Shown here: positions 1 to 64,000 of the stretch, one piece after another | Layout: each line of letters starts with the position of its first letter | How positions within the stretch are numbered: position 1 is the first letter of the stretch | Made by a program: the position numbers and the translations under genes | DNA from: Methanomethylovorans sp. PtaU1.Bin093 | Lineage (GTDB): Archaea; Halobacteriota; Methanosarcinia; Methanosarcinales; Methanosarcinaceae | Assembly: GCF_002067275.1 (NCBI RefSeq) | Contig: NZ_MVQX01000059.1 | Span: 1-64,000 of the forward strand | Direction: 5' to 3' | Length of the DNA stretch: 64,000 bases | Notes under the pieces: generated by a model | Databases searched by the model: none | What the model saw: the letters and a program-made list of their open reading frames with translations, nothing else | What the model was told of the DNA's origin: nothing

Positions 1-54
1 AGCTTCAAGTTCTTCTTCTGTCAGCACGGTCTGAGCGTGTACGATTTTCACCAT
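1..54 (-). CDS. 5' end of a small hypothetical protein, cut by the window edge
   Basis: Only the first 18 codons are present. Reading leftwards from the ATG at 54 they give MVKIVHAQTVLTEEELEA, which stays open to the window edge. A GGAAG ribosome-binding site lies just upstream. The N-terminus resembles short methanogen proteins in which a beta strand is followed by an acidic helix (possibly the DUF5371 type, from memory). Function is unknown. A short hairpin (ACATGC-GATT-GCATGT, 83-98) sits in its promoter region. Confidence 0.55.
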   Translation of the reverse strand, partial: MVKIVHAQTVLTEEELEA

Positions 55-422
55 TATATCTTCCTGATAGAGTTTTAGTTATACATGCGATTGCATGTTT
101 TCATCATCATTATAATCATAAATTCTGCAATATAAAAACTTTGTGTTATGATCCGGGGCCTAAGATACCGTGTATATAAAGAATAAAGTAAATATAATTT
201 TATTTGTATATAATTTCAATAATGCGAATAAAATGTTTTCATACGGAACAGAATTCCACTCTAAAACCAATCATTATGGAATTTTATGCCATAAATGCAT
301 TTTGTTAGGTGAAAATATCACCTTTTACCACCTCTCATTTATGTGCACATCTGCGCAAACTACTTAATCCAATCAGTAGTTGAACATCCATTGATTTTCC
401 TGTGTCGTGCAGGTGCATTACC
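55..422. other. Intergenic region upstream of the ACT operon
   Basis: AT-rich divergent promoter region with no convincing gene. It holds two hairpins: ACATGC-GATT-GCATGT at 83-98 next to the leftward gene, and AGGTGA-AAATA-TCACCT at 307-323, about 100 bp before the ACT gene. A 65-codon open frame at 170-367 has no ribosome-binding site and protein-unlike composition, so I do not call it. Confidence 0.5.
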
Positions 423-701
423 ATGAGCTCAAGCCGTTTTGTTATTACCGTTATAGGTATCGATCGAGTAGGCATAGTGGCCGGCATTACTGCAGTAATG
501 GCCAAACATAACGTGAACATAGTGGACATCAGTCAGACCATCATGCAGGACCTCTTCACAATGATCATGCTGGCAGAGGTAAAGGATGCGACCTTCGACC
601 TGTCCGCATTCCAGAACAGCATGACCGAAGAAGGCCGGCGGCTGGGTGTGGAGGTCAAAGTACAGCACGAAGATGCCTTCACCTGCATGCACAGGATCTG
701 A
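423..701 (+). CDS. ACT domain protein (UPF0237 family)
   Basis: A single ACT domain of about 92 residues, the small-molecule-binding module of amino-acid-responsive regulators. It begins [20 protein letters not shown], the typical beta-alpha turn (VxGxDRxGIVAGI) that forms the ligand and dimer interface. An AGGTG ribosome-binding site 7 bp upstream favours the ATG at 423 over an in-frame start at 402. The stop is 11 bp from the UPF0210 gene downstream. This pairing of stand-alone ACT and UPF0210 proteins is common in archaea and bacteria, and suggests that the ACT protein senses an amino acid for its partner. The ligand is unknown. Confidence 0.88.
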
Positions 702-712
702 AGGGTGAAAGC

Positions 713-2074
713 ATGCTCATCCATCCCGAAGAGATACTTGAGACCATCCAGATGGTCACCACCGAAAGCCTCGATATCCGCACGGTCACCATGGGTATAA
801 ACCTGCGGGACTGCAGTCATCCGGACATAGATGAGTTCAACTCGAATATCTATGAAAAGATCACCACCTATGCAAAGGACCTTGTACCGGTCACAGATGA
901 AATCTCGCGCCTCTACGGTGTGCCCATTGTCAATAAAAGGATATCAGTGACCCCCATTGCTATCGTGGCAGAGGCATGCAAATGCGATAATTATGTGTCC
1001 ATCGCAGAGACCCTGGACAAAGCAGCCTCCAAGGTCGGTGTGAACTTCATCGGCGGTTTCAGCGCCCTTGTGCACAAAGGCATCACTCCAGGTGATATGC
1101 GGCTCATCAGCTCCATCCCTCAGGCCCTCGCCACCACAGAGAAGGTCTGTTCTTCTGTCAACGTAGCAACCACCAATGCCGGAATAAACATGGATGCTGT
1201 GGCCCTTATGGGCAATGTGATCAAGCAGACCGCCACCCTTACGGCAGACCGGGGTGGTATAGGATGCGCCAAGCTCGTTGTATTTGCCAACGCCCCCGAG
1301 GACAACCCCTTCATGGCGGGGGCGTTCCACGGTGTGGGCGAAGCCGACTGTGCGATCAATGTAGGTGTCAGCGGTCCTGGGGTCGTTAATGCCGCGGTCC
1401 GGGCTCTCAAGGACCCCACGCTGAACGAGATCTCGGAGACCATCAAGAAAACAGCTTTCAAGATCACACGCATGGGCGAAAAGGTGGGGCGCGAAGTATC
1501 GTCCCGCCTCAATGCACAGTTCGGCGTACTGGACCTTTCCTTGGCACCCACCCCTGCAGTCGGTGACAGTGTGGCTGCGATACTCGAGGCCATGGGTCTT
1601 GAGAGATGCGGTACCCACGGGACCACTGCAGCCCTTGCCATGCTGAACGATGCGGTTAAGAAAGGCGGTTCTATGGCCTCCTCCTCTGTAGGCGGCTTAA
1701 GCGGTGCCTTCATTCCCGTCAGCGAGGATGCTGGCATGATCCGGGCTGTGCAGGACGGTTCCCTGAGCCTGGAGAAGCTTGAGGCCATGACCAGTGTGTG
1801 CTCCGTAGGTCTCGACATGATAGCCGTGCCGGGAGATACTCCCGTCTCTACGATATCTGCCATCATAGCAGATGAAATGGCAATAGGCATGATCAACTGT
1901 AAGACCACAGCGGTGCGTCTTATACCCGTGCCCGGTAAAAAAGTAGGTGATGAGGTGGAGTTCGGCGGTCTTCTGGGAAGGGCGCCTGTAATGCCAGTTA
2001 ACCGTTTCAGTTCGGAAAAATTCATCTCAAGGGGTGGAAAGATACCTGCTCCCATACAGGCCCTTAACAACTGA
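713..2074 (+). CDS. UPF0210 (DUF711/PFL family) protein
   Basis: A 453-residue protein of the UPF0210/DUF711 family, distantly related to pyruvate-formate-lyase-like folds. Family features seen are the early NLRDCSHPD segment, the ISVTPIAIV segment, a glycine- and alanine-rich middle, and [20 protein letters not shown] near the C-terminus. It is cytoplasmic, with no signal peptide. No enzymatic activity is firmly established for the family. The gene is translated from ATG with a GGGTGA ribosome-binding site, directly after the ACT gene, and is followed 18 bp later by a P-loop kinase. All three look co-transcribed. Confidence 0.9.
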
Positions 2075-2092
2075 TCTGGCAGGTATGATACC

Positions 2093-2605
2093 ATGAACAT
2101 CACATTGATCGGGATGCCAGGTTCAGGAAAAACTTCCATAGGCAGGGAAGTTGCCCGGATACTCGGATATGACTTTGTGGACATCGATCAGTTGGTCAGG
2201 AAAAAGGCGGGGCTTCCTCTTCAGGATATTATAGATACCAAAGGGGATGAAGCTCTGGTACAACTGGAAGAGAAAGTTGTTCTTGGCCTTAGCATCGGTG
2301 ATGGGATTGTCATATCTCCCGGGGGCAGCATAGTATATTCCGACAAGGCAATGGATCGCCTGAAAGAACGGACGATCATCATATTTCTGCACACTCCTCT
2401 CTCAAGGGTCAAACAGCAGATCAATAATCAGGACTCGCGGGGTATCGTAGGTCTAAAAGGCCGAAGCTTTGAGAAACTTTTTGCCGAAAGGTTCCCTCTC
2501 TATCAGAAATATGCTGATATGAGCATTGATATAGGCGACAGGGATACTGTCAGTTCGGTAGCCGCTAAAATAGTGGAAGCCATCCGTTATGCACCTGAAA
2601 AGTGA
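2093..2605 (+). CDS. Shikimate-kinase-like P-loop kinase with altered substrate site
   Basis: A 170-residue kinase of the bacterial AroK fold. The Walker A GMPGSGKTS (residues 8-16), the DID metal/substrate segment near 32-34 and a lid with R-G-I-V followed by L-x-x-R-x-P-L-Y are visible. Two shikimate-binding features are missing: the Arg of the usual FRxxE motif is replaced in EALVQLE, and the usual GGG loop reads PGGS. Most archaea phosphorylate shikimate with an unrelated GHMP kinase, so this protein may act on another small alcohol. AGGTATGA upstream is the ribosome-binding site. It is the third gene of the ACT-UPF0210 operon. Confidence 0.75.
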   Translation: MNITLIGMPGSGKTSIGREVARILGYDFVDIDQLVRKKAGLPLQDIIDTKGDEALVQLEEKVVLGLSIGDGIVISPGGSIVYSDKAMDRLKERTIIIFLHTPLSRVKQQINNQDSRGIVGLKGRSFEKLFAERFPLYQKYADMSIDIGDRDTVSSVAAKIVEAIRYAPEK

Positions 2606-2964
2606 CATATGTTCTTTTTTCTTTCAATATCCGGGATCTACGGATGCTTGCCTGCTAAAGGGATACATATCATCTGTATCCACAGGCATTTGTCATTACG
2701 GATCATTTTTAACTCAAAGACGCAAAGCTTGTTATTCTCTTCTTTGAGCCTTAGCTTCTTACCGCCTTTGCGTTGATAAAAAATTGTGTAGATAGATCAA
2801 AAAAGAGGTTTATAGGGATTCTCTATTGTTCTTTTTAATAGTGTATTTTTGTTGCTATTATTTTTTGTATAGTTGTTACCATCAGTTATATATAGCAAAA
2901 TAATGAATCAAAAGTGTTACGAAAATTATCAATATTCATACTTTAATATTATTGGAGGAATAAT
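2606..2964. other. Intergenic region with imperfect inverted repeat and cbiM promoter
   Basis: No gene is visible. At 2710-2776 CTCAAAGACGCAAAG is followed by CTTTGCGTTGA in inverted orientation, a dispersed-repeat style often seen in Methanosarcina intergenic DNA. A TATA-like TTATATATA at 2888-2896 lies about 70 bp before cbiM. I see no cobalamin-riboswitch core. Confidence 0.5.
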
Positions 2965-3615
2965 ATGCATATACCTGATTCATTCATACCTCTCTCTCAG
3001 GCTATCATCTACTGGATAATAGCGCTGCCTTTTATCTTTATGTCCATCAGGTGGGCAGGAAAAGAAATGGACGACACGAAAGTTCCCATACTTGCCGCCC
3101 TTGCCGCAGGCATATTTGCCATTCAGGCACTGAACATCCCTATAGGTATGGGTACCAGTGGCCATATGGTGGGAGCCACATTAGTTGCGATCATATTCGC
3201 AAGTCCCTGGGCTGGCGTACTTGTGCTGACCCTTGTACTGCTGGTGCAGGGTTTCGTGTTTGCTGACGGTGGCATTACTACCATGGGCGCTAACATTCTC
3301 AATATGGGTGTCATCTCAGGGTTCGTAGGCTATTATACGTTCTCTGCCCTCATGAAGTCCAGGCTCAGCCTTCAGATATCAGCTTTCGTAGGCGCATGGC
3401 TTGGTCTGCTGGTGTCGGCTCTTGCATGTGCGGTACAGATGTACCTTGCAGGCACTTTCCCCCTGGTGCCAGGGCTGGTTGCCATGGGTACCTATCATTT
3501 CATCATAGGGCTCATAGGCGAAGGTCTCATCACCGCTGTTGCGATCACCGCGATTGCAAGCTCAAGGCCTGACCTCCTGGAGAACAAGTCACTTGCAAGA
3601 GGTGTAAAAGCATGA
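2965..3615 (+). CDS. cbiM: Cobalt ECF transporter membrane subunit CbiM
   Basis: A 216-residue substrate-specific membrane component of the CbiMNQO energy-coupling-factor cobalt importer. It begins MHIPDSFIP, and the N-terminal Met-His pair is the conserved cobalt ligand of the family. The second metal-binding patch, MGTSGHMVGA, is at about residues 62-71. Several membrane segments follow. A strong GGAGG site (2954-2958) sets the start. The stop overlaps the cbiN start (ATGA). In a methanogen the likely role is cobalt uptake for the corrinoids of methyl-transfer enzymes. Nickel cannot be excluded from sequence alone. Confidence 0.93.
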   Translation: MHIPDSFIPLSQAIIYWIIALPFIFMSIRWAGKEMDDTKVPILAALAAGIFAIQALNIPIGMGTSGHMVGATLVAIIFASPWAGVLVLTLVLLVQGFVFADGGITTMGANILNMGVISGFVGYYTFSALMKSRLSLQISAFVGAWLGLLVSALACAVQMYLAGTFPLVPGLVAMGTYHFIIGLIGEGLITAVAITAIASSRPDLLENKSLARGVKA

Positions 3616-3929
3616 GCAGCAATGTAGCCGCCAGCGGCAGGTCCAACATGAAGTTCCTTTATGCAGGCATAGTTATAGCTCTTATACTCGCTGTACTCGC
3701 TCCCTTCCTTGCATCTCCTGACCCCGATGGTCTGGAAAGTGCTGCAGGAGGAGTTGTAAGCGAGGAAAAACTTGCAGAGATGGAAGAAGCAGGATCAGTG
3801 TTCTCCTCCCCGATGCCTGACTATGGTATAGAGGGAATGGGCAAATCCGGTGAGGTAGCTGCTATTGTTGCTGGCACTCTGCTTGTGCTGGGTATAAGTT
3901 ATGGCCTGGGCAAGATCATCAAGAAGTGA
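3612..3929 (+). CDS. cbiN: Cobalt ECF transporter accessory subunit CbiN
   Basis: A 105-residue protein with two membrane segments (about 14-31 and 83-101) around an extracytoplasmic loop. The loop carries the family signature ASPDPDGLE and a second acidic stretch. CbiN loops contact CbiM and help load the metal. The ATG overlaps the cbiM stop by 4 bp, so translation is probably coupled. The cbiQ and cbiO genes do not follow; they lie 0.7 kb away in the opposite direction. Confidence 0.9.
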   Translation: MSSNVAASGRSNMKFLYAGIVIALILAVLAPFLASPDPDGLESAAGGVVSEEKLAEMEEAGSVFSSPMPDYGIEGMGKSGEVAAIVAGTLLVLGISYGLGKIIKK

Positions 3930-4253
3930 AGTTTCTCATTTTTCGGCTTTGTAGAAAACATACATATTATGTTTTAACCACTGAGTTCACAGAGAACACA
4001 GAGGATGGCAATATTTATTCATCTCCGTGAACTCTGTGTACTCTGTGGTTGCATCTGCCCATAGTTGGGATTGTAGCGTGAAGATTTCTACAGAACCCAT
4101 TTTTCTCCTTTTTTTATTTGTAGAAAAGCTACTTTGTATCAGTTCTTATTATCTGTGTTCTCTGTGAGCTCTTTTGGTTCAGTTAAGGTACAGTTTTTCT
4201 ATAGAGCCATAGAGACAAATATTTTATATAACAATGGTATACAAGAAATATAC
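3930..4253. repeat. Intergenic foldback of CACAGAG-type repeats
   Basis: Three copies of a short repeat lie here. One is in forward orientation at 3976-4004 (AACCACTGAGTTCACAGAG and on to AACACAGAGG), one inverted at 4026-4051, and one shorter inverted piece (CTGTGTTCTCTGTGAGCTC) at 4153-4171. The first two can pair into a long imperfect hairpin between cbiN and the next gene. Similar CACAGAG repeats occur in many environmental prokaryotes (from memory). Confidence 0.7.
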
Positions 4254-4454
4254 ATGCAGCTATTCCAATCGTATACATTCACCTGGTGGCAAATAGGGAT
4301 ATTCAAACTTGCACTTCTCTCCATCGGCGTTGCTATTGGTGCTTACTGGAACGATTTTTTCATTCGTTACTTGATCGCTTTAATTGTCATTGCAGTGATC
4401 ACAAGTGTATACATAGCATACATATCTCTGAAACAGTCTGATCTGAACAATTAA
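4254..4454 (+). CDS. Small conserved two-helix membrane protein
   Basis: A 66-residue protein starting MQLFQSYTFTWWQIGIFKLA. Two predicted membrane helices (about 10-30 and 34-56) flank GAYWNDFF. The TWWQxGxxKLAxLSIGxAIGAYW pattern recurs in small bacterial and archaeal proteins, which supports a real gene. The reading frame stays open upstream to 4134, but that part is derived from the repeat region and is unlikely to be translated. The function is unknown. It lies between the convergent cbiMN and cbiQO units. Confidence 0.65.
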   Translation: MQLFQSYTFTWWQIGIFKLALLSIGVAIGAYWNDFFIRYLIALIVIAVITSVYIAYISLKQSDLNN

Positions 4455-4630
4455 CACAGTTTCTCAAAAGGATTATTTGTATTTCTCATCAACGATGAAA
4501 AATGCTTAAAATTTAGAAAATATTACAGATCGTGTTGCATGATGTTAGTATATATTTCCAGTTCTAACCCATAAATACTGATTTTGATAGGTATCCTAAA
4601 GAATCTTTCTTTTTTATACTATATTTCTCC

Positions 4631-5440
4631 CTATCCGACAAAATAGGATGCAACAAGTGTTGAGAGCGTGGTAATTGAAAACAGCATATCCGACATCTTC
4701 AGGTCTTTTTTGCGTATTTGAACATTACCGTTCTGTCCATATCCCCGGCACAGCATACTTATGTATGTTCTTTCTCCCTGTTCATAGGCCATTATAAAAA
4801 TAGAACTTATGGTATATCCTATCTGTTCCAGTATCCACATACGGCGGACCTTTTTATTCCAGACGTTGAACAAACGGCACTTCTGAGCGGTGCGGATACG
4901 TTTGAGCACGCTCCAGAACAGGAACAGATACCTGACCATCATGGTAAGCAGCAATGCTATTTCCTTTGGAATGCCCAGCTGTCTTGCGGCTCCCACGATA
5001 TCGTGCATCTTCGTGGTTGAAGAAAGCAGTATTATGGCACTTACACATACAATGAACTTTGCCAGCAGTGTTATGCCAAAGTCCAGACCTTCGTAGGTCA
5101 CTGTAAGCCCCAGTGGCAGATCAAGGGGATATTCCGTAAAAGAATCAAAGAAAGGCTGTCTCACAAAAGGCTGGATCACGATAATGCCCAGCCCGAAGGG
5201 CAGCACTGCAAGGAAACGGACGATCACATACACAGGATTCAGTTTTGCCAGGGCCATTAGAACAATGAGGTACAATTCCACAAAGGCCAGGCGTGTCAGG
5301 TTCTCGTCGTGTACCCGGGGCAGGCTTACAGTGAATAGTATTATTATGATCACTGCAAGGAGTTTTACACGACCGTCAAGGCGATGCACCGGACTATCCT
5401 TATACGCTTCTTTTTCAATATCTGTAAGCGTTATCTCCAT
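4631..5440 (-). CDS. cbiQ: Cobalt ECF transporter transmembrane subunit CbiQ
   Basis: A 269-residue energy-coupling T-component. It opens with the family signature SPVHRLDGRVKLLAVI (residues 16-31), followed by about five membrane helices. The cytoplasmic coupling helices contain the A-R-x-L-G-I-P type motif (AARQLGIPKEIALLL) and the later EQGERTYISMLCRGYG motif; both grip the CbiO ATPase. It lies downstream of cbiO with a 14-bp gap, so cbiO-cbiQ form an operon. The direction is opposite to cbiMN, an unusual split of the four-gene transporter. Confidence 0.92.
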   Translation of the reverse strand: MEITLTDIEKEAYKDSPVHRLDGRVKLLAVIIIILFTVSLPRVHDENLTRLAFVELYLIVLMALAKLNPVYVIVRFLAVLPFGLGIIVIQPFVRQPFFDSFTEYPLDLPLGLTVTYEGLDFGITLLAKFIVCVSAIILLSSTTKMHDIVGAARQLGIPKEIALLLTMMVRYLFLFWSVLKRIRTAQKCRLFNVWNKKVRRMWILEQIGYTISSIFIMAYEQGERTYISMLCRGYGQNGNVQIRKKDLKMSDMLFSITTLSTLVASYFVG

Positions 5441-5454
5441 TTAATTGCCTTCTC

Positions 5455-6306
5455 TCATTCCCTGGGTGCGTTCAACAGCCTCAATATCTCATCCCTGGCA
5501 TCCGCAGCTGTGACCTTTGTTTCCACATCAAGACCTTCAGCCCTGAGCAGTTCGAACACTCCTGCTATCCTGGGCATTCGCAGATGCACATGTTCCAGCA
5601 GTCCCGGTTGTTTGAATATTTCTTTTGTAGTACCCTGCGCTTCTATCCTGCCGTGGTGCATCAGAAAGACCCTGTCAGCAAAAAGCGGTACCATGTCAAC
5701 ATCGTGAGTTGACAGTATTATCGTTATTCCCAGGTCACGGTTCATCTTCTCAATGACAGCCATTATGTTTTCAGCTCCCCTGGGATCAAGTCCTGCCGTA
5801 GGTTCGTCCAGCACTATGACCTCTGGCCGCATAGCCAGGATACCGGCGATAGCAACACGTTTTTTCTGACCGCCGCTAAGATGGTGCGGGGACCTGTCCT
5901 CAAGTCCCGCCATATTCACAAGTTCCAAGGCTTCCCTTACCCTCGAATCAACCTCTTTTTCGGACAGGCCCATGTTCACAGGACCAAATGCTACGTCCTG
6001 CTCCACTGTGGGCGCGAGGATCTGATCATCAGGATTCTGGAAGACGATCCCTACTGTCTGGCGCACCTTCGATATGTTCTTTTTCGATATGGGCTCTTCA
6101 TGGACAAGCACCTCTCCTAAGTTTGGTTTGAGGATACCGTTCAGGTGTTTGAACAATGTGGACTTTCCAGCACCGTTGGCTCCCAGGAAGGCCACTTTTT
6201 CTCCGGCGTATATTTTCAGGTTTATATCCTTAAGTGCCTCTACCTTGCTGTTTCCGTAGGAATAGGACAGACCCCTGAGCTCTATGATAGGTGTAGTGGA
6301 TCTCAT
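5455..6306 (-). CDS. cbiO: Cobalt ECF transporter ATPase CbiO
   Basis: A 283-residue ABC ATPase. Visible motifs are Walker A GANGAGKST (about 42-50), Q-loop FQNPDDQI, signature LSGGQKKRVAIAG, Walker B VIVLDEPTAGLD and the H-loop STHDVD. The FQNPDDQ sequence is typical of ECF-type A-components. It powers CbiMNQ transport. It is the first gene of the leftward cbiO-cbiQ unit. A TATA-like AT stretch on the minus strand near 6436-6450 may be its promoter. Confidence 0.93.
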   Translation of the reverse strand: MRSTTPIIELRGLSYSYGNSKVEALKDINLKIYAGEKVAFLGANGAGKSTLFKHLNGILKPNLGEVLVHEEPISKKNISKVRQTVGIVFQNPDDQILAPTVEQDVAFGPVNMGLSEKEVDSRVREALELVNMAGLEDRSPHHLSGGQKKRVAIAGILAMRPEVIVLDEPTAGLDPRGAENIMAVIEKMNRDLGITIILSTHDVDMVPLFADRVFLMHHGRIEAQGTTKEIFKQPGLLEHVHLRMPRIAGVFELLRAEGLDVETKVTAADARDEILRLLNAPRE

Positions 6307-6539
6307 GTTGTCTTTGTTAATGTTTCTTGCATGTGACTCGTTTTGTTCTATTGCTCCATTTCAGAAATGATCGCTATAGTATGAGGAATATATGCTATCT
6401 TATTACTTTAAGCGTGATCGATATGCAATAATATGCTACATATTTATATATGGTGGTAAGTGAAAAGAACCAGGCCCTATATGAAAATCCATGAACGGAT
6501 ATTGTTTTTATACAAGGGTTCCCTTAGATATGCTATATC

Positions 6540-7355
6540 ATGCAGGATACATCCATTCGTTCAGGAAACCGCCAGCAGCCTTTGATCGATTTCAGGAATG
6601 TCACCGTTGCCCGTGATGGGCGAAGGATCCTTGATTCTCTTTCCCTCCAGATAGATGTAGGTGAGAACGTTGCTATTATTGGTCCCAATGGCTCTGGAAA
6701 ATCCTCTCTCATCAAGACCATTACCCGAGAATACAGGCCACTGGCCAGTTCTTCTGGTCTTGTATGCCGCATCATGGGGGAAGAAAGGTGGGATGTGTCC
6801 GACCTTCAAAGCTTGCTGGGCATAGTCTCAGGCGACCTGCAGCAGGAGTATACCCGGGATATTTGCGGTTATGAGGCAGTGTTATCGGGTTTCTTTAGCA
6901 GTATTGGTATTTACGCTAACCATCATGTCACCTATGAGATGAAGTGCATAGTTCAGGCAGTAATGGACCTGCTGGAGATATCCCATCTTCGAGACCAAAC
7001 CATCTCTCATATGTCCACAGGCGAGGCAAGGAGGGTCCTCATCGCAAGAGCGCTGGTGCATGATCCTCTGGCACTGGTGCTGGACGAACCTGCCAATAGT
7101 CTTGATCTGCACAGTCTTCACAAGTTCAGGGAACTGATACGCAGAATTGCCGGTGCTGGAAAAAGCATGATCCTTGTGACACACAATCTTCAGGACATAA
7201 TTCCGGAAATAGAAAGGGTGATCCTGTTCAAAGATGGCAGGATCTTCATGGACGGACCAAAAGAGCAAATTCTGACCTCTTCCAATCTATCAATGTTGTT
7301 CGGATTGCCGGTAGAGGTGCAGAGCGCAGACGGGTATTACCGTGCATGGTGTTGA
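6540..7355 (+). CDS. ABC ATP-binding protein, ModF/YlmA-like
   Basis: A 271-residue ABC ATPase with Walker A GPNGSGKSS (about 56-64), a variant signature MSTGEARRV in place of LSGGQ, Walker B LALVLDEPANSLDL and H-loop VTHNLQDI. The MSTGExRR signature is typical of the ModF/YlmA group, which has no fixed membrane partner. No permease or binding protein is adjacent. The gene diverges from cbiO across a 233-bp promoter region and overlaps the 3' end of the MsrA-like gene by 19 bp (convergent). Its substrate is unknown. Confidence 0.85.
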   Translation: MQDTSIRSGNRQQPLIDFRNVTVARDGRRILDSLSLQIDVGENVAIIGPNGSGKSSLIKTITREYRPLASSSGLVCRIMGEERWDVSDLQSLLGIVSGDLQQEYTRDICGYEAVLSGFFSSIGIYANHHVTYEMKCIVQAVMDLLEISHLRDQTISHMSTGEARRVLIARALVHDPLALVLDEPANSLDLHSLHKFRELIRRIAGAGKSMILVTHNLQDIIPEIERVILFKDGRIFMDGPKEQILTSSNLSMLFGLPVEVQSADGYYRAWC

Positions 7356-7879
7356 AGGCTTTTTTTGGGAAAGTTTTTGTTAATGTTCGTTACCTTTCCA
7401 TTATTGTGGTTAGCTTTGGGTGTTTCCTTCTCTTGCTTGAAAAAATGTGTGGCCGGCAGGATATGTACGTCAATTCGATCTTTGGATTTCTCAGACCTTT
7501 CAAATCTCCTTCTGGAAATAATTGCCTTTTCTTTCTGTTTTTCTGAATGACAATATATGATGGATGCAGAATGACCACTATTTTCATCAGATCTCAATGC
7601 GTATGTCGGGTCATGTAATTCCCAGAACAGTTCCAGTAACTTTTCATAGGGAACTATTTTTGGGTCAAATACTATCTGCACAGCCTCTACAAGCTCTTTT
7701 CTGTTCTCTGTTCCTCTTTCAAGTCGGGGGTACTGTACTTCATCGCCCGTATACCCTGTGGCAGTAGCAATTATTCCTCTGGCCTTGTTGCGAAATACTG
7801 CCTCTACTTTCCAGGATGCTCCAAGAGCAAAGGTTGCGATCTCGTATTCATTCATGGGGGCATTTTCAAGCTTATTCAT
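7337..7879 (-). CDS. MsrA-family protein lacking the catalytic cysteine
   Basis: A 180-residue relative of peptide methionine sulfoxide reductase A. Retained are the Tyr of TATGYTGDEVQYP, the Glu of ELVEAVQIVFDP, LLELFWELHDPT and the later IDVHILPATHFF. The active-site signature GCFWGVE reads GASWKVE, so the nucleophilic Cys is Ala. The GTQYRS segment is also lost (SGHSASI), removing a substrate Tyr. The C-terminus is atypical, basic and Asn-rich. It therefore cannot be a normal MsrA. It may be a binding protein or a gene in early decay, but the frame is intact. Confidence 0.8.
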   Translation of the reverse strand: MNKLENAPMNEYEIATFALGASWKVEAVFRNKARGIIATATGYTGDEVQYPRLERGTENRKELVEAVQIVFDPKIVPYEKLLELFWELHDPTYALRSDENSGHSASIIYCHSEKQKEKAIISRRRFERSEKSKDRIDVHILPATHFFKQEKETPKANHNNGKVTNINKNFPKKSLQHHAR

Positions 7880-8515
7880 TTTTCTGCTCCTGTTCTATCA
7901 CTGATGTTCAGATCTCGTGAACCTTCTCTGAGGGGTCTGAATTATTGAACTCATAAATAGTTATAAATAACTAAATATAATAATCTTTTTCCTCAGTTAA
8001 ATTAAAACGTACTGCCAGCAGAAGATACATCCAGAATGAGCTGTGATCTCAAATGGTTTTTATAGGTATCCCTGATAATGAGACAGGGCCAGCCAATTAA
8101 GCACAAGTTTCTTTGTTTTTTGATCATCACTCCATTGCAACAAACCAACGATTATCTTAATTGTTTATGGAATAACACAAGCTTTCTTGGAATTATTGAA
8201 GAGTTTATTTATATATGTGAATGTGCTTTCATACCTCATCCCAGATCTTTGTCAGGACTGGGGTTTAAATCCATAGGGGAGGTATACTCCATACCTCCTC
8301 ACTTCCCTAAAGCAATAACCGATTCAATACTGATTTTTCAATGAGCGAATGGTTCACCATAGAGCCAGTTGGTCTAAGGTTATTATCCCGGAAGTTCAAG
8401 ATATATGGAACTTCACTTAACAGTGAACTGCTCGGGTTCTTCAGCAGTTCCATAGGGGGTGAATAGGCTTAAAGCCGGAACATAGCAAAAAAATTGATGT
8501 AACTCCTCTTATTTT
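7880..8515. other. Gene-free region with hairpin cluster
   Basis: No convincing gene. From 8278 to 8481 there is a run of strong inverted repeats: GGAGGTAT-ACTCC-ATACCTCC (8278-8298); TTCACT-TAAC-AGTGAA (8412-8427); GAACTGCT-10 nt-AGCAGTTC (8425-8450), which shares bases with the previous stem; and GTTCC (8447-8451) against GGAAC (8477-8481). A TATA-like TTTATTTATATATG lies at 8206-8219. Open frames at 8078-8344 and 8341-8466 have no recognisable products. Confidence 0.5.
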
Positions 8516-10642
8516 CTAAACAAGGTTGCCACTTGGCTGAGATCCATTTATGGGGATCGTGAAGGTAAATGTACTGCCTTTGCCCGGTTCACTTTCAACC
8601 CATATCTTACCTCCATGGAGGGCAACAAGTTCCTTAGAAAGCGCAAGTCCAAGACCTGTACCCTCGTATTTTCTGGATATGGATGAGTCTATCTGAGTGA
8701 AAGGTTTGAATAGTTTTTCCTGGTCCTTTCTGGAGATCCCAATACCAGTGTCTTCCACAGATATGTATGCCATGTCTCCATTCACTTTTGCACTGATGGT
8801 CACAGAACCACCATGTTCTGTGAACTTAAGCGCATTGCCGATAAGATTGTACAATACTTGTTTGATCTTTCCTTTATCCGCCTGTATATAGTCGAGGTCA
8901 GGACCAAAAGAAACTTTCATCACTATTTCTTTTTCAGCTGCCAGAGGTTGCATGCTGGAAAACATGTCCTCAAGGAGATTTTTAACAGAAATGTTTTCCT
9001 TGTGTATGTGCATATTTCCAGATTCAATTTTAGATATGTCCAGGATATCATTGATTATAGTTAACAGATGCTTCCCGCTCTTCGAAATATTCTTCAGATA
9101 TCGTGTCTGCTTCTCGTTAAGAGAACCACTGTTCCCTTCTAGTAGAACCTCTGAGAAGCCTATAACTGAATTAAGCGGTGTTCTGAGTTCATGGCTCATA
9201 TTGGCAAGGAACTCGCTCTTTGTCCGATTAGAGGTTTCAGCGACAACATTTGCCTCACGCAGTGATCCTTCTATTTCTTTCATCTCAGTTATATCATGTA
9301 AACAAAAAACCCTTCCATTGATTATTCCATTTTTGATGAACGGGCTTGAATACCATTCATAATAGTATGTGTTTTTGAAATGCAAAATGTCTCTGTTGGA
9401 ATCAGAGGTATTTAATATGGATCTTACTTTCAGGTTCAGTTCATCTGCATTGTTTGTTCTGGAGAGGGTGTGATCTAATATTGTATATAAGTCCTTACCA
9501 GTTCTCATATCCGGTGGCAGGTCGAGCATGTCGGCAAATTTTGAATTCATGACAATGACTTTTTTGTCGTTATCAACTACAATGATCCCATCACCATTTG
9601 ACTCGATGGTTGCTTCAAATAGATTCTCTTTATTTTCGAGGGATCTCAACATTTCATTTATATTATTACCAAGATTGGTGATCTCATCGTTACCATCTAT
9701 CTTTATGCGAGATGAATTGTTCCCGGTAACTGCAATGGCATTAATGCTGTTATCCAGTTTGGATAGACGCGATATTACTGATCTATCGATGGCTATGACC
9801 AGCACTATACTATAGGTCAATGCAATAAGGAGTATGATAAAGTACAGATATTTGGCAGTGCTAGTGCCGAGATCATGAACATCTCTTGGTATTTCAACAT
9901 CTAATGAGAGGACCGGTTCTCCGTAAACATCGTCCAACAGAACGGATGCGATCAAATAATCATTGCTCAGTTTATTTGTCGAAATATAGCTTGCATTTGA
10001 AGTGCTTGCTTTATCGAAAGGAATCATTTCAATCGATAAGTCTATAGTATCTTCAAATTTTTCAATTAATGCGGGGTTCAAAAACCGCACAAGGACCAAT
10101 GTTCCAGCAATAGTTCCATCATAGTCATTTTTTTTAATTGGCTGAAAGCTGACCAATAAGAGGCCTTCAGGAGAATTTATGATCCCTGATACCCTTTCAT
10201 CAGGTACGGAGTAGGATAAGACTTCATTCTGTAAAGCAATATACTCCACCAGATCTGCAGATACTTCTGCAGATCCGCCCGTATCTAAGTCAACCGCCTC
10301 ACCATAAAGTAGCTGATTTGATGAATTGAAGAACAGCATCATATTTGTATGGAGATTTTCAAGTGATCCTGTACCAAGATTCACTTCAGGATAATCAGGA
10401 TATTTTCCTTTGACAAAATAGTATGTACTATCCCATTCGCCCCAGTCGCTTGCAAGCATATCCAGCCTAGCGACCTCTAAAAAAAGTATCTTTTTTGCCC
10501 TTTCCAGGCTTTTGGTTGCTTCATCTTCTTCTATCTGGTTGAAACTATTCTGCACTATCTGGGTAACAATAAGGCTGATAAAAAGGAATAGAAGGATCGA
10601 TGTTATCCCGATGATTGCCAGCGTCTTATTTCCAATGTTCAT
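8516..10642 (-). CDS. Membrane sensor histidine kinase (CHASE4-PAS-HisKA-HATPase)
   Basis: A 708-residue kinase. The first membrane helix is at about 8-30, followed by an extracytoplasmic CHASE4-type sensor with the DWGEWDSTYYF signature near 65-75. The second helix is at about 267-290, then a HAMP-like linker and a PAS domain (about 340-455). The dimerisation domain has the phospho-accepting His in FLANMSHELRTPLNSVIGF. The ATPase domain has NLIGNALKFTEHG, VEDTGIGI and GTGLGLALSKELV. There is no receiver domain and no response regulator nearby, so its target is elsewhere. The signal is unknown. It stands alone, transcribed leftwards. Confidence 0.93.
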   Translation of the reverse strand: MNIGNKTLAIIGITSILLFLFISLIVTQIVQNSFNQIEEDEATKSLERAKKILFLEVARLDMLASDWGEWDSTYYFVKGKYPDYPEVNLGTGSLENLHTNMMLFFNSSNQLLYGEAVDLDTGGSAEVSADLVEYIALQNEVLSYSVPDERVSGIINSPEGLLLVSFQPIKKNDYDGTIAGTLVLVRFLNPALIEKFEDTIDLSIEMIPFDKASTSNASYISTNKLSNDYLIASVLLDDVYGEPVLSLDVEIPRDVHDLGTSTAKYLYFIILLIALTYSIVLVIAIDRSVISRLSKLDNSINAIAVTGNNSSRIKIDGNDEITNLGNNINEMLRSLENKENLFEATIESNGDGIIVVDNDKKVIVMNSKFADMLDLPPDMRTGKDLYTILDHTLSRTNNADELNLKVRSILNTSDSNRDILHFKNTYYYEWYSSPFIKNGIINGRVFCLHDITEMKEIEGSLREANVVAETSNRTKSEFLANMSHELRTPLNSVIGFSEVLLEGNSGSLNEKQTRYLKNISKSGKHLLTIINDILDISKIESGNMHIHKENISVKNLLEDMFSSMQPLAAEKEIVMKVSFGPDLDYIQADKGKIKQVLYNLIGNALKFTEHGGSVTISAKVNGDMAYISVEDTGIGISRKDQEKLFKPFTQIDSSISRKYEGTGLGLALSKELVALHGGKIWVESEPGKGSTFTFTIPINGSQPSGNLV

Positions 10643-11025
10643 GAAGCCTCTTTTAAACTCTTTCGATCATTTAGTCCGGATCTGTCATCGGTGCCTTTTA
10701 TTGAAGTAGTATTATATATTTTCTATGTGTATTTAAAGTTTGCTACTGGCTAATTCCTCCGTCACTGATATTTTATTGGAAAAGATGGATCTTCAATTGC
10801 CCGGTAGCAAGAACCTTTCTTAAGGTTTGTTCAAAGATGCAGCTTCTCTATTGCATATATGTTAACTGTCACGTTATTTCATATATTTGCGGAAAATGGT
10901 TCTTGCTTTGTAATAAGTTACTACGGCGGATAGGTCACAACAAGATCTGATCCAAAGTTCTAACTTCAACACTTTAATTCAAAAACAGATTCATTTGCTT
11001 TCCACAGCCTCTTAAAAATTAATAG
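10643..11025. other. Intergenic region between histidine kinase and tRNA-Glu
   Basis: No gene. A 10-bp inverted repeat, AGCAAGAACC (10806-10815) and GGTTCTTGCT (10898-10907), brackets a smaller hairpin AACCTT-TCTT-AAGGTT (10812-10827). TATA-like tracts near 10710-10725 may serve the kinase gene. Nothing else is recognisable. Confidence 0.4.
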
Positions 11026-11100
11026 TGCTCCGATGGGGATTCGAACCCCAGTCGCAGGAGTGAGAGTCCTGCATGATTGGCCGTGCTACACTATCGGAGC
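11026..11100 (-). tRNA. tRNA-Glu (CTC)
   Basis: A 75-nt cloverleaf on the minus strand. The acceptor stem is GCTCCGA/TCGGAGC with discriminator A. The anticodon stem CAGGA/TCCTG encloses the loop CTCTCAC with anticodon CTC, which reads GAG (Glu). The T arm GGGGTTCGAATCCCC is canonical. CCA is not encoded and no intron is seen. It lies between PAN and the histidine kinase, both also on the minus strand. Confidence 0.96.
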
Positions 11101-11181
11101 ATTGCGGTATTTGCTTTGACAGCATATCCACAATACACTTAACGGATATTAACTTTTCGTTCTGGATAAATGAGGTATGTC

Positions 11182-12420
11182 TTATGCGAACATACCTTGC
11201 GGAGTGGCTGTTTCTTCTTCGGAGACCACTTTCTCGTAGGCATCCATCATATCCTTCATGGTGACCTGTTCTCCACGGCGCCTCAGGACGAACATACCTG
11301 CTTCCTTGGTAATTACCTGAAGGTCAGCACCGCTCAGCCCGGCAGTAATTTTGGCAAGCTTGTCAAAATCGATATCATTTGCAAGTTTCATCTTGCGGGT
11401 GTGGATATTCAATATCTCCACACGTGCCTCCATGTCAGGCAGAGGTATCTCTATTACCCTATCAAATCTGCCGGGACGTAAGAGCGCCGGGTCTAAAAGA
11501 TCTATCCTGTTCGTTGCGGCGATAACCTTCACGTTCTTTGTAGCATCGAACCCATCCATTTCCGCAAGCAGTTGCAGCATAGTGCGGTTAACTTCGGCTG
11601 AGCCGGTCGTTCCGTCATGGGTGCGCATACCTCCCACAGCATCGATCTCGTCTATGAAAAGGATTGAAGGAGATTTGTCGCGGGCAAGCTGGAATACGTC
11701 TTTGACAAGCCTGGCCCCTTCGCCGATGAACTTCTGTACGAGATCAGAACCTGACATGCGGATGAACGTCGCCTTGGCACTGGAAGCGACAGCTTTTGCT
11801 ATCAAGGTCTTCCCGGTACCCGGTGCGCCATACAGTAGAACACCATTTGGTGGCTCTATGCCGATTTTGGAGAACAGTTCAGGCTCTGTCAGCGGAAGCT
11901 CGACCGACTCGATAACTTCTTTGATGACTTCATCCAGCCCTCCTATCATATCATAGTCTATTCCCGGGGAATTGATAAGTTCCATTACCTGCGCTCTGAT
12001 ATCAGTGCCTTTGCGTATGATAGATATAATAGAAAAGGCTCCGTTTACGCTAACTCTCATTCCGGGTTCGAGTTTTCCATAAAGGGCAGGAGGAATCTTT
12101 GTCATTACTTCCTGATTGTTGCCATGCTGCCTTATCAGGACCATATTGTCTTCGATCTCCATGACACTGGCAATGAATAAAGGAGGTGTTGTAAGGTGCT
12201 CGACCTGTTTCTTGAGCTTGCTGATCTCTTCTATGTAGGAGTTGTTCATCATGCTGGCTTCAAGCAGCTTTGCCCGCATGTTCTCGTTGTTGACTTTCAG
12301 CAGTTCTATCTCGTTGAGCAGTGACCTTACATCTTCTTTATTAAGGTTCTCAAATTCTGTCCGGCCTTTGCTTCTGGATGAGCCGGTGTCAACGGGAGTA
12401 TCTGCGCTCGTGTTCGTCAT
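11182..12420 (-). CDS. pan: Proteasome-activating nucleotidase PAN
   Basis: A 412-residue hexameric AAA+ ATPase that unfolds proteins for the archaeal 20S proteasome. Layout: a disordered N-terminus, a coiled coil (about 25-75), an OB-type domain (about 80-150), then the AAA module with Walker A GAPGTGKT (about 204), Walker B ILFIDEIDA and the second region of homology ATNRIDLLDPALLRPGRFDR. The C-terminus ends GMFA. The usual HbYX gate-opening tail would have Tyr at the penultimate position; here it is Phe. Methanosarcinales often carry more than one PAN copy, so this may be a specialised one. Confidence 0.94.
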   Translation of the reverse strand: MTNTSADTPVDTGSSRSKGRTEFENLNKEDVRSLLNEIELLKVNNENMRAKLLEASMMNNSYIEEISKLKKQVEHLTTPPLFIASVMEIEDNMVLIRQHGNNQEVMTKIPPALYGKLEPGMRVSVNGAFSIISIIRKGTDIRAQVMELINSPGIDYDMIGGLDEVIKEVIESVELPLTEPELFSKIGIEPPNGVLLYGAPGTGKTLIAKAVASSAKATFIRMSGSDLVQKFIGEGARLVKDVFQLARDKSPSILFIDEIDAVGGMRTHDGTTGSAEVNRTMLQLLAEMDGFDATKNVKVIAATNRIDLLDPALLRPGRFDRVIEIPLPDMEARVEILNIHTRKMKLANDIDFDKLAKITAGLSGADLQVITKEAGMFVLRRRGEQVTMKDMMDAYEKVVSEEETATPQGMFA

Positions 12421-12947
12421 AAGACGCCCCTATGGTCATCATTTGATATAAATCCGACCGAAGTACAATTCGATATTGTGTTTCAAACCTTTTCATTTTG
12501 CTTTCACAGACGTGTTCTATTGTGAAGGGCAAATAGTAAATATGATCTGTAATGTGATGTATTAAGTTAATTTCAGGGCATAAATACAGTTTTCAGACGT
12601 AAAAAGACAACCCCTTTGTTTCCACTGGAAAATGGAAAGAAACCTTTATCTATCAAGTTCACATTATCTATTTATGTGGTACAATTAATTGGATGAATTA
12701 TAGCTTATTTAGCTAAATAAAGCTTTATTCATGCTTTAATTGTGTTGCAGACAATTGAACACACCCACAATAGCACAATATTTATATATTATTAGTAATA
12801 TGTATATCATTGTAAGCACTGAAAACCAATCTGGTGTTCTGTGGGTACAAACGATCAAGCTAAAAACCATTGTCTGAGGGGATATATGGTTCGTGGATCC
12901 ATCGATCTGAGGGGATGAATGGATGCACAAGGCACAGAGGCAGAATA
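12421..12947. other. AT-rich divergent promoter region with palindrome
   Basis: No gene. A near-perfect palindrome, AGCTTATTTAG/CTAAATAAAGCT, occupies 12702-12724 (one bulged T). TATA-like ATATTTATATATT is at 12778-12790. The element CTGAGGGGAT occurs twice (about 12876 and 12907) just before the next gene. These could be regulatory sites for the winged-helix protein downstream. Confidence 0.4.
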
Positions 12948-13781
12948 ATGAAGGTCCGGCTCGAAATAACAGATGAAGACGGGACGCATGTAAATGTTGA
13001 ATTTACAGGGGATGAATGGCAAAAATGCCTGGTCTCATTCATAGAGTCGTTCACAGGGAAGAAAGTCCAGGCGTCAGGACCTTCTTCTGCTTCTGTAGCT
13101 AGTTATGACACTTCTTCTTGTCAACAAACTACTTCACAATCTTCACCACAGGCAGTTTCACAGCCTTATCAACAATCTCCACAGGTATTCCAGATGCCTC
13201 TTATGGCACCACAAACTGTTATACAACCTGTATCACCGCAGTTTTTCTCACCACAGCAACCTTTGGCATATCCATATACGCTGTATCCGCAGTACCAGCA
13301 AATGGTACCTCCAGCTCATCTAAACTACTTCCAGCCTCCACTGGTTCAATACGGGGCTCCATCCCAATCTCCTAATACATCACCTGTGAACCAGTATATA
13401 CCAGTGAATAACACGCCACAACAGTCATCACACGAGCCACTGGGCAGCAGGCAAGAACAACAGGCACCTCCGGCACGCAAAACACCTTCTTTCCAGGAAC
13501 GGGTCGGAGATACTAAGCTCACTATCAACGAAAGACTGGAACTGTTCCTGAAATATGAATATCCGCGCATCTGGTTCTCATCACAGGACGTACAGAAACA
13601 CTACGAGAAAATATACGGTCCTATAAAGCTCAGCACTGTGTCTACGTACCTTTCCCGCATGTTCGGCAAGGGGCTTCTTGAGCGCAGAGGTAACAGAACA
13701 CAGCGGGAATACATGTATATTTCTGATGAACCTGCAGACCTTCAGGCGTATCAGGGCATTCCTCACCAGAATATGATCTAA
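12948..13781 (+). CDS. Low-complexity protein with C-terminal winged-helix domain
   Basis: A 277-residue protein in three parts. The folded N-terminus (about 1-50, MKVRLEITDEDGTHVNVEF) is followed by a Pro/Gln/Ser-rich linker of about 130 residues and a C-terminal domain (about 190-265). The last contains LSTVSTYLSRMFGKGLLERRG, a winged-helix recognition helix and wing. It is probably a DNA- or chromatin-associated regulator. The ATG at 12948 has GAGG 7 bp upstream; the frame is open further left but lacks a site. The architecture recalls the RHH protein at 52000-53367. No family name is recognised. Confidence 0.6.
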   Translation: MKVRLEITDEDGTHVNVEFTGDEWQKCLVSFIESFTGKKVQASGPSSASVASYDTSSCQQTTSQSSPQAVSQPYQQSPQVFQMPLMAPQTVIQPVSPQFFSPQQPLAYPYTLYPQYQQMVPPAHLNYFQPPLVQYGAPSQSPNTSPVNQYIPVNNTPQQSSHEPLGSRQEQQAPPARKTPSFQERVGDTKLTINERLELFLKYEYPRIWFSSQDVQKHYEKIYGPIKLSTVSTYLSRMFGKGLLERRGNRTQREYMYISDEPADLQAYQGIPHQNMI

Positions 13782-13802
13782 CTATAGACTCTACTATTTC
13801 TT

Positions 13803-14048
13803 ATGGCATCCTCCAGAAACATTATCAGGGTCGGATACTATCTGATATCCATAGGGGTCATGCTGCTGTTTGCAGGTTTTTTCTTTTCCACCATGCATAG
13901 TGACAGCGACACCGGAGGCTTGGGTGGGCTTATACTGATCGGTCCGATCCCAATAGCTTTTGGTTCTTCTCCCCAGATCACCACTTCTATGCTTCATATA
14001 GGGTTCTTTATGTTCCTCATATACATTTTCATCCGGAGGAAAATGTGA
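13803..14048 (+). CDS. DUF131-family membrane protein (first of a pair)
   Basis: An 81-residue protein with two membrane helices (about 10-27 and 60-77). Between them is the GGLILIGPIPIAFGSS motif typical of archaeal DUF131 (TIGR00304) proteins. The function is unknown. It lies 21 bp after the winged-helix gene and overlaps the next DUF131 gene by one base, so the three genes are probably co-transcribed. Confidence 0.8.
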   Translation: MASSRNIIRVGYYLISIGVMLLFAGFFFSTMHSDSDTGGLGGLILIGPIPIAFGSSPQITTSMLHIGFFMFLIYIFIRRKM

Positions 14049-14368
14049 TGATAGCGCAAGTTCTGATCTCCATGGGGATATTGTCTGTGTTCATCGGTTC
14101 TATTCTGGTCCTGATCGGTACTTCAATGTCTTCAGTTGAAGGCAGTAGTGAACAAGGATATACCACTGCACGGTATCAGACAAGTGATGACAGTGAACAT
14201 GTCCATAAGGGTCCTGAAGGTGTATCCGCAAGGCCAGAGGTGCGAGGCGCCGGTATAATTATGTTAGGCCCGCTACCTATCATCCTTGGTACGGACAGTA
14301 AAAGTGCGCAGACCCTCATACTGCTTGCCATAGTTCTGATGCTCATGGCTTTTTTCCTTTTCAGGTGA
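14048..14368 (+). CDS. DUF131-family membrane protein (second of a pair)
   Basis: A protein of about 106 residues, paralogous to its upstream neighbour. It has two membrane helices with a longer acidic loop and the motif GIIMLGPLPIILGT before the second helix. GGAGG at 14036-14040 places the start at the ATG at 14048, which overlaps the upstream stop (TGATG), so translation is probably coupled. The two proteins may form a heteromer. No function is known. Confidence 0.8.
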   Translation: MIAQVLISMGILSVFIGSILVLIGTSMSSVEGSSEQGYTTARYQTSDDSEHVHKGPEGVSARPEVRGAGIIMLGPLPIILGTDSKSAQTLILLAIVLMLMAFFLFR

Positions 14369-14557
14369 ATCTTCTATATGTATTGGATCGACGGAGTCAT
14401 ACGATCTTATCTGTTCACAAGCTTCCACATATTTACTGAAAATATGTGATCATGTTTTTTTAGTGGACACTTTTGTCTGTTCTGTTCCAGTGTGAAAACC
14501 TTATCACACTTTAAGCATGCATACTTTTATACTCCTGTACTAAGATACAGCGAAAAT

Positions 14558-16537
14558 ATGCGTCCTTTCACATTAGTGTCTGAATATTCCCCGAAAGGTG
14601 ATCAGCCGGAGGCCATATCCAGGCTCACTGAAGGTATTGACAAAGGAGTGAAACACCAGACCTTGTTGGGTGTTACAGGTTCGGGTAAGACGTTCACAAT
14701 AGCTAACGTGATCCAGAACGTGCAGAGGCCAACTCTTGTGATAGCGCATAACAAGACCCTTGCAGCACAATTGTTCTCTGAGTTCAGAGAGTTCTTTCCG
14801 AACAATGCTGTTGAATACTTCGTCAGTTACTACGACTATTACCAGCCTGAAGCTTATCTTCCCACTACGGATACATATATTGAAAAAGATGCTTCCATCA
14901 ATGACGAGATCGAAAGGTTGCGCCTGTCTGCCACCAGGTCCCTGCTGGAGCGCAGAGATGTGATCGTGGTCTCAAGCGTTTCCTGTATATACAGCCTGGG
15001 CTCGCCACAGGAATGGCGTGCTATGACCGTGATGCTCACTGTGGGGGAGGAAATAGATCGTTCTGCTTTGTTTGCGGACCTTATCAATATCCAGTATGAG
15101 CGCAATGATATAGAACCTTCACAGGGCACCTTTCGCTCAAAGGGCGATACTATAGAAATATTCCCGGCTCAGGAGAAGCGGGGTATAAGGATAGAACTTT
15201 TCGGAGACGAGATCGACAGAATAGCGTATTTCGAGCCTCTCACAGGCAAGGTCCAGGAAGAGCTGGGCAAGGGGGAGACCCTGGCAATATATCCTGCAAA
15301 GCATTTCGTGATGCCTCAGGAATACATAGACAGGGCGCTTGTAGAAATTGAGGAGGAACTCCAGGAACAGCTTGCCAGACTGCGGGCTGAGAACAAGCTG
15401 CTTGAAGCACAGCGTCTGGAGCAGAGAACGAAGTTCGATATGGAAATGATAAAAGAATTAGGCTATTGCAGCGGTATAGAGAACTATTCGCGGCATTTTG
15501 ATGGCAGAAAACCCGGAGAACCACCCTCTTCACTCCTGGATTTCTTCCCTGAGGACTATCTGATGGTGATCGATGAGTCCCATGTTACCATTCCTCAGAT
15601 CAGAGGTATGTACAACGGAGACAGGGCCAGAAAAGAATCACTTGTAACATACGGTTTCAGGCTGCCTTCGGCTCTGGACAACAGGCCTCTCAAATACGAT
15701 GAATTTGCAAAGCATATCAATACTGTCATTTACGTTTCTGCCACTCCCGCTGAATACGAGGTGGAGATGAGCAAGTCCGTGGTGGAGCAGATCATTCGTC
15801 CCACCGGGCTTGTGGATCCGCAGATAACTATTCGCCCCGTGGAGAATCAGGTGGATGACCTTATCGGGGAGGTGTCCAGGGTGACTGCAAAGGGTTACAG
15901 GACACTTGTTACCACTCTTACCAAACGAATGGCTGAGGAACTCACTGACTACCTGCATGAGCTGGGTGTCAGGGTGCGCTATATGCATTCGGATATCGAT
16001 ACCATTCAACGAACTGAGATCATTCGCAGCCTTCGCAAGGGTGATTTCGATGTGCTTGTGGGCATAAACCTCCTCCGTGAAGGGCTGGACATCCCTGAGG
16101 TTGCGCTGGTTGCCATCTTGGATGCAGATAAAGAAGGGTTCCTGCGATCTGAAAGGTCTCTTATCCAGACCATCGGCAGGGCATCGAGGAACGCTGAAGG
16201 CCGGGTCATATTGTACGCTGACAATATCACAGGCTCTATAGAGCGCGCTGTGAACGAAACGAACAGGCGTCGCAAGCTGCAGATGGAATTCAACGAACAG
16301 CATGGGATCATCCCTCAAACCATCAGGAAAGCCTTGCAGCGTGAACTTGTAGAGGTGGACGATACAGTGGTTCCGGAGGCTCTTGTGCTGGCAGAGGACA
16401 GGTCGGAGAAAGAAGTTGCCGGTATGATCATTGATCTTGAAGCAGAGATGCATCTTGCTGCAAAGAACCTGGAATTTGAGAGGGCTGCAGAACTTCGCGA
16501 CATGATAAAAGAACTGCGCACAAGCTATTCACTGTGA
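14558..16537 (+). CDS. uvrB: Excinuclease ABC subunit B
   Basis: The damage-verifying helicase of nucleotide excision repair, about 659 residues from the ATG at 14558. This start gives [20 protein letters not shown], the usual UvrB N-terminus; an in-frame GTG at 14492 would add 22 unlikely residues. Visible motifs are Walker [11 protein letters not shown], the beta-hairpin region [10 protein letters not shown], helicase motif DESH, motif [17 protein letters not shown] and QTIGRASRN, and the C-terminal UVR coiled coil ([16 protein letters not shown]). uvrA and uvrC are not in the window. The bacterial UvrABC system is common in Methanosarcinales, presumably by transfer. Confidence 0.96.
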
Positions 16538-16691
16538 ATATACAGTGTTTTTCAGTTTTTAGTTGTGATCTGTCCATTAACAGTGAAGAAGCACTTGTTT
16601 TTTGCCTTTGATCTTGATGTTATGCTCGTATCGAACCTTAATGGTGATGCGAAAATGTTATATTATAAAAAGACGTGTATAGGCTGCTTAA

Positions 16692-16763
16692 GCGCCGATG
16701 GTCTAGCGGCTATGACTGGGGCCTTCCAAGCCCTAAACCCGGGTTCGAATCCCGGTTGGCGCA
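16692..16763 (+). tRNA. tRNA-Gly (TCC)
   Basis: A 72-nt cloverleaf. The acceptor stem is GCGCCGA/TTGGCGC with discriminator A. The anticodon stem GGGGC/GCCCT holds the loop CTTCCAA, giving anticodon TCC (Gly). The T arm is CCCGGGTTCGAATCCCGG. No encoded CCA and no intron. A TATA-like TTATATTATAAAAAG at 16659-16673 is well placed as promoter. Confidence 0.96.
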
Positions 16764-16874
16764 TCACTTTTTTTGTTATTTCGAAGCAAATGTCCTTTTT
16801 GTTTTTTCCAGTCCTTTAAGTACAAACACCGATATATCTATAGTATTGTTGTGATGGAGTGAATACCTGTAGTT

Positions 16875-17396
16875 GTGCACATTAAAGGGGGAAATATCAT
16901 ATCCGCAGAGACAGCCGAATATACGGTATTGAGGGTTCTGGGAGAAGGTGTTGAAATACGGCAATATCCAAAACAAACGCTTATTTCAACTGATGCAAAG
17001 GATCAGAATACTGCTTTCTCAATACTTGCAAATTACATTTTCGGGGGCAACGCTGAAGGCATTAGGATAAGTATGACCACACCTGTGACAACGGTGTTGA
17101 ATGATAATGGACTTCAGATGTCTTTCGTGCTTCCTAGTGGTTATTATGCGGACAATGTCCCGAATCCCAGGGATGAACGTATCACTATCCGGGAGTTAGA
17201 GCCTCGTAAGATCGCAACTATACGTTTTTCCGGTCATCTCAACAGAGGAAAGTATATGCAGAAGAAGCATGAACTTGTTGAGATCTTAGAACGTGAAAGT
17301 ATTGTTGTGAAGGGTAATGCCTTCTTGATGCAGTACGATCCGCCATGGGTGCTTCCCATGCTGCGTCACAATGAGGTAGCCATAGAGGTAGATTGA
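16875..17396 (+). CDS. SOUL-family heme-binding protein
   Basis: A 173-residue protein of the SOUL/HBP family. It shows the family path VEIRQYPKQTLIST, then NAFSILANYIFGGN-like text (AFSILANYIFGGN), ISMTTPVTT, FVLPSGYYADNVPNP and IRFSGHLN. The family binds heme or tetrapyrroles. The start chosen is GTG at 16875; no clearly better codon is visible. The stop is one base before the photolyase ATG, so the two are co-transcribed. The pairing suggests a light or tetrapyrrole-damage link, but this is inference. Confidence 0.87.
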   Translation: MHIKGGNIISAETAEYTVLRVLGEGVEIRQYPKQTLISTDAKDQNTAFSILANYIFGGNAEGIRISMTTPVTTVLNDNGLQMSFVLPSGYYADNVPNPRDERITIRELEPRKIATIRFSGHLNRGKYMQKKHELVEILERESIVVKGNAFLMQYDPPWVLPMLRHNEVAIEVD

Positions 17397-17397
17397 T

Positions 17398-18756
17398 ATG
17401 TATCAAAAAGCACTTTTCATATTCAGGCGGGATCTGCGTGTTGATGATAATACCGGACTGATACAGGCCCTTCACTCTTCACACACAGTATTGCCTTGTT
17501 TTATCTTTGATCCCAGATTGCTGCAGGAGGGTAGATACAGTAAGAATGCCCTGCGATTCATGCTGGGGTCTATCAAGGACCTGGAAGCTCAACTTAATGC
17601 ACTGGGCGGCAGGCTGTATATGTTTTCAGGCTTACCGCATGAGATCATTGTCAAGCTGATCGGTGAAGAGAAGGTAGATGCTGTTTTTGTGAACCATGAC
17701 TATACTCCGTTCAGTGTTCGGAGAGATGGGTCGATATCTACGGTGTGCGCAGAGCATGGATCCACGTTCCATCAGTTCCATGATGCAACGCTGCAGGTGC
17801 CAGGTTCTGTAAGGACTCAGCAGGGGAAGGTGTACCAGGTGTTCACACAGTTCTTCAGGGCAGCCAGCAAGCTTCCGGTGGAAGTGCCAGTGCCAGTTGA
17901 AAAGGGCAAATTCTATAATTCAAACGTCCCGGATGCCCTTGATGTCATTCCAGAATTCGACCACAACAATCCTGAGTTGTTCGTACACGGCGGGCGCAGC
18001 AATGCACTGGAAGTGCTGTCCGATCTGAGCAGATTTATGGACTACGACAGGATGCGTAACATTCCTTCCAGGATGGGTACTACTGGTCTGTCGGCTCATA
18101 ACAGGTTCGGGACCGTATCCATCCGGGAAGTGTACCATTCTTTCAGGGACCAGCTCGGACCTGACCACACTCTGATCAGCGAGCTTTACTGGAGGGATTT
18201 CTTCATTCAGCTAGCTGCTGAGCATCCCCGGGTATTCGGGCAAGCCTTCAGGGAAAAGTTCGATGGGCTTCCTTGGGATAATGATCATGCAAGATTTAAG
18301 GCATGGTGCGAAGGCAGAACGGGTTTTCCCATAGTGGATGCTGGAATGAGGCAGCTTAATGTCACGGGTTATATGCACAACAGGGTAAGGATGATCGTGG
18401 CTTCTTTCCTTGTAAAGGACCTGCACATTGACTGGCGCTGCGGCGAGCGATATTTTGCCCGAAAGCTTGTGGACTATGATCCATGTGTGAACAATGGCAA
18501 TTGGCAGTGGGCAGCGTCTACAGGTGCCGATGCTACACCTTATTTCAGGATATTCAATCCCTGGCTGCAGCAGCAGAAGTTCGATCCTGAGTGTGAGTAC
18601 ATTAAAAAATGGGTGCCTGAACTAAGGGGCATGGGTCCTGAGAAGATCCATGCTCTGGAGGAACATATTCCAGCAAAGGATATTGGATACCCTCCTGCAA
18701 TGATAGACCATAAGGCGGAGAAAGATAAAACGCTTATAATGTTCAGATCTGTATGA
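17398..18756 (+). CDS. phrB: Deoxyribodipyrimidine photolyase, class I type
   Basis: A 452-residue flavoprotein that uses light to split pyrimidine dimers. The antenna domain opens with LFIFRRDLRVDDNTGL. The FAD domain shows ELYWRDFF, FPIVDAGMRQLNVTGYMHNR, the DWRCGERYFARKLVDYDP stretch and NNGNWQWAASTGADATPYFRIFNP, with the Trp residues of the electron-transfer region. It groups by motif with class I rather than the class II enzymes described from Methanosarcina mazei. It is the second gene of a SOUL-phrB operon. Confidence 0.95.
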   Translation: MYQKALFIFRRDLRVDDNTGLIQALHSSHTVLPCFIFDPRLLQEGRYSKNALRFMLGSIKDLEAQLNALGGRLYMFSGLPHEIIVKLIGEEKVDAVFVNHDYTPFSVRRDGSISTVCAEHGSTFHQFHDATLQVPGSVRTQQGKVYQVFTQFFRAASKLPVEVPVPVEKGKFYNSNVPDALDVIPEFDHNNPELFVHGGRSNALEVLSDLSRFMDYDRMRNIPSRMGTTGLSAHNRFGTVSIREVYHSFRDQLGPDHTLISELYWRDFFIQLAAEHPRVFGQAFREKFDGLPWDNDHARFKAWCEGRTGFPIVDAGMRQLNVTGYMHNRVRMIVASFLVKDLHIDWRCGERYFARKLVDYDPCVNNGNWQWAASTGADATPYFRIFNPWLQQQKFDPECEYIKKWVPELRGMGPEKIHALEEHIPAKDIGYPPAMIDHKAEKDKTLIMFRSV

Positions 18757-18853
18757 TAAGGTTTTTAGACCATTTCTCTGTCATGTCCTGGTGCAACCTT
18801 TTAAATAGTTGGATGTTTGGTTAGATAGCCTGTTAATTGTTCAAAGGATAAAC

Positions 18854-20215
18854 ATGGTAAGTGAAGAAGAACTGCGTTCGAAAAGCATCTGGAAGCTCTT
18901 CCAGAGATTTGTTTTTCCGGCCATTATGGGTATTATAGTAGCTGGTGTGCAGACCATAATCGATGGATATTTCATAGGCAATGGTGTGGGAAGTCAGGGG
19001 CTTGCAGGCGTCACTCTGGCTTTTCCGGCGGTGATGTGCATTGTTGCTGTAGCTGTGATGATGGGCATGGGCTCTTCCAGCCTGGTGGCCCTTGAGCTTG
19101 GCAGGTCCAACAGGTATAAGGCAGGGAAGATAGTAGCCAATATTTTCCCTCTTGTGTTCGTTGTGGCTGCTGTCATCACAATAGCGGGTCTTGCATTTGG
19201 CGACCCGCTTTTAAGTTTGTTCGATGCGCCTGCAGTTGTACAGGACATGGCAGGCGATTATCTGCGTGTGGTACTCATTGGCTCTGTGTTCTTCCTGCTT
19301 ACCATCACTCTTGACCCTCTTGTCAGGAACGATGGCTATCCGATGATAGCCATGAACATCATGGTGGTCTCCGTATTGACCAATCTGGTGCTTGACTATA
19401 TATTTGTCATGAGGATGGATATGGGCGTCACGGGGGCCGCTATTGCAACGGTAATAGCTTTCGCGGTAAGTGCGGTTCGTCTGATGCTGCATTTCTTTAG
19501 CAGCAAGGCAGGTCTGCGGGTCAGTTTCAGGAATTTGAGGTTCGAGCCACAGACCGTGCACAGAATAATGGAGGCAGGGCTGCCTTCCTTTGCCATGCAG
19601 CTGTCGGTGTCCATACTGTTCTTTGCGCATAATTTCGTTTTATTACAATATGGTTCTGATGCCGACGTATCAGCCTATGGGATAATGGGTTATTCGTTCT
19701 CCATATTCTACATGCTGTTCGAAGGTATTGCAGTGGGGGTGCAGCCGATCATAGGGTTCAATTACGGTGCTGGTCTGTATGACAGAGTGTGCAGGACCCT
19801 GAAACTTGCAATGGTTGCATGTGTAGCAGTGGGTGCTTTGGGATTTCTGGTATTCTTCCTGTTCCCTGAAAAAGTGGTGCAGTTCTTCACTCCGGGTGAT
19901 CCTCTTCTTCTTGAGGTCACTGTGGGAGGCATGAGGATATTCGTGCTTTCATTGATCGTACAGGGTGTGGTGGTTGTGAACGCCACCTACTTCCAGTCCA
20001 TAAACCGGGTAAGATCTGCCCTGTTCATCCACCTGGGCAAGATATTCATCTTCCTGCTACCCCTTCTGTTCACATTGCCCATGGTATTCGGGCTCAAAGG
20101 AGTGTGGCTCGCAACCCCCGCAGCCGATTACCTGATGTTCTTCATAGTGATGGTCATGCTCGCCGAAGAACTGAAGGAGCTACAGGGGGAGAATAAGTCG
20201 TGTAGTTACAAGTAA
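18854..20215 (+). CDS. MATE-family multidrug/sodium antiporter
   Basis: About 453 residues with 12 predicted membrane helices in two MATE repeats. The start is the ATG at 18854 (MVSEEELRSKSIWKLFQRF), just before the first helix and after a GGATAA element; an upstream in-frame ATG at 18809 is less likely. Typical segments are IIDGYFIGNGVG near 35-46 and GIAVGVQPIIGFNYGAG in the second half. It would export cations or organic toxins using Na+ or H+. No regulator is adjacent, so its substrate cannot be inferred. Confidence 0.92.
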   Translation: MVSEEELRSKSIWKLFQRFVFPAIMGIIVAGVQTIIDGYFIGNGVGSQGLAGVTLAFPAVMCIVAVAVMMGMGSSSLVALELGRSNRYKAGKIVANIFPLVFVVAAVITIAGLAFGDPLLSLFDAPAVVQDMAGDYLRVVLIGSVFFLLTITLDPLVRNDGYPMIAMNIMVVSVLTNLVLDYIFVMRMDMGVTGAAIATVIAFAVSAVRLMLHFFSSKAGLRVSFRNLRFEPQTVHRIMEAGLPSFAMQLSVSILFFAHNFVLLQYGSDADVSAYGIMGYSFSIFYMLFEGIAVGVQPIIGFNYGAGLYDRVCRTLKLAMVACVAVGALGFLVFFLFPEKVVQFFTPGDPLLLEVTVGGMRIFVLSLIVQGVVVVNATYFQSINRVRSALFIHLGKIFIFLLPLLFTLPMVFGLKGVWLATPAADYLMFFIVMVMLAEELKELQGENKSCSYK

Positions 20216-20295
20216 CCTGCAGAAAACGACTTGATATTTGCCCGATTCCGCAATATTAATATGTTAAGTACTTATTTACAACATATTCCTTTTGT

Positions 20296-20380
20296 GCGGG
20301 GGTTGCCCAGCCAGGTCAAAGGCGCAGGGCTTAGGACCCTGTTTCGTAGGAATTCGTGGGTTCGAATCCCACCCCCCGCA
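20296..20380 (+). tRNA. tRNA-Leu (TAG)
   Basis: An 85-nt class II tRNA with a long variable arm. Acceptor stem GCGGGGG/CCCCCGC with discriminator A. Anticodon stem CAGGG/CCCTG with loop CTTAGGA, anticodon TAG (reads CUA, Leu). The T arm is GTGGGTTCGAATCCCAC. CCA is not encoded. Confidence 0.96.
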
Positions 20381-20536
20381 TGCGAAATTTTCTGTAAGGT
20401 CATTTCAAATTTTTTGCACGCCAGAATCCGGATTAAGCAACACCGTTCTATTGCAAAAACAGTTACTTCCGATTTTTGAACGCTTATGGTTACAATATCT
20501 TAAATTATTATGAAAAAATGGGTTTTTGATCTGAAG

Positions 20537-21331
20537 TTAAATTTCAGTTATTGGTGTAGAATCTTTCAGGTAGTAATCAAAAAGCTCTTTTACCCAGTTG
20601 ACAACACTCTGACCTCTACATAACATAAACTTATTATCAAACTCTCCATTATTTTTTAGCGCACATATTAGAGAATGAACACTATCAAATGTAAAGTATA
20701 AAAAATTCATCTCTTTGTTGTAAACATACATGTTGAAGGATTTGTACTTAATAAATTTTGAAAACTCTTCTTGATATTCTGTTCTTATCAGTTTAAGTAG
20801 TTCTTGAGAAACGATATAGTGGAAATCAACATTATTCTCAAGCATTTCTGTGACTATCGGATCAAAATTAGGGTAGAGCATAGTAGTAACTGTATATACA
20901 GTAGGGGATACTTCATAATTTGGGTTAAGAGATTTGTGTACATTAAATAATTCTGTAAGAGAAGGATTTATTATTTCGCAGTTCTTAAGCTGATCTATTT
21001 TTTTTAAGAGATAGGATGGGATGAAATCAAGATTACGACTTCCCCAGTAATCAATGTCACTGTCGAAAACTTCAGTTTTATATAGTAAAGGACTCATATC
21101 CTCAACAATGAGTTTTCCAATAGTTGTCAACTCATAAGTATCAGCATAGTGGGAAATAAGAGAGTGGTTTTCAAGTACCTTCATCTGAGGAAGTAGTGCT
21201 TGTCTAGTAGTATCCAAGCATTTGAGAAGGTATTCCGTTTCCTTTGCCCCATCCCTCAACAAGAGGAGAACAACCTTTCTCTTCTCTGAAGCAAATATCA
21301 CGTCAAGCAACGTTTTTTTCATTTGCAGCAT
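20537..21331 (-). CDS. FilR1/DUF1724-type winged-helix regulator
   Basis: A 264-residue regulator. The N-terminal winged helix (about 5-80) includes LKCLDTTRQALLPQMKVLENHSLI as recognition helix and turn. The C-terminal methanogen-type FilR1 (DUF1724) domain contains the YELTTIGKLIVEDMSPLL transition. The family is expanded in Methanosarcinales and linked to control of methanogenesis and stress genes. It is transcribed away from the encapsulated-ferritin homologue across a 274-bp shared promoter region, so it may control itself and that gene. Confidence 0.86.
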   Translation of the reverse strand: MLQMKKTLLDVIFASEKRKVVLLLLRDGAKETEYLLKCLDTTRQALLPQMKVLENHSLISHYADTYELTTIGKLIVEDMSPLLYKTEVFDSDIDYWGSRNLDFIPSYLLKKIDQLKNCEIINPSLTELFNVHKSLNPNYEVSPTVYTVTTMLYPNFDPIVTEMLENNVDFHYIVSQELLKLIRTEYQEEFSKFIKYKSFNMYVYNKEMNFLYFTFDSVHSLICALKNNGEFDNKFMLCRGQSVVNWVKELFDYYLKDSTPITEI

Positions 21332-21605
21332 CTCCTAACAAGCAAAATACTGTTCATTGAGCAACACTTTATATTTAGTATAGTGGATGTAAACAAAAAT
21401 ATTTAACCTAAATGAAATGAATCTACTTAATATCTTTGCGTATAAATTAAATTTCTATTACTGAACGTACAGGTTTAAATTTCTTCCCACACCCCAAACC
21501 TCTCCTTTATATGATCATTTAAATTAGAATGCCAATCTTTCTTAGCATTATGTTTCATATAATGTATCTTCAGAGATTCCAGCTTTCTCCCAAAAGGTAT
21601 ATGTT

Positions 21606-21920
21606 ATGAAAACTCATATTCAAATCGGTGATAGTATGATACACGAAGACAGGAATAAGTTATCAGCAAAGACCCAGGATATGACGAGAGCGATCGATTC
21701 ACTAAGGGAAGAGCTGGAAGCAGTCGACTGGTACAATCAGAGAGCAGATGCCTGCACTGACGAGAACCTGAAGAAGATACTGATACACAATGCCAACGAA
21801 GAGAAAGAGCATGCAGCTATGCTCATGGAATGGATAAGGCAGCATGATGAGAACTTTGCCAAGGAGCTGAAAGAGTATCTTTTCAGCGAAGAGGCAGACA
21901 TAGCAAGCCTTGAAGAATAA
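21606..21920 (+). CDS. Encapsulated-ferritin (EncFtn)-family protein without shell gene
   Basis: A 104-residue helical protein that closely follows the EncFtn pattern: EELEAVDWYNQRADACTDE, then HNANEEKEHAAMLMEWIRQHDENF. By spacing the iron ligands would be Glu36, Glu66 and His69, with Trp42 in the conserved DWY. In bacteria EncFtn is a ferroxidase packed inside encapsulin shells through a C-terminal loading peptide. This protein ends DIASLEE with no such peptide, and no encapsulin gene is in the window. AGGT lies 7 bp before the ATG at 21606; an alternative ATG at 21636 follows GGTGAT. Confidence 0.82.
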   Translation: MKTHIQIGDSMIHEDRNKLSAKTQDMTRAIDSLREELEAVDWYNQRADACTDENLKKILIHNANEEKEHAAMLMEWIRQHDENFAKELKEYLFSEEADIASLEE

Positions 21921-21985
21921 AATCGTTTTTCCATTGCGTGTGGGCGTTGATCGCCCGGTTTCGATCCCAAACGATACCTAAGGCA

Positions 21986-22327
21986 TCATTTATACTTCCC
22001 GTATGCATTTTTCCATGCATCTGCTATTTTGATGAATTCCTCATAACCGTTCTGTCTGATGAATTCTGTCGCCTGCCTGTATTTGGTATATTTGTATCCT
22101 TTTTTGCCATAGAACTCATTGATGGTCTGGCATTTCTCAATTTCCGGGCAATCAGCACAGGAATTATAGTTCCTGCTGATGCAGCAGACCTTGATCCTGC
22201 ATTTAGCCTTGCTGAGATCACGCTCTTTATTATCGTATCCGAGCTTACATCCATTGCACATTTGCTCTTTTAATACCTTGCATGTTCCGCAATATGCGCC
22301 ACAGCAGCCTATTTCCATTATAGACAT
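21986..22327 (-). CDS. Cysteine-rich DUF3795 protein
   Basis: A protein of about 113 residues starting MSIMEIGCCGAYCGTCKVLK. It has Cys pairs CC-x3-C-x2-C, CNGC, CRIKVCC and the SCADCPEIEKC segment typical of DUF3795, suggesting a metal site (zinc or Fe-S). The second half is helical with FIRQNGYEEFIKIADAWKN. I prefer the Met at 22327 to the one at 22339 because the family begins close to the first Cys pair. The function is unknown. It diverges from the HEAT-repeat gene over a promoter with 14-bp direct repeats. Confidence 0.85.
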   Translation of the reverse strand: MSIMEIGCCGAYCGTCKVLKEQMCNGCKLGYDNKERDLSKAKCRIKVCCISRNYNSCADCPEIEKCQTINEFYGKKGYKYTKYRQATEFIRQNGYEEFIKIADAWKNAYGKYK

Positions 22328-22333
22328 GTGTTC

Positions 22334-22428
22334 AACCACTTACATTCAGCCACTTACATTTAACCACTTACTTTTAGGCGAGAGTATGTTTTAAACATCT
22401 TTCTCCTAAAACTTAACTACTTACAAGA
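22334..22428. repeat. 14-bp direct repeats in a divergent promoter
   Basis: Three contiguous 14-bp units, AACCACTTACATTC, AGCCACTTACATTT and AACCACTTACTTTT, cover 22334-22375. A diverged fourth, AACTACTTACAAGA, is at 22415-22428. They lie between the DUF3795 gene and the HEAT-repeat gene, where iterated regulator sites could act. Confidence 0.8.
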
Positions 22429-22448
22429 TGCATCTATAGTAAAATTAT

Positions 22449-22808
22449 ATGGGGTTATTTCACATGCTATTTGGATTTGGTAAGCCAGATGTTAAAGATA
22501 TGGAAAAGAAAAAAGATGTTGATGGACTCATTAAAGCACTGGAGTATGAAAAAGACGTGCAGGTGCGCAGAGAAGCTGCATACATCTTGGGAAAGATCGG
22601 CAATGCCAGCGCCGTTGTTCATCTTATAAAAGCGTTGGAAGATCCTGATAGCTATGTCCGCCGTCAGGCTGCGGACTCTTTGGGAAATATCGGAGATGCA
22701 GGGGCAGTTGCATCCCTTAATAAAGCCTTGCATGATCCCAATAAATATGTCTGTCAGGGAGCTGCAGATGCATTGAGCAAGATAGAGGAAAAGAACGCTA
22801 TGCACTGA
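22449..22808 (+). CDS. HEAT-repeat (PBS-lyase-like) protein
   Basis: A 119-residue protein made of about three HEAT repeats of 31 residues: [49 protein letters not shown] and [12 protein letters not shown]. The family forms short alpha-solenoids that bind proteins; in methanogens such repeats are abundant and mostly uncharacterised. It starts at ATG 22449, close after the 14-bp repeats. It is cytoplasmic. It precedes a 1.2-kb stretch without intact genes. Confidence 0.88.
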
Positions 22809-22996
22809 ATATTTCATCTGCTTTGCAGATAGCTGCTTCTGATTTGGAAGTATGCTTATGCAATAATTTTTGCTTTTTGTTTTATCATATTTTTGATCTA
22901 TGTAATGCATATTAGTTAATAATACTAATAATCATACTAATAACAATAACAATAATGATAATAATAATAATCAAAAAAATAAGAAATAATCTGTTA
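22809..22996. other. AT-rich tract with TAATAA-type simple repeats
   Basis: From about 22913 to 22990 the sequence is dominated by (TAA/CAA)n-like simple repeats containing almost no G. This follows the HEAT-repeat gene and ends at the decayed gene. Nothing else is seen. Confidence 0.6.
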
Positions 22997-23472
22997 TTAA
23001 ATGCCATCTTCAGATGCATTATCTAAATAGAATATGTGCCTCTTACTTTTCTTCTCTTTTCCAAATCTAATGCCTTTCCCAACATATCTATAATCTGTTA
23101 TGTTTACTTTATTTAGGGTTTCTGTTATTGTTTGAGGCAACTTAAAATCTAAAACTGAAAAATGCCTTTGATCTCACGACGACACAGCTAGTTCAAAATC
23201 TATATATTCTCTCTTATTTATTTGACTTCTCGCAATAAAATTTACGTCGAGCTGCTGCATTTCTTTTTCAATTTGAAGGCAACAGGAGTATATAATACTT
23301 TATCATGGTTAATGAAGCTTTATAATACGATAATTTTAAAGTGAGGTCCATAAAGTTTCCTTAAATATGATTTAAGATGATCTATGCAGCTATATATTCA
23401 TTCACACTCATCTTGGACCGCTGAGGAGACTTCAATATGTTGCATTTTTCTTTTTATTTTATTATTATCCAT
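22997..23472 (-). pseudogene. Decayed gene of unknown family (stops and frameshift)
   Basis: Reading leftwards from the ATG at 23472 (MDNNKIKRKMQHIEVSSAVQ) there are in-frame stops (TGA, TAA), and the frame shifts near 23270. A long second piece follows, ending VGKGIRFGKEKKSKRHIFY and stopping at 22997, with one in-frame TGA after ELAVSS. The amino-acid pattern of the fragments is clearly protein-like. I do not recognise the family. The internal stops include TGA and TAA, so pyrrolysine (TAG) does not rescue it. Confidence 0.6.
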
Positions 23473-24028
23473 TTTAAATAAAATCTATACTAAATTTGAA
23501 TCAAAAAAAAAGATGTTAATAGGCCTATATATTATATTATCTCCAAATAAAGAACTAAAATAATTAAAAATCTCTATTTTTGCTTCTATTTCCTAATATA
23601 AGGATTTAAAGGCCTTTTAGCTGGTAAGTATGTTTATATATCTCAAACATAAATGCGAACCTATGCGAAAAACGGGGTTGTTGACAATTGAATACAGCAA
23701 TATCAACACAAGAAATGTTCGATCTCTATGGTCATTTTTTGGTATCTGTACCACCATAGTATCAACACAAAACCGGTGTATTCGAAAGAGTAACTGAAGT
23801 ATCCATTTTGATCTTCAGATCACAGTTTGACAGAAATGAGAACCAAAATGCAAGGTGATCATTCACCCAAAGGTTGCAGGCTCCGGGACATGAGGATATT
23901 GGATGAGATACAGGTTTAATAACTGTATGTTATCCTGGTCATGGATATGCTCTCCTGCACAGGAATTTCGCATTTGAACAAAAATATCGGATTGAATTCA
24001 AACAAATGAAAAGAGAGGTGTACAAAAT
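23473..24028. promoter_or_regulatory. Long leader/promoter region before the disaggregatase-like gene
   Basis: AT-rich to about 23660, with TATA-like TTTATATATCTC near 23633, then a more balanced 350-bp stretch with no open gene. TATCAACACAA occurs twice (about 23700 and 23760), and CTATGGT and ACCATAG form an inverted pair between them. Such a long untranslated leader would be unusual. A GAGAGGTG ribosome-binding site ends the region at 24013-24020. Confidence 0.4.
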
Positions 24029-27000
24029 ATGGTTGAAAGTATATGTTTTAACATCTTCGAAAGATTTAGTGCCCATAGGTGGGCTAAATCCCGTCATGTA
24101 TTGTTAATTGCATTATGGGTAAGTAGTTGCTTATTTGCTCCAAAGACTGCTTTCTCTGAAAAAGATAATACATTAAGAATGAAAAATAGAGACAACACCA
24201 CATTTAAAAAAATATCCGTGTTCTTCCTTGGCCTGTCGTTTTGTTTCCTGTGTTTTTCCATAGTTGGATCAGGTTTGTCCTCAGGTGCGACCGTATATGT
24301 TGATACGGACGGAAGTGGCGACTACAACTGTGACGGAACAAATGATCACGTTGAACTTAATAAAGCACTTGCGTATATTGACAGTATTGGTGGCGGTACT
24401 GTATATCTCAGAGGCCCAAATACATACTGGATAGACAGCACTCTCAAAATCGGTGCAAATACGATCCTTACAGGAGACTCGACCGCTGAAATAAAACTGG
24501 TTGCAAATGCTGGCTGGTCCAGTGAAGTACCTATGATGGCAAACATGGGAACCGATGGTGACATTACGGTCACAGGTTTCATTATTGATGGGAACAGCGA
24601 AAATCAGGGTGTTTCTCTTGGAGCCGGATATTACAATATGATGCGCTTTGAAGGTGGCAATAACATAGAGGTTTCCCACATGCGTCTTGAATGGGGATGT
24701 GGTGACGGGTTACAGGTAAGAAAGGCCAGTAACATTAAATTCACTAACAATGATGTATACAAGCTAGGTCATGATGTTCTATACGCTCTTGGATGCCGTA
24801 ATGTAGAATTTGCTTACAACACCGTTTACACGCGAACAAACAGCGCATGCAGGTTGGCAGATGGTAATACGAATTCTATTATCCATGACAATTTTATAAC
24901 TGGTGAGTCGACAGGACCTGGAATTCAGATCGGCACATCTGCTACTACCAGTCACGTGTTCGACGATATCGAGGTATATAATAACCACCTGTATTCCTTG
25001 AAGGGTTCAGGGATCTGGATAACTGCGAACTATCAGGACAATGTGGTCCATGCCCGCGATGTATACATTCACCACAATATCTTTACAAAAGTTGGACAAT
25101 ATAATACCAACACCGGATACAGCAATGCTGGCATTACCCTTGGTGATTTTGATAATACAATTATCGAGAACAATGTTTTCGATGATGGTGGTCATGCTGC
25201 TATCAAATATTATCTCCGTCCCGACAGACGCCAGCAACAGACCCAGTTTACAACCTATGTAAGAAATAATATCATCATGAACTCAGATGGCGTTTCATCT
25301 GTCACTGGCTCTGGTGTGGGGATATGGAATACCAATCCGACATACTCCAAATTTGTTGTACAGAATAATAATTTTTACAATAATAAGAATGGGGACACGT
25401 ATGGTGGAAGTATAACAATGAGCAATAATCTCAATGGTGATCCACAGTGCGCTGATCCAACCAACTCTAACATTCGATCCCGTGATTACCATCTAAAGAG
25501 CAAAGCAGGTCGTTATTCAAATGGCAAGTGGGTAACTGATGCAGTTTCCAGTCCACTGATAGATGCAGGATATTCAGGATCAGCTTATAGCAGTGAACCT
25601 TCACCCAATGGCGGGAGGATCAATATTGGACGTTATGGTAACACTGGCCAGGCATCCAGGAGTGGTTCAACAGTTCCTAATCAGATCGATGCTGCTCCGG
25701 TTGCTAATGCTGGTGCAGATAAGACAGCGACCGCAGGTTCTTCTGTTAATTTCGATGGAAGTGCTTCTACCGATGACAAAGGTGTAGCTTCTTACTCCTG
25801 GGACTTCGATGCATCGAACGGCATAACATCTGAGGCTACAGGTAAGACAACAACTAAAACATATACAAATGCTGGGACGTACACTGTGACCCTTACTGTT
25901 ACAGATACGGCTGGACAGACAGCCACGGACACGGTGAATGTAGTTGTCAGTGGCACAACAACGCCCACAGGTCCAACTACACCCACAAACCCAACTACAC
26001 CTACAGACCCAGCTACTTCCACGCCAGGTTCGGTTTCATATTCTGCTGCCTATGACAACAGATTGCGCGAATCTTTGCCAACAACGGTACTTCCAAGTTC
26101 CAATTTTATCGACATAGGAAGACTTGGAACAAGTAGTTACAGAGATGTGATGATGTTCGATCTAAGTGGCTACAGCACAACCGATACAATATCTAAGGCG
26201 ACTCTGTCTCTTTACTGGTATTATGAAAGCGATACACGTACTTCTGACACTGTGGTTGAGATCTACAGGCCAGCTGAGTGGGACCCTAAGTACGTCAGCT
26301 GGAACAACCGTGCCTCTGGTACTGTCTGGAGCACAGCAGGCGGAAACTGGTATGATAAGAACGGCGTTGCCCAGGGCAGTACTCCTTACGCATCTCTGAC
26401 ATTCCCTGCTGGCACTGCTCCTGGTAACAAGTACTATGAGTTCGATGTCACTCAGCTTGTGCAGGAATACATAAGCGGGAAGAGCAAGAATACCGGTTTC
26501 TTCATCAAGGCGAAGACAGAAAATGGTAACTACATTGCTTTCTACAGTTCCGATTGGTCTAACTCTGCCCAGAGGCCCAAATTAACTGTGTCCTCAACAG
26601 CAGGTTCAAGCCAGCCGGCAGATAATGTGCAAGATAATGCGCCAGTTGGCAACGCAGGCGATGACCAGACCGCAGCTGCAGGTTCTGCTGTTAGTTTCAA
26701 CGGAGGCGCTTCCTCCGATGACAAAGGCATAGCCTCCTATTCCTGGGACTTTGATGCTTCAAATGGCATCACCTCTGAAGCTAGCGGGGTTACTGCTACG
26801 TACACATACGGAACAGCCGGGAATTACGTTGTCACCCTGACAGTCACTGATACAAATGGTCAGACCTCAACCGACACAATGAACGTGGTTGTAACTGCAG
26901 CAGTTTCTGCTGATGCTGCCCCGATTGCCAACGCAGGCGATGACCAGACCGCAGCTGCAGGTTCTGCTGTTAGCTTCAACGGAGGTGCTTCCTCCGATGA

Positions 27001-27781
27001 CAAAGGTGTAGCTTCTTACTCCTGGGACTTCGATGCATCGAACGGCATAACATCTGAGGCTACAGGTAAGACAACAACTAAAACATATACAACTGCAGGG
27101 ACGTACACTGTGACCCTTACTGTTACAGATACGGCCGGACAGACAGCCACGGACACGGTGACCGTGGTCGTCAGTGGCACAACAACGCCCACAAATCCCA
27201 CTACTTCCAGCTCGGTCTCCCATTCTGTTAGTTATGACAACAGATTGATCGAGTCATACCCAAGTACAGTCTATTCAAGTTTAGCTTATCTTGACATTGG
27301 TAAAAGCTCAACTCGCTGCAGGGATCTCATGATATTCGATCTGAGTGGCTACAGCACAAAGGACACAATATCTAAGGCAACTCTGTCCCTCTATTGGTAT
27401 TATCCATCGGACAGGACGAGAGCTTCTGATACTGTTGTGGAGGTATACAGGCCGGTTGAGTGGGACCCTAAGTACGTCAGCTGGAACAACCGTGCCTCTG
27501 GTACTTCCTGGGGCACAGCAGGAGGTAACTGGTATGATAAGAACGGTGTTGCTCAGGGCAGTACCCCGTACGCATCTCTTACATTCCCTGCCAGCAAGCT
27601 GGCTGATAACAAATACTATGAATTGGATGTTACTGAACTCGTTCAGGAATACATAAGCGGGAAGAGTAAGAACACTGGTTTCTTCCTTAAGGCAAAGACA
27701 GAGAGTGGTGATTACATTTCGTTCTACAGCTCTGACTCGTCAACTGCTGCCAGGAGGCCCACGCTAACCATAACTAAGTAA
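24029..27781 (+). CDS. Disaggregatase-like secreted surface protein (beta-helix, PKD and DNRLRE domains)
   Basis: A 1250-residue exported protein. Domains: two hydrophobic N-terminal segments (about 24-44 and 60-85), a right-handed beta-helix (about 88-545), PKD domain (554-642), Thr/Pro linker, DNRLRE carbohydrate-binding domain (670-857), PKD (871-955), PKD (964-1050) and a second DNRLRE domain (1063-1250). The layout matches the Methanosarcina disaggregatase family, which degrades the methanochondroitin matrix and disperses cell clumps. A strong GAGAGGTG site supports the start at 24029, although the Met at 24179 alone would give a normal signal peptide. PKD1 and PKD3, and the two DNRLRE units, are nearly identical over long DNA stretches. 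Confidence 0.88.
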   Translation: MVESICFNIFERFSAHRWAKSRHVLLIALWVSSCLFAPKTAFSEKDNTLRMKNRDNTTFKKISVFFLGLSFCFLCFSIVGSGLSSGATVYVDTDGSGDYNCDGTNDHVELNKALAYIDSIGGGTVYLRGPNTYWIDSTLKIGANTILTGDSTAEIKLVANAGWSSEVPMMANMGTDGDITVTGFIIDGNSENQGVSLGAGYYNMMRFEGGNNIEVSHMRLEWGCGDGLQVRKASNIKFTNNDVYKLGHDVLYALGCRNVEFAYNTVYTRTNSACRLADGNTNSIIHDNFITGESTGPGIQIGTSATTSHVFDDIEVYNNHLYSLKGSGIWITANYQDNVVHARDVYIHHNIFTKVGQYNTNTGYSNAGITLGDFDNTIIENNVFDDGGHAAIKYYLRPDRRQQQTQFTTYVRNNIIMNSDGVSSVTGSGVGIWNTNPTYSKFVVQNNNFYNNKNGDTYGGSITMSNNLNGDPQCADPTNSNIRSRDYHLKSKAGRYSNGKWVTDAVSSPLIDAGYSGSAYSSEPSPNGGRINIGRYGNTGQASRSGSTVPNQIDAAPVANAGADKTATAGSSVNFDGSASTDDKGVASYSWDFDASNGITSEATGKTTTKTYTNAGTYTVTLTVTDTAGQTATDTVNVVVSGTTTPTGPTTPTNPTTPTDPATSTPGSVSYSAAYDNRLRESLPTTVLPSSNFIDIGRLGTSSYRDVMMFDLSGYSTTDTISKATLSLYWYYESDTRTSDTVVEIYRPAEWDPKYVSWNNRASGTVWSTAGGNWYDKNGVAQGSTPYASLTFPAGTAPGNKYYEFDVTQLVQEYISGKSKNTGFFIKAKTENGNYIAFYSSDWSNSAQRPKLTVSSTAGSSQPADNVQDNAPVGNAGDDQTAAAGSAVSFNGGASSDDKGIASYSWDFDASNGITSEASGVTATYTYGTAGNYVVTLTVTDTNGQTSTDTMNVVVTAAVSADAAPIANAGDDQTAAAGSAVSFNGGASSDDKGVASYSWDFDASNGITSEATGKTTTKTYTTAGTYTVTLTVTDTAGQTATDTVTVVVSGTTTPTNPTTSSSVSHSVSYDNRLIESYPSTVYSSLAYLDIGKSSTRCRDLMIFDLSGYSTKDTISKATLSLYWYYPSDRTRASDTVVEVYRPVEWDPKYVSWNNRASGTSWGTAGGNWYDKNGVAQGSTPYASLTFPASKLADNKYYELDVTELVQEYISGKSKNTGFFLKAKTESGDYISFYSSDSSTAARRPTLTITK
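25690..27778 (+). repeat. Duplicated PKD-DNRLRE module inside the disaggregatase-like gene
   Basis: The DNA of the first PKD-linker-DNRLRE block (25690-26600) recurs at 26920-27778. Parts of the PKD coding sequence match base for base over more than 80 positions, for example around 25781-25865 and 27006-27090. A third PKD copy at 26640-26895 is more diverged. This points to recent duplication or gene conversion. Confidence 0.85.
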
Positions 27782-27798
27782 GTTAAAAAACAGGTTCA

Positions 27799-27820
27799 GG
27801 AGCGAAAATAAATTCGCTCC
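27799..27820 (+). terminator. Hairpin terminator after the disaggregatase-like gene
   Basis: GGAGCGAA-AATAAA-TTCGCTCC, a perfect 8-bp stem with 6-nt loop 18 bp after the stop, followed by TTTATTTTTTAG. It is a plausible terminator or 3'-end stabiliser. Confidence 0.7.
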
Positions 27821-27966
27821 ATGTTTATTTTTTAGCTTATATTTATAAAAGCAAAGTTTTTTTATGTTTTTTCAGATATTCTTCTTATATCTATTATTTG
27901 CAGTAAGTTTTAAAAACGAAACTACTAGATATCCCTCTATACTCTTTTGATATTAAGGAGGGAGAA

Positions 27967-28701
27967 ATGGCAAACGAGACTAACGGTAAAATATATGTTG
28001 TGCTGGTTGTGCTTGCAATAGCTGTGGCATTGATGGCAGCTGTGATCTATGCAGGTTCAGTGTCTTCTTCAGATAAGAATGGAGAGCATACTATTTCCAT
28101 CTCCGGTTCTGCAGAAAAAAAGATGACCCCGGATACAGCTTCATTAAGCATAGGTGTTGTTGTGCGATCGCCTACTGCGAACGAAGCATCTGTACAGAAT
28201 GCGGCTTTGATGAATGCTGTTATCAGCGAACTCAAAAAAATGGGATTGGAGGATAAAGAAATACGAACATCCTATGTTTCGATCGATCCAGTATATGATT
28301 ATACAAGTACACCGACCATAGTGGCTTATTCTGCTTCCAACACTGTGCAGGTCACTACAAAGATGTTGGAAAATGTGAGCGCCATGATTGACAGGTCAAC
28401 AGCAGCAGGCGCTAATCAGATAGGAGGTGTAACTTTTTCAGTATCCGACGAACAGCAGGCAACACTTCGTAGTGAATTGTTCCAGGCAGCAGTAGCTGAT
28501 GCCAAGTCTAAGGCTGATGAACTTGCTTCAGGTCTGGGTCTCGAAATAGTGGGAGTACAGACCGCTTCTGTAAGCGATGTGGCAAGTGTGCAACCGATAT
28601 ATAGGGAGGCACCGGTTGCTGAAGCAGCGGGATCTACTCCGATCCAACCCGGAGAAACGACAGTTTCATTATCTGTCCAGGTGACATACATAGTCAAGTG
28701 A
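27967..28701 (+). CDS. SIMPL-domain (DUF541) exported protein
   Basis: A 244-residue protein with an N-terminal signal anchor (about 10-30), then a SIMPL/DUF541 domain: ISISGSAEKKMTPDTASLSIGV, SNTVQVTTKML and VTFSVSDEQQATLRSELFQAAVADAKSKADELAS. The family includes periplasmic and surface proteins of uncertain function; some are linked to oxidative stress or oligomeric rings. A GGAGGGAG site is 4 bp upstream of the ATG. It stands alone between two hairpins. Confidence 0.9.
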   Translation: MANETNGKIYVVLVVLAIAVALMAAVIYAGSVSSSDKNGEHTISISGSAEKKMTPDTASLSIGVVVRSPTANEASVQNAALMNAVISELKKMGLEDKEIRTSYVSIDPVYDYTSTPTIVAYSASNTVQVTTKMLENVSAMIDRSTAAGANQIGGVTFSVSDEQQATLRSELFQAAVADAKSKADELASGLGLEIVGVQTASVSDVASVQPIYREAPVAEAAGSTPIQPGETTVSLSVQVTYIVK

Positions 28702-28719
28702 TCTTTCGGAAATTTACTG

Positions 28720-28759
28720 TATAGCTGCATGGCGGCTCCAGTGTGTCCATGCAGCTATA
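28720..28759 (+). terminator. Hairpin after the SIMPL gene
   Basis: TATAGCTGCATGG (28720-28732) and CCATGCAGCTATA (28747-28759) form a perfect 13-bp stem with a 14-nt loop, 18 bp after the stop codon. A T-rich run follows. Confidence 0.75.
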
Positions 28760-28953
28760 TATCTGTTGTTCTCCTTTGATTACTTTCCTGTCCTAAATGA
28801 ATAATAGTAACTACAATGAGCACTTGTAAAGCCATTTGGATCAATAGCAGTGACATCTATTTTTTCACTATATGAGTAGAATAGTTTTAGTGTTTGTTGT
28901 GACAATGATCTGAAGACAACTGAGTTCATTCTTGCAGTGAATTTATGAAGAGT

Positions 28954-29000
28954 GTTCCAGATTAAAATCTGGAACTCCCATTAAATCTATGATTTAATGG
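28954..29000. repeat. Two adjacent perfect palindromes
   Basis: GTTCCAGATTA/TAATCTGGAAC-type palindrome (28954-28975, 22 bp perfect) is followed after 2 bp by CCATTAAATC-TAT-GATTTAATGG (28978-29000). They lie just beyond the 3' end of the transposase remnant and may be its terminal structure. Confidence 0.7.
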
Positions 29001-29027
29001 TATAGTAAAATGTGGAACTTGTTTTCG

Positions 29028-29311
29028 TCAAATTTTCAACTTCATTCTGTCCATTAATTCTACAAGTTCAACAATACTCCTGTAGTCCTTATTGAGATAT
29101 CCTTTCAGAAAGATCAGAGTCATAGCTGGTGTTGCGTATATGTTCTTCTGGAATGTTTGCAAATGTAGATCGGCAGGTGTGATTTTCCTGATACAGCTAG
29201 AGCTGTATCAACAAACTTTAAGTACTTATTTGACAAAACACAATCATCCTCTATGTGTTTTTGGTAGCAGAGAATACTCAGGGTTTTTATCCTTTTTAAA
29301 TTATTAGGTCA
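29028..29311 (-). pseudogene. Remnant of a transposase N-terminus
   Basis: A frame without a good start reads NKYLKFVDTALAVSGK and later LIFLKGYLNKDYRSIVELVE, ending at a stop at 29028. In the neighbouring frame the middle reads LPIYICKHSRRTYTQHQ, which fits the missing part of the same motif order. This resembles the N-terminus of a methanosarcinal IS transposase group (IS5-like or related, from memory). The catalytic domain is absent. GATACAGCT-AG-AGCTGTATC forms a palindrome inside it. Confidence 0.6.
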
Positions 29312-29349
29312 AAATAAAATCAAGACCGGCTTTTCTACAAAGCCCAAAT

Positions 29350-29982
29350 TCAATTATCTTTCTTTGTACTTCCCATGAGATAACCACCAAAGCCTGTTAC
29401 CCAGAGTGCTATAGGGTATGCGATCCATCTTTCAAGTCCACCTATCCCAAAGATCGCAAACGGACTTGCCTGTCCCAGGATATAATACAACAGCAGGTCC
29501 AGCAATGCTATGGACCCCAGTATCACAGAGAAGTATCTGAAAGGTGATGTTGTTACCTTGTAGCTCACTATGGCTGCAAGGCCTCCGAAGATGAATGTGG
29601 CAAGCGCAGATATGCCATGTACTGCGCCATAGTTGCCAGGGAAGATGCCCACTCCCAATGCACCGATCCCGAACAAGACAATGGGTAAGGTAACTGTACT
29701 TCTGTACAGAGCACGGTGGACATAAAGGGCAGAAAGTATAATACAAAGACCGCAAACCATCATACTGACATTGAATATTGTCGCAGAAGGCTGGATTATA
29801 ATGCTGTTAGGTGGTTCAGTAGCACCCAGGTCACTGATCATGTTCTGTGCAGTGTTATAGCCGGGGTACAGTGTCTCAGCAGTGATGATACCGAGGAATA
29901 TCACAACACCAGCAATGAACAGCAGTGCTCCTGCAATATTCTGGTAGTGCTCAGGGGGCTTTTGTTTATCTATCATAGGCAT
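29350..29982 (-). CDS. DUF998 membrane protein
   Basis: A 210-residue protein with six predicted membrane helices. DUF998 features include the first-helix to loop transition TLYPGYNTAQNMISDLGATE and the GIFPGNYGAVHGISALATFIFGGLAAI segment. The function of the family is unknown. It is likely monocistronic. The start could also be the Met two codons downstream. Confidence 0.88.
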   Translation of the reverse strand: MPMIDKQKPPEHYQNIAGALLFIAGVVIFLGIITAETLYPGYNTAQNMISDLGATEPPNSIIIQPSATIFNVSMMVCGLCIILSALYVHRALYRSTVTLPIVLFGIGALGVGIFPGNYGAVHGISALATFIFGGLAAIVSYKVTTSPFRYFSVILGSIALLDLLLYYILGQASPFAIFGIGGLERWIAYPIALWVTGFGGYLMGSTKKDN

Positions 29983-30036
29983 CCTGTAAAAATAAGGTGA
30001 TGGATGAATTAAGGTTTATGCTGTGTTACAGCTAGG

Positions 30037-30693
30037 TCATGTCATCGCAGAAAAACCATTATAGTTCACCAGGAACCAGAAACCGAAAATTGCCATGAAC
30101 CCTCCGCAGATATAGAGCACTCTTTTATGGGTGCGTGAAGAAATAAGTTCCTTGCCTCTGGAGAAGGAAGAGGATACAGCTACAAGGAACCCAAGGTCTG
30201 CTATCCAGTGGCCTGCGATAAAAGCAATGACAGCAAGCATTCCTGCCATATGTTCCTGCAGGATAATGGCACTACCGGCTGTTAACCACCAAACAACGAA
30301 AGTAGGGTTCAATACAGAAGTAAGTATCCCTGCAGATACAGGACCTGATGTCAGGTTCAGTTTAGAGGCCGAAGCAGCAAAGTCTGTTGTACCTGCTCCT
30401 TTCGCGCTTTTCATCAGCACCACTCCGAAAAGAAGCATCACCATCCCGCCCATTATGGCTATGTATGACATCATGCTCTTACCGATGATGGATACTGCTC
30501 CTAACAGGATAAGCAGGAATATGCCAAGTTCTGCAAGAGCATGACCACTGAATACATATAGGCCTGTTTTCCAGCCCTTTTTCAGGGATATTCCAATGGT
30601 TGCGAACATCATGGGTCCAGGTATCAATGCAGCAGATATACCGACTGTAAATCCCAGGAGAAGTGCCTTGATAAGTTCGATTATGAATATCAC
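30037..30693 (-). CDS. LysE-family exporter
   Basis: A protein of about 218 residues with six membrane helices and the LysE/RhtB signature GFTVGISAALIPGPMMFATIGISLKKGWKTG, followed by GHALAELGIFLLILLGA. The family exports amino acids or related small molecules. The frame is open to 30813, but that extension covers a TATA-like TTTATATA (30738-30745) and reads unlike protein. I therefore prefer the GTG at 30693, in front of the first helix. No regulator is adjacent; the substrate is unknown. Confidence 0.85.
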   Translation of the reverse strand: MIFIIELIKALLLGFTVGISAALIPGPMMFATIGISLKKGWKTGLYVFSGHALAELGIFLLILLGAVSIIGKSMMSYIAIMGGMVMLLFGVVLMKSAKGAGTTDFAASASKLNLTSGPVSAGILTSVLNPTFVVWWLTAGSAIILQEHMAGMLAVIAFIAGHWIADLGFLVAVSSSFSRGKELISSRTHKRVLYICGGFMAIFGFWFLVNYNGFSAMT

Positions 30694-30836
30694 CAGAACA
30701 AGATCAGATGTAGTGAATATACCTTGTGTGATATATAAAGTAATTGAACCATTTCGTGAAAAAGAACACGGATCACCACTATGAAATCCAGTGATCAGAT
30801 GCCCTATACACATCTTCTATCGTGTGTTGTGTCTAT

Positions 30837-33800
30837 TCACTTTCTCTTTTTGTAGTATCGATAAACCATCCCACATACGACTAATATTATGGAAGCTATT
30901 GTAAATTTTACAAGATATCCAATTTTATCTCCAGAAGATTTGTCAAGATCTTCAAGTGGATCTCTTTCACTATCATTGTTATTTGATCTAATTATCTGAC
31001 CCAGAAGCTTTGTTCCATTATCTGATGTATCATTTTCTGTGCCTGATGCCTGTGTCAGAAATTCAGTTCTTTTCTCTTCCGTACTGATGGCAAAAGGTGA
31101 AAAACCGGGTGTTTCCGATTCGTAGTACACATATCGGTCATCTTCATTCATGATCCTTGTAGGCAGTTCATTCCATTCCTCAGAACTGTACCTGTAAAGT
31201 CTGATGGATGTTTTATCAACGTCATTATTAGCCATCCATGATCTTAATACTTTAAATCCGATCACAGGATCCGCGATATTACTCTCGGTGGCAAAACCAG
31301 TTTTTCCCACCCAGATGTTCACATTCTGGTAAACCTTGCCAGGTGCTTCACTTCTGGCAAAGGATGATCTGCCATTCAATGCCTCTACAACAGCTGTTAT
31401 TTTTCCGGAGTTCTTCAAAGCTGTGAACTCCACATATCCTATACTGTTCTTTTCTTCAGTGAACTCATATAGAATATTAGTATCCTTGATAATGACCAAT
31501 GTTTCCGATTCCTTTAACAGCACATTTGCAAGCTTTTCACCACTGGTACCTCCTCCCCCTCCGCCGCCACCCCCACCACTCCTTGAGGATGAAGGTAGTG
31601 TAGTTTCTTGTTCCCTTTCTTCTTTATTATTAAACTCTTCAGAAGATTCATTGGTTCTCGTTGAATTCACGGAATTGAGCACATTTATCGAAACAGTGGA
31701 AGACATGGTTCCTGCATTGACGGTTATGTTGGTTCCTCCTTCCGCGACAGCAATGAAATATCCGGTAGAGCTATTGATTCTGGCAACTTCAGGATCACTG
31801 CTTTCCCATGTGAGAACAGCTTGCAGTTGATTATTGTTTTCGTCTCTTGCTTCAGCCTCGAACGTTGTGATGTTACCGGTATAGTAAGTTGTGCGCAGGG
31901 GTCTGAAATCAAGAGAACGTATTGCAGCAGATGCACCACTGACCATTAAAGCGCATGGCTGTGGTCCCATAGGTATCGATCTGCCTTTCACTTTCACAGT
32001 ATACCAACCCACTTCGGGTTCTTGGAACAATATTTGTTCCACGTTATTGATCGTATCATTCACAACATTCTCAGTTCCATCAGGCTTTACCACACTAAGC
32101 TCAAGATCATTCACAAGCTCCTTTTTTGCGAACACAGTGCCATAATAATCAGTCCATACAAGTGTGGTTTTGAAAGGGCTGGTACTACTGTTGACATAGT
32201 AGTTTTTTTCAACTACATCGCCTGTTTGCAGTTCAATGTTATCTGCAAAATATATGCTCCCACCGTCCGGATATAATGACTTTTTCAGGTTAACCAATCC
32301 CCATCCCTGATTATGATCGGGTTGCCCTGTAACATCGTTCCCATATTGTCCTGGTTGCAGATCGCTGGCACCATTTATGACAGTAGCTTTTAACAAGGCT
32401 GCAGAGGGAGTGATGTTCAGTTTCTCCACATAGTTTTGTCTTATCAGTGCCACGCTGCCTGCGACAATGGGTGTGGCCATACTGGTGCCACCCATGTAGA
32501 CGTAATGTTCATCTACAAAACCCCATACATCTTCATTATCTGATACACTGGACCTGGCGGATATTACGTAGGTTCCAGGTGCAACAACGTCCGGCTTGAT
32601 CCTTCCGTCATCTGTCGGTCCCCTGCTGCTGAATGCTGCGATCCCTTTTGGGTTGTCAGCAACGTAGTCATTATTAATTGGTGCAACCGGATAGATAGGT
32701 ACATTGAATGCGTCTTTTATAGATCCCCATGTCATTCCAAAGGTATGGGCCCTATTATTTTCCGAAGCACCAACAGACAGGCAATTCTTTGCAGTGCTGG
32801 GCCATGCAATAGAATCAGGATCTATCACACCGTCGGCATTATTATCTACTCCGCTATTGCCTGCAGCAAACAGTATTAGCATATCAGGATGTGTCCACAT
32901 GAATTTATCCACGTCTTTAGAATACATGTTGTATTTCCCATCACCAGTCCCACCCCAGCTATTGGAATGGATGCGTGCTCCCAGTTCATAGGCAGGTTTG
33001 AACAGTGAGCTCACATTGTTTCCAGGAACTATCAGGTTCCCATCAGCATTGGCGATAGCCTGGAACACTAATTGTGCCTCTGGTGCAACACCTTTGTATT
33101 GTCCATTGGACCATGATCCATCACCAAGTGCAGAACCAGTTACATGGGTGCCATGTCCCTGCAGATCTTCTGCACCATCGCCTGCTATATCCTGAATTGC
33201 TAATATGCGTCCATAAAAATCAGGATTCATTGATATATTATTGACACCCGTGTCAAGACCGGTATCAGCAATTGCTATTATCTGTCCATCTCCGGTCAGG
33301 TTGCAGTTTTCATTAACATAAGTGGCATTGATTATCCCTCTTGCAACATCATTGAACATTACAGGTTTTTCGTATTCCTCTATCCATTTGACGTCTTTGA
33401 TATTTGCAAGGGAAGATACTTTTGAGCTTGAGATCTCGATATGCATCCGGTCATTATTGGAATCCTCCAGGATCTTTCCTCCCTGGGAGATCATTTCCTC
33501 TGTTACTTTTTCTTTAACATTGCCTTTGTCTGTAGGTTCAAATAAGGAGATCATGAGTTCTACAGAAAAGTTCTCTTGCATTTTTGTTTGAAGAGATGGA
33601 TCAATTTTATATTCCGGCAAATAATGGCCTATCCATCTTACATGCCCGAGGTTTGAAATTATGGCGACGGTAGAATCATTCATCCTCACCACAAATGCAT
33701 TGTTAGGAACGTAATCTAATAGCTGTCCTCCTATCTCGGATATATCCTGTTTCCAGGTTTCTTGTACAGTATCATTGAACTGGACCAAATAATATTCGTA

Positions 33801-34088
33801 TTCTTCAGAGGATTTAACTGACGTTTCTATGAAGGAGTGACCATCAAGATTCATGGAATTTAAAAGTAGTTTGGGACTAGCTGTTGTTTGAATTGTCCCT
33901 GTTCTGAGCATCAGGTTCGATCCTTCTGTAGAACATCTTTTCAGATCTTTCTCAGCTATATCATACTGAACATGGACAAAATTCGATATAACAGCCTGTT
34001 CATTCGATTCTGTTGTGTTCGAAGTGCATGATGTTGTTTTTTCAGTATCGTCTGTGTATGTGACCATTCCCGCAGCTGCTAAGAACAA
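30837..34088 (-). CDS. Subtilisin-like (S8) surface protease with PGF-pre-PGF domain
   Basis: At least 1083 residues. A propeptide-like region (about 30-250) precedes the S8 catalytic domain, with Asp275 in IADTGLD, His312 in GHGTHV and Ser536 in GGTSMATP. A jelly-roll-like region and a bacterial-Ig-like domain (about 725-800) follow. Then come a poly-Gly spacer, a PGF-pre-PGF domain (about 850-1010, ending TPGFSPFAI), and a C-terminal membrane helix with a KKRK tail. It is probably anchored outside the cell. The first usable codon in frame is TTG at 34088, which gives no signal peptide; the missing signal lies just upstream in another frame (see 34089-34138). Confidence 0.9.
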   Translation of the reverse strand: MFLAAAGMVTYTDDTEKTTSCTSNTTESNEQAVISNFVHVQYDIAEKDLKRCSTEGSNLMLRTGTIQTTASPKLLLNSMNLDGHSFIETSVKSSEEYEYYLVQFNDTVQETWKQDISEIGGQLLDYVPNNAFVVRMNDSTVAIISNLGHVRWIGHYLPEYKIDPSLQTKMQENFSVELMISLFEPTDKGNVKEKVTEEMISQGGKILEDSNNDRMHIEISSSKVSSLANIKDVKWIEEYEKPVMFNDVARGIINATYVNENCNLTGDGQIIAIADTGLDTGVNNISMNPDFYGRILAIQDIAGDGAEDLQGHGTHVTGSALGDGSWSNGQYKGVAPEAQLVFQAIANADGNLIVPGNNVSSLFKPAYELGARIHSNSWGGTGDGKYNMYSKDVDKFMWTHPDMLILFAAGNSGVDNNADGVIDPDSIAWPSTAKNCLSVGASENNRAHTFGMTWGSIKDAFNVPIYPVAPINNDYVADNPKGIAAFSSRGPTDDGRIKPDVVAPGTYVISARSSVSDNEDVWGFVDEHYVYMGGTSMATPIVAGSVALIRQNYVEKLNITPSAALLKATVINGASDLQPGQYGNDVTGQPDHNQGWGLVNLKKSLYPDGGSIYFADNIELQTGDVVEKNYYVNSSTSPFKTTLVWTDYYGTVFAKKELVNDLELSVVKPDGTENVVNDTINNVEQILFQEPEVGWYTVKVKGRSIPMGPQPCALMVSGASAAIRSLDFRPLRTTYYTGNITTFEAEARDENNNQLQAVLTWESSDPEVARINSSTGYFIAVAEGGTNITVNAGTMSSTVSINVLNSVNSTRTNESSEEFNNKEEREQETTLPSSSRSGGGGGGGGGGTSGEKLANVLLKESETLVIIKDTNILYEFTEEKNSIGYVEFTALKNSGKITAVVEALNGRSSFARSEAPGKVYQNVNIWVGKTGFATESNIADPVIGFKVLRSWMANNDVDKTSIRLYRYSSEEWNELPTRIMNEDDRYVYYESETPGFSPFAISTEEKRTEFLTQASGTENDTSDNGTKLLGQIIRSNNNDSERDPLEDLDKSSGDKIGYLVKFTIASIILVVCGMVYRYYKKRK

Positions 34089-34138
34089 AACTATGTTCAG
34101 AAATAAAATAAAAAGGATCTTTTTTTGAATTGCCTCAC
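34089..34138 (-). other. Out-of-frame signal peptide start of the S8 protease, at an A7 run
   Basis: On the minus strand an AAAGGAAGGG site precedes GTG at 34138, which begins MRQFKKRSF and stops at once. A run of seven A (34120-34126) lies inside. With eight A the frame would read MRQFKKKILFILFLN and continue IVLFLAAAG into the protease, an ideal signal peptide. Either the gene is switched off, transcription slips on the run, or the base count is wrong. Confidence 0.7.
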
Positions 34139-34388
34139 ATCCCTTCCTTTGTCGGATAGAATAAGTAAACCATATCTATTAAAAAATATATTTACTTTTT
34201 CATATTAAAGTATTTTTGGATCATTGGCTTGTAGGGACGGAGCATCACGAAAGGTGGGCTTACAAGGTTAAGTTCCTATGAACACTTAGCACAATATTAT
34301 TATAGCAACATTCTTAACCCAAAAGTAAATCATAAGTACTAATCATTAGACAGCCTATACTACCAATATCAACTAATCACTGATCAGT
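34139..34388. other. Divergent promoter region of the S8 protease and thrC
   Basis: AT-rich, with TATA-like AAAAATATATTTAC near 34180-34193 and a second AT tract near 34295. No gene seen. thrC has no obvious ribosome-binding site and may be leaderless or nearly so. Confidence 0.4.
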
Positions 34389-35732
34389 ATGAAACTCTAC
34401 AGCACTAATCTCCAGGCAGCAGAAGTCTCCTTTGAAGCTGCTCTCATTGAAGGCCAGGCTCCTGACAAAGGTCTATACTTGCCAAGATCTCTTCCCCTTT
34501 TGTCAGGGGACGATCTTGTGTCCATGAAAGACAAACCATATCCAGAGGTCGCTTTCCGTGTATTGCGCAAGGTTCTGGAAGGGGAGGTCGATGAGGCTTC
34601 CCTAAAAGGGATAACTTACGATGCTTATAACTATGATGTACCTCTGGAAAAGGTGAACGAAAACACCTATATCATGCGTCTGGACCGCGGGCCCACTGCT
34701 TCCTTCAAGGATTTCGCAGCACGTCTGATGGCAAGATTGATGCAATACTATCTCAAAAGAGAGAACAGGGAAATAACCATTCTTACTGCTACTTCCGGGG
34801 ATACGGGAAGCGCAGTTGCTCATGCTTTCTATGGGCTTGATAATGTCAGGGTCGTCGTGCTTTTCCCACGTAATGAGGTTTCCGATCGTCAGCGGAAGCA
34901 AATGACCACCCTCCAGAAGAACATAACTGCAATAGCCATAGATGGTAAGTTCGATGATTGTCAGGCTATGGTAAAGCAGGCATTTTCAGACCAGCAGCTC
35001 AGGCATCTTAATCTGTCCTCTGCGAACTCTATTAACATTGGCCGACTTATTCCCCAGTCCCTGTACTATATTTACGCATATGCTAACCTTTGTAACTATC
35101 CAGAAGAGCTCGTCTTCTCAATACCTTCAGGCAATTTTGGGAATATGATGGGCTGTGTGCTGGCAAAGACAATGGGTCTTCCTGTAAAGAAGATCATCGC
35201 CTCTGTGAACGAGAACGATGAAGTCCCATCCTTCCTCATCAGTGGTGAATATCATAAGATAGTTCCATCCCTTAATTGCCTTTCAAATGCCATGAACGTA
35301 GGTCATCCGAGCAACCTGGCGAGGCTTATTGCAGTTTATGGTGGTCAGATGGATGAGCAGGGCAATGTCAATAAGATGCCGGATATGGAAAAGCTAAGAA
35401 ATGATATTTATTCCAGTTCTGTTACCGATGAAGAAACAAAGACCACGATGAGAGATATTCTGGACAGTTATAGTATTCTTATTGAGCCCCACGGGGCCGT
35501 GGGAATAAAAGGCCTATCTGATTACAGGAAAAAGACCGGGGATAAAACAATTGCAGTGGCACTGGAAACTGCGCATCCTGCAAAATTCCCAGCAGAAGTG
35601 AGATCAGTGACAGGTATTGACCCTGAGTTGCCCAGCAGCCTTAAAGAAATAGAAGCAAAGAAAGAGCACATGGATTTCCTGGGTGCGGATTACGAAAAGT
35701 TCAAAGGGTACCTGTTATCAAAACTTTCTTAA
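34389..35732 (+). CDS. thrC: Threonine synthase
   Basis: A 447-residue PLP enzyme converting O-phosphohomoserine to threonine. The N-terminus MKLYSTNLQAAEVSFEAALIEG and the length match the longer bacterial/yeast-type ThrC. The PLP lysine is in the GPTASFKDFAARLM motif (about residue 110). TATSGDTGSAVAHAFYG binds the phosphate, and SIPSGNFGNMMGCVLAK and EPHGAVGIKGL are conserved. The gene stands alone, convergent with kup across a shared hairpin. Confidence 0.95.
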   Translation: MKLYSTNLQAAEVSFEAALIEGQAPDKGLYLPRSLPLLSGDDLVSMKDKPYPEVAFRVLRKVLEGEVDEASLKGITYDAYNYDVPLEKVNENTYIMRLDRGPTASFKDFAARLMARLMQYYLKRENREITILTATSGDTGSAVAHAFYGLDNVRVVVLFPRNEVSDRQRKQMTTLQKNITAIAIDGKFDDCQAMVKQAFSDQQLRHLNLSSANSINIGRLIPQSLYYIYAYANLCNYPEELVFSIPSGNFGNMMGCVLAKTMGLPVKKIIASVNENDEVPSFLISGEYHKIVPSLNCLSNAMNVGHPSNLARLIAVYGGQMDEQGNVNKMPDMEKLRNDIYSSSVTDEETKTTMRDILDSYSILIEPHGAVGIKGLSDYRKKTGDKTIAVALETAHPAKFPAEVRSVTGIDPELPSSLKEIEAKKEHMDFLGADYEKFKGYLLSKLS

Positions 35733-35749
35733 GCCTCATTTTGAGGCTT
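35731..35749. terminator. Bidirectional hairpin between thrC and kup
   Basis: AAGCCTCA-TTT-TGAGGCTT, an 8-bp perfect stem that overlaps the last bases of thrC and precedes the kup stop. It fits a shared terminator for convergent genes. Confidence 0.65.
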
Positions 35750-35759
35750 CTGATCCCCT

Positions 35760-37571
35760 TTACATCTCAAATCTTGTTATAACTCCGTGAAGTTTTTCCG
35801 GAGGAAGCTTGTAGTATTGAACAAATGAAGGTGTAAGTTTCTTGATCATGGAGAATACCTTCCATACAGGGTTATTGGTAATAATGTCTTCTACTCCATA
35901 GAATATAGTTTTCTCTCTAATTCCTGCATTTTCCAGAATTTTTGCAACATCCACAACTTCCATATAACCCATCTCGATATCGAATGTCCTTAATCCCGGT
36001 GCCAGTTCTTCTCTGAAAGAGCTTTTAACGCCGAAGGGTTCTTCAAGTGAGGTAATAGAAATTATAATGTTATCTTCATAGACTATATCATTCCCGAACA
36101 TCGTATGTGGGATGTATTGTGGGATCACATTGACATTCCGTGCAAAGAAAAGAGCTGTACCTTTTATTCTATTTGCATTTTGATACCTTTGTTTATAGAT
36201 TTGCAGGAAATCATCCAGTCTCATAGGTCTTAGAGACTGATACAGCCTCTTTTGGCCTGATGTATAGATCATTATCATACTGAATATAAGAGATGCTATG
36301 GTAATGGACCAGATACCCCCATGAGGGATCTTATACATGTTGGATATAAGGAATAACAGGTCAACAACTGTCACAAAGAACGAAACAGTTGCTTTTGTCC
36401 AGTCTTTTCTCAGACTAAATATCATAGTCATCATAATACCTGTGATCGCCATGCTTCCGGTGACTGTTAGCCCATAAGCTGCAGCAAGTTTGCTGGATTC
36501 TTTGAACTCATACATAACAAACAGCACGGAAATTAAAAGCAGCCAATTAACGGCGCTTATGTATATCTGTGATTTCAACTCGTCTGATGTGTAATCGATC
36601 TTTAACATCGGAGCTATTCTGGTAGTGATGCCCTGATATACTATTGAGAACATGCCGCTTATCATTGCTTGTGAAGCAATGACCGTAGCAATGATACTAA
36701 GGATAAGGAATGGCATGTAAATGATATGTGCCTGTTGGAATATCATCTCAAAGAGCACGTTCTTGGAATCCGGGTTCCTTATGAGGAATGCTCCCTGTCC
36801 CAGATAGCTCAGCACCAGTGCAATGAATACAAATCTCCAGGCCTTTATGATCGGTTCTCTTCCCAGATGACCCATATCAGCATATAATGCTTCGCCACCA
36901 GTGGCACACAAAATCACTTCTGATAATACAAAGAAACCTGATAACCCGTTATGCAACAGAAAATCAATGGCATAATATGGATTTATAGCCTTGAGTACGG
37001 ATGGAGTGTAGATTATTGAGGCAATACCTGATAGAACAAGTGATAAGAACCATATGACCATCAAAGGTCCAAACATCCAGGCAATTTTCTCAGTACCCTT
37101 TTTCTGTATGGAAAAAAGGCATATTGCAATCACGCCTGCAATTGTAACAAGTGTTCCCTGACCTATTTTTTCCAATCCAGGTATTATTTTCAGCCCTTCC
37201 ACAGCACTTAATATGCTTATGGCAGGTGTGATCACGCCATCTCCCAGCAGGAAAGAAATGCCAACATAGGATAATATCGTTATTACAGTTACTTTTCTTC
37301 CGGATCTCAACAGAGGAACAAGTATTTCTTTTAATACTATGGTTCCTCCTTCTCCTTTTTTTCCAAGGCTCATTGCAAGCCAGGAATATTCAATAGTGAC
37401 AAGTATTATCAGTGTCCAGATGATCAGGGAAAGGACCCCTATCACGTGAGCATATGTGACAGATGTGATGAGGAATATGACCGCAAGCGTGTATATGGGG
37501 CTAGTTCCGATATCCCCAAAAACAAGTCCCATGGAATTAAGTATTCCTCTGGTTTCATTTTTGTTCAACAC
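35760..37571 (-). CDS. kup: Kup-family potassium transporter
   Basis: About 603 residues with 12 membrane helices and a cytoplasmic C-terminal domain. Hallmarks are the first-helix GLVFGDIGTSPIYTLAV, the ALYADMGHLGREPI segment and SYVGISFLLGDGVITPAISILSAVEG. It imports K+ by H+ symport. I choose the GTG at 37571, which has AGGAG 8 bp upstream; the longer frame to 37604 runs through that site. It diverges from the marR-like gene over 206 bp. Kup is infrequent in archaea and probably came from bacteria. Confidence 0.93.
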   Translation of the reverse strand: MLNKNETRGILNSMGLVFGDIGTSPIYTLAVIFLITSVTYAHVIGVLSLIIWTLIILVTIEYSWLAMSLGKKGEGGTIVLKEILVPLLRSGRKVTVITILSYVGISFLLGDGVITPAISILSAVEGLKIIPGLEKIGQGTLVTIAGVIAICLFSIQKKGTEKIAWMFGPLMVIWFLSLVLSGIASIIYTPSVLKAINPYYAIDFLLHNGLSGFFVLSEVILCATGGEALYADMGHLGREPIIKAWRFVFIALVLSYLGQGAFLIRNPDSKNVLFEMIFQQAHIIYMPFLILSIIATVIASQAMISGMFSIVYQGITTRIAPMLKIDYTSDELKSQIYISAVNWLLLISVLFVMYEFKESSKLAAAYGLTVTGSMAITGIMMTMIFSLRKDWTKATVSFFVTVVDLLFLISNMYKIPHGGIWSITIASLIFSMIMIYTSGQKRLYQSLRPMRLDDFLQIYKQRYQNANRIKGTALFFARNVNVIPQYIPHTMFGNDIVYEDNIIISITSLEEPFGVKSSFREELAPGLRTFDIEMGYMEVVDVAKILENAGIREKTIFYGVEDIITNNPVWKVFSMIKKLTPSFVQYYKLPPEKLHGVITRFEM

Positions 37572-37755
37572 AAATGCATCTCCTAAATAAAGCCAGATGT
37601 GCAATCTTGTGGCCTCTTATTATGAGATCTATAGGTAGGTATATCATATTAGAACGGAATCTTACTACATATGCGATGCTATTAATACTTATGCCAATGT
37701 CGGTTTGATCAACAGTAATGACAACATTATTTTTCAGTGATAATATTTAGATAGC

Positions 37756-37775
37756 ATACAATTGCTATATTGTAT
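37756..37775. promoter_or_regulatory. Palindromic operator candidate at the marR start
   Basis: ATACAAT-TGCTAT-ATTGTAT lies 2 bp before the MarR-family ATG. AT-rich GATAATATTTAG at 37738-37749 is a weak TATA candidate, so the palindrome would cover the transcription start, as in autorepression. Confidence 0.6.
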
Positions 37776-37777
37776 AC

Positions 37778-38335
37778 ATGATAAACAATTCTGCTAAAGA
37801 CAATTCTTCAGGGATCGCTTCTGATATCCTGGACACAGTTTCAAGGATCCTTAATAAAGCAGCTGCCATTGAAAAAGAACCAGTTGATATTGGTCATGGT
37901 GTCCTTCTATACGCATCTGAAGTGCATCTGATAGATATGGCAGGGCGTTATCCGGAAGCAGGTATTTCCCAAATAGCAGCCAGACTTGGTATCACTAAAG
38001 GCGCTGTTTCCCAGACAGCAAAGAAACTCGAAGAGAAAGGTTATATTGAGCGTGCTAACCGGGAAGGGGATAAGAAATCTGTAGTCATCAGGCTGACAGA
38101 ACGCGGGAAGGACGTTTTTTACTGGCATTCAGCTTATCACGAAATGGTCAATCAGGATATGGTCGGGCAAGTATCAAAACTATCCCACAGAGATATTGAA
38201 AATGTTTTTTCAATTCTTATGCAAATGGAACGTATGCTTGACAATTGCCCCGCAGTAAGAAAAAAATTAGCCGGCAGTTCGTGCTGGAGAACTCCGGAGC
38301 ATCCAGATGAGGACCGTTCTCAAAGTATTATCTGA
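37778..38335 (+). CDS. MarR-family transcriptional regulator
   Basis: A 185-residue winged-helix regulator. The core (about 40-135) has the helix-turn-helix ISQIAARLGITKGAVSQTAKKLEEKGYIER and the wing NREGDKKSVVIRLTERG. A helical C-terminal part for dimerisation follows, then a polar tail with one Cys. MarR proteins typically bind palindromes near their own promoter; such a palindrome directly precedes the gene. kup, the divergent neighbour, could be a target. The ligand is unknown. Confidence 0.9.
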   Translation: MINNSAKDNSSGIASDILDTVSRILNKAAAIEKEPVDIGHGVLLYASEVHLIDMAGRYPEAGISQIAARLGITKGAVSQTAKKLEEKGYIERANREGDKKSVVIRLTERGKDVFYWHSAYHEMVNQDMVGQVSKLSHRDIENVFSILMQMERMLDNCPAVRKKLAGSSCWRTPEHPDEDRSQSII

Positions 38336-38386
38336 AAGGCCGATAAATATAGCTATCCTAAACAGGAAAAGGGTTGGGTCTTTGAC

Positions 38387-39697
38387 TCATGACACCTCTG
38401 GTTTTGGTACCTTTTCTACCAGCACTTTATCTATCCTATTGCCATCCATATCCACCACTTCATAGCGCAGCCCTTTGAATTCTATGTGTTCTCCTGTAAT
38501 TGGTATTCTCTGTAAGACATACATGATGAATCCGGCAATGGTCCTGTAATATCCTTCTTCTTCCTCCGGAAAAGTATCTACGGATAGAATATCCTTTAGT
38601 TTTTCAATGGATGTATCTCCATCTATTAGCCACGAGCCATCTTCTCTTACCACAACAGGTGTTTCCAATGGTTCTCCAATAGTTCGGACATCTCCCACAA
38701 TCGCTTCGAGGATATCATGCAGAGTAATGATCCCCTGGATACTTCCGTACTCATCGGTGATCAGAGCAATATGCACTCCAAGCTCCTTGAACAATTCAAG
38801 GAGTTTCAGAACAGAGATGGCCTCGGGTACAAAGAGAGGGTTAGTTACATTAGTTCTTATATCAACTTCACCGGATTCCACTATTTTGGCCAGGATATCC
38901 TTTACGGATACCATGCCTACAATATTATCCAGGTCCCTTTCGTAAGCAGGAAAATAGGATCGGCCGCTCAGGATCATCTTCTGCAGGTTCTCATTGACCG
39001 TGTCGTTCAGGTCGAGAGCTATAATATCAGTACGATGTGTCATCAGTGATTCAACTCTGAGATCACCTATCTCAAGCACTCCTTCTATCATGCTCAACTC
39101 TGCTTCCTCAAATACTCCGGCTTCAGTGCCCTCTTCAAGCATGATCTTGATCTCTTCCTCTGTTACAGGTGGTCCATTGATCTTCTGGATCCTCAGTATC
39201 CGAAGCACGGCTTCGGTGGACATGCTAAGAATAATGACCAGCGGCTTTGCGACGGTTGAAAGGAAAAGCATGGTCCTTGCAACTTTAGAGGCAATAACTT
39301 CTGCTTTGTTGAGTGCGATCTGTTTTGGGACCAGCTCTCCAAAGATCAAGGTGAGGTAGGTTATTACCAGTACCACAAAAGTGATACTCACTGCATTGCT
39401 GTATGGTGCAAGAGCTGGAAAATCCCCTAGGTAGACTTCAAGACCTTTTGCTACAGTGGCTCCACCGAAAGCACCGGCAAGGATACCCACAAGAGTGATC
39501 CCTATCTGAATGGTCGAGAGGAATGGAGTTAATTTGCTAGCTAGCTCAAGTGCAGCTACTGCTCCGGTATCTCCTTCTTCTGCCAGTTGTTTAAGGCGTG
39601 TCCTTTTGGATGAAACAAGAGCAAATTCAGACATAGAAAAGATACCATTGAGTACGATCAAAACAATGATGATGACAATCTCAAATGTATAAGCCAT
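38387..39697 (-). CDS. CNNM/CorC-type membrane protein (DUF21-CBS-CorC)
   Basis: A 436-residue protein. The DUF21 membrane domain (about 1-190, with TIQIGITLVGILAGAFGG) precedes two CBS domains (about 210-340; MTHRTDIIALD and VMVSVKDIL-like text are visible). The C-terminal CorC/HlyC transporter-associated domain (about 355-430) contains GSWLIDGDTSIEKLKDIL. Such proteins are linked to Mg2+ or Co2+ efflux; the older name hemolysin is misleading. The gene stands alone, convergent with marR. Confidence 0.93.
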   Translation of the reverse strand: MAYTFEIVIIIVLIVLNGIFSMSEFALVSSKRTRLKQLAEEGDTGAVAALELASKLTPFLSTIQIGITLVGILAGAFGGATVAKGLEVYLGDFPALAPYSNAVSITFVVLVITYLTLIFGELVPKQIALNKAEVIASKVARTMLFLSTVAKPLVIILSMSTEAVLRILRIQKINGPPVTEEEIKIMLEEGTEAGVFEEAELSMIEGVLEIGDLRVESLMTHRTDIIALDLNDTVNENLQKMILSGRSYFPAYERDLDNIVGMVSVKDILAKIVESGEVDIRTNVTNPLFVPEAISVLKLLELFKELGVHIALITDEYGSIQGIITLHDILEAIVGDVRTIGEPLETPVVVREDGSWLIDGDTSIEKLKDILSVDTFPEEEEGYYRTIAGFIMYVLQRIPITGEHIEFKGLRYEVVDMDGNRIDKVLVEKVPKPEVS

Positions 39698-39918
39698 TTT
39701 ACAGGTATATAACAGGGTTATAATTTAAAGTTAATTCATTATTCCCTGGTAAAGGTATTTCTTATTTCTATGCCCGATCATAAGGCAAGGGCAATTCCTT
39801 GATTCCAGGTGGTCGTGATCTTTATTAAAGTTAGTATATCAGCTAAACTTAAATAGTTTAGTATCTATACTATTTTAGGAACTTCCTACTTAGTACTATT
39901 AGAACTAAAGGAGGACAA

Positions 39919-40416
39919 ATGTCAGAATACTTGCTTGAGCCAATAGGTCCATCCGACCAGAAAGACGTAATAGATCTTTTCAATTACTACATAGAGCATA
40001 GCTTTGCAGCGTATCCGGAGCACAAAGTACCATATGAGTTCTTTGGCATGTTCCTGGATATGTGTAAAGATCATCCATCGGTCATGGTCAGGGATAATGA
40101 AGGCGTATGTGCGGGTTTTGGAATGCTTCGTCCTCATAATCCCATGCCGGCATTTTCTCATACTGCGGAGGTCACATATTTCATAAGGCCAGAGCTGACA
40201 GGTAAGGGTCTTGGTTCACAGATGCTGGAATATCTTGTGACAGAAGGGAAAAAGCGTGGAATTTCCAATGTTCTGGCAAGCATTTCCTCACTTAACGAAG
40301 GTAGTATCCGTTTCCATCAAAAGCATGGTTTCATCGAATGCGGCAGATTCAGGGAAGTCGCCAGGAAGAAAGGTATATTCTTCGATATTGTCTGGATGCA
40401 GAAGGACATTGGATAA
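39919..40416 (+). CDS. GNAT-family acetyltransferase
   Basis: A 165-residue N-acetyltransferase of the phosphinothricin-acetyltransferase-like group. The acetyl-CoA site is TYFIRPELTGKGLGSQMLEYL (R/Q-x-x-G-x-G/A type, about 90-110). IRFHQKHGFIECGRFREVARKKG is the typical late segment. A consensus AGGAGG site is just upstream of the ATG. AATAGT and ACTATT form an inverted pair in the promoter near 39860-39880. The substrate is unknown. Confidence 0.9.
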   Translation: MSEYLLEPIGPSDQKDVIDLFNYYIEHSFAAYPEHKVPYEFFGMFLDMCKDHPSVMVRDNEGVCAGFGMLRPHNPMPAFSHTAEVTYFIRPELTGKGLGSQMLEYLVTEGKKRGISNVLASISSLNEGSIRFHQKHGFIECGRFREVARKKGIFFDIVWMQKDIG

Positions 40417-40648
40417 AATGCTCTTCTGATCTTCCTTTTCATGCGGATCAATTGAAGTGATCGATACATTCAGTTACTACAAATCTATTTATGCTTATTT
40501 TACGAAATACCATTTGGAAATTTCAAAAGGGGAGGAAAGAGTACTGTTCTTTGCTTTTAGGCATTTTTATTTGGCACAGGTACTTTAATGGGTTGCATCT
40601 TCATATTTGCACAGCTGCCCATTTTTAAAAATATTTTAGGGGAAAGCT

Positions 40649-41275
40649 ATGTTCAAAAACAGAAAAGATGCCGGGAAAAAGCTTGCAGTGGCAATAAAGA
40701 AATACAAGGACAATAATGTTCTGGTTCTGGCCATTCCAAGGGGTGGAGTAGAGGTAGGGTACCAGGTAGCTGAGTATTTGAATGCAGATTTTTCAATATT
40801 GATCTCAAGAAAACTGCCTTTTCCTGACGATCCTGAAGCAGGTTTTGGCGCCATAGCAGAGGATGGAAGCACTTTCATTTTCAATGATGCAGCTTTGTGG
40901 CTTTCCGGGGAACAGATCGATCATATAAAGCAGGAACAGATCAATGAAATAAAGAGAAGGATCGCTGTGTTAAGAAAAGGGGAAGACTTACCTCAAATGG
41001 CCGGAAGGACTGTCATACTGGTCGACGATGGCCTTGCAATGGGTTCTACCATGAGGGCTGCAATAATGCTTTGCAGAAATAGGAATGCAGGAAAGATAGT
41101 TGTTGCAGTCCCGGTTGCCGGAAGGAGGGTTGCTGACGAGATGGTACGGATGGCAGATGAGCTCGTAGTCCTGGAAACGCCTCGGAATTTCATGGCTGTT
41201 GCACAGGTCTATGAACACTGGTATGATGTTTCTGATGTTGAAGTACTGGATATTATGCAAAGGAGTAAAAAGTAA
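40649..41275 (+). CDS. Predicted phosphoribosyltransferase (COG1926 type)
   Basis: A 208-residue type I PRTase-fold protein. The PRPP loop is VILVDDGLAMGSTMRAAI (about 124-141). LAIPRGGVEVGYQVAEYL and ISRKLPFPDDPEAGFGAIAEDG mark the COG1926 subgroup, often annotated only as predicted phosphoribosyltransferase. The base substrate is not known. GGGGAAAGC precedes the ATG. It is likely monocistronic. Confidence 0.88.
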   Translation: MFKNRKDAGKKLAVAIKKYKDNNVLVLAIPRGGVEVGYQVAEYLNADFSILISRKLPFPDDPEAGFGAIAEDGSTFIFNDAALWLSGEQIDHIKQEQINEIKRRIAVLRKGEDLPQMAGRTVILVDDGLAMGSTMRAAIMLCRNRNAGKIVVAVPVAGRRVADEMVRMADELVVLETPRNFMAVAQVYEHWYDVSDVEVLDIMQRSKK

Positions 41276-41321
41276 CTGTATGCTACAATGCTACAGTTCC
41301 AATGCTGCACAGAGCGGCCCT

Positions 41322-42653
41322 TCAGCTGAACTCTTGTTCCTGTCTGCTTTTTTCAATTTTCATGAGCCTGAGGGAAAGGAGAACAACGATGTAGATGATA
41401 GCAGCTGCAACCAGAAATGACATTGCTTTGAGTTGGGTGTACAGCACTCCTCCTGCAAGAAGTCCGATTATGCTTGCCAAACTACTGGCGCTCATAGCAA
41501 ATCCCTGCACAGAGCCTTGGTAGGTCTTTCCTGCCAACTTGGAGAGCATGGACAGGACACAGGGCCACATTATCCCGTTACCGAGTGCGAAAAAGACAGC
41601 CGCCAGATATAAAAGGAATATATTTCCGGGAACTATCAGGATGAACTGTAGTCCAAGGACGAACCCTCCGGCTACTATCAGCACTGATTCGGCATAGTGG
41701 GTGGTGAGTTTCCCAAGAACTGGTCCCTGAACGAATGCCATCATAGCACTGAGCACAGAAAAATAAATGCCTAACTCAGCAGGGCTCCATTCCAGAGCAG
41801 TGGCAGCAAAGACGGGAAAGGCTGTATAATATATGTTGAAACCCAGAAAGATGAGGAAATAAAGGACCATCATAAACGGGATATATTCGAGCTTGAAAAC
41901 TTCACTGAATGTTATTTTTTTCCCTCCTTCTGCCTGATAACATTCCTTGTGCTCCTGTCCTAGTAGCTTGCTGATGCTTTTAGTCTTCGGATACTCTTCA
42001 ATGGCGCAGTTATGTGATTCAGGAAGGAACAAGATGATTATTAATGTGCCAGCAACTGATATCAACAGAGCTGCAGAAACCGGGATAAGTTCTCCGTAGA
42101 TAGTTGCTCCCAGAACCCCTGCAAGAGCAGGGCCGCAAACGTATCCAAGGTTAGAGGCCACCGACATCCTGCCATAGTTCTTGTTTCTCTCCTCTTCGCT
42201 AGTCAGGTCTGCAAGATATGCGTTCGCAACTGATACGTTTCCTCCTGTAATACCATCAAGTGCCCTGGCAAAGAAAAGTGCCAGTAAAGGAAGTGTGATG
42301 GTGAAGGCTCCGAGAATATCAGATTCCACTTTTTTAAAAGTGATCACTGGAAGGAATAGGGCAATTAGGAAAATGATCCACGCAATGAGGGTGCCGATCT
42401 GGCTTAAAAGCAGTATCTTCCTTCTCCCGTAAAGATCAGACCATCTTCCCAGGATGGGAGCTCCTATCAGTTGAAATGCGGGGTAGGTGGAGCCTAGCAG
42501 GCCATAGATCAGTGCATTTCCCCCGTAATCTGTAACCAGGAATACAAGAAAAGTTAGGATGATCCCGAACCCCAAGGTCCCGATGAATGTAACAGTATAC
42601 AACGGAAAAAGCTCCTTCCCATCTTTCCGGGGATTTTCAGAAGCTAGTGTCAT
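41322..42653 (-). CDS. Major facilitator superfamily transporter, TetA-like
   Basis: A 443-residue MFS protein with 12 predicted membrane helices. The loop 2-3 signature GRWSDLYGRRKILLLS is clear, and helix 5 has the NYGRMSVASNLGYVCGPALAGVLG antiporter motif. The central loop (about 215-245) is charged. It may be a drug or metabolite/H+ antiporter. It is transcribed leftwards and diverges from the CobW-like gene over 129 bp. Confidence 0.92.
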   Translation of the reverse strand: MTLASENPRKDGKELFPLYTVTFIGTLGFGIILTFLVFLVTDYGGNALIYGLLGSTYPAFQLIGAPILGRWSDLYGRRKILLLSQIGTLIAWIIFLIALFLPVITFKKVESDILGAFTITLPLLALFFARALDGITGGNVSVANAYLADLTSEEERNKNYGRMSVASNLGYVCGPALAGVLGATIYGELIPVSAALLISVAGTLIIILFLPESHNCAIEEYPKTKSISKLLGQEHKECYQAEGGKKITFSEVFKLEYIPFMMVLYFLIFLGFNIYYTAFPVFAATALEWSPAELGIYFSVLSAMMAFVQGPVLGKLTTHYAESVLIVAGGFVLGLQFILIVPGNIFLLYLAAVFFALGNGIMWPCVLSMLSKLAGKTYQGSVQGFAMSASSLASIIGLLAGGVLYTQLKAMSFLVAAAIIYIVVLLSLRLMKIEKSRQEQEFS

Positions 42654-42782
42654 CCATAGAACAATATGTCCATCATAGTTTTAAAAATGATCCCCAAGGG
42701 CAAACCGACATCAAGTCCACAGCAAGAAATTAATAACCAGGGAACAGATAGGAAACGTATCTTCTATATAGGGGGTTGAATT

Positions 42783-43379
42783 GTGAACGTGATAATTGTT
42801 GGAGGACCTGCTGGCAGCGGCAAGACAACAACTATCCTGAAGCTGTCAAAGAGATTCAGCGACGCCGGACAAAGGATCGGTGTCATTGTACAGGAAACAG
42901 GCGATGTGGATTATGATGAAGGTACCCTGCATGAAATGGGAATTAAAAAGAAAGACATCGAAAGTGTGTGTATTCCATGTTCCCTTGATGCGGACATCAT
43001 CAACAACATACAGGCTTTGCAAGAAGAGTTCAGGCCGGACCTGGTGTTCATCGAGGCAGAGGAAACCGTGCTTCCTGTCAGGATAAAGGCCGATCTGCAG
43101 CGAATGCCACTGGAAAACTTGCAAATAGCTCCTATGATCACTATGGTCGATGCTAAAGAGTTCCCCTTGGAGATCCCATTGTTGTTAAGATATGCAAGGA
43201 TACAGGTCGAAGAGACCGATATCATCTGTCTGAACAAAGCGGATATGGCAGATAACGAGCGTACTTCGCGACTAAAGACCATGTTCAAGTATCTGAATTC
43301 AAAGGCTACTATACTTGAAATGAATGCAAAGGAAGGCACAGGGATCTCTGAATTGATCGATTCTCTTGGATCAAACTAA
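42783..43379 (+). CDS. CobW/UreG-family GTPase
   Basis: A 198-residue GTPase of the metal-chaperone G3E group. Walker A GGPAGSGKTTT (7-17), Walker B-like DLVFIEAEET, NKAD guanine specificity motif (about 156-159). The region where COG0523 proteins carry GCxCC reads VCIPCSLDAD, so the metal site is C-x-x-C. It starts at GTG with GGGGGTTG upstream. The partner metalloenzyme is unknown. CutA follows 22 bp downstream, so the pair may handle metals together. Confidence 0.85.
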   Translation: MNVIIVGGPAGSGKTTTILKLSKRFSDAGQRIGVIVQETGDVDYDEGTLHEMGIKKKDIESVCIPCSLDADIINNIQALQEEFRPDLVFIEAEETVLPVRIKADLQRMPLENLQIAPMITMVDAKEFPLEIPLLLRYARIQVEETDIICLNKADMADNERTSRLKTMFKYLNSKATILEMNAKEGTGISELIDSLGSN

Positions 43380-43400
43380 TACCTGAAGATGTGATCTAAC

Positions 43401-43712
43401 ATGATAATTATCGTACATACTACTACAGCGAACATGGATGAAGCTAAAAGTATCGCTAATGTCCTCGTTAAAAAAGGGTTTGCTGCATGTGTCAACATGC
43501 ATCCTATAACTTCTGTCTATAAATGGAAAGGGAATGTTGAAGAAGAAGGAGAGGTAGAGCTCTCCATCAAGACAACTTCTGAAATGCTGGAAAAAGTAAA
43601 AAATACTGTCAACTCTATGCACAGTTATGAACTTCCTGCCCTCATATGGTGGCCTGTGGATGGAGAAGATAAGTATGCCCAGTGGATCATCGAGTGTGTG
43701 AGAAAAAAATGA
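43401..43712 (+). CDS. cutA: CutA1 divalent-cation tolerance protein
   Basis: A 103-residue trimeric protein. Conserved text: HTTTANMDEAKSIANVLVKKGFAACVNMHPITSVYKWKGNVEEEGEVELSI-type path (short pieces AACVNM, SVYKWKG and EVELSIKT are seen) and ELPALIWWPV. It is linked to copper and other divalent metal tolerance in bacteria; the archaeal role is less clear. It sits in an apparent operon with the CobW-like GTPase. Confidence 0.93.
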   Translation: MIIIVHTTTANMDEAKSIANVLVKKGFAACVNMHPITSVYKWKGNVEEEGEVELSIKTTSEMLEKVKNTVNSMHSYELPALIWWPVDGEDKYAQWIIECVRKK

Positions 43713-43734
43713 AAAGGAGAAAATATTTCCATGT

Positions 43735-44835
43735 TTATTTTGGAATACTTTCTTCCTGGTTCTTTATGTAAAGGGTGCGTGTCGGGAAAGGTATTTCGAT
43801 ACCCTCCTTCTCGAACTCTTCTGCTATCCGGCTGTTGATCATATCTATTAGTCTTATCCTGTCAGAAGGGCTTTTGATCCACATGTACAGTCCAAAATCG
43901 AGGCTCGAATCCCCATACTCGTTAAACCTAACTGAAGGCTCCGGATATTTGAGTACGAGGTCGTTACTCTTTATTATATCGTAAAAAACACTTCTTACCT
44001 TCTCCACATCAGAACCATATGCAACGCCCATGGTCATCTTCACCAACATGTTCGATTGCGGTGAAGTGTAGTTGATGATCTTGCTATTGGCTATTATTTT
44101 GTTGGGTATGATTATCATGTTATTGTACAGGTTCATTATCCTTGTACTCCTTATCCCAACTTCATGTACAATACCTACCTCTCCACTATCCAGTTCGATC
44201 CTGTCTCCTCTTTTGAAAGGCTGATCAAAGTATATGGAGATACCACCAAAAAGCTGTGCAATGGAATCCTGTGCTGCAAACGCCACAGCAATGCCTGCTA
44301 TTCCAGCTGATGCGAACAGAGGAGTAACATTGATGTTCCAGATCAAATTAAGTACTGCTAAGGCCCCGATGAATATAAGCGCGATATTTGCAATCCCTTT
44401 TAAAAGGGGAAGCAACTCATCATCTATCTGAGTTTCTGTTTTATGTGTCAGGTGTGGAAATACCTTCTCAAACAGGATCTTATTTATCTTAATTAAAGTG
44501 ATTACCCAGATCACACACAATAAGGTAAGGCCTATGTCATCAAGTATTACAATGTAGGTAGTTGTAAGGTCAGTATAATGCAAAGATAAGAACATGCCAA
44601 TGATAATAACGGTCAAATACAGTGGTTTCCTTAATACGCCTACAATGAGATCATCAAATTCCAATTTTGTTCTGGATGCGTAAAATAGGAACACTCTCTT
44701 AAAGAGGAAATCAACTATTGTAGCAATTACAATCGATAAGAATAGTATCAATAGGGAGATCGCAAGACGCGACTCAAACGATCCTGCCGGGGTTCCCAGT
44801 AAATCGTTCAGATAAAGAGAGGCCGTATCGTTCAT
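43735..44835 (-). CDS. MscS-family mechanosensitive channel
   Basis: A 366-residue small-conductance channel homologue. Four or five N-terminal helices precede the pore-lining TM3-like segment ASAGIAGIAVAFAAQDSIAQLFGGI (about 175-200). The beta domain has FKRGDRIELDSGEVGIVHEVGIRSTRI and IIPNKIIANSKIINYT. It releases solutes upon osmotic downshift. It lies 35 bp downstream of top6A on the same strand, and may be read through from that operon. Confidence 0.92.
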   Translation of the reverse strand: MNDTASLYLNDLLGTPAGSFESRLAISLLILFLSIVIATIVDFLFKRVFLFYASRTKLEFDDLIVGVLRKPLYLTVIIIGMFLSLHYTDLTTTYIVILDDIGLTLLCVIWVITLIKINKILFEKVFPHLTHKTETQIDDELLPLLKGIANIALIFIGALAVLNLIWNINVTPLFASAGIAGIAVAFAAQDSIAQLFGGISIYFDQPFKRGDRIELDSGEVGIVHEVGIRSTRIMNLYNNMIIIPNKIIANSKIINYTSPQSNMLVKMTMGVAYGSDVEKVRSVFYDIIKSNDLVLKYPEPSVRFNEYGDSSLDFGLYMWIKSPSDRIRLIDMINSRIAEEFEKEGIEIPFPTRTLYIKNQEESIPK

Positions 44836-44870
44836 TATAGCATGTTCCTATACTTGGTTCTATATTCTAT

Positions 44871-45980
44871 TTAAATGACTTTAAGATCCGTTAGTCTCTC
44901 AGGCAGATATCTGTCGGTCACGAAATCCAGGCCCTTGCCGGCAAATGCCTGCTGTTCGGCCTTTTTGTTGATCTCAAGCTGCAGGTTGATCTGCTCTCTC
45001 CAGTAGTCTGTAGCAAAACGCGGGTCGCTTAGTTCACTTCTAAGGGCACTTACGTCTTTTTCTGTCAGTTTATCGGTGGATAGTTCATATTCCACAATGT
45101 CTGAGGGCTGAACTCCTACGAACATTGCTCCTGGTGTTGCCATGTGTTCTGAAAGATGCGCACTTTTAATGGCCCCATATGCCACGGACGCGAAAATGCG
45201 GTATGACCAGGGATCACCATCAGTGAACACCACTACAGGCAGGGACAATTCTTCGTTCATACGTTTTATGATGCGTCTGGTGGACCTTGCAGGCTGGCCT
45301 TTGAGATGCACAAGTATCGCGTTGTATTTTTCATCGAACCCGTTCTCAATAAGCCTGGCGTACATACCACCAGTCTCGATGGCTATTATGAAATCAGCAT
45401 CATGGTCAAGGAACTCTATGTTCTCCACATTGAACGGTATCTGATAACCACTTTCTCCGATGTCTTCCTGGCAATGGATCGTTCTGTCTCCTCTCTTTGT
45501 CTCTTCCCGTATCCTTATAGGGCCGAACATCGTAGCCCCATCCTCTTCGGGCCGCATGTGGAAATATTCCCTCTGCAATCCGGTAATTATCTCCAGGTCC
45601 TCTATGAGCCGGTCACTTTCGGGCTGTTCCCGGAACTTGGCGATATCCCAGTTCTCGGAGATATAATACAATTCTCTTAATGTGGAACCACGGTTCTGAG
45701 CAATGTGGTTCTTTACCAGGAAATCTACGGTATGCACTGCCTTGAGAAGCTGGAAAGCTCCCTTTACGGTCTTTGCACTGCGTTCGCTTTCCCGGTCGCC
45801 ATATACCCAGACCTCTGAGTCATCATTGTACTCGATATTGTTCTTGGTCCTGGTTGGCAGGCTCACAGACGGCACTTCTCCATCCAGGAACTGCTTATAA
45901 ATTGTATCTGTCAGTCCATAAAGGCGGCTGCTAGCAAGTTCATCGTGTTCTTTTTTCTGTTGTGATATTTCCCTGGCCAT
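44871..45980 (-). CDS. top6A: DNA topoisomerase VI subunit A
   Basis: A 369-residue Spo11-like subunit that cleaves both DNA strands. The catalytic Tyr lies in [13 protein letters not shown] (about residue 105). The TOPRIM metal site is in [30 protein letters not shown] is another family landmark. The ATG directly follows the top6B stop with no gap, so translation is coupled. With Top6B it relaxes and decatenates DNA ATP-dependently. Confidence 0.96.
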
Positions 45981-47849
45981 TCAAACCAGCCCCTTGATAG
46001 CTTTTGCACCCGTTACGAGCTCTTCGTCAAGTCCTTCCACGATCACTTCAGGGAACTTCATAGCTTCTACATCGGATAGTGTATCCACTACATAGCTTAT
46101 GGCCTTTGAGGAGCCAGTGGAAACTGATATCTTCCATACGTAATCAAAATCATTGCCCATGGATATTACCTTGGGTTCAGGTGTCGTTTCTCTTATTTTG
46201 AAGGGAACCATTTCGTGGACAGTACACTCTACGGTCTTACCTGAGAAATTCTTGAGCATTATGGAGACCCTTGCGCTATCATCGGCGTTGCGGCTTATCT
46301 TTCTGCTCACAAGCAAGTTACCCATGATCCTCGCAACAACAGGATTTATGTCCGGCACATCTCTGTCCAGTGTTTCCGCAAGCTTCTTTGCCATTTTGGG
46401 AAGCACTTTGGTAATTATTATCTCTTTCTCTCTGCGCTTTTTCAGATTTTCCTGCCGGTTCATATACATGTTAAGCTTACGGCCGACTTCCTTTATCGCC
46501 AGCTCGATCTCAGCTTTTATTTCAGGAATATCGGCTATAGCATCCTTTGACTCAGAGGTGAACGGTACATTTGTTGATGCGACATGGACCAGTATAGCGA
46601 CAGGTCCGGTGGGCAGTCCTCCTCCTGGCTGATTAAGGCCGTACTGTTTCCATTTAATGGATTCTATGGCATGCGTGGTGACGCATCCGCCTTGCTGGTA
46701 TAACAAGGGCACCCTGTTGGCAAAGCGCAGGATGTCCACACGGTCTTCTTTCTGCAGATCGCCTCCGTAGGCCATTCCTACTTCCACAAGGAAAGGATTT
46801 CCGGAATAGACCGATGGTGTCCGGCTGGTAGTTGCAATAAAGTCCACATTGAACTCCTTTTCCAGGCCTTTGTAGATCAGGTTATCGCCTATAGGGGAAA
46901 GACAGTCGGTGGGAGGGGCCATGATCTTCACCTTGCCGAAGGCTTCAAGCAGTTTCTTTGCCTGGTTCCTGTTGATCTCATGGGGGTCCATTTCTCCGTC
47001 AAGACCAGAAGCCTTGCAGATCTCTTCTGCTGTAAGGTGGCCTATCTTTGAAAAGGAATATCGCAGGAAAGGTGTCAGTTTTTGTCTTTCAGTATATCTG
47101 AGCATCTTCATGAGCGTTCCCAGTTCTATTCCATGTGGGTGAGGAAGGATTTCCTTTGCAGCTTCCGGTATCTTGTCTGTTGCCCTTTCGAACAGGATCT
47201 CATTTTTATCCGGTTCTATTAGCTTTATACGTGCGTGAGGATTTACAATGGCCGTTGACCTCAGATACTCGGTCACGGACTGTCTTCTCCCTTTAACATA
47301 AGAGGCTTCCATCTCCAGCTCGATGCGTGTTCCATGATGCCGGTCCCAGTCAAGTACTTCTTCCTTCAGGATCTCCGGTTCATTGGTACTTGTGTTGATC
47401 ATTAGCTCATAGTAGTGCGCAGGTTTTCCCTGTCCGATCTTTGAGATGATTCTTGTGGGGTGCCCTGAGGTCAATTGAGAGTAGAGCACAGATGCGGATA
47501 TGCCTATACCCTGCTGTCCTCTGCTTTGTTTCAGAGCATGGAACCTCGATCCATAAAGCAGCTTTGCAAAAACCTTAGGTATTTGCTCCTTTACTATTCC
47601 AGGTCCGTTGTCCTCAACAATGATCACTAAGCTGTCTTTGTCCGACCTTTCCACTTGTACGAGGATGTCTGGAAGGATCTCAGCCTCCTCACAGGCGTCC
47701 AGGGAGTTATCCACAGCTTCTTTTATAGTGGTGATAAGGCTACGGGGAGCTGAGTCAAATCCAAGTATCTGCCTGTTCTTCTCGAAGAATTCGGCTACAC
47801 TTATTGATTTCTGATTTTTTGCAAGTTCTTCTGCAATTGGGATTTCCAT
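45981..47849 (-). CDS. top6B: DNA topoisomerase VI subunit B
   Basis: A 622-residue GHKL ATPase subunit. Bergerat motifs: [13 protein letters not shown] (about 46-58), [10 protein letters not shown], and [15 protein letters not shown]. The helix-two-turn-helix and transducer domains follow, with the switch Lys region near [17 protein letters not shown]. It is the first gene of the top6B-top6A operon. Length is normal for the archaeal family, with no intein. Confidence 0.96.
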
Positions 47850-47931
47850 GTACTATCATCCTTAGTTAAGCATGTCAGCTAAAGCCGCTTCTTATATAAA
47901 AAGCACGCTATATAAATATGCTGCGCCTTAA

Positions 47932-48165
47932 TTATTTTAGCTCGGCACCAACTATGGTCTGTGTAGCCGTAACAAACTCGTTCTCTCTGATGTCATCGAC
48001 TATATTGTTCAATCTGCTGAGGTCTTCGACATCCACAATTACGACAAAGTCGTATTCTCCGAAAACATGATAAATGTCCTTGATACCTTCAATATTTTGC
48101 AATTCTGTATAAGCTGCCCTCTCTTTTCCAGGCAGCACATTTACCATTGTGACTCCGATCACCAT
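47932..48165 (-). CDS. Stand-alone Lrp/AsnC ligand-binding (RAM) domain protein
   Basis: A 77-residue protein that is only the C-terminal effector domain of Lrp/AsnC regulators: VIGVTMVNVLPGKERAAY, IKDIYHVFGEYDFVVIVDVED and FVTATQTIVG. No DNA-binding helix-turn-helix is present. Such proteins form oligomers that bind amino acids and may modulate full-length Lrp proteins. It lies upstream of top6B by 82 bp on the same strand. Confidence 0.9.
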   Translation of the reverse strand: MVIGVTMVNVLPGKERAAYTELQNIEGIKDIYHVFGEYDFVVIVDVEDLSRLNNIVDDIRENEFVTATQTIVGAELK

Positions 48166-48292
48166 TCTTTCACCACACTTTAGACGGATGCAATCTATTT
48201 ATTATTTTATGCTTTTCTCATTTATCTCCGTCTGTTTTTCTAATATCTATATAAAAAGTTTTGTCTGCAATCTGTTAAATTATATAGTAAAA

Positions 48293-48300
48293 TTTATATA
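48293..48300 (+). promoter_or_regulatory. TATA box for small-RNA candidate copy 1
   Basis: TTTATATA, starting 33 bp before the GAGCGGG stem of copy 1. Archaeal transcription usually starts about 25 bp after the TATA centre, which falls a few bases before that stem. Confidence 0.5.
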
Positions 48301-48322
48301 CAATTATCTCCCATTGTATAAC

Positions 48323-48396
48323 GATGAGCGGGTACAGATTCTTTTATAACAACCCCCACTCCCCAGCCCGCTCATTCTCCACTCCATGTCTTAATT
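48323..48396 (+). ncRNA. Candidate C-rich-loop small RNA, copy 1
   Basis: A stem GAGCGGG (48326-48332) and CCCGCTC (48367-48373) encloses a 34-nt loop that holds AACCCCCACTCCCCA. The tail ATTCTCCACT leads to TTAATTTTTA (48391-48400), a T-rich archaeal terminator. A second copy lies 197 bp downstream with the same stem, C-rich loop core and tail. The loop could pair with G-rich ribosome-binding sites. No expression evidence is available, and the opposite strand or a simple repeat is possible. Confidence 0.5.
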
Positions 48397-48492
48397 TTTA
48401 TAGGCGCCTGTATCCACCATCTCTTAGTATCATTGTTGTTGTGGTCAATTTTTGCCTGATTTTACATCATAATGATGAGCATAATAATAAAG

Positions 48493-48500
48493 TATATATA
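48493..48500 (+). promoter_or_regulatory. TATA box for small-RNA candidate copy 2
   Basis: TATATATA, starting 30 bp before the GAGCGGG stem of copy 2, so the predicted start falls on the first stem base. The spacing matches copy 1 closely although the sequence between TATA box and stem differs. Confidence 0.5.
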
Positions 48501-48519
48501 TCATTAATACCTACCTTTT

Positions 48520-48587
48520 ATCGAGCGGGATTCTCCTCTTTCTTACAATAACCCCCACTCCCCACCCCGCTCATACTCCACTTTTTA
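48520..48587 (+). ncRNA. Candidate C-rich-loop small RNA, copy 2
   Basis: A stem GAGCGGG (48523-48529) and CCCGCTC (48566-48572) encloses a 36-nt loop with TAACCCCCACTCCCCA. The tail ATACTCCACT runs straight into TTTTTATTT (48582-48590), a good archaeal terminator. Stem, loop core and tail match copy 1, whereas the 5' part of the loop differs. This pattern suggests selection on the structure and C-rich core. Confidence 0.52.
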
Positions 48588-48642
48588 TTTCCAAAGATGT
48601 TTTTCTCATTATAGAGTATCCAAATATCTTATGATTCAGTGA

Positions 48643-50145
48643 TTAGAAATCAAATAATGTCTTCTGCGGCTTTTTTATCATTCCGTTCGTTTTCTCTTTT
48701 TCCTTAGCAGGTTCATTATTGCCGTTCTTTTCTTCCAAAGTCTTCTCTTTATTGTTTATCATATCAGCAAGTCTTGTTTGCTTCTGATCTTCATTGTTCG
48801 TTTGTTTTTCCTTCACCTTGAAAAAAGTAACTTCTGTTTCTCCCTTCTCTTTTCTTAGCTCCTGTGCATCATCATAGATCTTCTGAAGTTTTTTAGTTAC
48901 TTTCGACGCACCTGTCAAAAAGACCAGTTCATCAAGGTCCAGTCCCAGCTCAGCCACCACTGCAGGGGCATATTCCTGGTCCTCAAGCAATATGCTATAC
49001 ATGAATGCTATGTCTGTGCCTGCGTAACGCATTGATTCATGGCAGTGATCAGCTATCTTTGCTGCAATGTTATTGCGCATGTTCCTTCTAGCTTTCAGCT
49101 GTCCCATACGACGCCACAAAGAAGGTGGGTTGAACTTCACAAAACCACGTTTCGGCTGAGACTTTGATACGACCGTTCCACAGGTCATAAGCACGCTTGC
49201 ATAACGCCACATAAGGTAGTTCTGTCTTTTTTGTACTCTTCCAAGAAACAGGTCTGCACGGGATATATACTCATATCCGCTTCGGATCGGGTCTGTGATC
49301 ATTCCCTCATCCTTGCCAGCATATTGTATCGGGAGATTCTCATCGATCCAGTGGATGAGATCTTCAGGACTTTCGTCAAGGTTGTATGTTGTTTCAAGGG
49401 CTGTTTTTGCATCAGTTCCCTTAAATATCCTTTCCATTACCTTGAATATGGATTCTTTGTTATCTCTTTCCGCAGTAGCAATGTCTTCTATGTTGATCTC
49501 ATTTCTGCCCATGGCAACTGCCTGCAGGTCGTTAATGGCACTGCGCATATCACCATCTGCATTCTCTGCGATCTTCTCTATAATGCCTACACCACACATA
49601 AGGCCCTCTTTCTGAGCTACCTGCTTCAGGGCCGGTATCATAGAACGTGCCTGAAGTGCATTGAATTTGATCTCCAGGATATTCGATCTGACAGACGATG
49701 GAATTCCATAAGCATCGTTAGCTATCAATACAATAGGCTGACCGGTTGATCTGATTATATCCCCTATTGCCTTTGCACCACCACGATCGCTTGTCCCATG
49801 CATGTTATCGGCTTCATCCAGCACGATAAGCCTTTTGGAATCCATACCCCCCAATGTGCTCATTCTGGAAGCTGAACCTGCGACCCTTTCGATGACATCG
49901 GCTGTGCGCTGGTCGCTGGCATTGAGTTCGATAACTTCCCATTCCATATCCATTGCAAGAGCATGGGCTGTGGATGTCTTTCCGACACCTGCCGGACCGT
50001 GGAGCAACACTGCCTTTTGTTCGGGCATGCCGTTCAGCCACTTCTCAGCCCATGATCTCAGTTGTCCGGTTGCAGCTGAATTTCCCACGACATCAGCAAG
50101 GCTTTTTGGCCTGTATTTTTCAGCCCATTCTTTCGGTGTGGTCAT
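48643..50145 (-). CDS. rfcL: Replication factor C large subunit
   Basis: A 500-residue AAA+ clamp-loader subunit. Walker [12 protein letters not shown] (about 49-59), Walker [11 protein letters not shown], and the sensor region [18 protein letters not shown]. The C-terminal third is charged and Lys/Glu-rich. The final KPQKTLFDF is a PIP box (Q-x-x-L/F-F) that docks on PCNA. With RfcS it loads PCNA at primer ends. It stands alone, transcribed leftwards. Confidence 0.95.
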
Positions 50146-50230
50146 TGCATCATATCCAATAGAGGGAAACTATTAATGTTTTCACCCCTTTGTTGGTTTT
50201 GCTTGATATTAATAACTGTAGGTACATGAC

Positions 50231-51076
50231 ATGTCGCTCCTGACCACGCCGGACCTTGTGGATATTATTCGGAAAAAAGCCATTCAGAACCGGGCAAAAG
50301 TAGCCATTGGCATCAGGGATCCCACCAAAAAGATCATCTCAAGTGCAGAGGAAGCAAATGATAAAGGGTTCGCGGAAGTTATATTGGTAGGTGACCAGCG
50401 GGAGATAGGGTCTTTAGGTACTTCTCTTGAGGTAGTGGGAACCGATGAACCAGAAAAAGTGATGGTGGACCTTTTAGCCTCCGGTCATGTGGATGCTGCT
50501 GTAAGGGGTACGGCCCGGGCTTCTGAAACACTCTCCTATCTTAAAAAGACCCTCGGGATGGACAAACTCCATCGTGTGGCTTTGCTTACAACGGCTGATG
50601 GTACTCCTTTTTTTATTGCTCCGGTAGGTATAGACGAAGGTGAGGACCTCGCCGACAAAATGGAATTCGCACGGCTTGGGTCGGAACACATACGCCGTTT
50701 TGGTATAGAGCCCCTGCTGGGAATACTTTCCGGAGGCAGGATGGGTGATCTGGGACGCAACAGCAGGGTGGACCGTACGTTGGCAGATGGGGAGTTCATG
50801 GTCAATCAATTGAACAAAATGGGGATCAAAGCAAAGCATTATACTATTCTTATTGAAGATGCTATCAAAGAAGCCAATTTCCTCATTGCTCCGGATGGCA
50901 TCTCTGGCAATCTGATCTTCCGTACACTTGTCTTTTTGGGATGTGGCGATGGCATGGGAGCACCGATCTTGATGGACAAGTATGTTTTTGTGGATACTTC
51001 AAGGGTTGGAGGTCATTACGCCAAAGCGATCATGGTTGCGGGTGCACTTGCTAATATGAACAAAAGCAAAGGGTGA
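50231..51076 (+). CDS. mtxX: Methanogenesis marker protein 4 (MtxX)
   Basis: A 281-residue protein related to phosphate acetyl/butyryltransferases and long annotated as MtxX, methyltransferase-related. Family text: VAIGIRDPTKKIISSAEEANDKGFAEVILVGD, later GILSGGRMGDLGRN, then NFLIAPDGISGNLIFRTLVFLGCGDGMGAPI in pieces. It is conserved in methanogens; its biochemical role is not settled. The stop is 4 bp before the thymidylate-synthase-like gene, so the two form an operon. Confidence 0.88.
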   Translation: MSLLTTPDLVDIIRKKAIQNRAKVAIGIRDPTKKIISSAEEANDKGFAEVILVGDQREIGSLGTSLEVVGTDEPEKVMVDLLASGHVDAAVRGTARASETLSYLKKTLGMDKLHRVALLTTADGTPFFIAPVGIDEGEDLADKMEFARLGSEHIRRFGIEPLLGILSGGRMGDLGRNSRVDRTLADGEFMVNQLNKMGIKAKHYTILIEDAIKEANFLIAPDGISGNLIFRTLVFLGCGDGMGAPILMDKYVFVDTSRVGGHYAKAIMVAGALANMNKSKG

Positions 51077-51080
51077 AATT

Positions 51081-51845
51081 ATGAAAGCAGTACTAATAGA
51101 AGCCGATACCATCTCTTCTGCATGGTCACGGTTGATATACGAGATATACAAGAATGGTGAGGATCACAAACCAGATTACAGTACGGGGACTCGCAGGCTG
51201 CATGCTACTGTTGTCATTAATGATGTTAATACAGATCAAGTGAACTCCTTTGTTCCCTTTGGGGAGAATCTCATTAAGAAATATAAGGAGGAGCTTACCG
51301 AGGAATATGCTGATTGGTATGTATCACTTCCGGACGATGATCGCAGGAAGTTCGATTACTGTTATGCAAAACAGCTTTTCCGTTATGGTGAAACAGCTTA
51401 TGATACTCTTTCAGAGAATGTGAAGAACCTTCGGGTCGGTTCCAGAAGACATGTTGGTGTGCTGTGGGAGAACGAAGTTCACATCCCCAAGTTCGAGGAC
51501 CAGCCCTGTTGGATCGCTTACAAGCTGGAGCTGCTAAATGAAACTGATGTCAGGCTATATATCCTGTATCGCTCATGGGATGCTTTCGGTGGATTCCCTG
51601 CAAATCTGCCAGCTATTGTGGAAGGTTTCAAGAAAGTGTTTCGGGAAAATGATATGCCTTACAGGATAGAGTCATTGATGGCCACTGGCTGGGATACTCA
51701 TATCTATGAGGCTGATCTGCAGGCCGTGGAAAAGATATTCAAAACAGCGGAGCTTTGTCCCAGGTGTGGTAACATAGCCGCAAAACATGCTTTCATATCC
51801 ACCACGAAAGGCAGGGTTTGTCTGCAATGTAAGTCCAGGATGTGA
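51081..51845 (+). CDS. Thymidylate-synthase-like protein with C-terminal zinc ribbon
   Basis: A 254-residue ThyA-fold relative. The active-site Cys is kept (Cys143 in EDQPCWIAYKLEL), but the usual next His is Trp. The folate/nucleotide segment reads YRSWDAFGGFPANLPAIVEG, like the QRSxDxxLGxPxN motif of ThyA. The last 35 residues hold C-P-R-C-G and C-L-Q-C, a zinc ribbon absent from classical ThyA. It may be the archaeal dTMP synthase or a related nucleotide/C1 enzyme. It is co-transcribed with mtxX, which suggests a link to methanogen C1 carriers; this is inference. Confidence 0.75.
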   Translation: MKAVLIEADTISSAWSRLIYEIYKNGEDHKPDYSTGTRRLHATVVINDVNTDQVNSFVPFGENLIKKYKEELTEEYADWYVSLPDDDRRKFDYCYAKQLFRYGETAYDTLSENVKNLRVGSRRHVGVLWENEVHIPKFEDQPCWIAYKLELLNETDVRLYILYRSWDAFGGFPANLPAIVEGFKKVFRENDMPYRIESLMATGWDTHIYEADLQAVEKIFKTAELCPRCGNIAAKHAFISTTKGRVCLQCKSRM

Positions 51846-51937
51846 AAAGTCCCGGGTACTTTTCAATTCCGGCTTCAATTCTTGCAGGCAATGGTTTCGG
51901 ATCTCTGGATCCTTCTCTTTCGCTTTTTAAACCCAAA

Positions 51938-51972
51938 ATATATATCTAGTATTAGCACCTAGACATATATAT
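51938..51972. promoter_or_regulatory. Inverted repeat in the promoter of the RHH protein
   Basis: ATATATATCTAG (51938-51949) and CTAGACATATATAT (51959-51972) form an interrupted inverted repeat about 30-60 bp before the ATG, overlapping the TATA region. It may be an autoregulatory site for the ribbon-helix-helix protein. Confidence 0.5.
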
Positions 51973-51999
51973 TATTAAAAATATATTAGAGACGGTGTG

Positions 52000-53367
52000 A
52001 TGAAAAGATTAACTATCAGCATGTCCGATGCTCTTTTTGATAAACTGGATCAGGTGGAGAACAAGAGCTTATTTATAAGGAAGCTTATTGAGGGTGAACT
52101 GCGCAAAGGTATCACTTATTCTTCAGATGCTACTTATGAGGGCCTGGCAGGAGACATAGAGGATCTGCATCACGAGATACGATCTCTCTCTTCCAGATTG
52201 GCATCAATTGAAGATCAAATTGCTGATGTGAAGACAAACACCTTCCTCACAAAAGACAAGTTTGAGTCGGATAAGGCTGTCAGTCATCAAATTCCTTCCC
52301 TGCCCTCCTCGGAAGATGTGGGTGGAACAACCATTGTTCAAACCACTGTTGTGGGTAGTCACTCAATGACCAACGGGCTTAATGGGGTTCCAGATAAGGA
52401 TCAGGACTATGTTCCCGCTAATATCCCGGATATTCAGGTCAACCTGTGTGCACAGGATAGTGATAAACTTCTGCCCGTTCATACTGATGAAATGCACAAT
52501 ATGCCATTCCGTAGTGTTGTGAATGTGGGGGCACACAAAGAATCTGTTTGTCCTATACCTGAAACACCTGTGAATTCAATGACAATAACTCCTGGCACGG
52601 GTGATCAGCCCCAAGAATCTTTCTCGGTTCAAGCAGACGATCCATCTTCACCGTCCTTCATTATGCCTGATCTTTCAGACATTGCTACTCCTGTTCCCGT
52701 TCCTTCAAATGTAGCTTCTTCTGAGCCTTCATTTCCTTCCTCTCCTTCGTTCTTGATGCCTGAACTTTCAGACATTGCTACTCCTGTTTCCGGTCCTTCA
52801 AATGTAGCTTCCTCTGAGCCTTCATTTCCTTCCTCTCCTTCGTTCTTGATGCCTGAACTTTCAGACATTGCTACTCCTGTTTCCGTTCCTTCAAATGTAG
52901 CTTCTTCTGGGCCTTCATTTCCTTCCTCTCCTCTGTTTGTGATGCCTGAACTTTCAGATGGTGCAGGGCATTCAAATGCATCTCCATTTGAGATGCCTCC
53001 TGCCATGCCTGTACATGCCTCAGGAAATGATGTTCAAATGCCTCCATTTGCTGCAGCAGGTCCTTCAGCCTCAGGGATACAAATGCAGCCCATACCTCCC
53101 TTTGGATCAGGTGCCGTCCAAAATCCTGTCCAGAAAAATGACAGCTTTAAAGTGAGCTCAAGCAGTATGCCCATGAATGAGCGGCTTCAAGGGAACATCC
53201 TTATGTACCTGCCACATGGTGCACGGATAAAAAGGTCCATCATCAAAGGACTTGTGTCCAAGAAGTTCAGTGCAGAAGAAATCGATGCCGAGATAAATCT
53301 CATGATATCAGATCGTTCTTTACAGGTAGAAGTGGAAGATGGGGTAGAATATCTGCTGAGACCTTGA
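52000..53367 (+). CDS. Ribbon-helix-helix protein with repetitive linker and C-terminal helical domain
   Basis: A protein of about 455 residues. The N-terminus KRLTISMSDALFDKLDQVE to LIEGELRKG is a ribbon-helix-helix DNA-binding domain, followed by a coiled coil (about 48-80). A long Pro/Ser/Met-rich linker contains 31-residue repeats at about 217-322. The C-terminal domain (about 385-455; NERLQGNILMYLPHGARIKR) looks like a winged helix. GGTG before the ATG at 52000 sets the start. It is probably a DNA-bridging or surface-tethered regulator. No family is known to me. Confidence 0.65.
   Translation: MKRLTISMSDALFDKLDQVENKSLFIRKLIEGELRKGITYSSDATYEGLAGDIEDLHHEIRSLSSRLASIEDQIADVKTNTFLTKDKFESDKAVSHQIPSLPSSEDVGGTTIVQTTVVGSHSMTNGLNGVPDKDQDYVPANIPDIQVNLCAQDSDKLLPVHTDEMHNMPFRSVVNVGAHKESVCPIPETPVNSMTITPGTGDQPQESFSVQADDPSSPSFIMPDLSDIATPVPVPSNVASSEPSFPSSPSFLMPELSDIATPVSGPSNVASSEPSFPSSPSFLMPELSDIATPVSVPSNVASSGPSFPSSPLFVMPELSDGAGHSNASPFEMPPAMPVHASGNDVQMPPFAAAGPSASGIQMQPIPPFGSGAVQNPVQKNDSFKVSSSSMPMNERLQGNILMYLPHGARIKRSIIKGLVSKKFSAEEIDAEINLMISDRSLQVEVEDGVEYLLRP
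52648..52965 (+). repeat. 93-bp tandem repeats (31 residues) in the RHH protein
   Basis: Three full units start at 52648, 52741 and 52834, with a partial fourth at 52927. Each encodes SPSFxMPxLSDIATPV followed by PSNVASSxPSFPS. Differences are few at DNA level, for example GTT/GGT and GAG/GGG changes, so the array is young and may vary in copy number. Confidence 0.92.
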
Positions 53368-53376
53368 TGCATCCGG

Positions 53377-53550
53377 TTATGTGCTTCCATTTCCATAAGC
53401 ACGGTCGCCAGAACGTCCTGAGCCAGCGCATTGGATACATACTACTTTTTCATGATTAAAGCATCGGGAACATACATTCCGTCCGCAAAAATGGCAAGTG
53501 TACATTTTTCCGGCCATGCCGCATATGTTGCAGATACCTGTCATTTCCAT
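53377..53550 (-). CDS. 57-residue zinc-finger protein (HIT-like cysteine pattern)
   Basis: A short gene in the gap between the RHH protein and ilvD. It begins MEMTGICNICGMAGKMYTC at the ATG at 53550, with GGAGA 6 bp upstream, and stops at 53377. Four C-x-x-C pairs are at residues 7/10, 19/22, 27/30 and 38/41, and His33 lies between the last two. This suits two zinc ions in a HIT-type or treble-clef fold. The dense, regular Cys spacing makes chance unlikely. The function is unknown. Confidence 0.8.
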   Translation of the reverse strand: MEMTGICNICGMAGKMYTCHFCGRNVCSRCFNHEKVVCIQCAGSGRSGDRAYGNGST

Positions 53551-53632
53551 TATTTATCTCCAAAAGTCCAGAACAGATCTTTTTGATCGATAGTGTATGA
53601 AAAAATATAAGTGTGCAGGTTGTTTCTGCACA

Positions 53633-55294
53633 TCATTCGAAGATAGCACCTTTGCTTGCAGAGCTGACATATTTCCTGTATCTTGCAAGATAGCCGGTGA
53701 TCTTCTTCTCCGGGGGTTTGAAATGTGCTTTTCTCTTTGCCAGCTCTTCCTCAGATACTTTCAGATCCAGTTTGCGCGCCTGGATATCGATCTCAATGAT
53801 ATCCCCCTCCTTTACCAGGGCAATAGGGCCACCTTCCTGGGCTTCCGGAGATACATGGCCTATACATGGGCCACGGGTGCCGCCAGAGAACCTGCCATCA
53901 GTAACAAGAGCTACTGATTCTATGAGTCCCATTCCTGCGATCGCCGATGTGGGGGAGAGCATTTCCCTCATTCCTGGCCCACCTTTTGGTCCCTCATAGC
54001 GGATAACAACAACATCACCGGATTTTATTTTTCCAGCCATGATGGCTTCCATGGCAGCCTCTTCACTGTCAAAGACCTTTGCAGGGCCGCTGTGCCTGAG
54101 CATCTTTGGGCTGACTGCGGCCTGTTTGACCACAGAGCCATCTGGTGCAAGGCTTCCCTTGAGTACTGCGATCCCTCCCTCTTCGTGGAAGGGTGAGTCA
54201 AGTGTCTTAATGACCTGTGCATTCATCCTGGGGTTAAGGACCACAAAACTTTCCAGGTTCTCACCAACGGTTTTCCCTGTGACTGTCATCTGATCAAGGT
54301 GCAGTTTTGTGCTAAGCTTCTGCATTATGGCCTGTATCCCTCCTGCCCTGTCAAAGTCCAGCATATAGTTGATCCCACCGGGCTTCAGGGATGTAATGTG
54401 AGGGGTGGTGCGGCTAAGCTTATCAAAAGTATCCAATGTGAGCTGCAGTCCGAAGGCATGAGCAATGGCAGGCAAGTGCAGTGTGGTGTTCGTACTTCCA
54501 CCAATCGCCATATCCACCATGATAGCGTTCTCAAAGGCTTCCATGGTGACTATCTTTCGGGCGGTGAGCCCTTCCTTTACCATGGCAACGATACGCTCGC
54601 CTGAGGTCTTGGCAAGACGTGTCTTCTTTGCATCCACTGCGTGTGCTGTGGCGCAACCTGGAAGGCTCAGCCCAAGGGCTTCGGTCATACATGCCATGGT
54701 GTTGGCGGTATACATGCCTGCACATGAGCCGGCTCCTGAACAGGCACATTCTTCCAGTTGCTGGAGCTTATCATCTGCCATCTTCTCAGAGCGGCATGCG
54801 CCAACTCCCTCAAAGACAGATATAAGGTCTCTGTATTCATCATCAACGAACCCTGGCATCATAGGACCACCCGTCACTACAATGGTAGGTATATCCAGCC
54901 GGCCGGCAGCCATGAGGTGTCCGGGTGTGATCTTGTCACATGCTGTTATCATGACCATCGCGTCCAGCTGGTGCCCCTGGAGCACGAGTTCAATGGAATC
55001 TTCAATAGCTTCGCGGCTTGGAAGGGAATATTTCATTCCTTCATGGCCCATTGCGATCCCATCACATATCCCTATGGTGTGAAATTCAAAAGGAACGCCG
55101 CCTGCACTACGAATGCCAGCCTTCACTGCTTCTGATAACTTGTCCAGGTGAATGTGTCCCGGTATCAGTTCTGTCCATGAGTTGACCACAGCAATGAAGG
55201 GTCTTTCCATTTCTGCATCTGTCAGACCTGTTGCCCTGAGCAGGGAACGGTTGGGTGCACGCTCTATTCCTTTCTTGGTCTTATCGCTTCTCAT
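53633..55294 (-). CDS. ilvD: Dihydroxy-acid dehydratase
   Basis: A 553-residue Fe-S enzyme of branched-chain amino acid synthesis, making 2-oxo acids from dihydroxy acids. Iron-sulfur ligands are in [14 protein letters not shown] and [40 protein letters not shown] is near the C-terminus. The N-terminus [22 protein letters not shown] is typical. The length is normal. It stands alone; other ilv genes are not in the window. Confidence 0.96.
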
Positions 55295-55425
55295 ATGATA
55301 ACCTCATGGTCTTGGATTCTAAAGCTATTAAGGTTATGTGCAAGATATATAAATAGGCAACCAGGTTTATGCATAGTAGTTCATCTGTTGGCACAGAGCT
55401 TCAGCTGAGCATCTGACGAGGAAAA

Positions 55426-57105
55426 ATGAAAGCGCTTATCATTGATGGTTATGTGGACGAACCAGCCTGTTTTGGTGTTCCTCCTTATATTTCTCCTTAT
55501 ATCAGGTACCTTGCAGGGGCAATGCGGGAGCAGGGTATTCATATGCAGGACATTTTCTATTCTGCTATAGACAGCATAAGGCTCAACCCCAAGGTCCATG
55601 AGAAGATCATCAGGGAAGCAGATCTTGTTGTGATCATTGCCGGAATGACCGTACCGGGAAAGTACCTCCGTTCCACACCTGTCAGCTTAGAAGAATTGCA
55701 TGTCCTCAGCCGCACTGCAACAGGTAAGGTGGTACTGGGCGGCCCTATCAGATTAGGTTTCAGTTCAGAGGGTGGCAAGAGGGCATCCAGTTTATCAGGA
55801 CTGGAAAATGCCTATTGTTGCGGAGCTGATGTAGAAGCATTCGTGTATGATCTGTTAAGGGATGCGAAGTTAGAAGACCCAGTAAATGTAAATGAGCGTT
55901 TCAGGTTCGTGCAGGAGATCGGCAGATGGGCGAAAAAAGGGGCTTTCATAATCAGGCAACATCCAGATTTTCCTAATGTTATGTGCGAGCTTGAAACTTA
56001 CAGAGGATGCGGACGCAGAAAACATTGTTCTTTCTGTACTGAACCTTTCTATGGGAGTCCAGACCATAGGCCTGTAGACGATGTGATCGCGGAAGTCCAG
56101 GCTCTCTATGAAGAAGGTGCACGGTATTTCCGTATTGGGCGGCAGCCTGATCTGCTATCGTATCAGGCAAAGGACAGGGGAGGTGACTTACCCGTTCCTG
56201 ATCCCATGGCAATTGGATCTCTTTACAGGGGAATACGTGCTGCAGCTCCCGGCCTGCAGGTATTGCACATGGATAATGCCAATCCTGCAACAATAGCTGC
56301 TTTTCCTGATGAAAGTAAGGAGATACTTACTACTATAGTTAAATACCACACTTCCGGAGATGTGGCTGCTATGGGTATGGAAAGTGCTGATCCTGAAGTG
56401 ATCAGAAGAAATGGCCTCAAGGTAATGCCAGATGAGATGCTAAGTGCTATAGAGCTTATTAACGAAATTGGAGCAAAAAGAGGAGCTAATGGAATGCCTG
56501 AACTTCTTCCTGGTCTCAATTTCGTGCATGGGCTGATGGGAGAAACAAAAGAAACTTTCAGACTCAATTATGATTTCCTTAAAAAGGTGCTTGATTCTGA
56601 ATTATTGCTTCGTCGCATCAATATCAGGCAGGTTATCGCTTTTGAGGGGACTCCAATGTTCGGAAATGATGCTGCAGTTGCCAGGCATAAGAAAGAATTC
56701 CTGCGTTATAAAGAGAAGGTCAGAAAGGACATCGATCTTCCCATGTTACGAAAAGTGGTGCCGGCAGGAACGATCCTGCGAAATGTACTACTTGAAGTAA
56801 ACGACGGAAATACAACTTTCGGACGTCAGATGGGTTCCTATCCTTTACTTATTGGTATTCCGGCAAAAAGGGCAACAGGGCATTATACGGACGTAACGGT
56901 AATTGATCACGGCTTCCGTTCTGTAACCGCAATACCATACCCTCTTGATGTAAACAATGCAGAACTGGAACTCTTGCAAAGAGTTCCTGGCATGGGCAAA
57001 GCAATGGCAGCAAATATCTTCATAGAAAGGCCTTATAAAAACACTCGGGAACTCATGGATAAAACAGGTGTTAAATCAGATATTCTGAGATATATTGAGA
57101 TATAA
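55426..57105 (+). CDS. Radical SAM protein with C-terminal helix-hairpin-helix (COG1031 type)
   Basis: A 559-residue protein. The first 160 residues form a Rossmann-like domain (IIDGYVDEPACFGVPPYISPYI). The radical SAM core starts at ETYRGCGRRKHCSFC (about 190-204); the Fe-S cysteines are spaced C-x5-C-x2-C instead of the usual C-x3-C-x2-C. A C-terminal HhH domain, LLQRVPGMGKAMAANIFIERP, suggests nucleic acid binding. The COG is conserved in archaea without known reaction; RNA modification is a reasonable guess. The gene diverges from ilvD. Confidence 0.88.
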   Translation: MKALIIDGYVDEPACFGVPPYISPYIRYLAGAMREQGIHMQDIFYSAIDSIRLNPKVHEKIIREADLVVIIAGMTVPGKYLRSTPVSLEELHVLSRTATGKVVLGGPIRLGFSSEGGKRASSLSGLENAYCCGADVEAFVYDLLRDAKLEDPVNVNERFRFVQEIGRWAKKGAFIIRQHPDFPNVMCELETYRGCGRRKHCSFCTEPFYGSPDHRPVDDVIAEVQALYEEGARYFRIGRQPDLLSYQAKDRGGDLPVPDPMAIGSLYRGIRAAAPGLQVLHMDNANPATIAAFPDESKEILTTIVKYHTSGDVAAMGMESADPEVIRRNGLKVMPDEMLSAIELINEIGAKRGANGMPELLPGLNFVHGLMGETKETFRLNYDFLKKVLDSELLLRRINIRQVIAFEGTPMFGNDAAVARHKKEFLRYKEKVRKDIDLPMLRKVVPAGTILRNVLLEVNDGNTTFGRQMGSYPLLIGIPAKRATGHYTDVTVIDHGFRSVTAIPYPLDVNNAELELLQRVPGMGKAMAANIFIERPYKNTRELMDKTGVKSDILRYIEI

Positions 57106-57114
57106 GCTCCTGAT

Positions 57115-58182
57115 CTATTTGAACATGCGCTTGATATAATCAGTATCTTTTATTATTTTCAGGCTCACGAATCCGCCCACTGCCAGGTTCATGTAGAATG
57201 TTATCGCTCTCCATGCCACAACAACAATTCCTATAAGCGACGAGCCTACAAAGAAAGAGAAAAGTGTCGAAGCGCCGAGTTCAGCCACTCCCCCTGCACC
57301 CGGGGTGATCGATACTACCATTATGACCATCAGGATCACCTGGGAAGCATAGGCTACGAGGGGCTGAAACTGCTGGTTCAATCCAACCAGGAGTACTGGG
57401 AGTACTGCAAAGTCCAAAGCCCACACTATAACGGTACATCCCATGCCTAAAAACAGACCTTTCCGTCCATCTTTTATGAATATTGCAACACTGTCGTGTA
57501 AGTGTTCCAGTTCTGTATCAACACGCTCCAGGACACAGGGTAACATGGTTTCTGTCCCTTTTCCAAATAAGCGGCTAAAACGATGAACAAGGAAATACAT
57601 GACCTTACGGGTTTTTTTTGGTTTCCAAAGTCCATAGATCAATATTGAGAATAGGCATAAAAGAACTATTTCTCCTATCATAAGGGCAGTGTCGATGCTT
57701 GTGTTCGCACCGGCACTTGTCAGGAACCCTCTCATCACATACAAAGAAAGGGGAACAAGCGATATTATCAGAAGTGCATCCATCAGCCGTTCTCCAAGGA
57801 TCACAGCAGTTGCCTTGCCAAGGGGGATAGATCTTCTGTTTAACAGGTGGACACGTAAAGGTTCCCCTGCTACCGCTGCAGGAGTGATGGCTGCTACAAA
57901 CATGCTTGAAGTGACGATCTTGGTCGCTTCCTTTATACCAATGTCATATCCTAAAGCCCCACACATCGTTTTGATCCGGATGCCTTGCATAAATAAAGAA
58001 AATATGTGTAATAGCACAGCCAGAATTATGTATTCAGTTTTGATCTGAACGATAGCTTCCAGAGTGCTGGCATCAAAAGTTAATGCTATTACCAAGGCCC
58101 CTGAGATAAGGCTGATGAGAAGTGATATTGCAATCCATTTTTTTAATTTGTTCATATTTGCACAGCTTAAGGGCAGGAACAA
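57115..58182 (-). CDS. Flippase-like (UPF0104/TIGR00374) membrane protein
   Basis: A 355-residue protein with about eight membrane helices and the UPF0104 signatures FMQGIRIKTMCGALG, AAITPAAVAGEPLRVHLLNRR and VSITPGAGGVAELGASTLF. Family members include AglD-like and lysylphosphatidylglycerol-synthase membrane modules, thought to move or modify lipid-linked glycans. The gene starts 8 bp after the upstream nucleotidyltransferase, in the same operon. Confidence 0.9.
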   Translation of the reverse strand: MFLPLSCANMNKLKKWIAISLLISLISGALVIALTFDASTLEAIVQIKTEYIILAVLLHIFSLFMQGIRIKTMCGALGYDIGIKEATKIVTSSMFVAAITPAAVAGEPLRVHLLNRRSIPLGKATAVILGERLMDALLIISLVPLSLYVMRGFLTSAGANTSIDTALMIGEIVLLCLFSILIYGLWKPKKTRKVMYFLVHRFSRLFGKGTETMLPCVLERVDTELEHLHDSVAIFIKDGRKGLFLGMGCTVIVWALDFAVLPVLLVGLNQQFQPLVAYASQVILMVIMVVSITPGAGGVAELGASTLFSFFVGSSLIGIVVVAWRAITFYMNLAVGGFVSLKIIKDTDYIKRMFK

Positions 58183-58190
58183 AAAAGATA

Positions 58191-59345
58191 TCAGGAGCGA
58201 CTGACAATATTCTCCTTGACGCTCACTCCTTCCTTTATTGTTTGTTTTGGCCAGATCTTTACATTTGAATGTATTGTAGCTCCACTTCCTACTACCACAT
58301 CGGGCCCTATCACAGTTCCGTTTTCCAGGCTGCAGTTGTTACCTACTGTTGTGCGGTTATCGATGATGCTACCCGATACATTTGTGTTCTTTCCGATGGT
58401 CACGTCATTGAAAATATAGGATGATAATATCCTGCTGTCATCGTCTATCGTACAATTGGAACCAATGGTAGTATATGGCCCGATGAGTACGTTATCCCCA
58501 ATAACTGTGTTCTCACCTATGATGATAGGTCCCACAATCGCTGAATTAGAGCCTACGGATACATTGTGACCAAGGTGTAAGGGACCATTGATGCGGGCGT
58601 CCTTGGTGGTAAAGCGCCCTTCTATAATTGTTCCCGGCATTCCTGCCAGCATCCAGCGTTGTGCCTGTCTGTAGGCAGCAGGACTTCCGACATCTGTCCA
58701 ATTTCCTCTGGCAAGCACTCCATTGATCTTTTCCCCATTTTTAAGGAGCTTGGGGAACAGGTCACGGGCAAAATCATATGCCTGTTTTTCAGGTATCATG
58801 TCTAAGATATCAGGGTCGCACATGTAGATACCGGTACTTGCAAGATTACTGAATATTTCACCGGGGCCCGGTTTTTCCAGAAAACGGTGTATCCTGTTGT
58901 TCACATCCATATCTGCGATACCGAATTCACTCGGATCATCGATAGAGAGGAGCGCAATTGTAACTTTAGCATTCATCCGTTCATGGAATCTGTATAACTC
59001 CCTTAGGTTAAGATTTAGCACATGGTCGCCACCAAGTACAATGAACGGTTCCCCTTTCAGATATTTTTCAGCGTTCTTCACACCGCCTGCAGTACCGAGT
59101 TTTTCATCCTCGTATACATAATTGATATTCACGCCATATATCCGCCCGTCTCCGAGCTGTTCTTCTATTTTCTCGGCCATATATCCAAGGGTAATGACTA
59201 TGTCATTGAATCCCTCGTTTGCCAGGTGTTCAATAAGATGAACTACTGAAGGCTTGTTGAGTATAGGAATGCTCGGTTTAGGCCGTTCGAATGTCAAAGG
59301 ACGCAGCCTGGTCCCCTCTCCGCCACACATGATGCATGCTTTCAT
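58191..59345 (-). CDS. Sugar-phosphate nucleotidyltransferase with left-handed beta-helix
   Basis: A 384-residue GDP-mannose- or glucose-1-phosphate-type nucleotidyltransferase. The N-terminal Rossmann domain has CGGEGTRLRPLTFERPKP (7-24) and LGGDHVLNL. A C-terminal left-handed parallel beta-helix (about 240-375) has hexad repeats such as IGENTVIGDNVLIGPYTTIG. It supplies activated sugars for glycans. It is the first gene of an operon with the flippase-like protein, which fits cell-surface glycan or glycolipid assembly. The exact sugar is not clear. Confidence 0.92.
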   Translation of the reverse strand: MKACIMCGGEGTRLRPLTFERPKPSIPILNKPSVVHLIEHLANEGFNDIVITLGYMAEKIEEQLGDGRIYGVNINYVYEDEKLGTAGGVKNAEKYLKGEPFIVLGGDHVLNLNLRELYRFHERMNAKVTIALLSIDDPSEFGIADMDVNNRIHRFLEKPGPGEIFSNLASTGIYMCDPDILDMIPEKQAYDFARDLFPKLLKNGEKINGVLARGNWTDVGSPAAYRQAQRWMLAGMPGTIIEGRFTTKDARINGPLHLGHNVSVGSNSAIVGPIIIGENTVIGDNVLIGPYTTIGSNCTIDDDSRILSSYIFNDVTIGKNTNVSGSIIDNRTTVGNNCSLENGTVIGPDVVVGSGATIHSNVKIWPKQTIKEGVSVKENIVSRS

Positions 59346-59412
59346 ACATTTTAGGATGTCCTTTTTTACATATATGTTTGCCGGAAATGTTCAACGTTAT
59401 ATTGTTCCCTTG

Positions 59413-59796
59413 TCAAAGCAGTTCAATGCCACTCACATCCTGCACGACTATTTCCAGCTCACCCTGATACTCCTGGACCTCACCGGTCACCCGCACTTTG
59501 TTATTTTCACCGATAATAGAAGCTATCTCCTTAGCTCCTTTATCCCTGGAAACAAAGACTTTTATGGTCTCTGAACCATGCTCCACATCTATCAGCAAAT
59601 GATCGCCGGTATTCGTAAAACGCTCGGATGCCACGATGCCTTCAAGATATACCATCTCTCCAGGTCTGGAAGAGGTACTAAGTTCCTGTATCTGTGCTAC
59701 ATCCTGATAAAAGGTCACATAAGCTATGGATAGTGACAAAAGCACCATCATTAGCAAAACTATCATTACTTTCTCTTCTCTCTCTATTTCTGACAC
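59413..59796 (-). CDS. Membrane-anchored OB-fold protein
   Basis: A 127-residue protein with one N-terminal membrane helix (about 9-30) followed by an OB-fold (GEMVYLEGIVASERFTNTGD, IKVFVSRDKGAKEI, KVRVTGEVQEYQGELEIVVQD). This resembles OB domains of nuclease- or tRNA-anticodon-type. It is probably extracytoplasmic. The function is unknown. It is transcribed in the same direction as the nucleotidyltransferase, 67 bp upstream. Confidence 0.8.
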   Translation of the reverse strand: MSEIEREEKVMIVLLMMVLLSLSIAYVTFYQDVAQIQELSTSSRPGEMVYLEGIVASERFTNTGDHLLIDVEHGSETIKVFVSRDKGAKEIASIIGENNKVRVTGEVQEYQGELEIVVQDVSGIELL

Positions 59797-59912
59797 CTTC
59801 CATAAGCATTTTATTAAGTAGTCTCAATAAAAACACATTTCATACAACTATAAATATTTAAATCTGTTGTACACAAGGTGTCTGAAAAAGGAGAAGTCAG
59901 TAAATTTTATTG

Positions 59913-60461
59913 TTACTTACTAGCCTTCTCTATAGAAACCACTTCAATATCGAATGTCAGATTCTTACCGGCAAGTGGGGAGTTAAAGTCAAGTGTTACA
60001 TTATTATCCGTAATGTCTACAATGGTTGCAACTCCCATTAATGTCCCTACCTGTTTACCTATTTCAGGCACTATACTGTTATTTTCAAGATCGGATCTTG
60101 GTACCGGGACCAGATATTCTTCTTTATACTCTCCATAGGCTTCATCAGGCGAAAGTTTTAATGTTTTCTTTTCACCTATGGTCATGTTAAGTACCCCGTT
60201 ATCAAAACCGCTGATCATTTGTCCTGCTCCGACAACAAATGACAGGGGTTCATAATTTCTTGTGGAGTTTGCATCGTATAGTCCTGCTTCCTTTGCAACA
60301 TCAGGCAAAGACGTGTCAAAAACAGTGCCGTTGTCGTATTTTCCTACATAGTTAACGCTGATGTTGTCGCCTTTTTCTACTATCTCTTGCTGGCCATTAT
60401 CTGCACAGCCACTTGAAAAGGCTATGATCGATAATATAAGAAGTAAACAGATTTTCTTCAT
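59913..60461 (-). CDS. FKBP-type peptidyl-prolyl isomerase lipoprotein
   Basis: A 182-residue secreted isomerase. A signal peptide with lipobox-like FSSGC at about 16-20 precedes an FKBP domain: VEKGDNISVNYVGKYDNGTVFDTS, then FVVGAGQMISGFDNGVLNMTIGEKKT and LSPDEAYGEY. An insert-in-flap segment follows (about 110-165), as in archaeal SlyD-like FKBPs. It probably folds exported proteins at the cell surface. No partner gene is adjacent. Confidence 0.93.
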   Translation of the reverse strand: MKKICLLLILSIIAFSSGCADNGQQEIVEKGDNISVNYVGKYDNGTVFDTSLPDVAKEAGLYDANSTRNYEPLSFVVGAGQMISGFDNGVLNMTIGEKKTLKLSPDEAYGEYKEEYLVPVPRSDLENNSIVPEIGKQVGTLMGVATIVDITDNNVTLDFNSPLAGKNLTFDIEVVSIEKASK

Positions 60462-60642
60462 TCTTTCACCTCAACCATATTTGGGAAAAGGACGAGTTTA
60501 TGTGATAAAAAGGTGTTGAGATTTATGCCATGGTAATTTTATCACAGTCTTTATGTTTTGTAAACTTAGATCGCAGGAAACAATAAAATATATAGAGCAT
60601 AGAGTAATTTTAAACGGAAATTGTCTTTGAAGAAGGATAACC

Positions 60643-61476
60643 ATGAAGGCTATTTTTTTTCAGTTGTTATTAATATCCATCATTTTTGTAATGGTCGTTG
60701 CAGGATGCTACGTTTTTCTGCCAGAAGGCCAGAGGAAGCGGTTTGCAGGGATAAAGGACATCAAGGATCAAATTATATCTCCTCATGTCTATCCGTATCT
60801 CATCCTTGCGGGATTCATATATCTGCTCATGAAATCGCAGGTTATTTTTTCAATGCAATCCAAGATGATCTATTTTCCACAATTGGCGCAATATATCTTG
60901 CTTCTGGAAGGCAGTAAGGTAAGCTATTTCCAGATGGTGATCGATCCCGTACTGACATATATAAGCGCTTTCATCTACCTATGCGGTTTCTCATATCTGC
61001 TGGTATTTACTTTTCTTTTGCTCATAATTACCAAGCAGTATAAAGTTCTACAGGAATATTCGATCGCTTTTATCCTTACATACCTTGTAGCTTTTCCATT
61101 TTATATATTCACACCTGTCAAGGTGACAGGATATTCTCTTCCTAATGTAATGCCATTATTGTATGATCTCGATCCCATCGTTAGGGAAGGATTGGCTGTA
61201 GTAGACCCCCTTCAGGACAATTGTTTTCCGAGTCTGCATGCTGCTCTGTCTATAATGGCGATGCTTATAATCGTGTTCAGGACCGATTTCAAAAGATTCA
61301 AGATATTCGCAGTAGCACTGACCCTGACCATCCAGTTCACCATATTTTATTTAGGCATACACTGGATCACGGATTTTATAGCAGGTATGGTTCTGGGTTG
61401 TTTCAGCTATTATGTTGCCACGAGGTATGGTCAGCACATTGCCAGTCGCATTCCGTTGTTAGGCAACAATAAGTGA
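60643..61476 (+). CDS. PAP2-superfamily membrane phosphatase/transferase
   Basis: A 277-residue protein with six predicted membrane helices. The catalytic PAP2 motifs are at the end: DNCFPSLHAALSIMAML (SxxxH) and HWITDFIAGMVLG (xHxxxD). The layout resembles AUR1/inositol-phosphoceramide-synthase-like archaeal lipid enzymes rather than short PgpB. The likely substrate is an isoprenoid or archaeal phospholipid. It is monocistronic. ATG with an AAGGATAA element upstream. Confidence 0.87.
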   Translation: MKAIFFQLLLISIIFVMVVAGCYVFLPEGQRKRFAGIKDIKDQIISPHVYPYLILAGFIYLLMKSQVIFSMQSKMIYFPQLAQYILLLEGSKVSYFQMVIDPVLTYISAFIYLCGFSYLLVFTFLLLIITKQYKVLQEYSIAFILTYLVAFPFYIFTPVKVTGYSLPNVMPLLYDLDPIVREGLAVVDPLQDNCFPSLHAALSIMAMLIIVFRTDFKRFKIFAVALTLTIQFTIFYLGIHWITDFIAGMVLGCFSYYVATRYGQHIASRIPLLGNNK

Positions 61477-61621
61477 GATAAAATTACATATCTGAAGAAA
61501 ATGCTACTAAAAGCTACCATATAATATCTTTAAAAAATGCTGGCAACCATATCCCTCCAAAAGGTTTATGGTTGCTCTGAACTCAATTCAACTACTTTCC
61601 ATATTTGCAAGGAAAGGTCAT

Positions 61622-63955
61622 TTAGCTTTTCTGTCTCTTCAGGTACTCATATCCAACAGCAAGTATACCTATCAGAAGGAAGGCCATGATGTATGTCCAG
61701 ATCCTTGATCGTTCGGTCTTAGTGTTCTCCAGTGCAATATCTTCTGTACTGTTCTCACCAGTATCATCGATATAAGAAGCAAGGGCCTTTCCCGCTGTGA
61801 TCGCGAACGGAGAAAATCCAGGTGTCCGAGCTTTGAATATGGAATAGTCTGTTGTTTTGCTATCCAGGGTGGTGGGCAGCACTTCCCATGCAGTTCCATT
61901 ATATCTCTGCAATTTTATCTCATCAGCACTTATTGCCATCTCTTCCATCCATGAATTGTTCACCCTGAACTCCACCTGTGCATCCCTTATGTTATCAGAT
62001 GTAGCAAAACCAGCCTTACCTACCCATATATTAGCATATTTGTACAGCAATCCTTCAGGATTGATTGGTACAAGCTTTGACCTGTTGTTCAGGACCTCTA
62101 TGGTAGAAGTGATCTCACCTGAGTTCTTAAGGGAATAGAAACTGACCTTATGAATCGGATTACCCTCTCTTGAGAATTCATAGGTGACATTGCTATTCAT
62201 TCTCAGGTACTCACTGTCCACATCTTTCATAGCGACGTTTATAAAGTCCTCAACGCTACCTGCGCCACCGCCGCCTCCACCACTGCTGCTGCTACTCTTT
62301 GTGCTGCCTCCACTGCTTCCTCCTCCACCGCCGCCACCGCTGCTGGAGGAAGATGTTGTGAGGCTAATACTTACTGCTTCACCTTTCAGTCCGTTTTCAT
62401 CGAATGGGACCAGGGTATAGTTGTAAGTTGTGGACCTATTCAGATCACTATGTAAATATGATGATCCGGTCACGGTATCAAGGAGAATGCCATTCACGCT
62501 TATTTGTACCGTTGCAGTATCAGCAGAAGCATCCCACTCCAGAGTGATCGAAGTGGCCTTTATGCTCTTTCCCGCAACGTTTGAGATCACAGGCAGCTTC
62601 AATGTAGTTGCCGGATCAGTTACCTGTGCAGTATTTATGTTCCCTGAAGTATCCACTGTTTCGATAGCTATGCTATGTTCCACTCCATTGCTAAGTCCTG
62701 TTGCATTGTAATAATTGTTGGGAGTGGTGGTGACAAATGCACCATCTATGTATATCCTCACATGACTGAGATCCTGATCAGCAGGATTGGTCCATGTCCA
62801 GTATATCCAGCTTGCACCTATACCACTCTCGTGGAGATCTGTTACAGGTGCCGGTGGAGTCCTGTCTATGGTCCTGGTGGTCGCCTGATCGGTTATAGTT
62901 GCGGGATTGATGTTCCCGGCAGTATCTACGGTTTGAGTACCGATCGTGTGTACCGTTCCTTCAGGAAGTCCTGTTGCATTATAGAAGTTGTTGGAAGTGC
63001 TTGTTACCAATACTCCGTCCATGTAGACCATCACATTACTGAAATCTGCATCACTTGGGTTTGTCCATGTCCAGTATATCCAGCTTGTTCCTGTAGCTGT
63101 TTCCCTCAGGTTTGTAACGGAAGCTGGCGGCACCTGTCTTGAAGCATCGAATGTTGTTTCAGCTGTTTTCAGGGCCGTAACGGCCTGGCTTACTTCTGCA
63201 TTCGTTGCATTCGGGTTATCCACAACAGCCTGTGCCGCAGCGATCGCTGCCCTGAATGTGTCTATTGATGCTTGCGGATACTGGCCGATTCCGGTTCCGG
63301 GGGATGCAGTCCTCGCTTTTTCGTTGGCTGCAGCAATCGCTGTTGTTAATGCACTTTTATCAATGGACTTTATCATTGAGGCATCGAATGCATTAATAGC
63401 GTCCTGTAACTTTGCAGTGGCTTGATTTACTTGTTCCTGTGTTGCGTCTGGATTGTTAGCAACTCCCTCTGCTTCGCCAATTGCTGTTCTGAATATGTCT
63501 ATTGCTGCTTTTGGGTACTGATTGATTTCGTTTCCCTCTACTGCACTTGTTATTTTTGTCTTGGCAGAATTTATAGTGTTGATCAGATCGTTTTTGTCTA
63601 CTGCACGGACAATGATCGTTACACGTTCTTCATCTGTTTCTCCATTAGCTGTCGCAATGAACGTTACAATGTAACTGCGAGCAGTGCCAGTTGCCGGAGT
63701 CCAGCTGAAAAGGCCAGTTGTGGGATTAATGTTTGCTCCCAGTGACTCAATTTCCGGAGAAATCGAGTATGTAATTGTAGCATTACTATCTTCATCATCT
63801 GTTGCATGAACAGTAAAGGTCAGTTCTTCATTTTCACCGACGGATTTATCGCTAATATGGTCAAATTCCGGCCTAGCTGAGCTGATCCCAGCTGTCATTA
63901 AAAACAAAAATAGTACAAAGCCTATACAGACCAATTTATTTAACTTGATTCGCAT
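61622..63955 (-). CDS. Surface protein with Ig, FIVAR, Fn3-like and PGF-pre-PGF domains
   Basis: A protein of about 777 residues from the ATG at 63955, which has a GGATGG site; the longer frame to 63979 runs into a palindrome. Signal peptide (about 1-28), a putative Ig domain (about 30-120), two FIVAR repeats (about 125-275, DINKSALTT-like helices), three Fn3-like units (about 280-520), a Ser/Gly-rich spacer, a PGF-pre-PGF domain (about 570-735, ending TPGFSPFAI) and a C-terminal membrane helix with KRQKS. It is probably an adhesin or matrix-binding protein, and is paralogous in its C-terminal half to the S8 protease. Confidence 0.88.
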   Translation of the reverse strand: MRIKLNKLVCIGFVLFLFLMTAGISSARPEFDHISDKSVGENEELTFTVHATDDEDSNATITYSISPEIESLGANINPTTGLFSWTPATGTARSYIVTFIATANGETDEERVTIIVRAVDKNDLINTINSAKTKITSAVEGNEINQYPKAAIDIFRTAIGEAEGVANNPDATQEQVNQATAKLQDAINAFDASMIKSIDKSALTTAIAAANEKARTASPGTGIGQYPQASIDTFRAAIAAAQAVVDNPNATNAEVSQAVTALKTAETTFDASRQVPPASVTNLRETATGTSWIYWTWTNPSDADFSNVMVYMDGVLVTSTSNNFYNATGLPEGTVHTIGTQTVDTAGNINPATITDQATTRTIDRTPPAPVTDLHESGIGASWIYWTWTNPADQDLSHVRIYIDGAFVTTTPNNYYNATGLSNGVEHSIAIETVDTSGNINTAQVTDPATTLKLPVISNVAGKSIKATSITLEWDASADTATVQISVNGILLDTVTGSSYLHSDLNRSTTYNYTLVPFDENGLKGEAVSISLTTSSSSSGGGGGGGSSGGSTKSSSSSGGGGGGAGSVEDFINVAMKDVDSEYLRMNSNVTYEFSREGNPIHKVSFYSLKNSGEITSTIEVLNNRSKLVPINPEGLLYKYANIWVGKAGFATSDNIRDAQVEFRVNNSWMEEMAISADEIKLQRYNGTAWEVLPTTLDSKTTDYSIFKARTPGFSPFAITAGKALASYIDDTGENSTEDIALENTKTERSRIWTYIMAFLLIGILAVGYEYLKRQKS

Positions 63956-63966
63956 TTTACCATCCA

Positions 63967-63985
63967 CTCCATGGTCCATGGAGTA
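63967..63985. promoter_or_regulatory. Perfect palindrome before the last surface gene
   Basis: ACTCCATGG-T-CCATGGAGT, 9-bp arms around a single base, 12 bp upstream of the ATG at 63955. It could be an operator or a leader hairpin that blocks the ribosome-binding site. Confidence 0.6.
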
Positions 63986-64000
63986 TTTTTAATTGTTTTA

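What the first reader, a model, noticed from the sequence alone, without database searches (positions are those of the whole stretch)
21606..21920. EncFtn-family ferritin without an encapsulin gene or loading peptide
All three predicted iron ligands and the DWY motif are kept, but the C-terminus lacks a cargo peptide and no shell gene is near. A free EncFtn ring may handle iron differently. A FilR1 regulator diverges from it.
Basis: partly seen in the sequence, partly recalled or inferred. Interest (0 to 1): 0.55.

Follow-up and report, generated by a model that had tools for sequence, protein, structure and literature searches.

The report
Shell-free encapsulin-type ferritin in methanogens
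A methane-producing archaeon carries a small iron-oxidising protein of a type usually packed inside a protein shell, but neither it nor its relatives seem to have the shell, so it probably works on its own; the type is already known from bacteria.

Summary
The reading is essentially right, but the class is already described. The ORF is an EncFtn-like protein (PF22277, 131.9 bits). It keeps Glu/Glu/His, DWY and the HxxxEExEH motif, and its nearest solved relative is Nitrosomonas europaea NE0167 (3k6c). A 2024 review calls that type "s-FLP" and leaves open whether it is encapsulated (PMC11202242).

Corrections: the start is most likely 21636 (94 aa), not 21606. The FilR1-like neighbour sits beside the gene in only 1 of 21 methanogen loci.

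Extension: s-FLP occurs in 23 of 237 genomes of the class, in 3 of 39 genera, among them Methanolobus. The own genome has no PF04454 shell gene. In the 23 carriers every PF04454 hit (11 genomes) is a proviral capsid. Of 80 named carriers, 79 have no targeting tail and no convincing shell gene. The one with a tail has a 259-bit shell gene on the same contig. Methanogen and CPR/DPANN copies form one clade (100/98).

Most likely function: a free ferroxidase ring that consumes Fe(II) with O2 or peroxide without storing mineral (inferred). New member of a known kind.

The parts
   Evidence: PF22277 E 7.1e-39; 3k6c E 9.6e-30; AlphaFold model pLDDT 89 and PDB matches; start by conserved upstream elements; dN well below dS against 10 relatives
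21590..21603 (+). BRE/TATA-like promoter element ccaaaaggtatatg
   Evidence: similar position relative to the start in many relatives, by eye in the listing; promoter function inferred
21627..21632 (+). GGTGAT ribosome-binding site before ATG 21636
   Evidence: GTGAT in 13 of 23 methanogen rows, counted by eye
20537..21331 (-). divergent regulator with FilR1_middle domain (PF08350) and a weak HVO_A0261_N-type winged helix; probably unrelated to the s-FLP
   Evidence: adjacency to the s-FLP in 1 of 21 methanogen loci

Best explanation
The gene encodes a shell-free EncFtn (s-FLP). Shown: a two-helix ferritin-like protein with an intact EncFtn di-iron site, no targeting tail, no shell gene in the held genome, and an isolated location with its own promoter-like element. 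Inferred: two monomers meet to form the ferroxidase centre (E26, E56 and H59 from each), and five dimers form a decameric ring as in NE0167 and R. rubrum EncFtn. Fe(II) enters past E25/E28 and the outer H51/E55 site and is oxidised with O2 or H2O2. With no shell to hold mineral, the ring acts as a soluble ferroxidase, iron buffer or O2/peroxide scavenger, not as a bulk store. The gene was exchanged horizontally among methylotrophic methanogens and CPR/DPANN cells.
For: Family and fold. Ferroxidase pattern kept in 99 of 99 rows. No PF04454 in the own genome. In the class, 23 of 237 genomes carry s-FLP: 12 of the 23 have no PF04454 hit, and 11 have only hits whose loci carry a virus head module. 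Named carriers: 79 of 80 are tail-less, and none of the 79 has a convincing shell (74 no hit, 5 proviral-type hits of 43-62 bits). The one tailed carrier, L106, has a 258.7-bit shell on the same contig. Neighbour genes vary and no partner is conserved in all loci. EncFtns without a shell keep ferroxidase activity but do not store mineral (PMC11202242, section read). Purifying selection.
Against: No oligomer, metal or activity was tested; the model is a monomer. The organism is presumably a strict anaerobe, so O2 as oxidant is episodic. The own genome is 86% complete. A different kind of shell is not fully excluded: the family-2 search (PF19307) found nothing but had no positive control, and families 3 and 4 were not searched. 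Completeness of the 80 named genomes was not reported, and many are MAGs. Horizontal exchange rests on a 97-column tree and unchecked MAG binning.
Confidence: 0.7

Rival explanations
1. It is encapsulated after all: the short C-terminus (DIASLEE) is an unrecognised loading peptide for a shell that is missing from this assembly or has diverged.
For: The genome is 86% complete. The C-terminal D-I-A-S-L-E is conserved in methanogens. The review proposes a putative s-FLP peptide and says encapsulation is sterically possible.
Against: G001, 99% complete, carries the s-FLP at 97% identity and has only a 28-bit proviral capsid. Carriers G063, G065, G066, G067, G070 and G073, in 1-2 contigs at 99-100% completeness, have no PF04454 hit. 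The I..LE stretch aligns with the end of the core in H. ochraceum EncFtn (PILELE), so it is core rather than an added tail.
Confidence: 0.1
2. It is an iron-storage replacement for classical ferritin in these methanogens.
For: The own genome and its near-complete sister G001 carry s-FLP and have no PF00210 ferritin; three genus members without s-FLP have one.
Against: Across 111 family genomes there is no association: no strong ferritin in 5 of 23 carriers and 16 of 88 non-carriers, Fisher p 0.77. G004 has both. Known EncFtns do not store mineral without a shell.
Confidence: 0.1
3. It has another di-iron role (peroxide reduction, electron transfer, metal chaperone) rather than iron oxidation as such.
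For: An anaerobic host; ferritin-like di-iron proteins such as rubrerythrins are peroxidases (recalled); a weak Rubrerythrin match below cut-off.
Against: The EncFtn ligand set and entry-site glutamates are kept, and the closest relatives are EncFtns.
Confidence: 0.2

Closest known systems
s-FLP (short ferritin-like protein) class, type NE0167 of Nitrosomonas europaea, PDB 3k6c
   Same: Length (95 vs 94 aa), 65% sequence identity and 67% in the fold alignment, no targeting tail, EncFtn core
   Different: Archaeal host; W kept in DWY where NE0167 has L; tail DIASLEE where many proteobacterial copies end KPIAHK
TP-type encapsulated ferritin (R. rubrum Rru_A0973, H. ochraceum)
   Same: Fold, ligands E32/E62/H65 equivalents, entry-site glutamates, HxxxEExEH in R. 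rubrum
   Different: No linker, no targeting peptide, no shell gene
Fusion-FLP of archaea (Pyrococcus furiosus, 5n5e)
   Same: Archaeal, EncFtn-like fold (E 2e-6)
   Different: Not fused to a shell; the bacterial-type H is kept where archaeal fusion-FLPs are reported to have D

Membership tests
EncFtn-like family (PF22277) | Profile score above curated cut-off | tested here: met
   131.9 bits against 27
EncFtn-like family (PF22277) | Ferroxidase ligands E32, E62, H65 (R. rubrum numbering) | tested here: met
EncFtn-like family (PF22277) | Decameric ring, di-iron centre at the dimer interface | not testable with these tools
   only a monomer model
Encapsulin-associated ferritin-like protein (TIGR04535) | Score above NCBIfam cut-off | tested here: not met
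   116.1 bits against 125
TP-type encapsulated ferritin | C-terminal targeting peptide | tested here: not met
   no TP-like pattern in the tail; only L106 of 99 rows has one (the R. rubrum and H. ochraceum rows were core fragments without their tails)
TP-type encapsulated ferritin | Shell gene nearby or in the genome | tested here: not met
   PF04454 absent from the held genome
s-FLP class | Short EncFtn without disordered C-terminus or targeting peptide | tested here: met
   94 aa; definition from PMC11202242 passages
FilR1 regulator (neighbour) | Receiver domain plus ArsR-related domain | tested here: not met
   264 aa with FilR1_middle only; no receiver domain found by Pfam; FilR1 described with REC in PMC3991700

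The most novel reading that the evidence does not exclude
EncFtn rings evolved, or reverted to, a stable shell-free life as soluble ferroxidases across Proteobacteria, CPR/DPANN cells and methylotrophic methanogens. The methanogen/CPR/DPANN clade passed horizontally between methanogens and small-genomed cells as an oxygen- or peroxide-protection gene.
Probability: 0.4. Interest if true: 0.5.

Novelty: new member of a known kind. Interest (0 to 1): 0.32.

Why it matters
The 2024 review leaves open whether s-FLPs are encapsulated. Genome co-occurrence says no for family-1 shells in 79 of 79 tail-less named carriers, so the question can now be tested with one purified protein. If free rings oxidise iron without a store, that shows what the EncFtn ring does by itself, and possibly how it worked with no compartment.

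Tried and rejected
FilR1 as regulator of the s-FLP: the FilR1-like cluster adjoins the s-FLP in 1 of 21 methanogen loci; rejected as evidence. A conserved operon partner: none; in Methanolobus a membrane protein (cluster C4) lies just upstream in 8 of 21 loci, but not in the window's genus. PF04454 hits in the family as real shells: rejected. The 12 loci L036-L047, L008, and L171-L173 (taken as G053, G059 and G048 by identical contig coordinates) all carry the same head module, and the true shell locus L167 carries none of it. Four of the 19 hit rows were not examined (G071:C6, G062:C79, G074, G030); none of those genomes is among the 23 carriers. G001's 28-bit hit appears but not, so the first look is not exhaustive. 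Ferritin replacement: no association. Family-2 shell (PF19307): nothing found, but no control genome rang, so inconclusive. Single origin of the methanogen copies within their clade: unresolved with 97 columns, and the bootstrap had not settled. A Fisher test of tail against shell (p 0.0125) rests on one tailed row and is not used. A first dN/dS attempt printed nothing because of my pattern; redone. Literature: listings; no paper on an s-FLP in methanogens was found there. Giessen and Silver 2017 (reference 57 of the review) was not read.

Full report
What is there. The window ORF at 21606-21920 encodes a protein with a strong match to Pfam EncFtn-like (PF22277, 131.9 bits, cut-off 27). It also matches NCBIfam TIGR04535 just under its cut-off (116.1 of 125). 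Its best solved relatives are N. europaea NE0167 (3k6c, E 9.6e-30), H. ochraceum EncFtn and R. rubrum EncFtn. An AlphaFold model made from the window protein and 24 genome-collection relatives has mean pLDDT 89 and four helices, and its best PDB matches are these same proteins. Aligned to R. rubrum EncFtn, whose mutated ligands are E32, E62 and H65 (passages of PMC5012862), the window residues in 94-aa numbering are E26, E56 and H59. The entry-site pair is E25/E28 and the outer pair H51/E55. The ligand pattern is found in 99 of 99 rows and HNxxEExEH in all 99; EExEAxDWY fails in 2 of 99, L080 and NE0167.

The start. In the methanogen relatives the protein begins M-x-H-E. A ccaaaa-tata element lies about 40 bases upstream of that ATG in many of them, and GTGAT just before it in 13 of 23 rows (by eye). 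In the window these lie at 21590-21603 and 21627-21632. The ATG at 21606 would lie between promoter and ribosome site, so 21636 is the likely start (94 aa).

No shell. PF04454 finds nothing in the held genome (86% complete). In its genus, 1 of 6 genomes has a 28-bit hit beside a phage cement protein. In the family, 16 of 111 genomes have hits of 33-77 bits. Of the 23 s-FLP carriers in the class (23 of 237 genomes, 3 of 39 genera), 12 have no hit. The other 11 have hits whose loci all carry the same virus head module (scaffold-like, cement-like or connector-like genes).

Named carriers. Read to the stop, 79 were taken as tail-less. For L073 the extension script failed, but the same record's unnamed copy (G044, locus L023) was read and ends DIASLEE. 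L106 (Acidimicrobiia) ends in a GSLGLGG-type tail. PF04454 gave 0 hits in 49 of 50 genomes, the exception being L106's genome with 258.7 bits on a contig shared with L106. In the other 30 it gave hits in 5, all Methanolobus, at 43-62 bits and proviral. Completeness was not told for these genomes.

Kinship. In a tree of 99 rows, 22 methanogen and 6 CPR/DPANN-labelled rows form one clade (100/98), apart from the proteobacterial copies. Inner order is unresolved, the bootstrap had not settled, and MAG contigs may be misbinned, so direction of transfer is not claimed. The window's genus is unnamed; Methanomethylovorans is my guess from recall of genome size.

Surroundings. Among 21 methanogen loci (G068 and G069 were not fetched) the FilR1-like gene adjoins the s-FLP only in the window, and neighbours vary. 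FilR1 proper carries a receiver domain (PMC3991700 passages); this 264-aa protein matches only FilR1_middle and, below cut-off, a winged-helix domain. dN is far below dS against ten relatives (dS saturated in several).

How it works. Inference from the family: a decameric ring with di-iron ferroxidase centres. The review states that EncFtns oxidise Fe(II) without a shell but do not store mineral (section 6 of the review read). I therefore favour a soluble ferroxidase or O2/peroxide scavenger. Classical ferritin is absent from the own genome and G001, but over 111 genomes s-FLP and ferritin are not associated (5 of 23 against 16 of 88 without a strong hit, counted by eye with best E above 1e-12 taken as none; p 0.77).

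Known or new. The review (PMC11202242; passages and section 6 read) names s-FLPs, says they were first called non-encapsulated, says they are mainly bacterial, and leaves encapsulation open. The archaeal occurrence and the co-occurrence counts are additions here, not found in the searches, which cover open papers only.

Noticed in passing
L184:4586-4858 and 4871-5161 (- strand; own genome contig C55): Two head-to-tail 90- and 96-aa two-helix ferritin-like proteins that match EncFtn-like and Rubrerythrin about equally; weak PF22277 hits of this kind, often in pairs, occur widely in the family.
   Followed up: partly
L183, G057:C97:16810-17082 (- strand): A second s-FLP copy in G057, 81.7% identical over 279 bp without gaps to the intact copy, carries several in-frame stops (TAA inside the matched stretch); the contig's other genes read normally, so it is probably a decaying duplicate.
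   Followed up: partly
L008, L036-L047, L171-L173: Proviral head modules in Methanosarcinaceae whose capsid proteins score over the Linocin_M18 cut-off (28-77 bits), a source of false encapsulin calls.
   Followed up: yes
L070, L074, L075, L077, L078, L080: Contigs labelled CPR or DPANN carry s-FLPs of the methanogen clade, up to 83% identical to the window protein; binning was not checked.
   Followed up: partly
window 20295-20381: tRNA-Leu (tag) gene, which explains the spurious short ORFs there.
   Followed up: no
window 24029-27781: A 1250-aa ORF with repeated PKD-like stretches and DNRLRE-like repeats, probably a surface protein (seen; labels recalled).
   Followed up: no

Follow-up and report, generated by a model that had tools for sequence, protein, structure and literature searches.

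The window (the whole stretch of 64,000 nucleotides from Methanomethylovorans sp. PtaU1.Bin093 analysed here) carries two hairpin units that appear to be tandem paralogues of one small-RNA gene family, spread across the class Methanosarcinia and marked by a near-invariant C-rich loop. Sequence comparison establishes the family, its promoter, stem, loop and distribution, and on this basis we regard the existence of such an RNA family as almost certain. A sequence-only reading of the window had listed the two units as candidate small RNAs; the promoters, compensated stems, common loop, class-wide conservation and synteny reported below indicate that they are very probably small-RNA genes. The family is apparently unnamed, being found neither in Rfam (no match in the window at the gathering threshold, nor in eight loci at E-values up to 1) nor in the open papers searched, although the Methanosarcina mazei transcriptome tables may number such RNAs. 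As to its role, we tentatively propose a class-wide family of RNAs, expressed from their own promoters, that would act in trans as antisense RNAs on a limited set of G-rich mRNA sites.

Both units lie on the forward strand and share the layout described in the sequence-only reading. The GAGCGGG sequences at 48326-48332 and 48523-48529 are 197 bp apart, and each is matched by a CCCGCTC (48367-48373 and 48566-48572). In unit 1 (hairpin at 48323-48376) the predicted stem arms extend over 48323-48333 and 48366-48376, and in unit 2 (hairpin at 48520-48575) over 48523-48529 and 48566-48572. The corresponding covariance model matches, 67.9 and 60.8 bits, are not independent, since both units are among the 30 representatives with a GAGCGGG stem from which the model (hereafter R1; two rows of its alignment were shortened by a few loop bases) was built. 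The loop of unit 1 includes a U-tract (48342-48345) followed by the core ACCCCCACTCCCCA (48352-48365), which is also present in unit 2 (48551-48564). Downstream, the tail CTCCACT (48377-48383 and 48576-48582) and a T-tract (48395-48399 and 48582-48586) form 3′ regions at 48377-48399 in unit 1, where they may represent a terminator, and at 48576-48586 in unit 2. Upstream, TATA boxes at 48293-48300 (TTTATATA) and 48493-48500 (TATATATA) are located 30-33 nt before the units, while the flanks of the two paralogues differ, as had also been noted.

Each unit is predicted to fold as a single stem with a wholly open loop (z = -4.4 and -4.8), and none of 200 shuffles folded as well. None of 100 window shuffles contained the pattern GAGCGGG-N15-45-CCCCCACTCCCC, of which the window itself has two occurrences, and over a 40-nt stretch comprising loop, 3′ arm and tail the two units are 90% identical. 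The host genome contains a third copy on a different contig, with an identical stem and a loop with two C-rich repeats.

The same anatomy recurs across the family. Of 117 distinct units, a list prefiltered on stem score, nearly all have a TATA-like box that starts ~25-37 nt upstream of the stem, and given that promoters of Methanolobus psychrophilus lie ~19-22 nt from the start site (PMC5378194), the RNA is expected to start at or just before the stem. In the unfiltered view, provided by 60 loci from related genomes chosen by the 12-mer CCCCCACTCCCC alone, a closing stem of at least 8 bp was present at 58. The GAGCGGG core seldom varies and thus yields little information on pairing; the two outer stem pairs, however, covary, with 13 double-changed cells vs. 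5.4 in shuffles (0 of 500 shuffles reached 13). In addition, 15 units with wholly different stems (GGGCATCCGG, GAGGCATGTGG, TGAGGTGTGTGAT, GCTGACGGGTT, TGCGGGGGA and others) close the same loop, and at least six unrelated stem sequences around this one loop each have a stem score reached at <1% of control sites. One subtype (loci L008, L009, L010, L035 and L044) combines the stem GGGCATCCGG with an additional small hairpin (GGTCATTTCATGACC) ahead of the U-rich part of the loop.

Within the loop, a U-tract, of at least four T in 109 of 117 units, precedes CCCCCACTCCCC, which is exact in 115 of the 117 and has an A as its 5′ neighbor in almost every case. In RNA form the motif reads A-C5-ACU-C4-A, stays near-invariant between units of different stem sequence and loop length, and is single-stranded in predicted folds; the C run before ACU ranges from 4 to 9, mostly C5 or longer. 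The motif is duplicated inside a single loop in Methanosarcina and others. In the 60 nt that follow the unit, a T5 is present in 50 of 112 cases, vs. 14 of 112 upstream. A switch in which the 5′ arm would pair with the loop CCCACUC instead of CCCGCUC is possible for GAGCGGG stems, and was rejected in general because the loop is unchanged where the stem differs.

A search with R1 revealed a class-wide family. R1 matches were detected in 225 of 238 genomes of the class, including 150 of its 151 good assemblies, and this near-complete retention suggests that the RNA likely does something central. In a phylum-wide draw of 393 genomes, 94 had R1 matches, all of them inside the class and none outside it; within the class, one taxonomic family and two genera with small genomes have no copy. 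In the host's taxonomic family, the 14-mer (at most one mismatch) was found in 100 of 112 genomes, where controls gave a background of 0-2 per strand. Among named genomes, a scan recovered units of this layout in Methanothrix, Methanoperedens (including strain BLZ2), ANME-2, Methanolobus, Methanohalophilus, Methanococcoides, Methanosarcina and Methanomethylovorans. Most genomes hold one to five gene copies (mostly 2-3 in Methanosarcina), and one genus, probably Methanoperedens or a relative (~30 genomes, G154-G184), has up to 13 per genome, far above the other genera. Two kinds of match outside these lineages were also seen: an ANME-2-type copy on a contig labelled Desulfuromonadales (L193), probably a mis-binned ANME contig, and pattern matches in Streptomyces and other GC-rich bacteria, which we read as chance, those inspected having no U-tract or TATA context.

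In the window, the units are located between two genes of the opposite strand, the replication factor C large subunit gene rfcL (an AAA+ ATPase, 48643-50145, minus strand; Pfam AAA and RFC lid), a conserved neighbor that faces the RNAs, and a gene for a 77-aa protein with an Lrp/AsnC ligand-binding domain on the other flank of the intergenic region (47932-48165, minus strand; Pfam AsnC_trans_reg). This small protein is a stand-alone ligand-binding domain without the DNA-binding part, conserved between topVI-B and the RNAs. The rfcL/topVI-B intergenic position and orientation are common to Methanomethylovorans, Methanolobus and two further genera. Other copies adjoin unrelated genes (cofD, sua5, an MFS transporter, a pyrophosphatase-like gene, cbiC, rtcA and others), and several neighbor genes are encoded on the other strand and point towards the RNA, an arrangement that speaks against the RNA being the leader of an adjacent gene. 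Tandem pairs with a spacing of 176-230 bp recur, at separate loci, in Methanomethylovorans, Methanococcoides, Methanoperedens and ANME-2. Together, the unrelated neighbors, the facing genes and the recurrent pairs fit independent genes acting in trans, which is what the copies look like. The spacing of the tandem pairs at L015, L017, L099, L125 and L073 would fit a preference for a fixed distance, roughly the length of one promoter and its RNA. A double-loop RNA gene is also found ~22-23 kb from cdhC in two Methanosarcina genomes (the two genes being at G083:C1:980632 and 1003520, and at G077:C1:3570111 and 3592089), which may be chance.

From these features we infer transcription, action in trans and targets as follows. 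Each unit's own TATA promoter would direct transcription from the start of the stem, or slightly upstream of it, to give an RNA of ~65-80 nt whose paired ends may serve as a clamp that protects the molecule and keeps the loop, U-tract then C-rich motif, open. In trans, the C-rich loop would most likely base-pair with a restricted group of mRNAs at short G-rich sequences (GGGGAGUGG / GUGGGGG), some of them GGAGUG-type ribosome-binding sites, and the outcome would be repression or stabilization, much like the actinobacterial 6C/B11 RNAs; an RNA-binding protein, e.g., an archaeal Lsm/SmAP, may bind at the loop U-tract. This antisense reading is supported by a bacterial precedent for C-rich loops, those of the B11 sRNA, which pair with ribosome-binding sites or G-tracts (PMC10470900), and by an archaeal one, the M. 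mazei sRNAs that mask ribosome-binding sites (PMC5867862). Against it, the 12-nt loop is more invariant than short-seed antisense RNAs usually need.

The sequence-only reading had suggested that an exposed C-rich loop could block G-rich ribosome-binding sites, and had recommended target prediction against them. Ten C, one A and one U can be arranged in 132 ways, and among these the natural loop ranked 53rd by start regions bound at -11 kcal/mol or better in a complete Methanohalophilus genome (G032); over the 360 kb covered of a Methanotrichaceae genome (G234, partial) its rank was 52nd-86th. General blocking was thus not borne out, as permuted loops bind start regions equally or better, and the mid-table ranks suggest no particular adaptation of the loop to canonical Shine-Dalgarno sites. 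The top arrangement in the Methanohalophilus genome contains ACCUCC, and true anti-Shine-Dalgarno (ACCUCC) arrangements were at or near the top of the ranking, in a comparison tilted to some degree towards them since the simple ORF method used for calling gene starts favors those with a Shine-Dalgarno match. The best start-site matches of the loop formed no coherent gene set and had no common function, and no near-perfect or long complementary site was found in a complete genome besides the RNA family itself.

The loop matches a minor ribosome-binding-site variant, GGAGUG, which is enriched at starts in the same Methanohalophilus genome, where GGAGTGA/T/G are the first, fourth and seventh of the 64 GGAGNNN words by enrichment at starts; the RNA may block a few particular ribosome-binding sites using GGAGUG. 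Co-evolution between GGAGUG start sites and RNA presence was not seen, the enrichment being found also in RNA-less genomes and missing in one RNA-bearing genome. In the Methanohalophilus genome these words are enriched upstream of starts more than GGAGGTG, and pairing with the 16S tail is possible with one bulged base.

The main rival explanation is a protein-binding RNA, whose loop would be recognized by a dedicated single-stranded C-rich RNA-binding protein, the RNA acting as a sponge or scaffold with a CsrB-like logic. We consider this possible, if on balance unlikely: the motif stays near-invariant when stem sequence and loop length differ, it is duplicated within loops, genes reach 13 copies per genome, tandem pairs of similar spacing recur in four lineages and no complementary RNA partner was found in a complete genome, whereas a C run of such variable length is loose for a strict protein site and the partner protein is hypothetical. 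That the family is the RNA half of a dedicated ribonucleoprotein in methanogenic and methane-oxidizing Methanosarcinia, with the C-rich loop bound by protein and the RNA serving as a multicopy global sponge or scaffold, we would rate as a little less probable still.

The family (mark: CCCCCACUCCCC) might instead be already known in M. mazei as sRNA41 or sRNA154, the present set being a wider family. Masking of ribosome-binding sites is described for sRNA41 and for loop 2 of sRNA154, an sRNA conserved in Methanosarcina (PMC5867862), and most genomes of that genus have two or three family copies, yet we find this identity doubtful. For sRNA154 it was rejected: the NrpR operator GGTA-N6-TACC of its promoter (PMC3177094) was present in 0 of 176 family instances (60 nt upstream searched), and sRNA154 has a leaderless 20-aa ORF at nt 4-66 (PMC11456600). 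Neither core of the published sRNA154 primers was found in the Methanosarcina genomes tried, so the exclusion is based on the operator and ORF features. For sRNA41, the weak pairing of the loop with the cdhC start region of ACDS loci (~-6 to -7 kcal/mol, not a special complementarity, and with cdhC the only operon gene systematically compared) is mildly against. A short leaderless mRNA for a small peptide, with the ATG of ATGAGCGGG as its start, would agree with the many copies that begin ATGAGCGGG near the expected start and with the 55 of 117 units in which an ORF of 20 or more codons begins close by; it is nevertheless highly improbable, as stem-to-motif spacing falls in all three frames (40/31/27), other copies start GTG, ACG, ATC or AGA, and the ATG takes part in pairing. 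Least credible is a plain dispersed repeat or mobile element without function. Copies do occur at unrelated positions, at times in tandem, but the many dispersed copies without TATA boxes that the sequence-only reading had named as the sign of a repeat were not observed: copies are few per genome, near-universally present and equipped with conserved TATA boxes and compensated stems, the rfcL/topVI-B synteny holds across genera, and the flanks of the two window paralogues differ.

The host class produces or consumes much of the world's methane and includes genetically tractable members, M. mazei and M. acetivorans. The family offers a test of whether archaea evolved a C-rich-loop RNA strategy independently of bacteria and, should the ribonucleoprotein reading be true, would be an archaeal counterpart of the CsrA/CsrB logic built from different parts. 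The bacterial CsrB and RsmZ sponge RNAs carry GGA motifs bound by the CsrA protein. The archaeal family is like them in having a repeated single-stranded motif in hairpin loops and several paralogues, and unlike them in that its motif is C-rich.

Among archaeal sRNAs, sRNA41, from the same class and compared here by its published description rather than by sequence, is alike in kind and masks several ribosome-binding sites in ACDS mRNAs (PMC5867862). The conserved sRNA154 has single-stranded loops, one of them directed against a ribosome-binding site (PMC5867862), and differs from the family in its 130-nt length, NrpR operator, leaderless ORF and two loops (PMC3177094, PMC11456600). In Methanolobus psychrophilus, nine conserved sRNAs induced by cold and preceded by a “cold box” have been reported (PMC5378194). 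The 6C RNA/B11 of Actinobacteria, for which neither the window (gathering threshold) nor eight loci (E-values up to 1) gave an Rfam covariance match, is likewise a lineage-wide hairpin sRNA with exposed C runs, and the exposure of about six Cs in a hairpin loop is common to both, the family's run being mostly C5 or longer in predicted folds. B11 has two C-rich loops per RNA, whereas all folded members of the family have one closing stem and one large loop, and even where two motif copies are present these share that one loop, unlike the two C-loops of 6C/B11. Compared with 6C/B11, the family is further distinguished by a U-tract in a long loop, an interrupted C run (C5-ACU-C4), an archaeal promoter and several gene copies.
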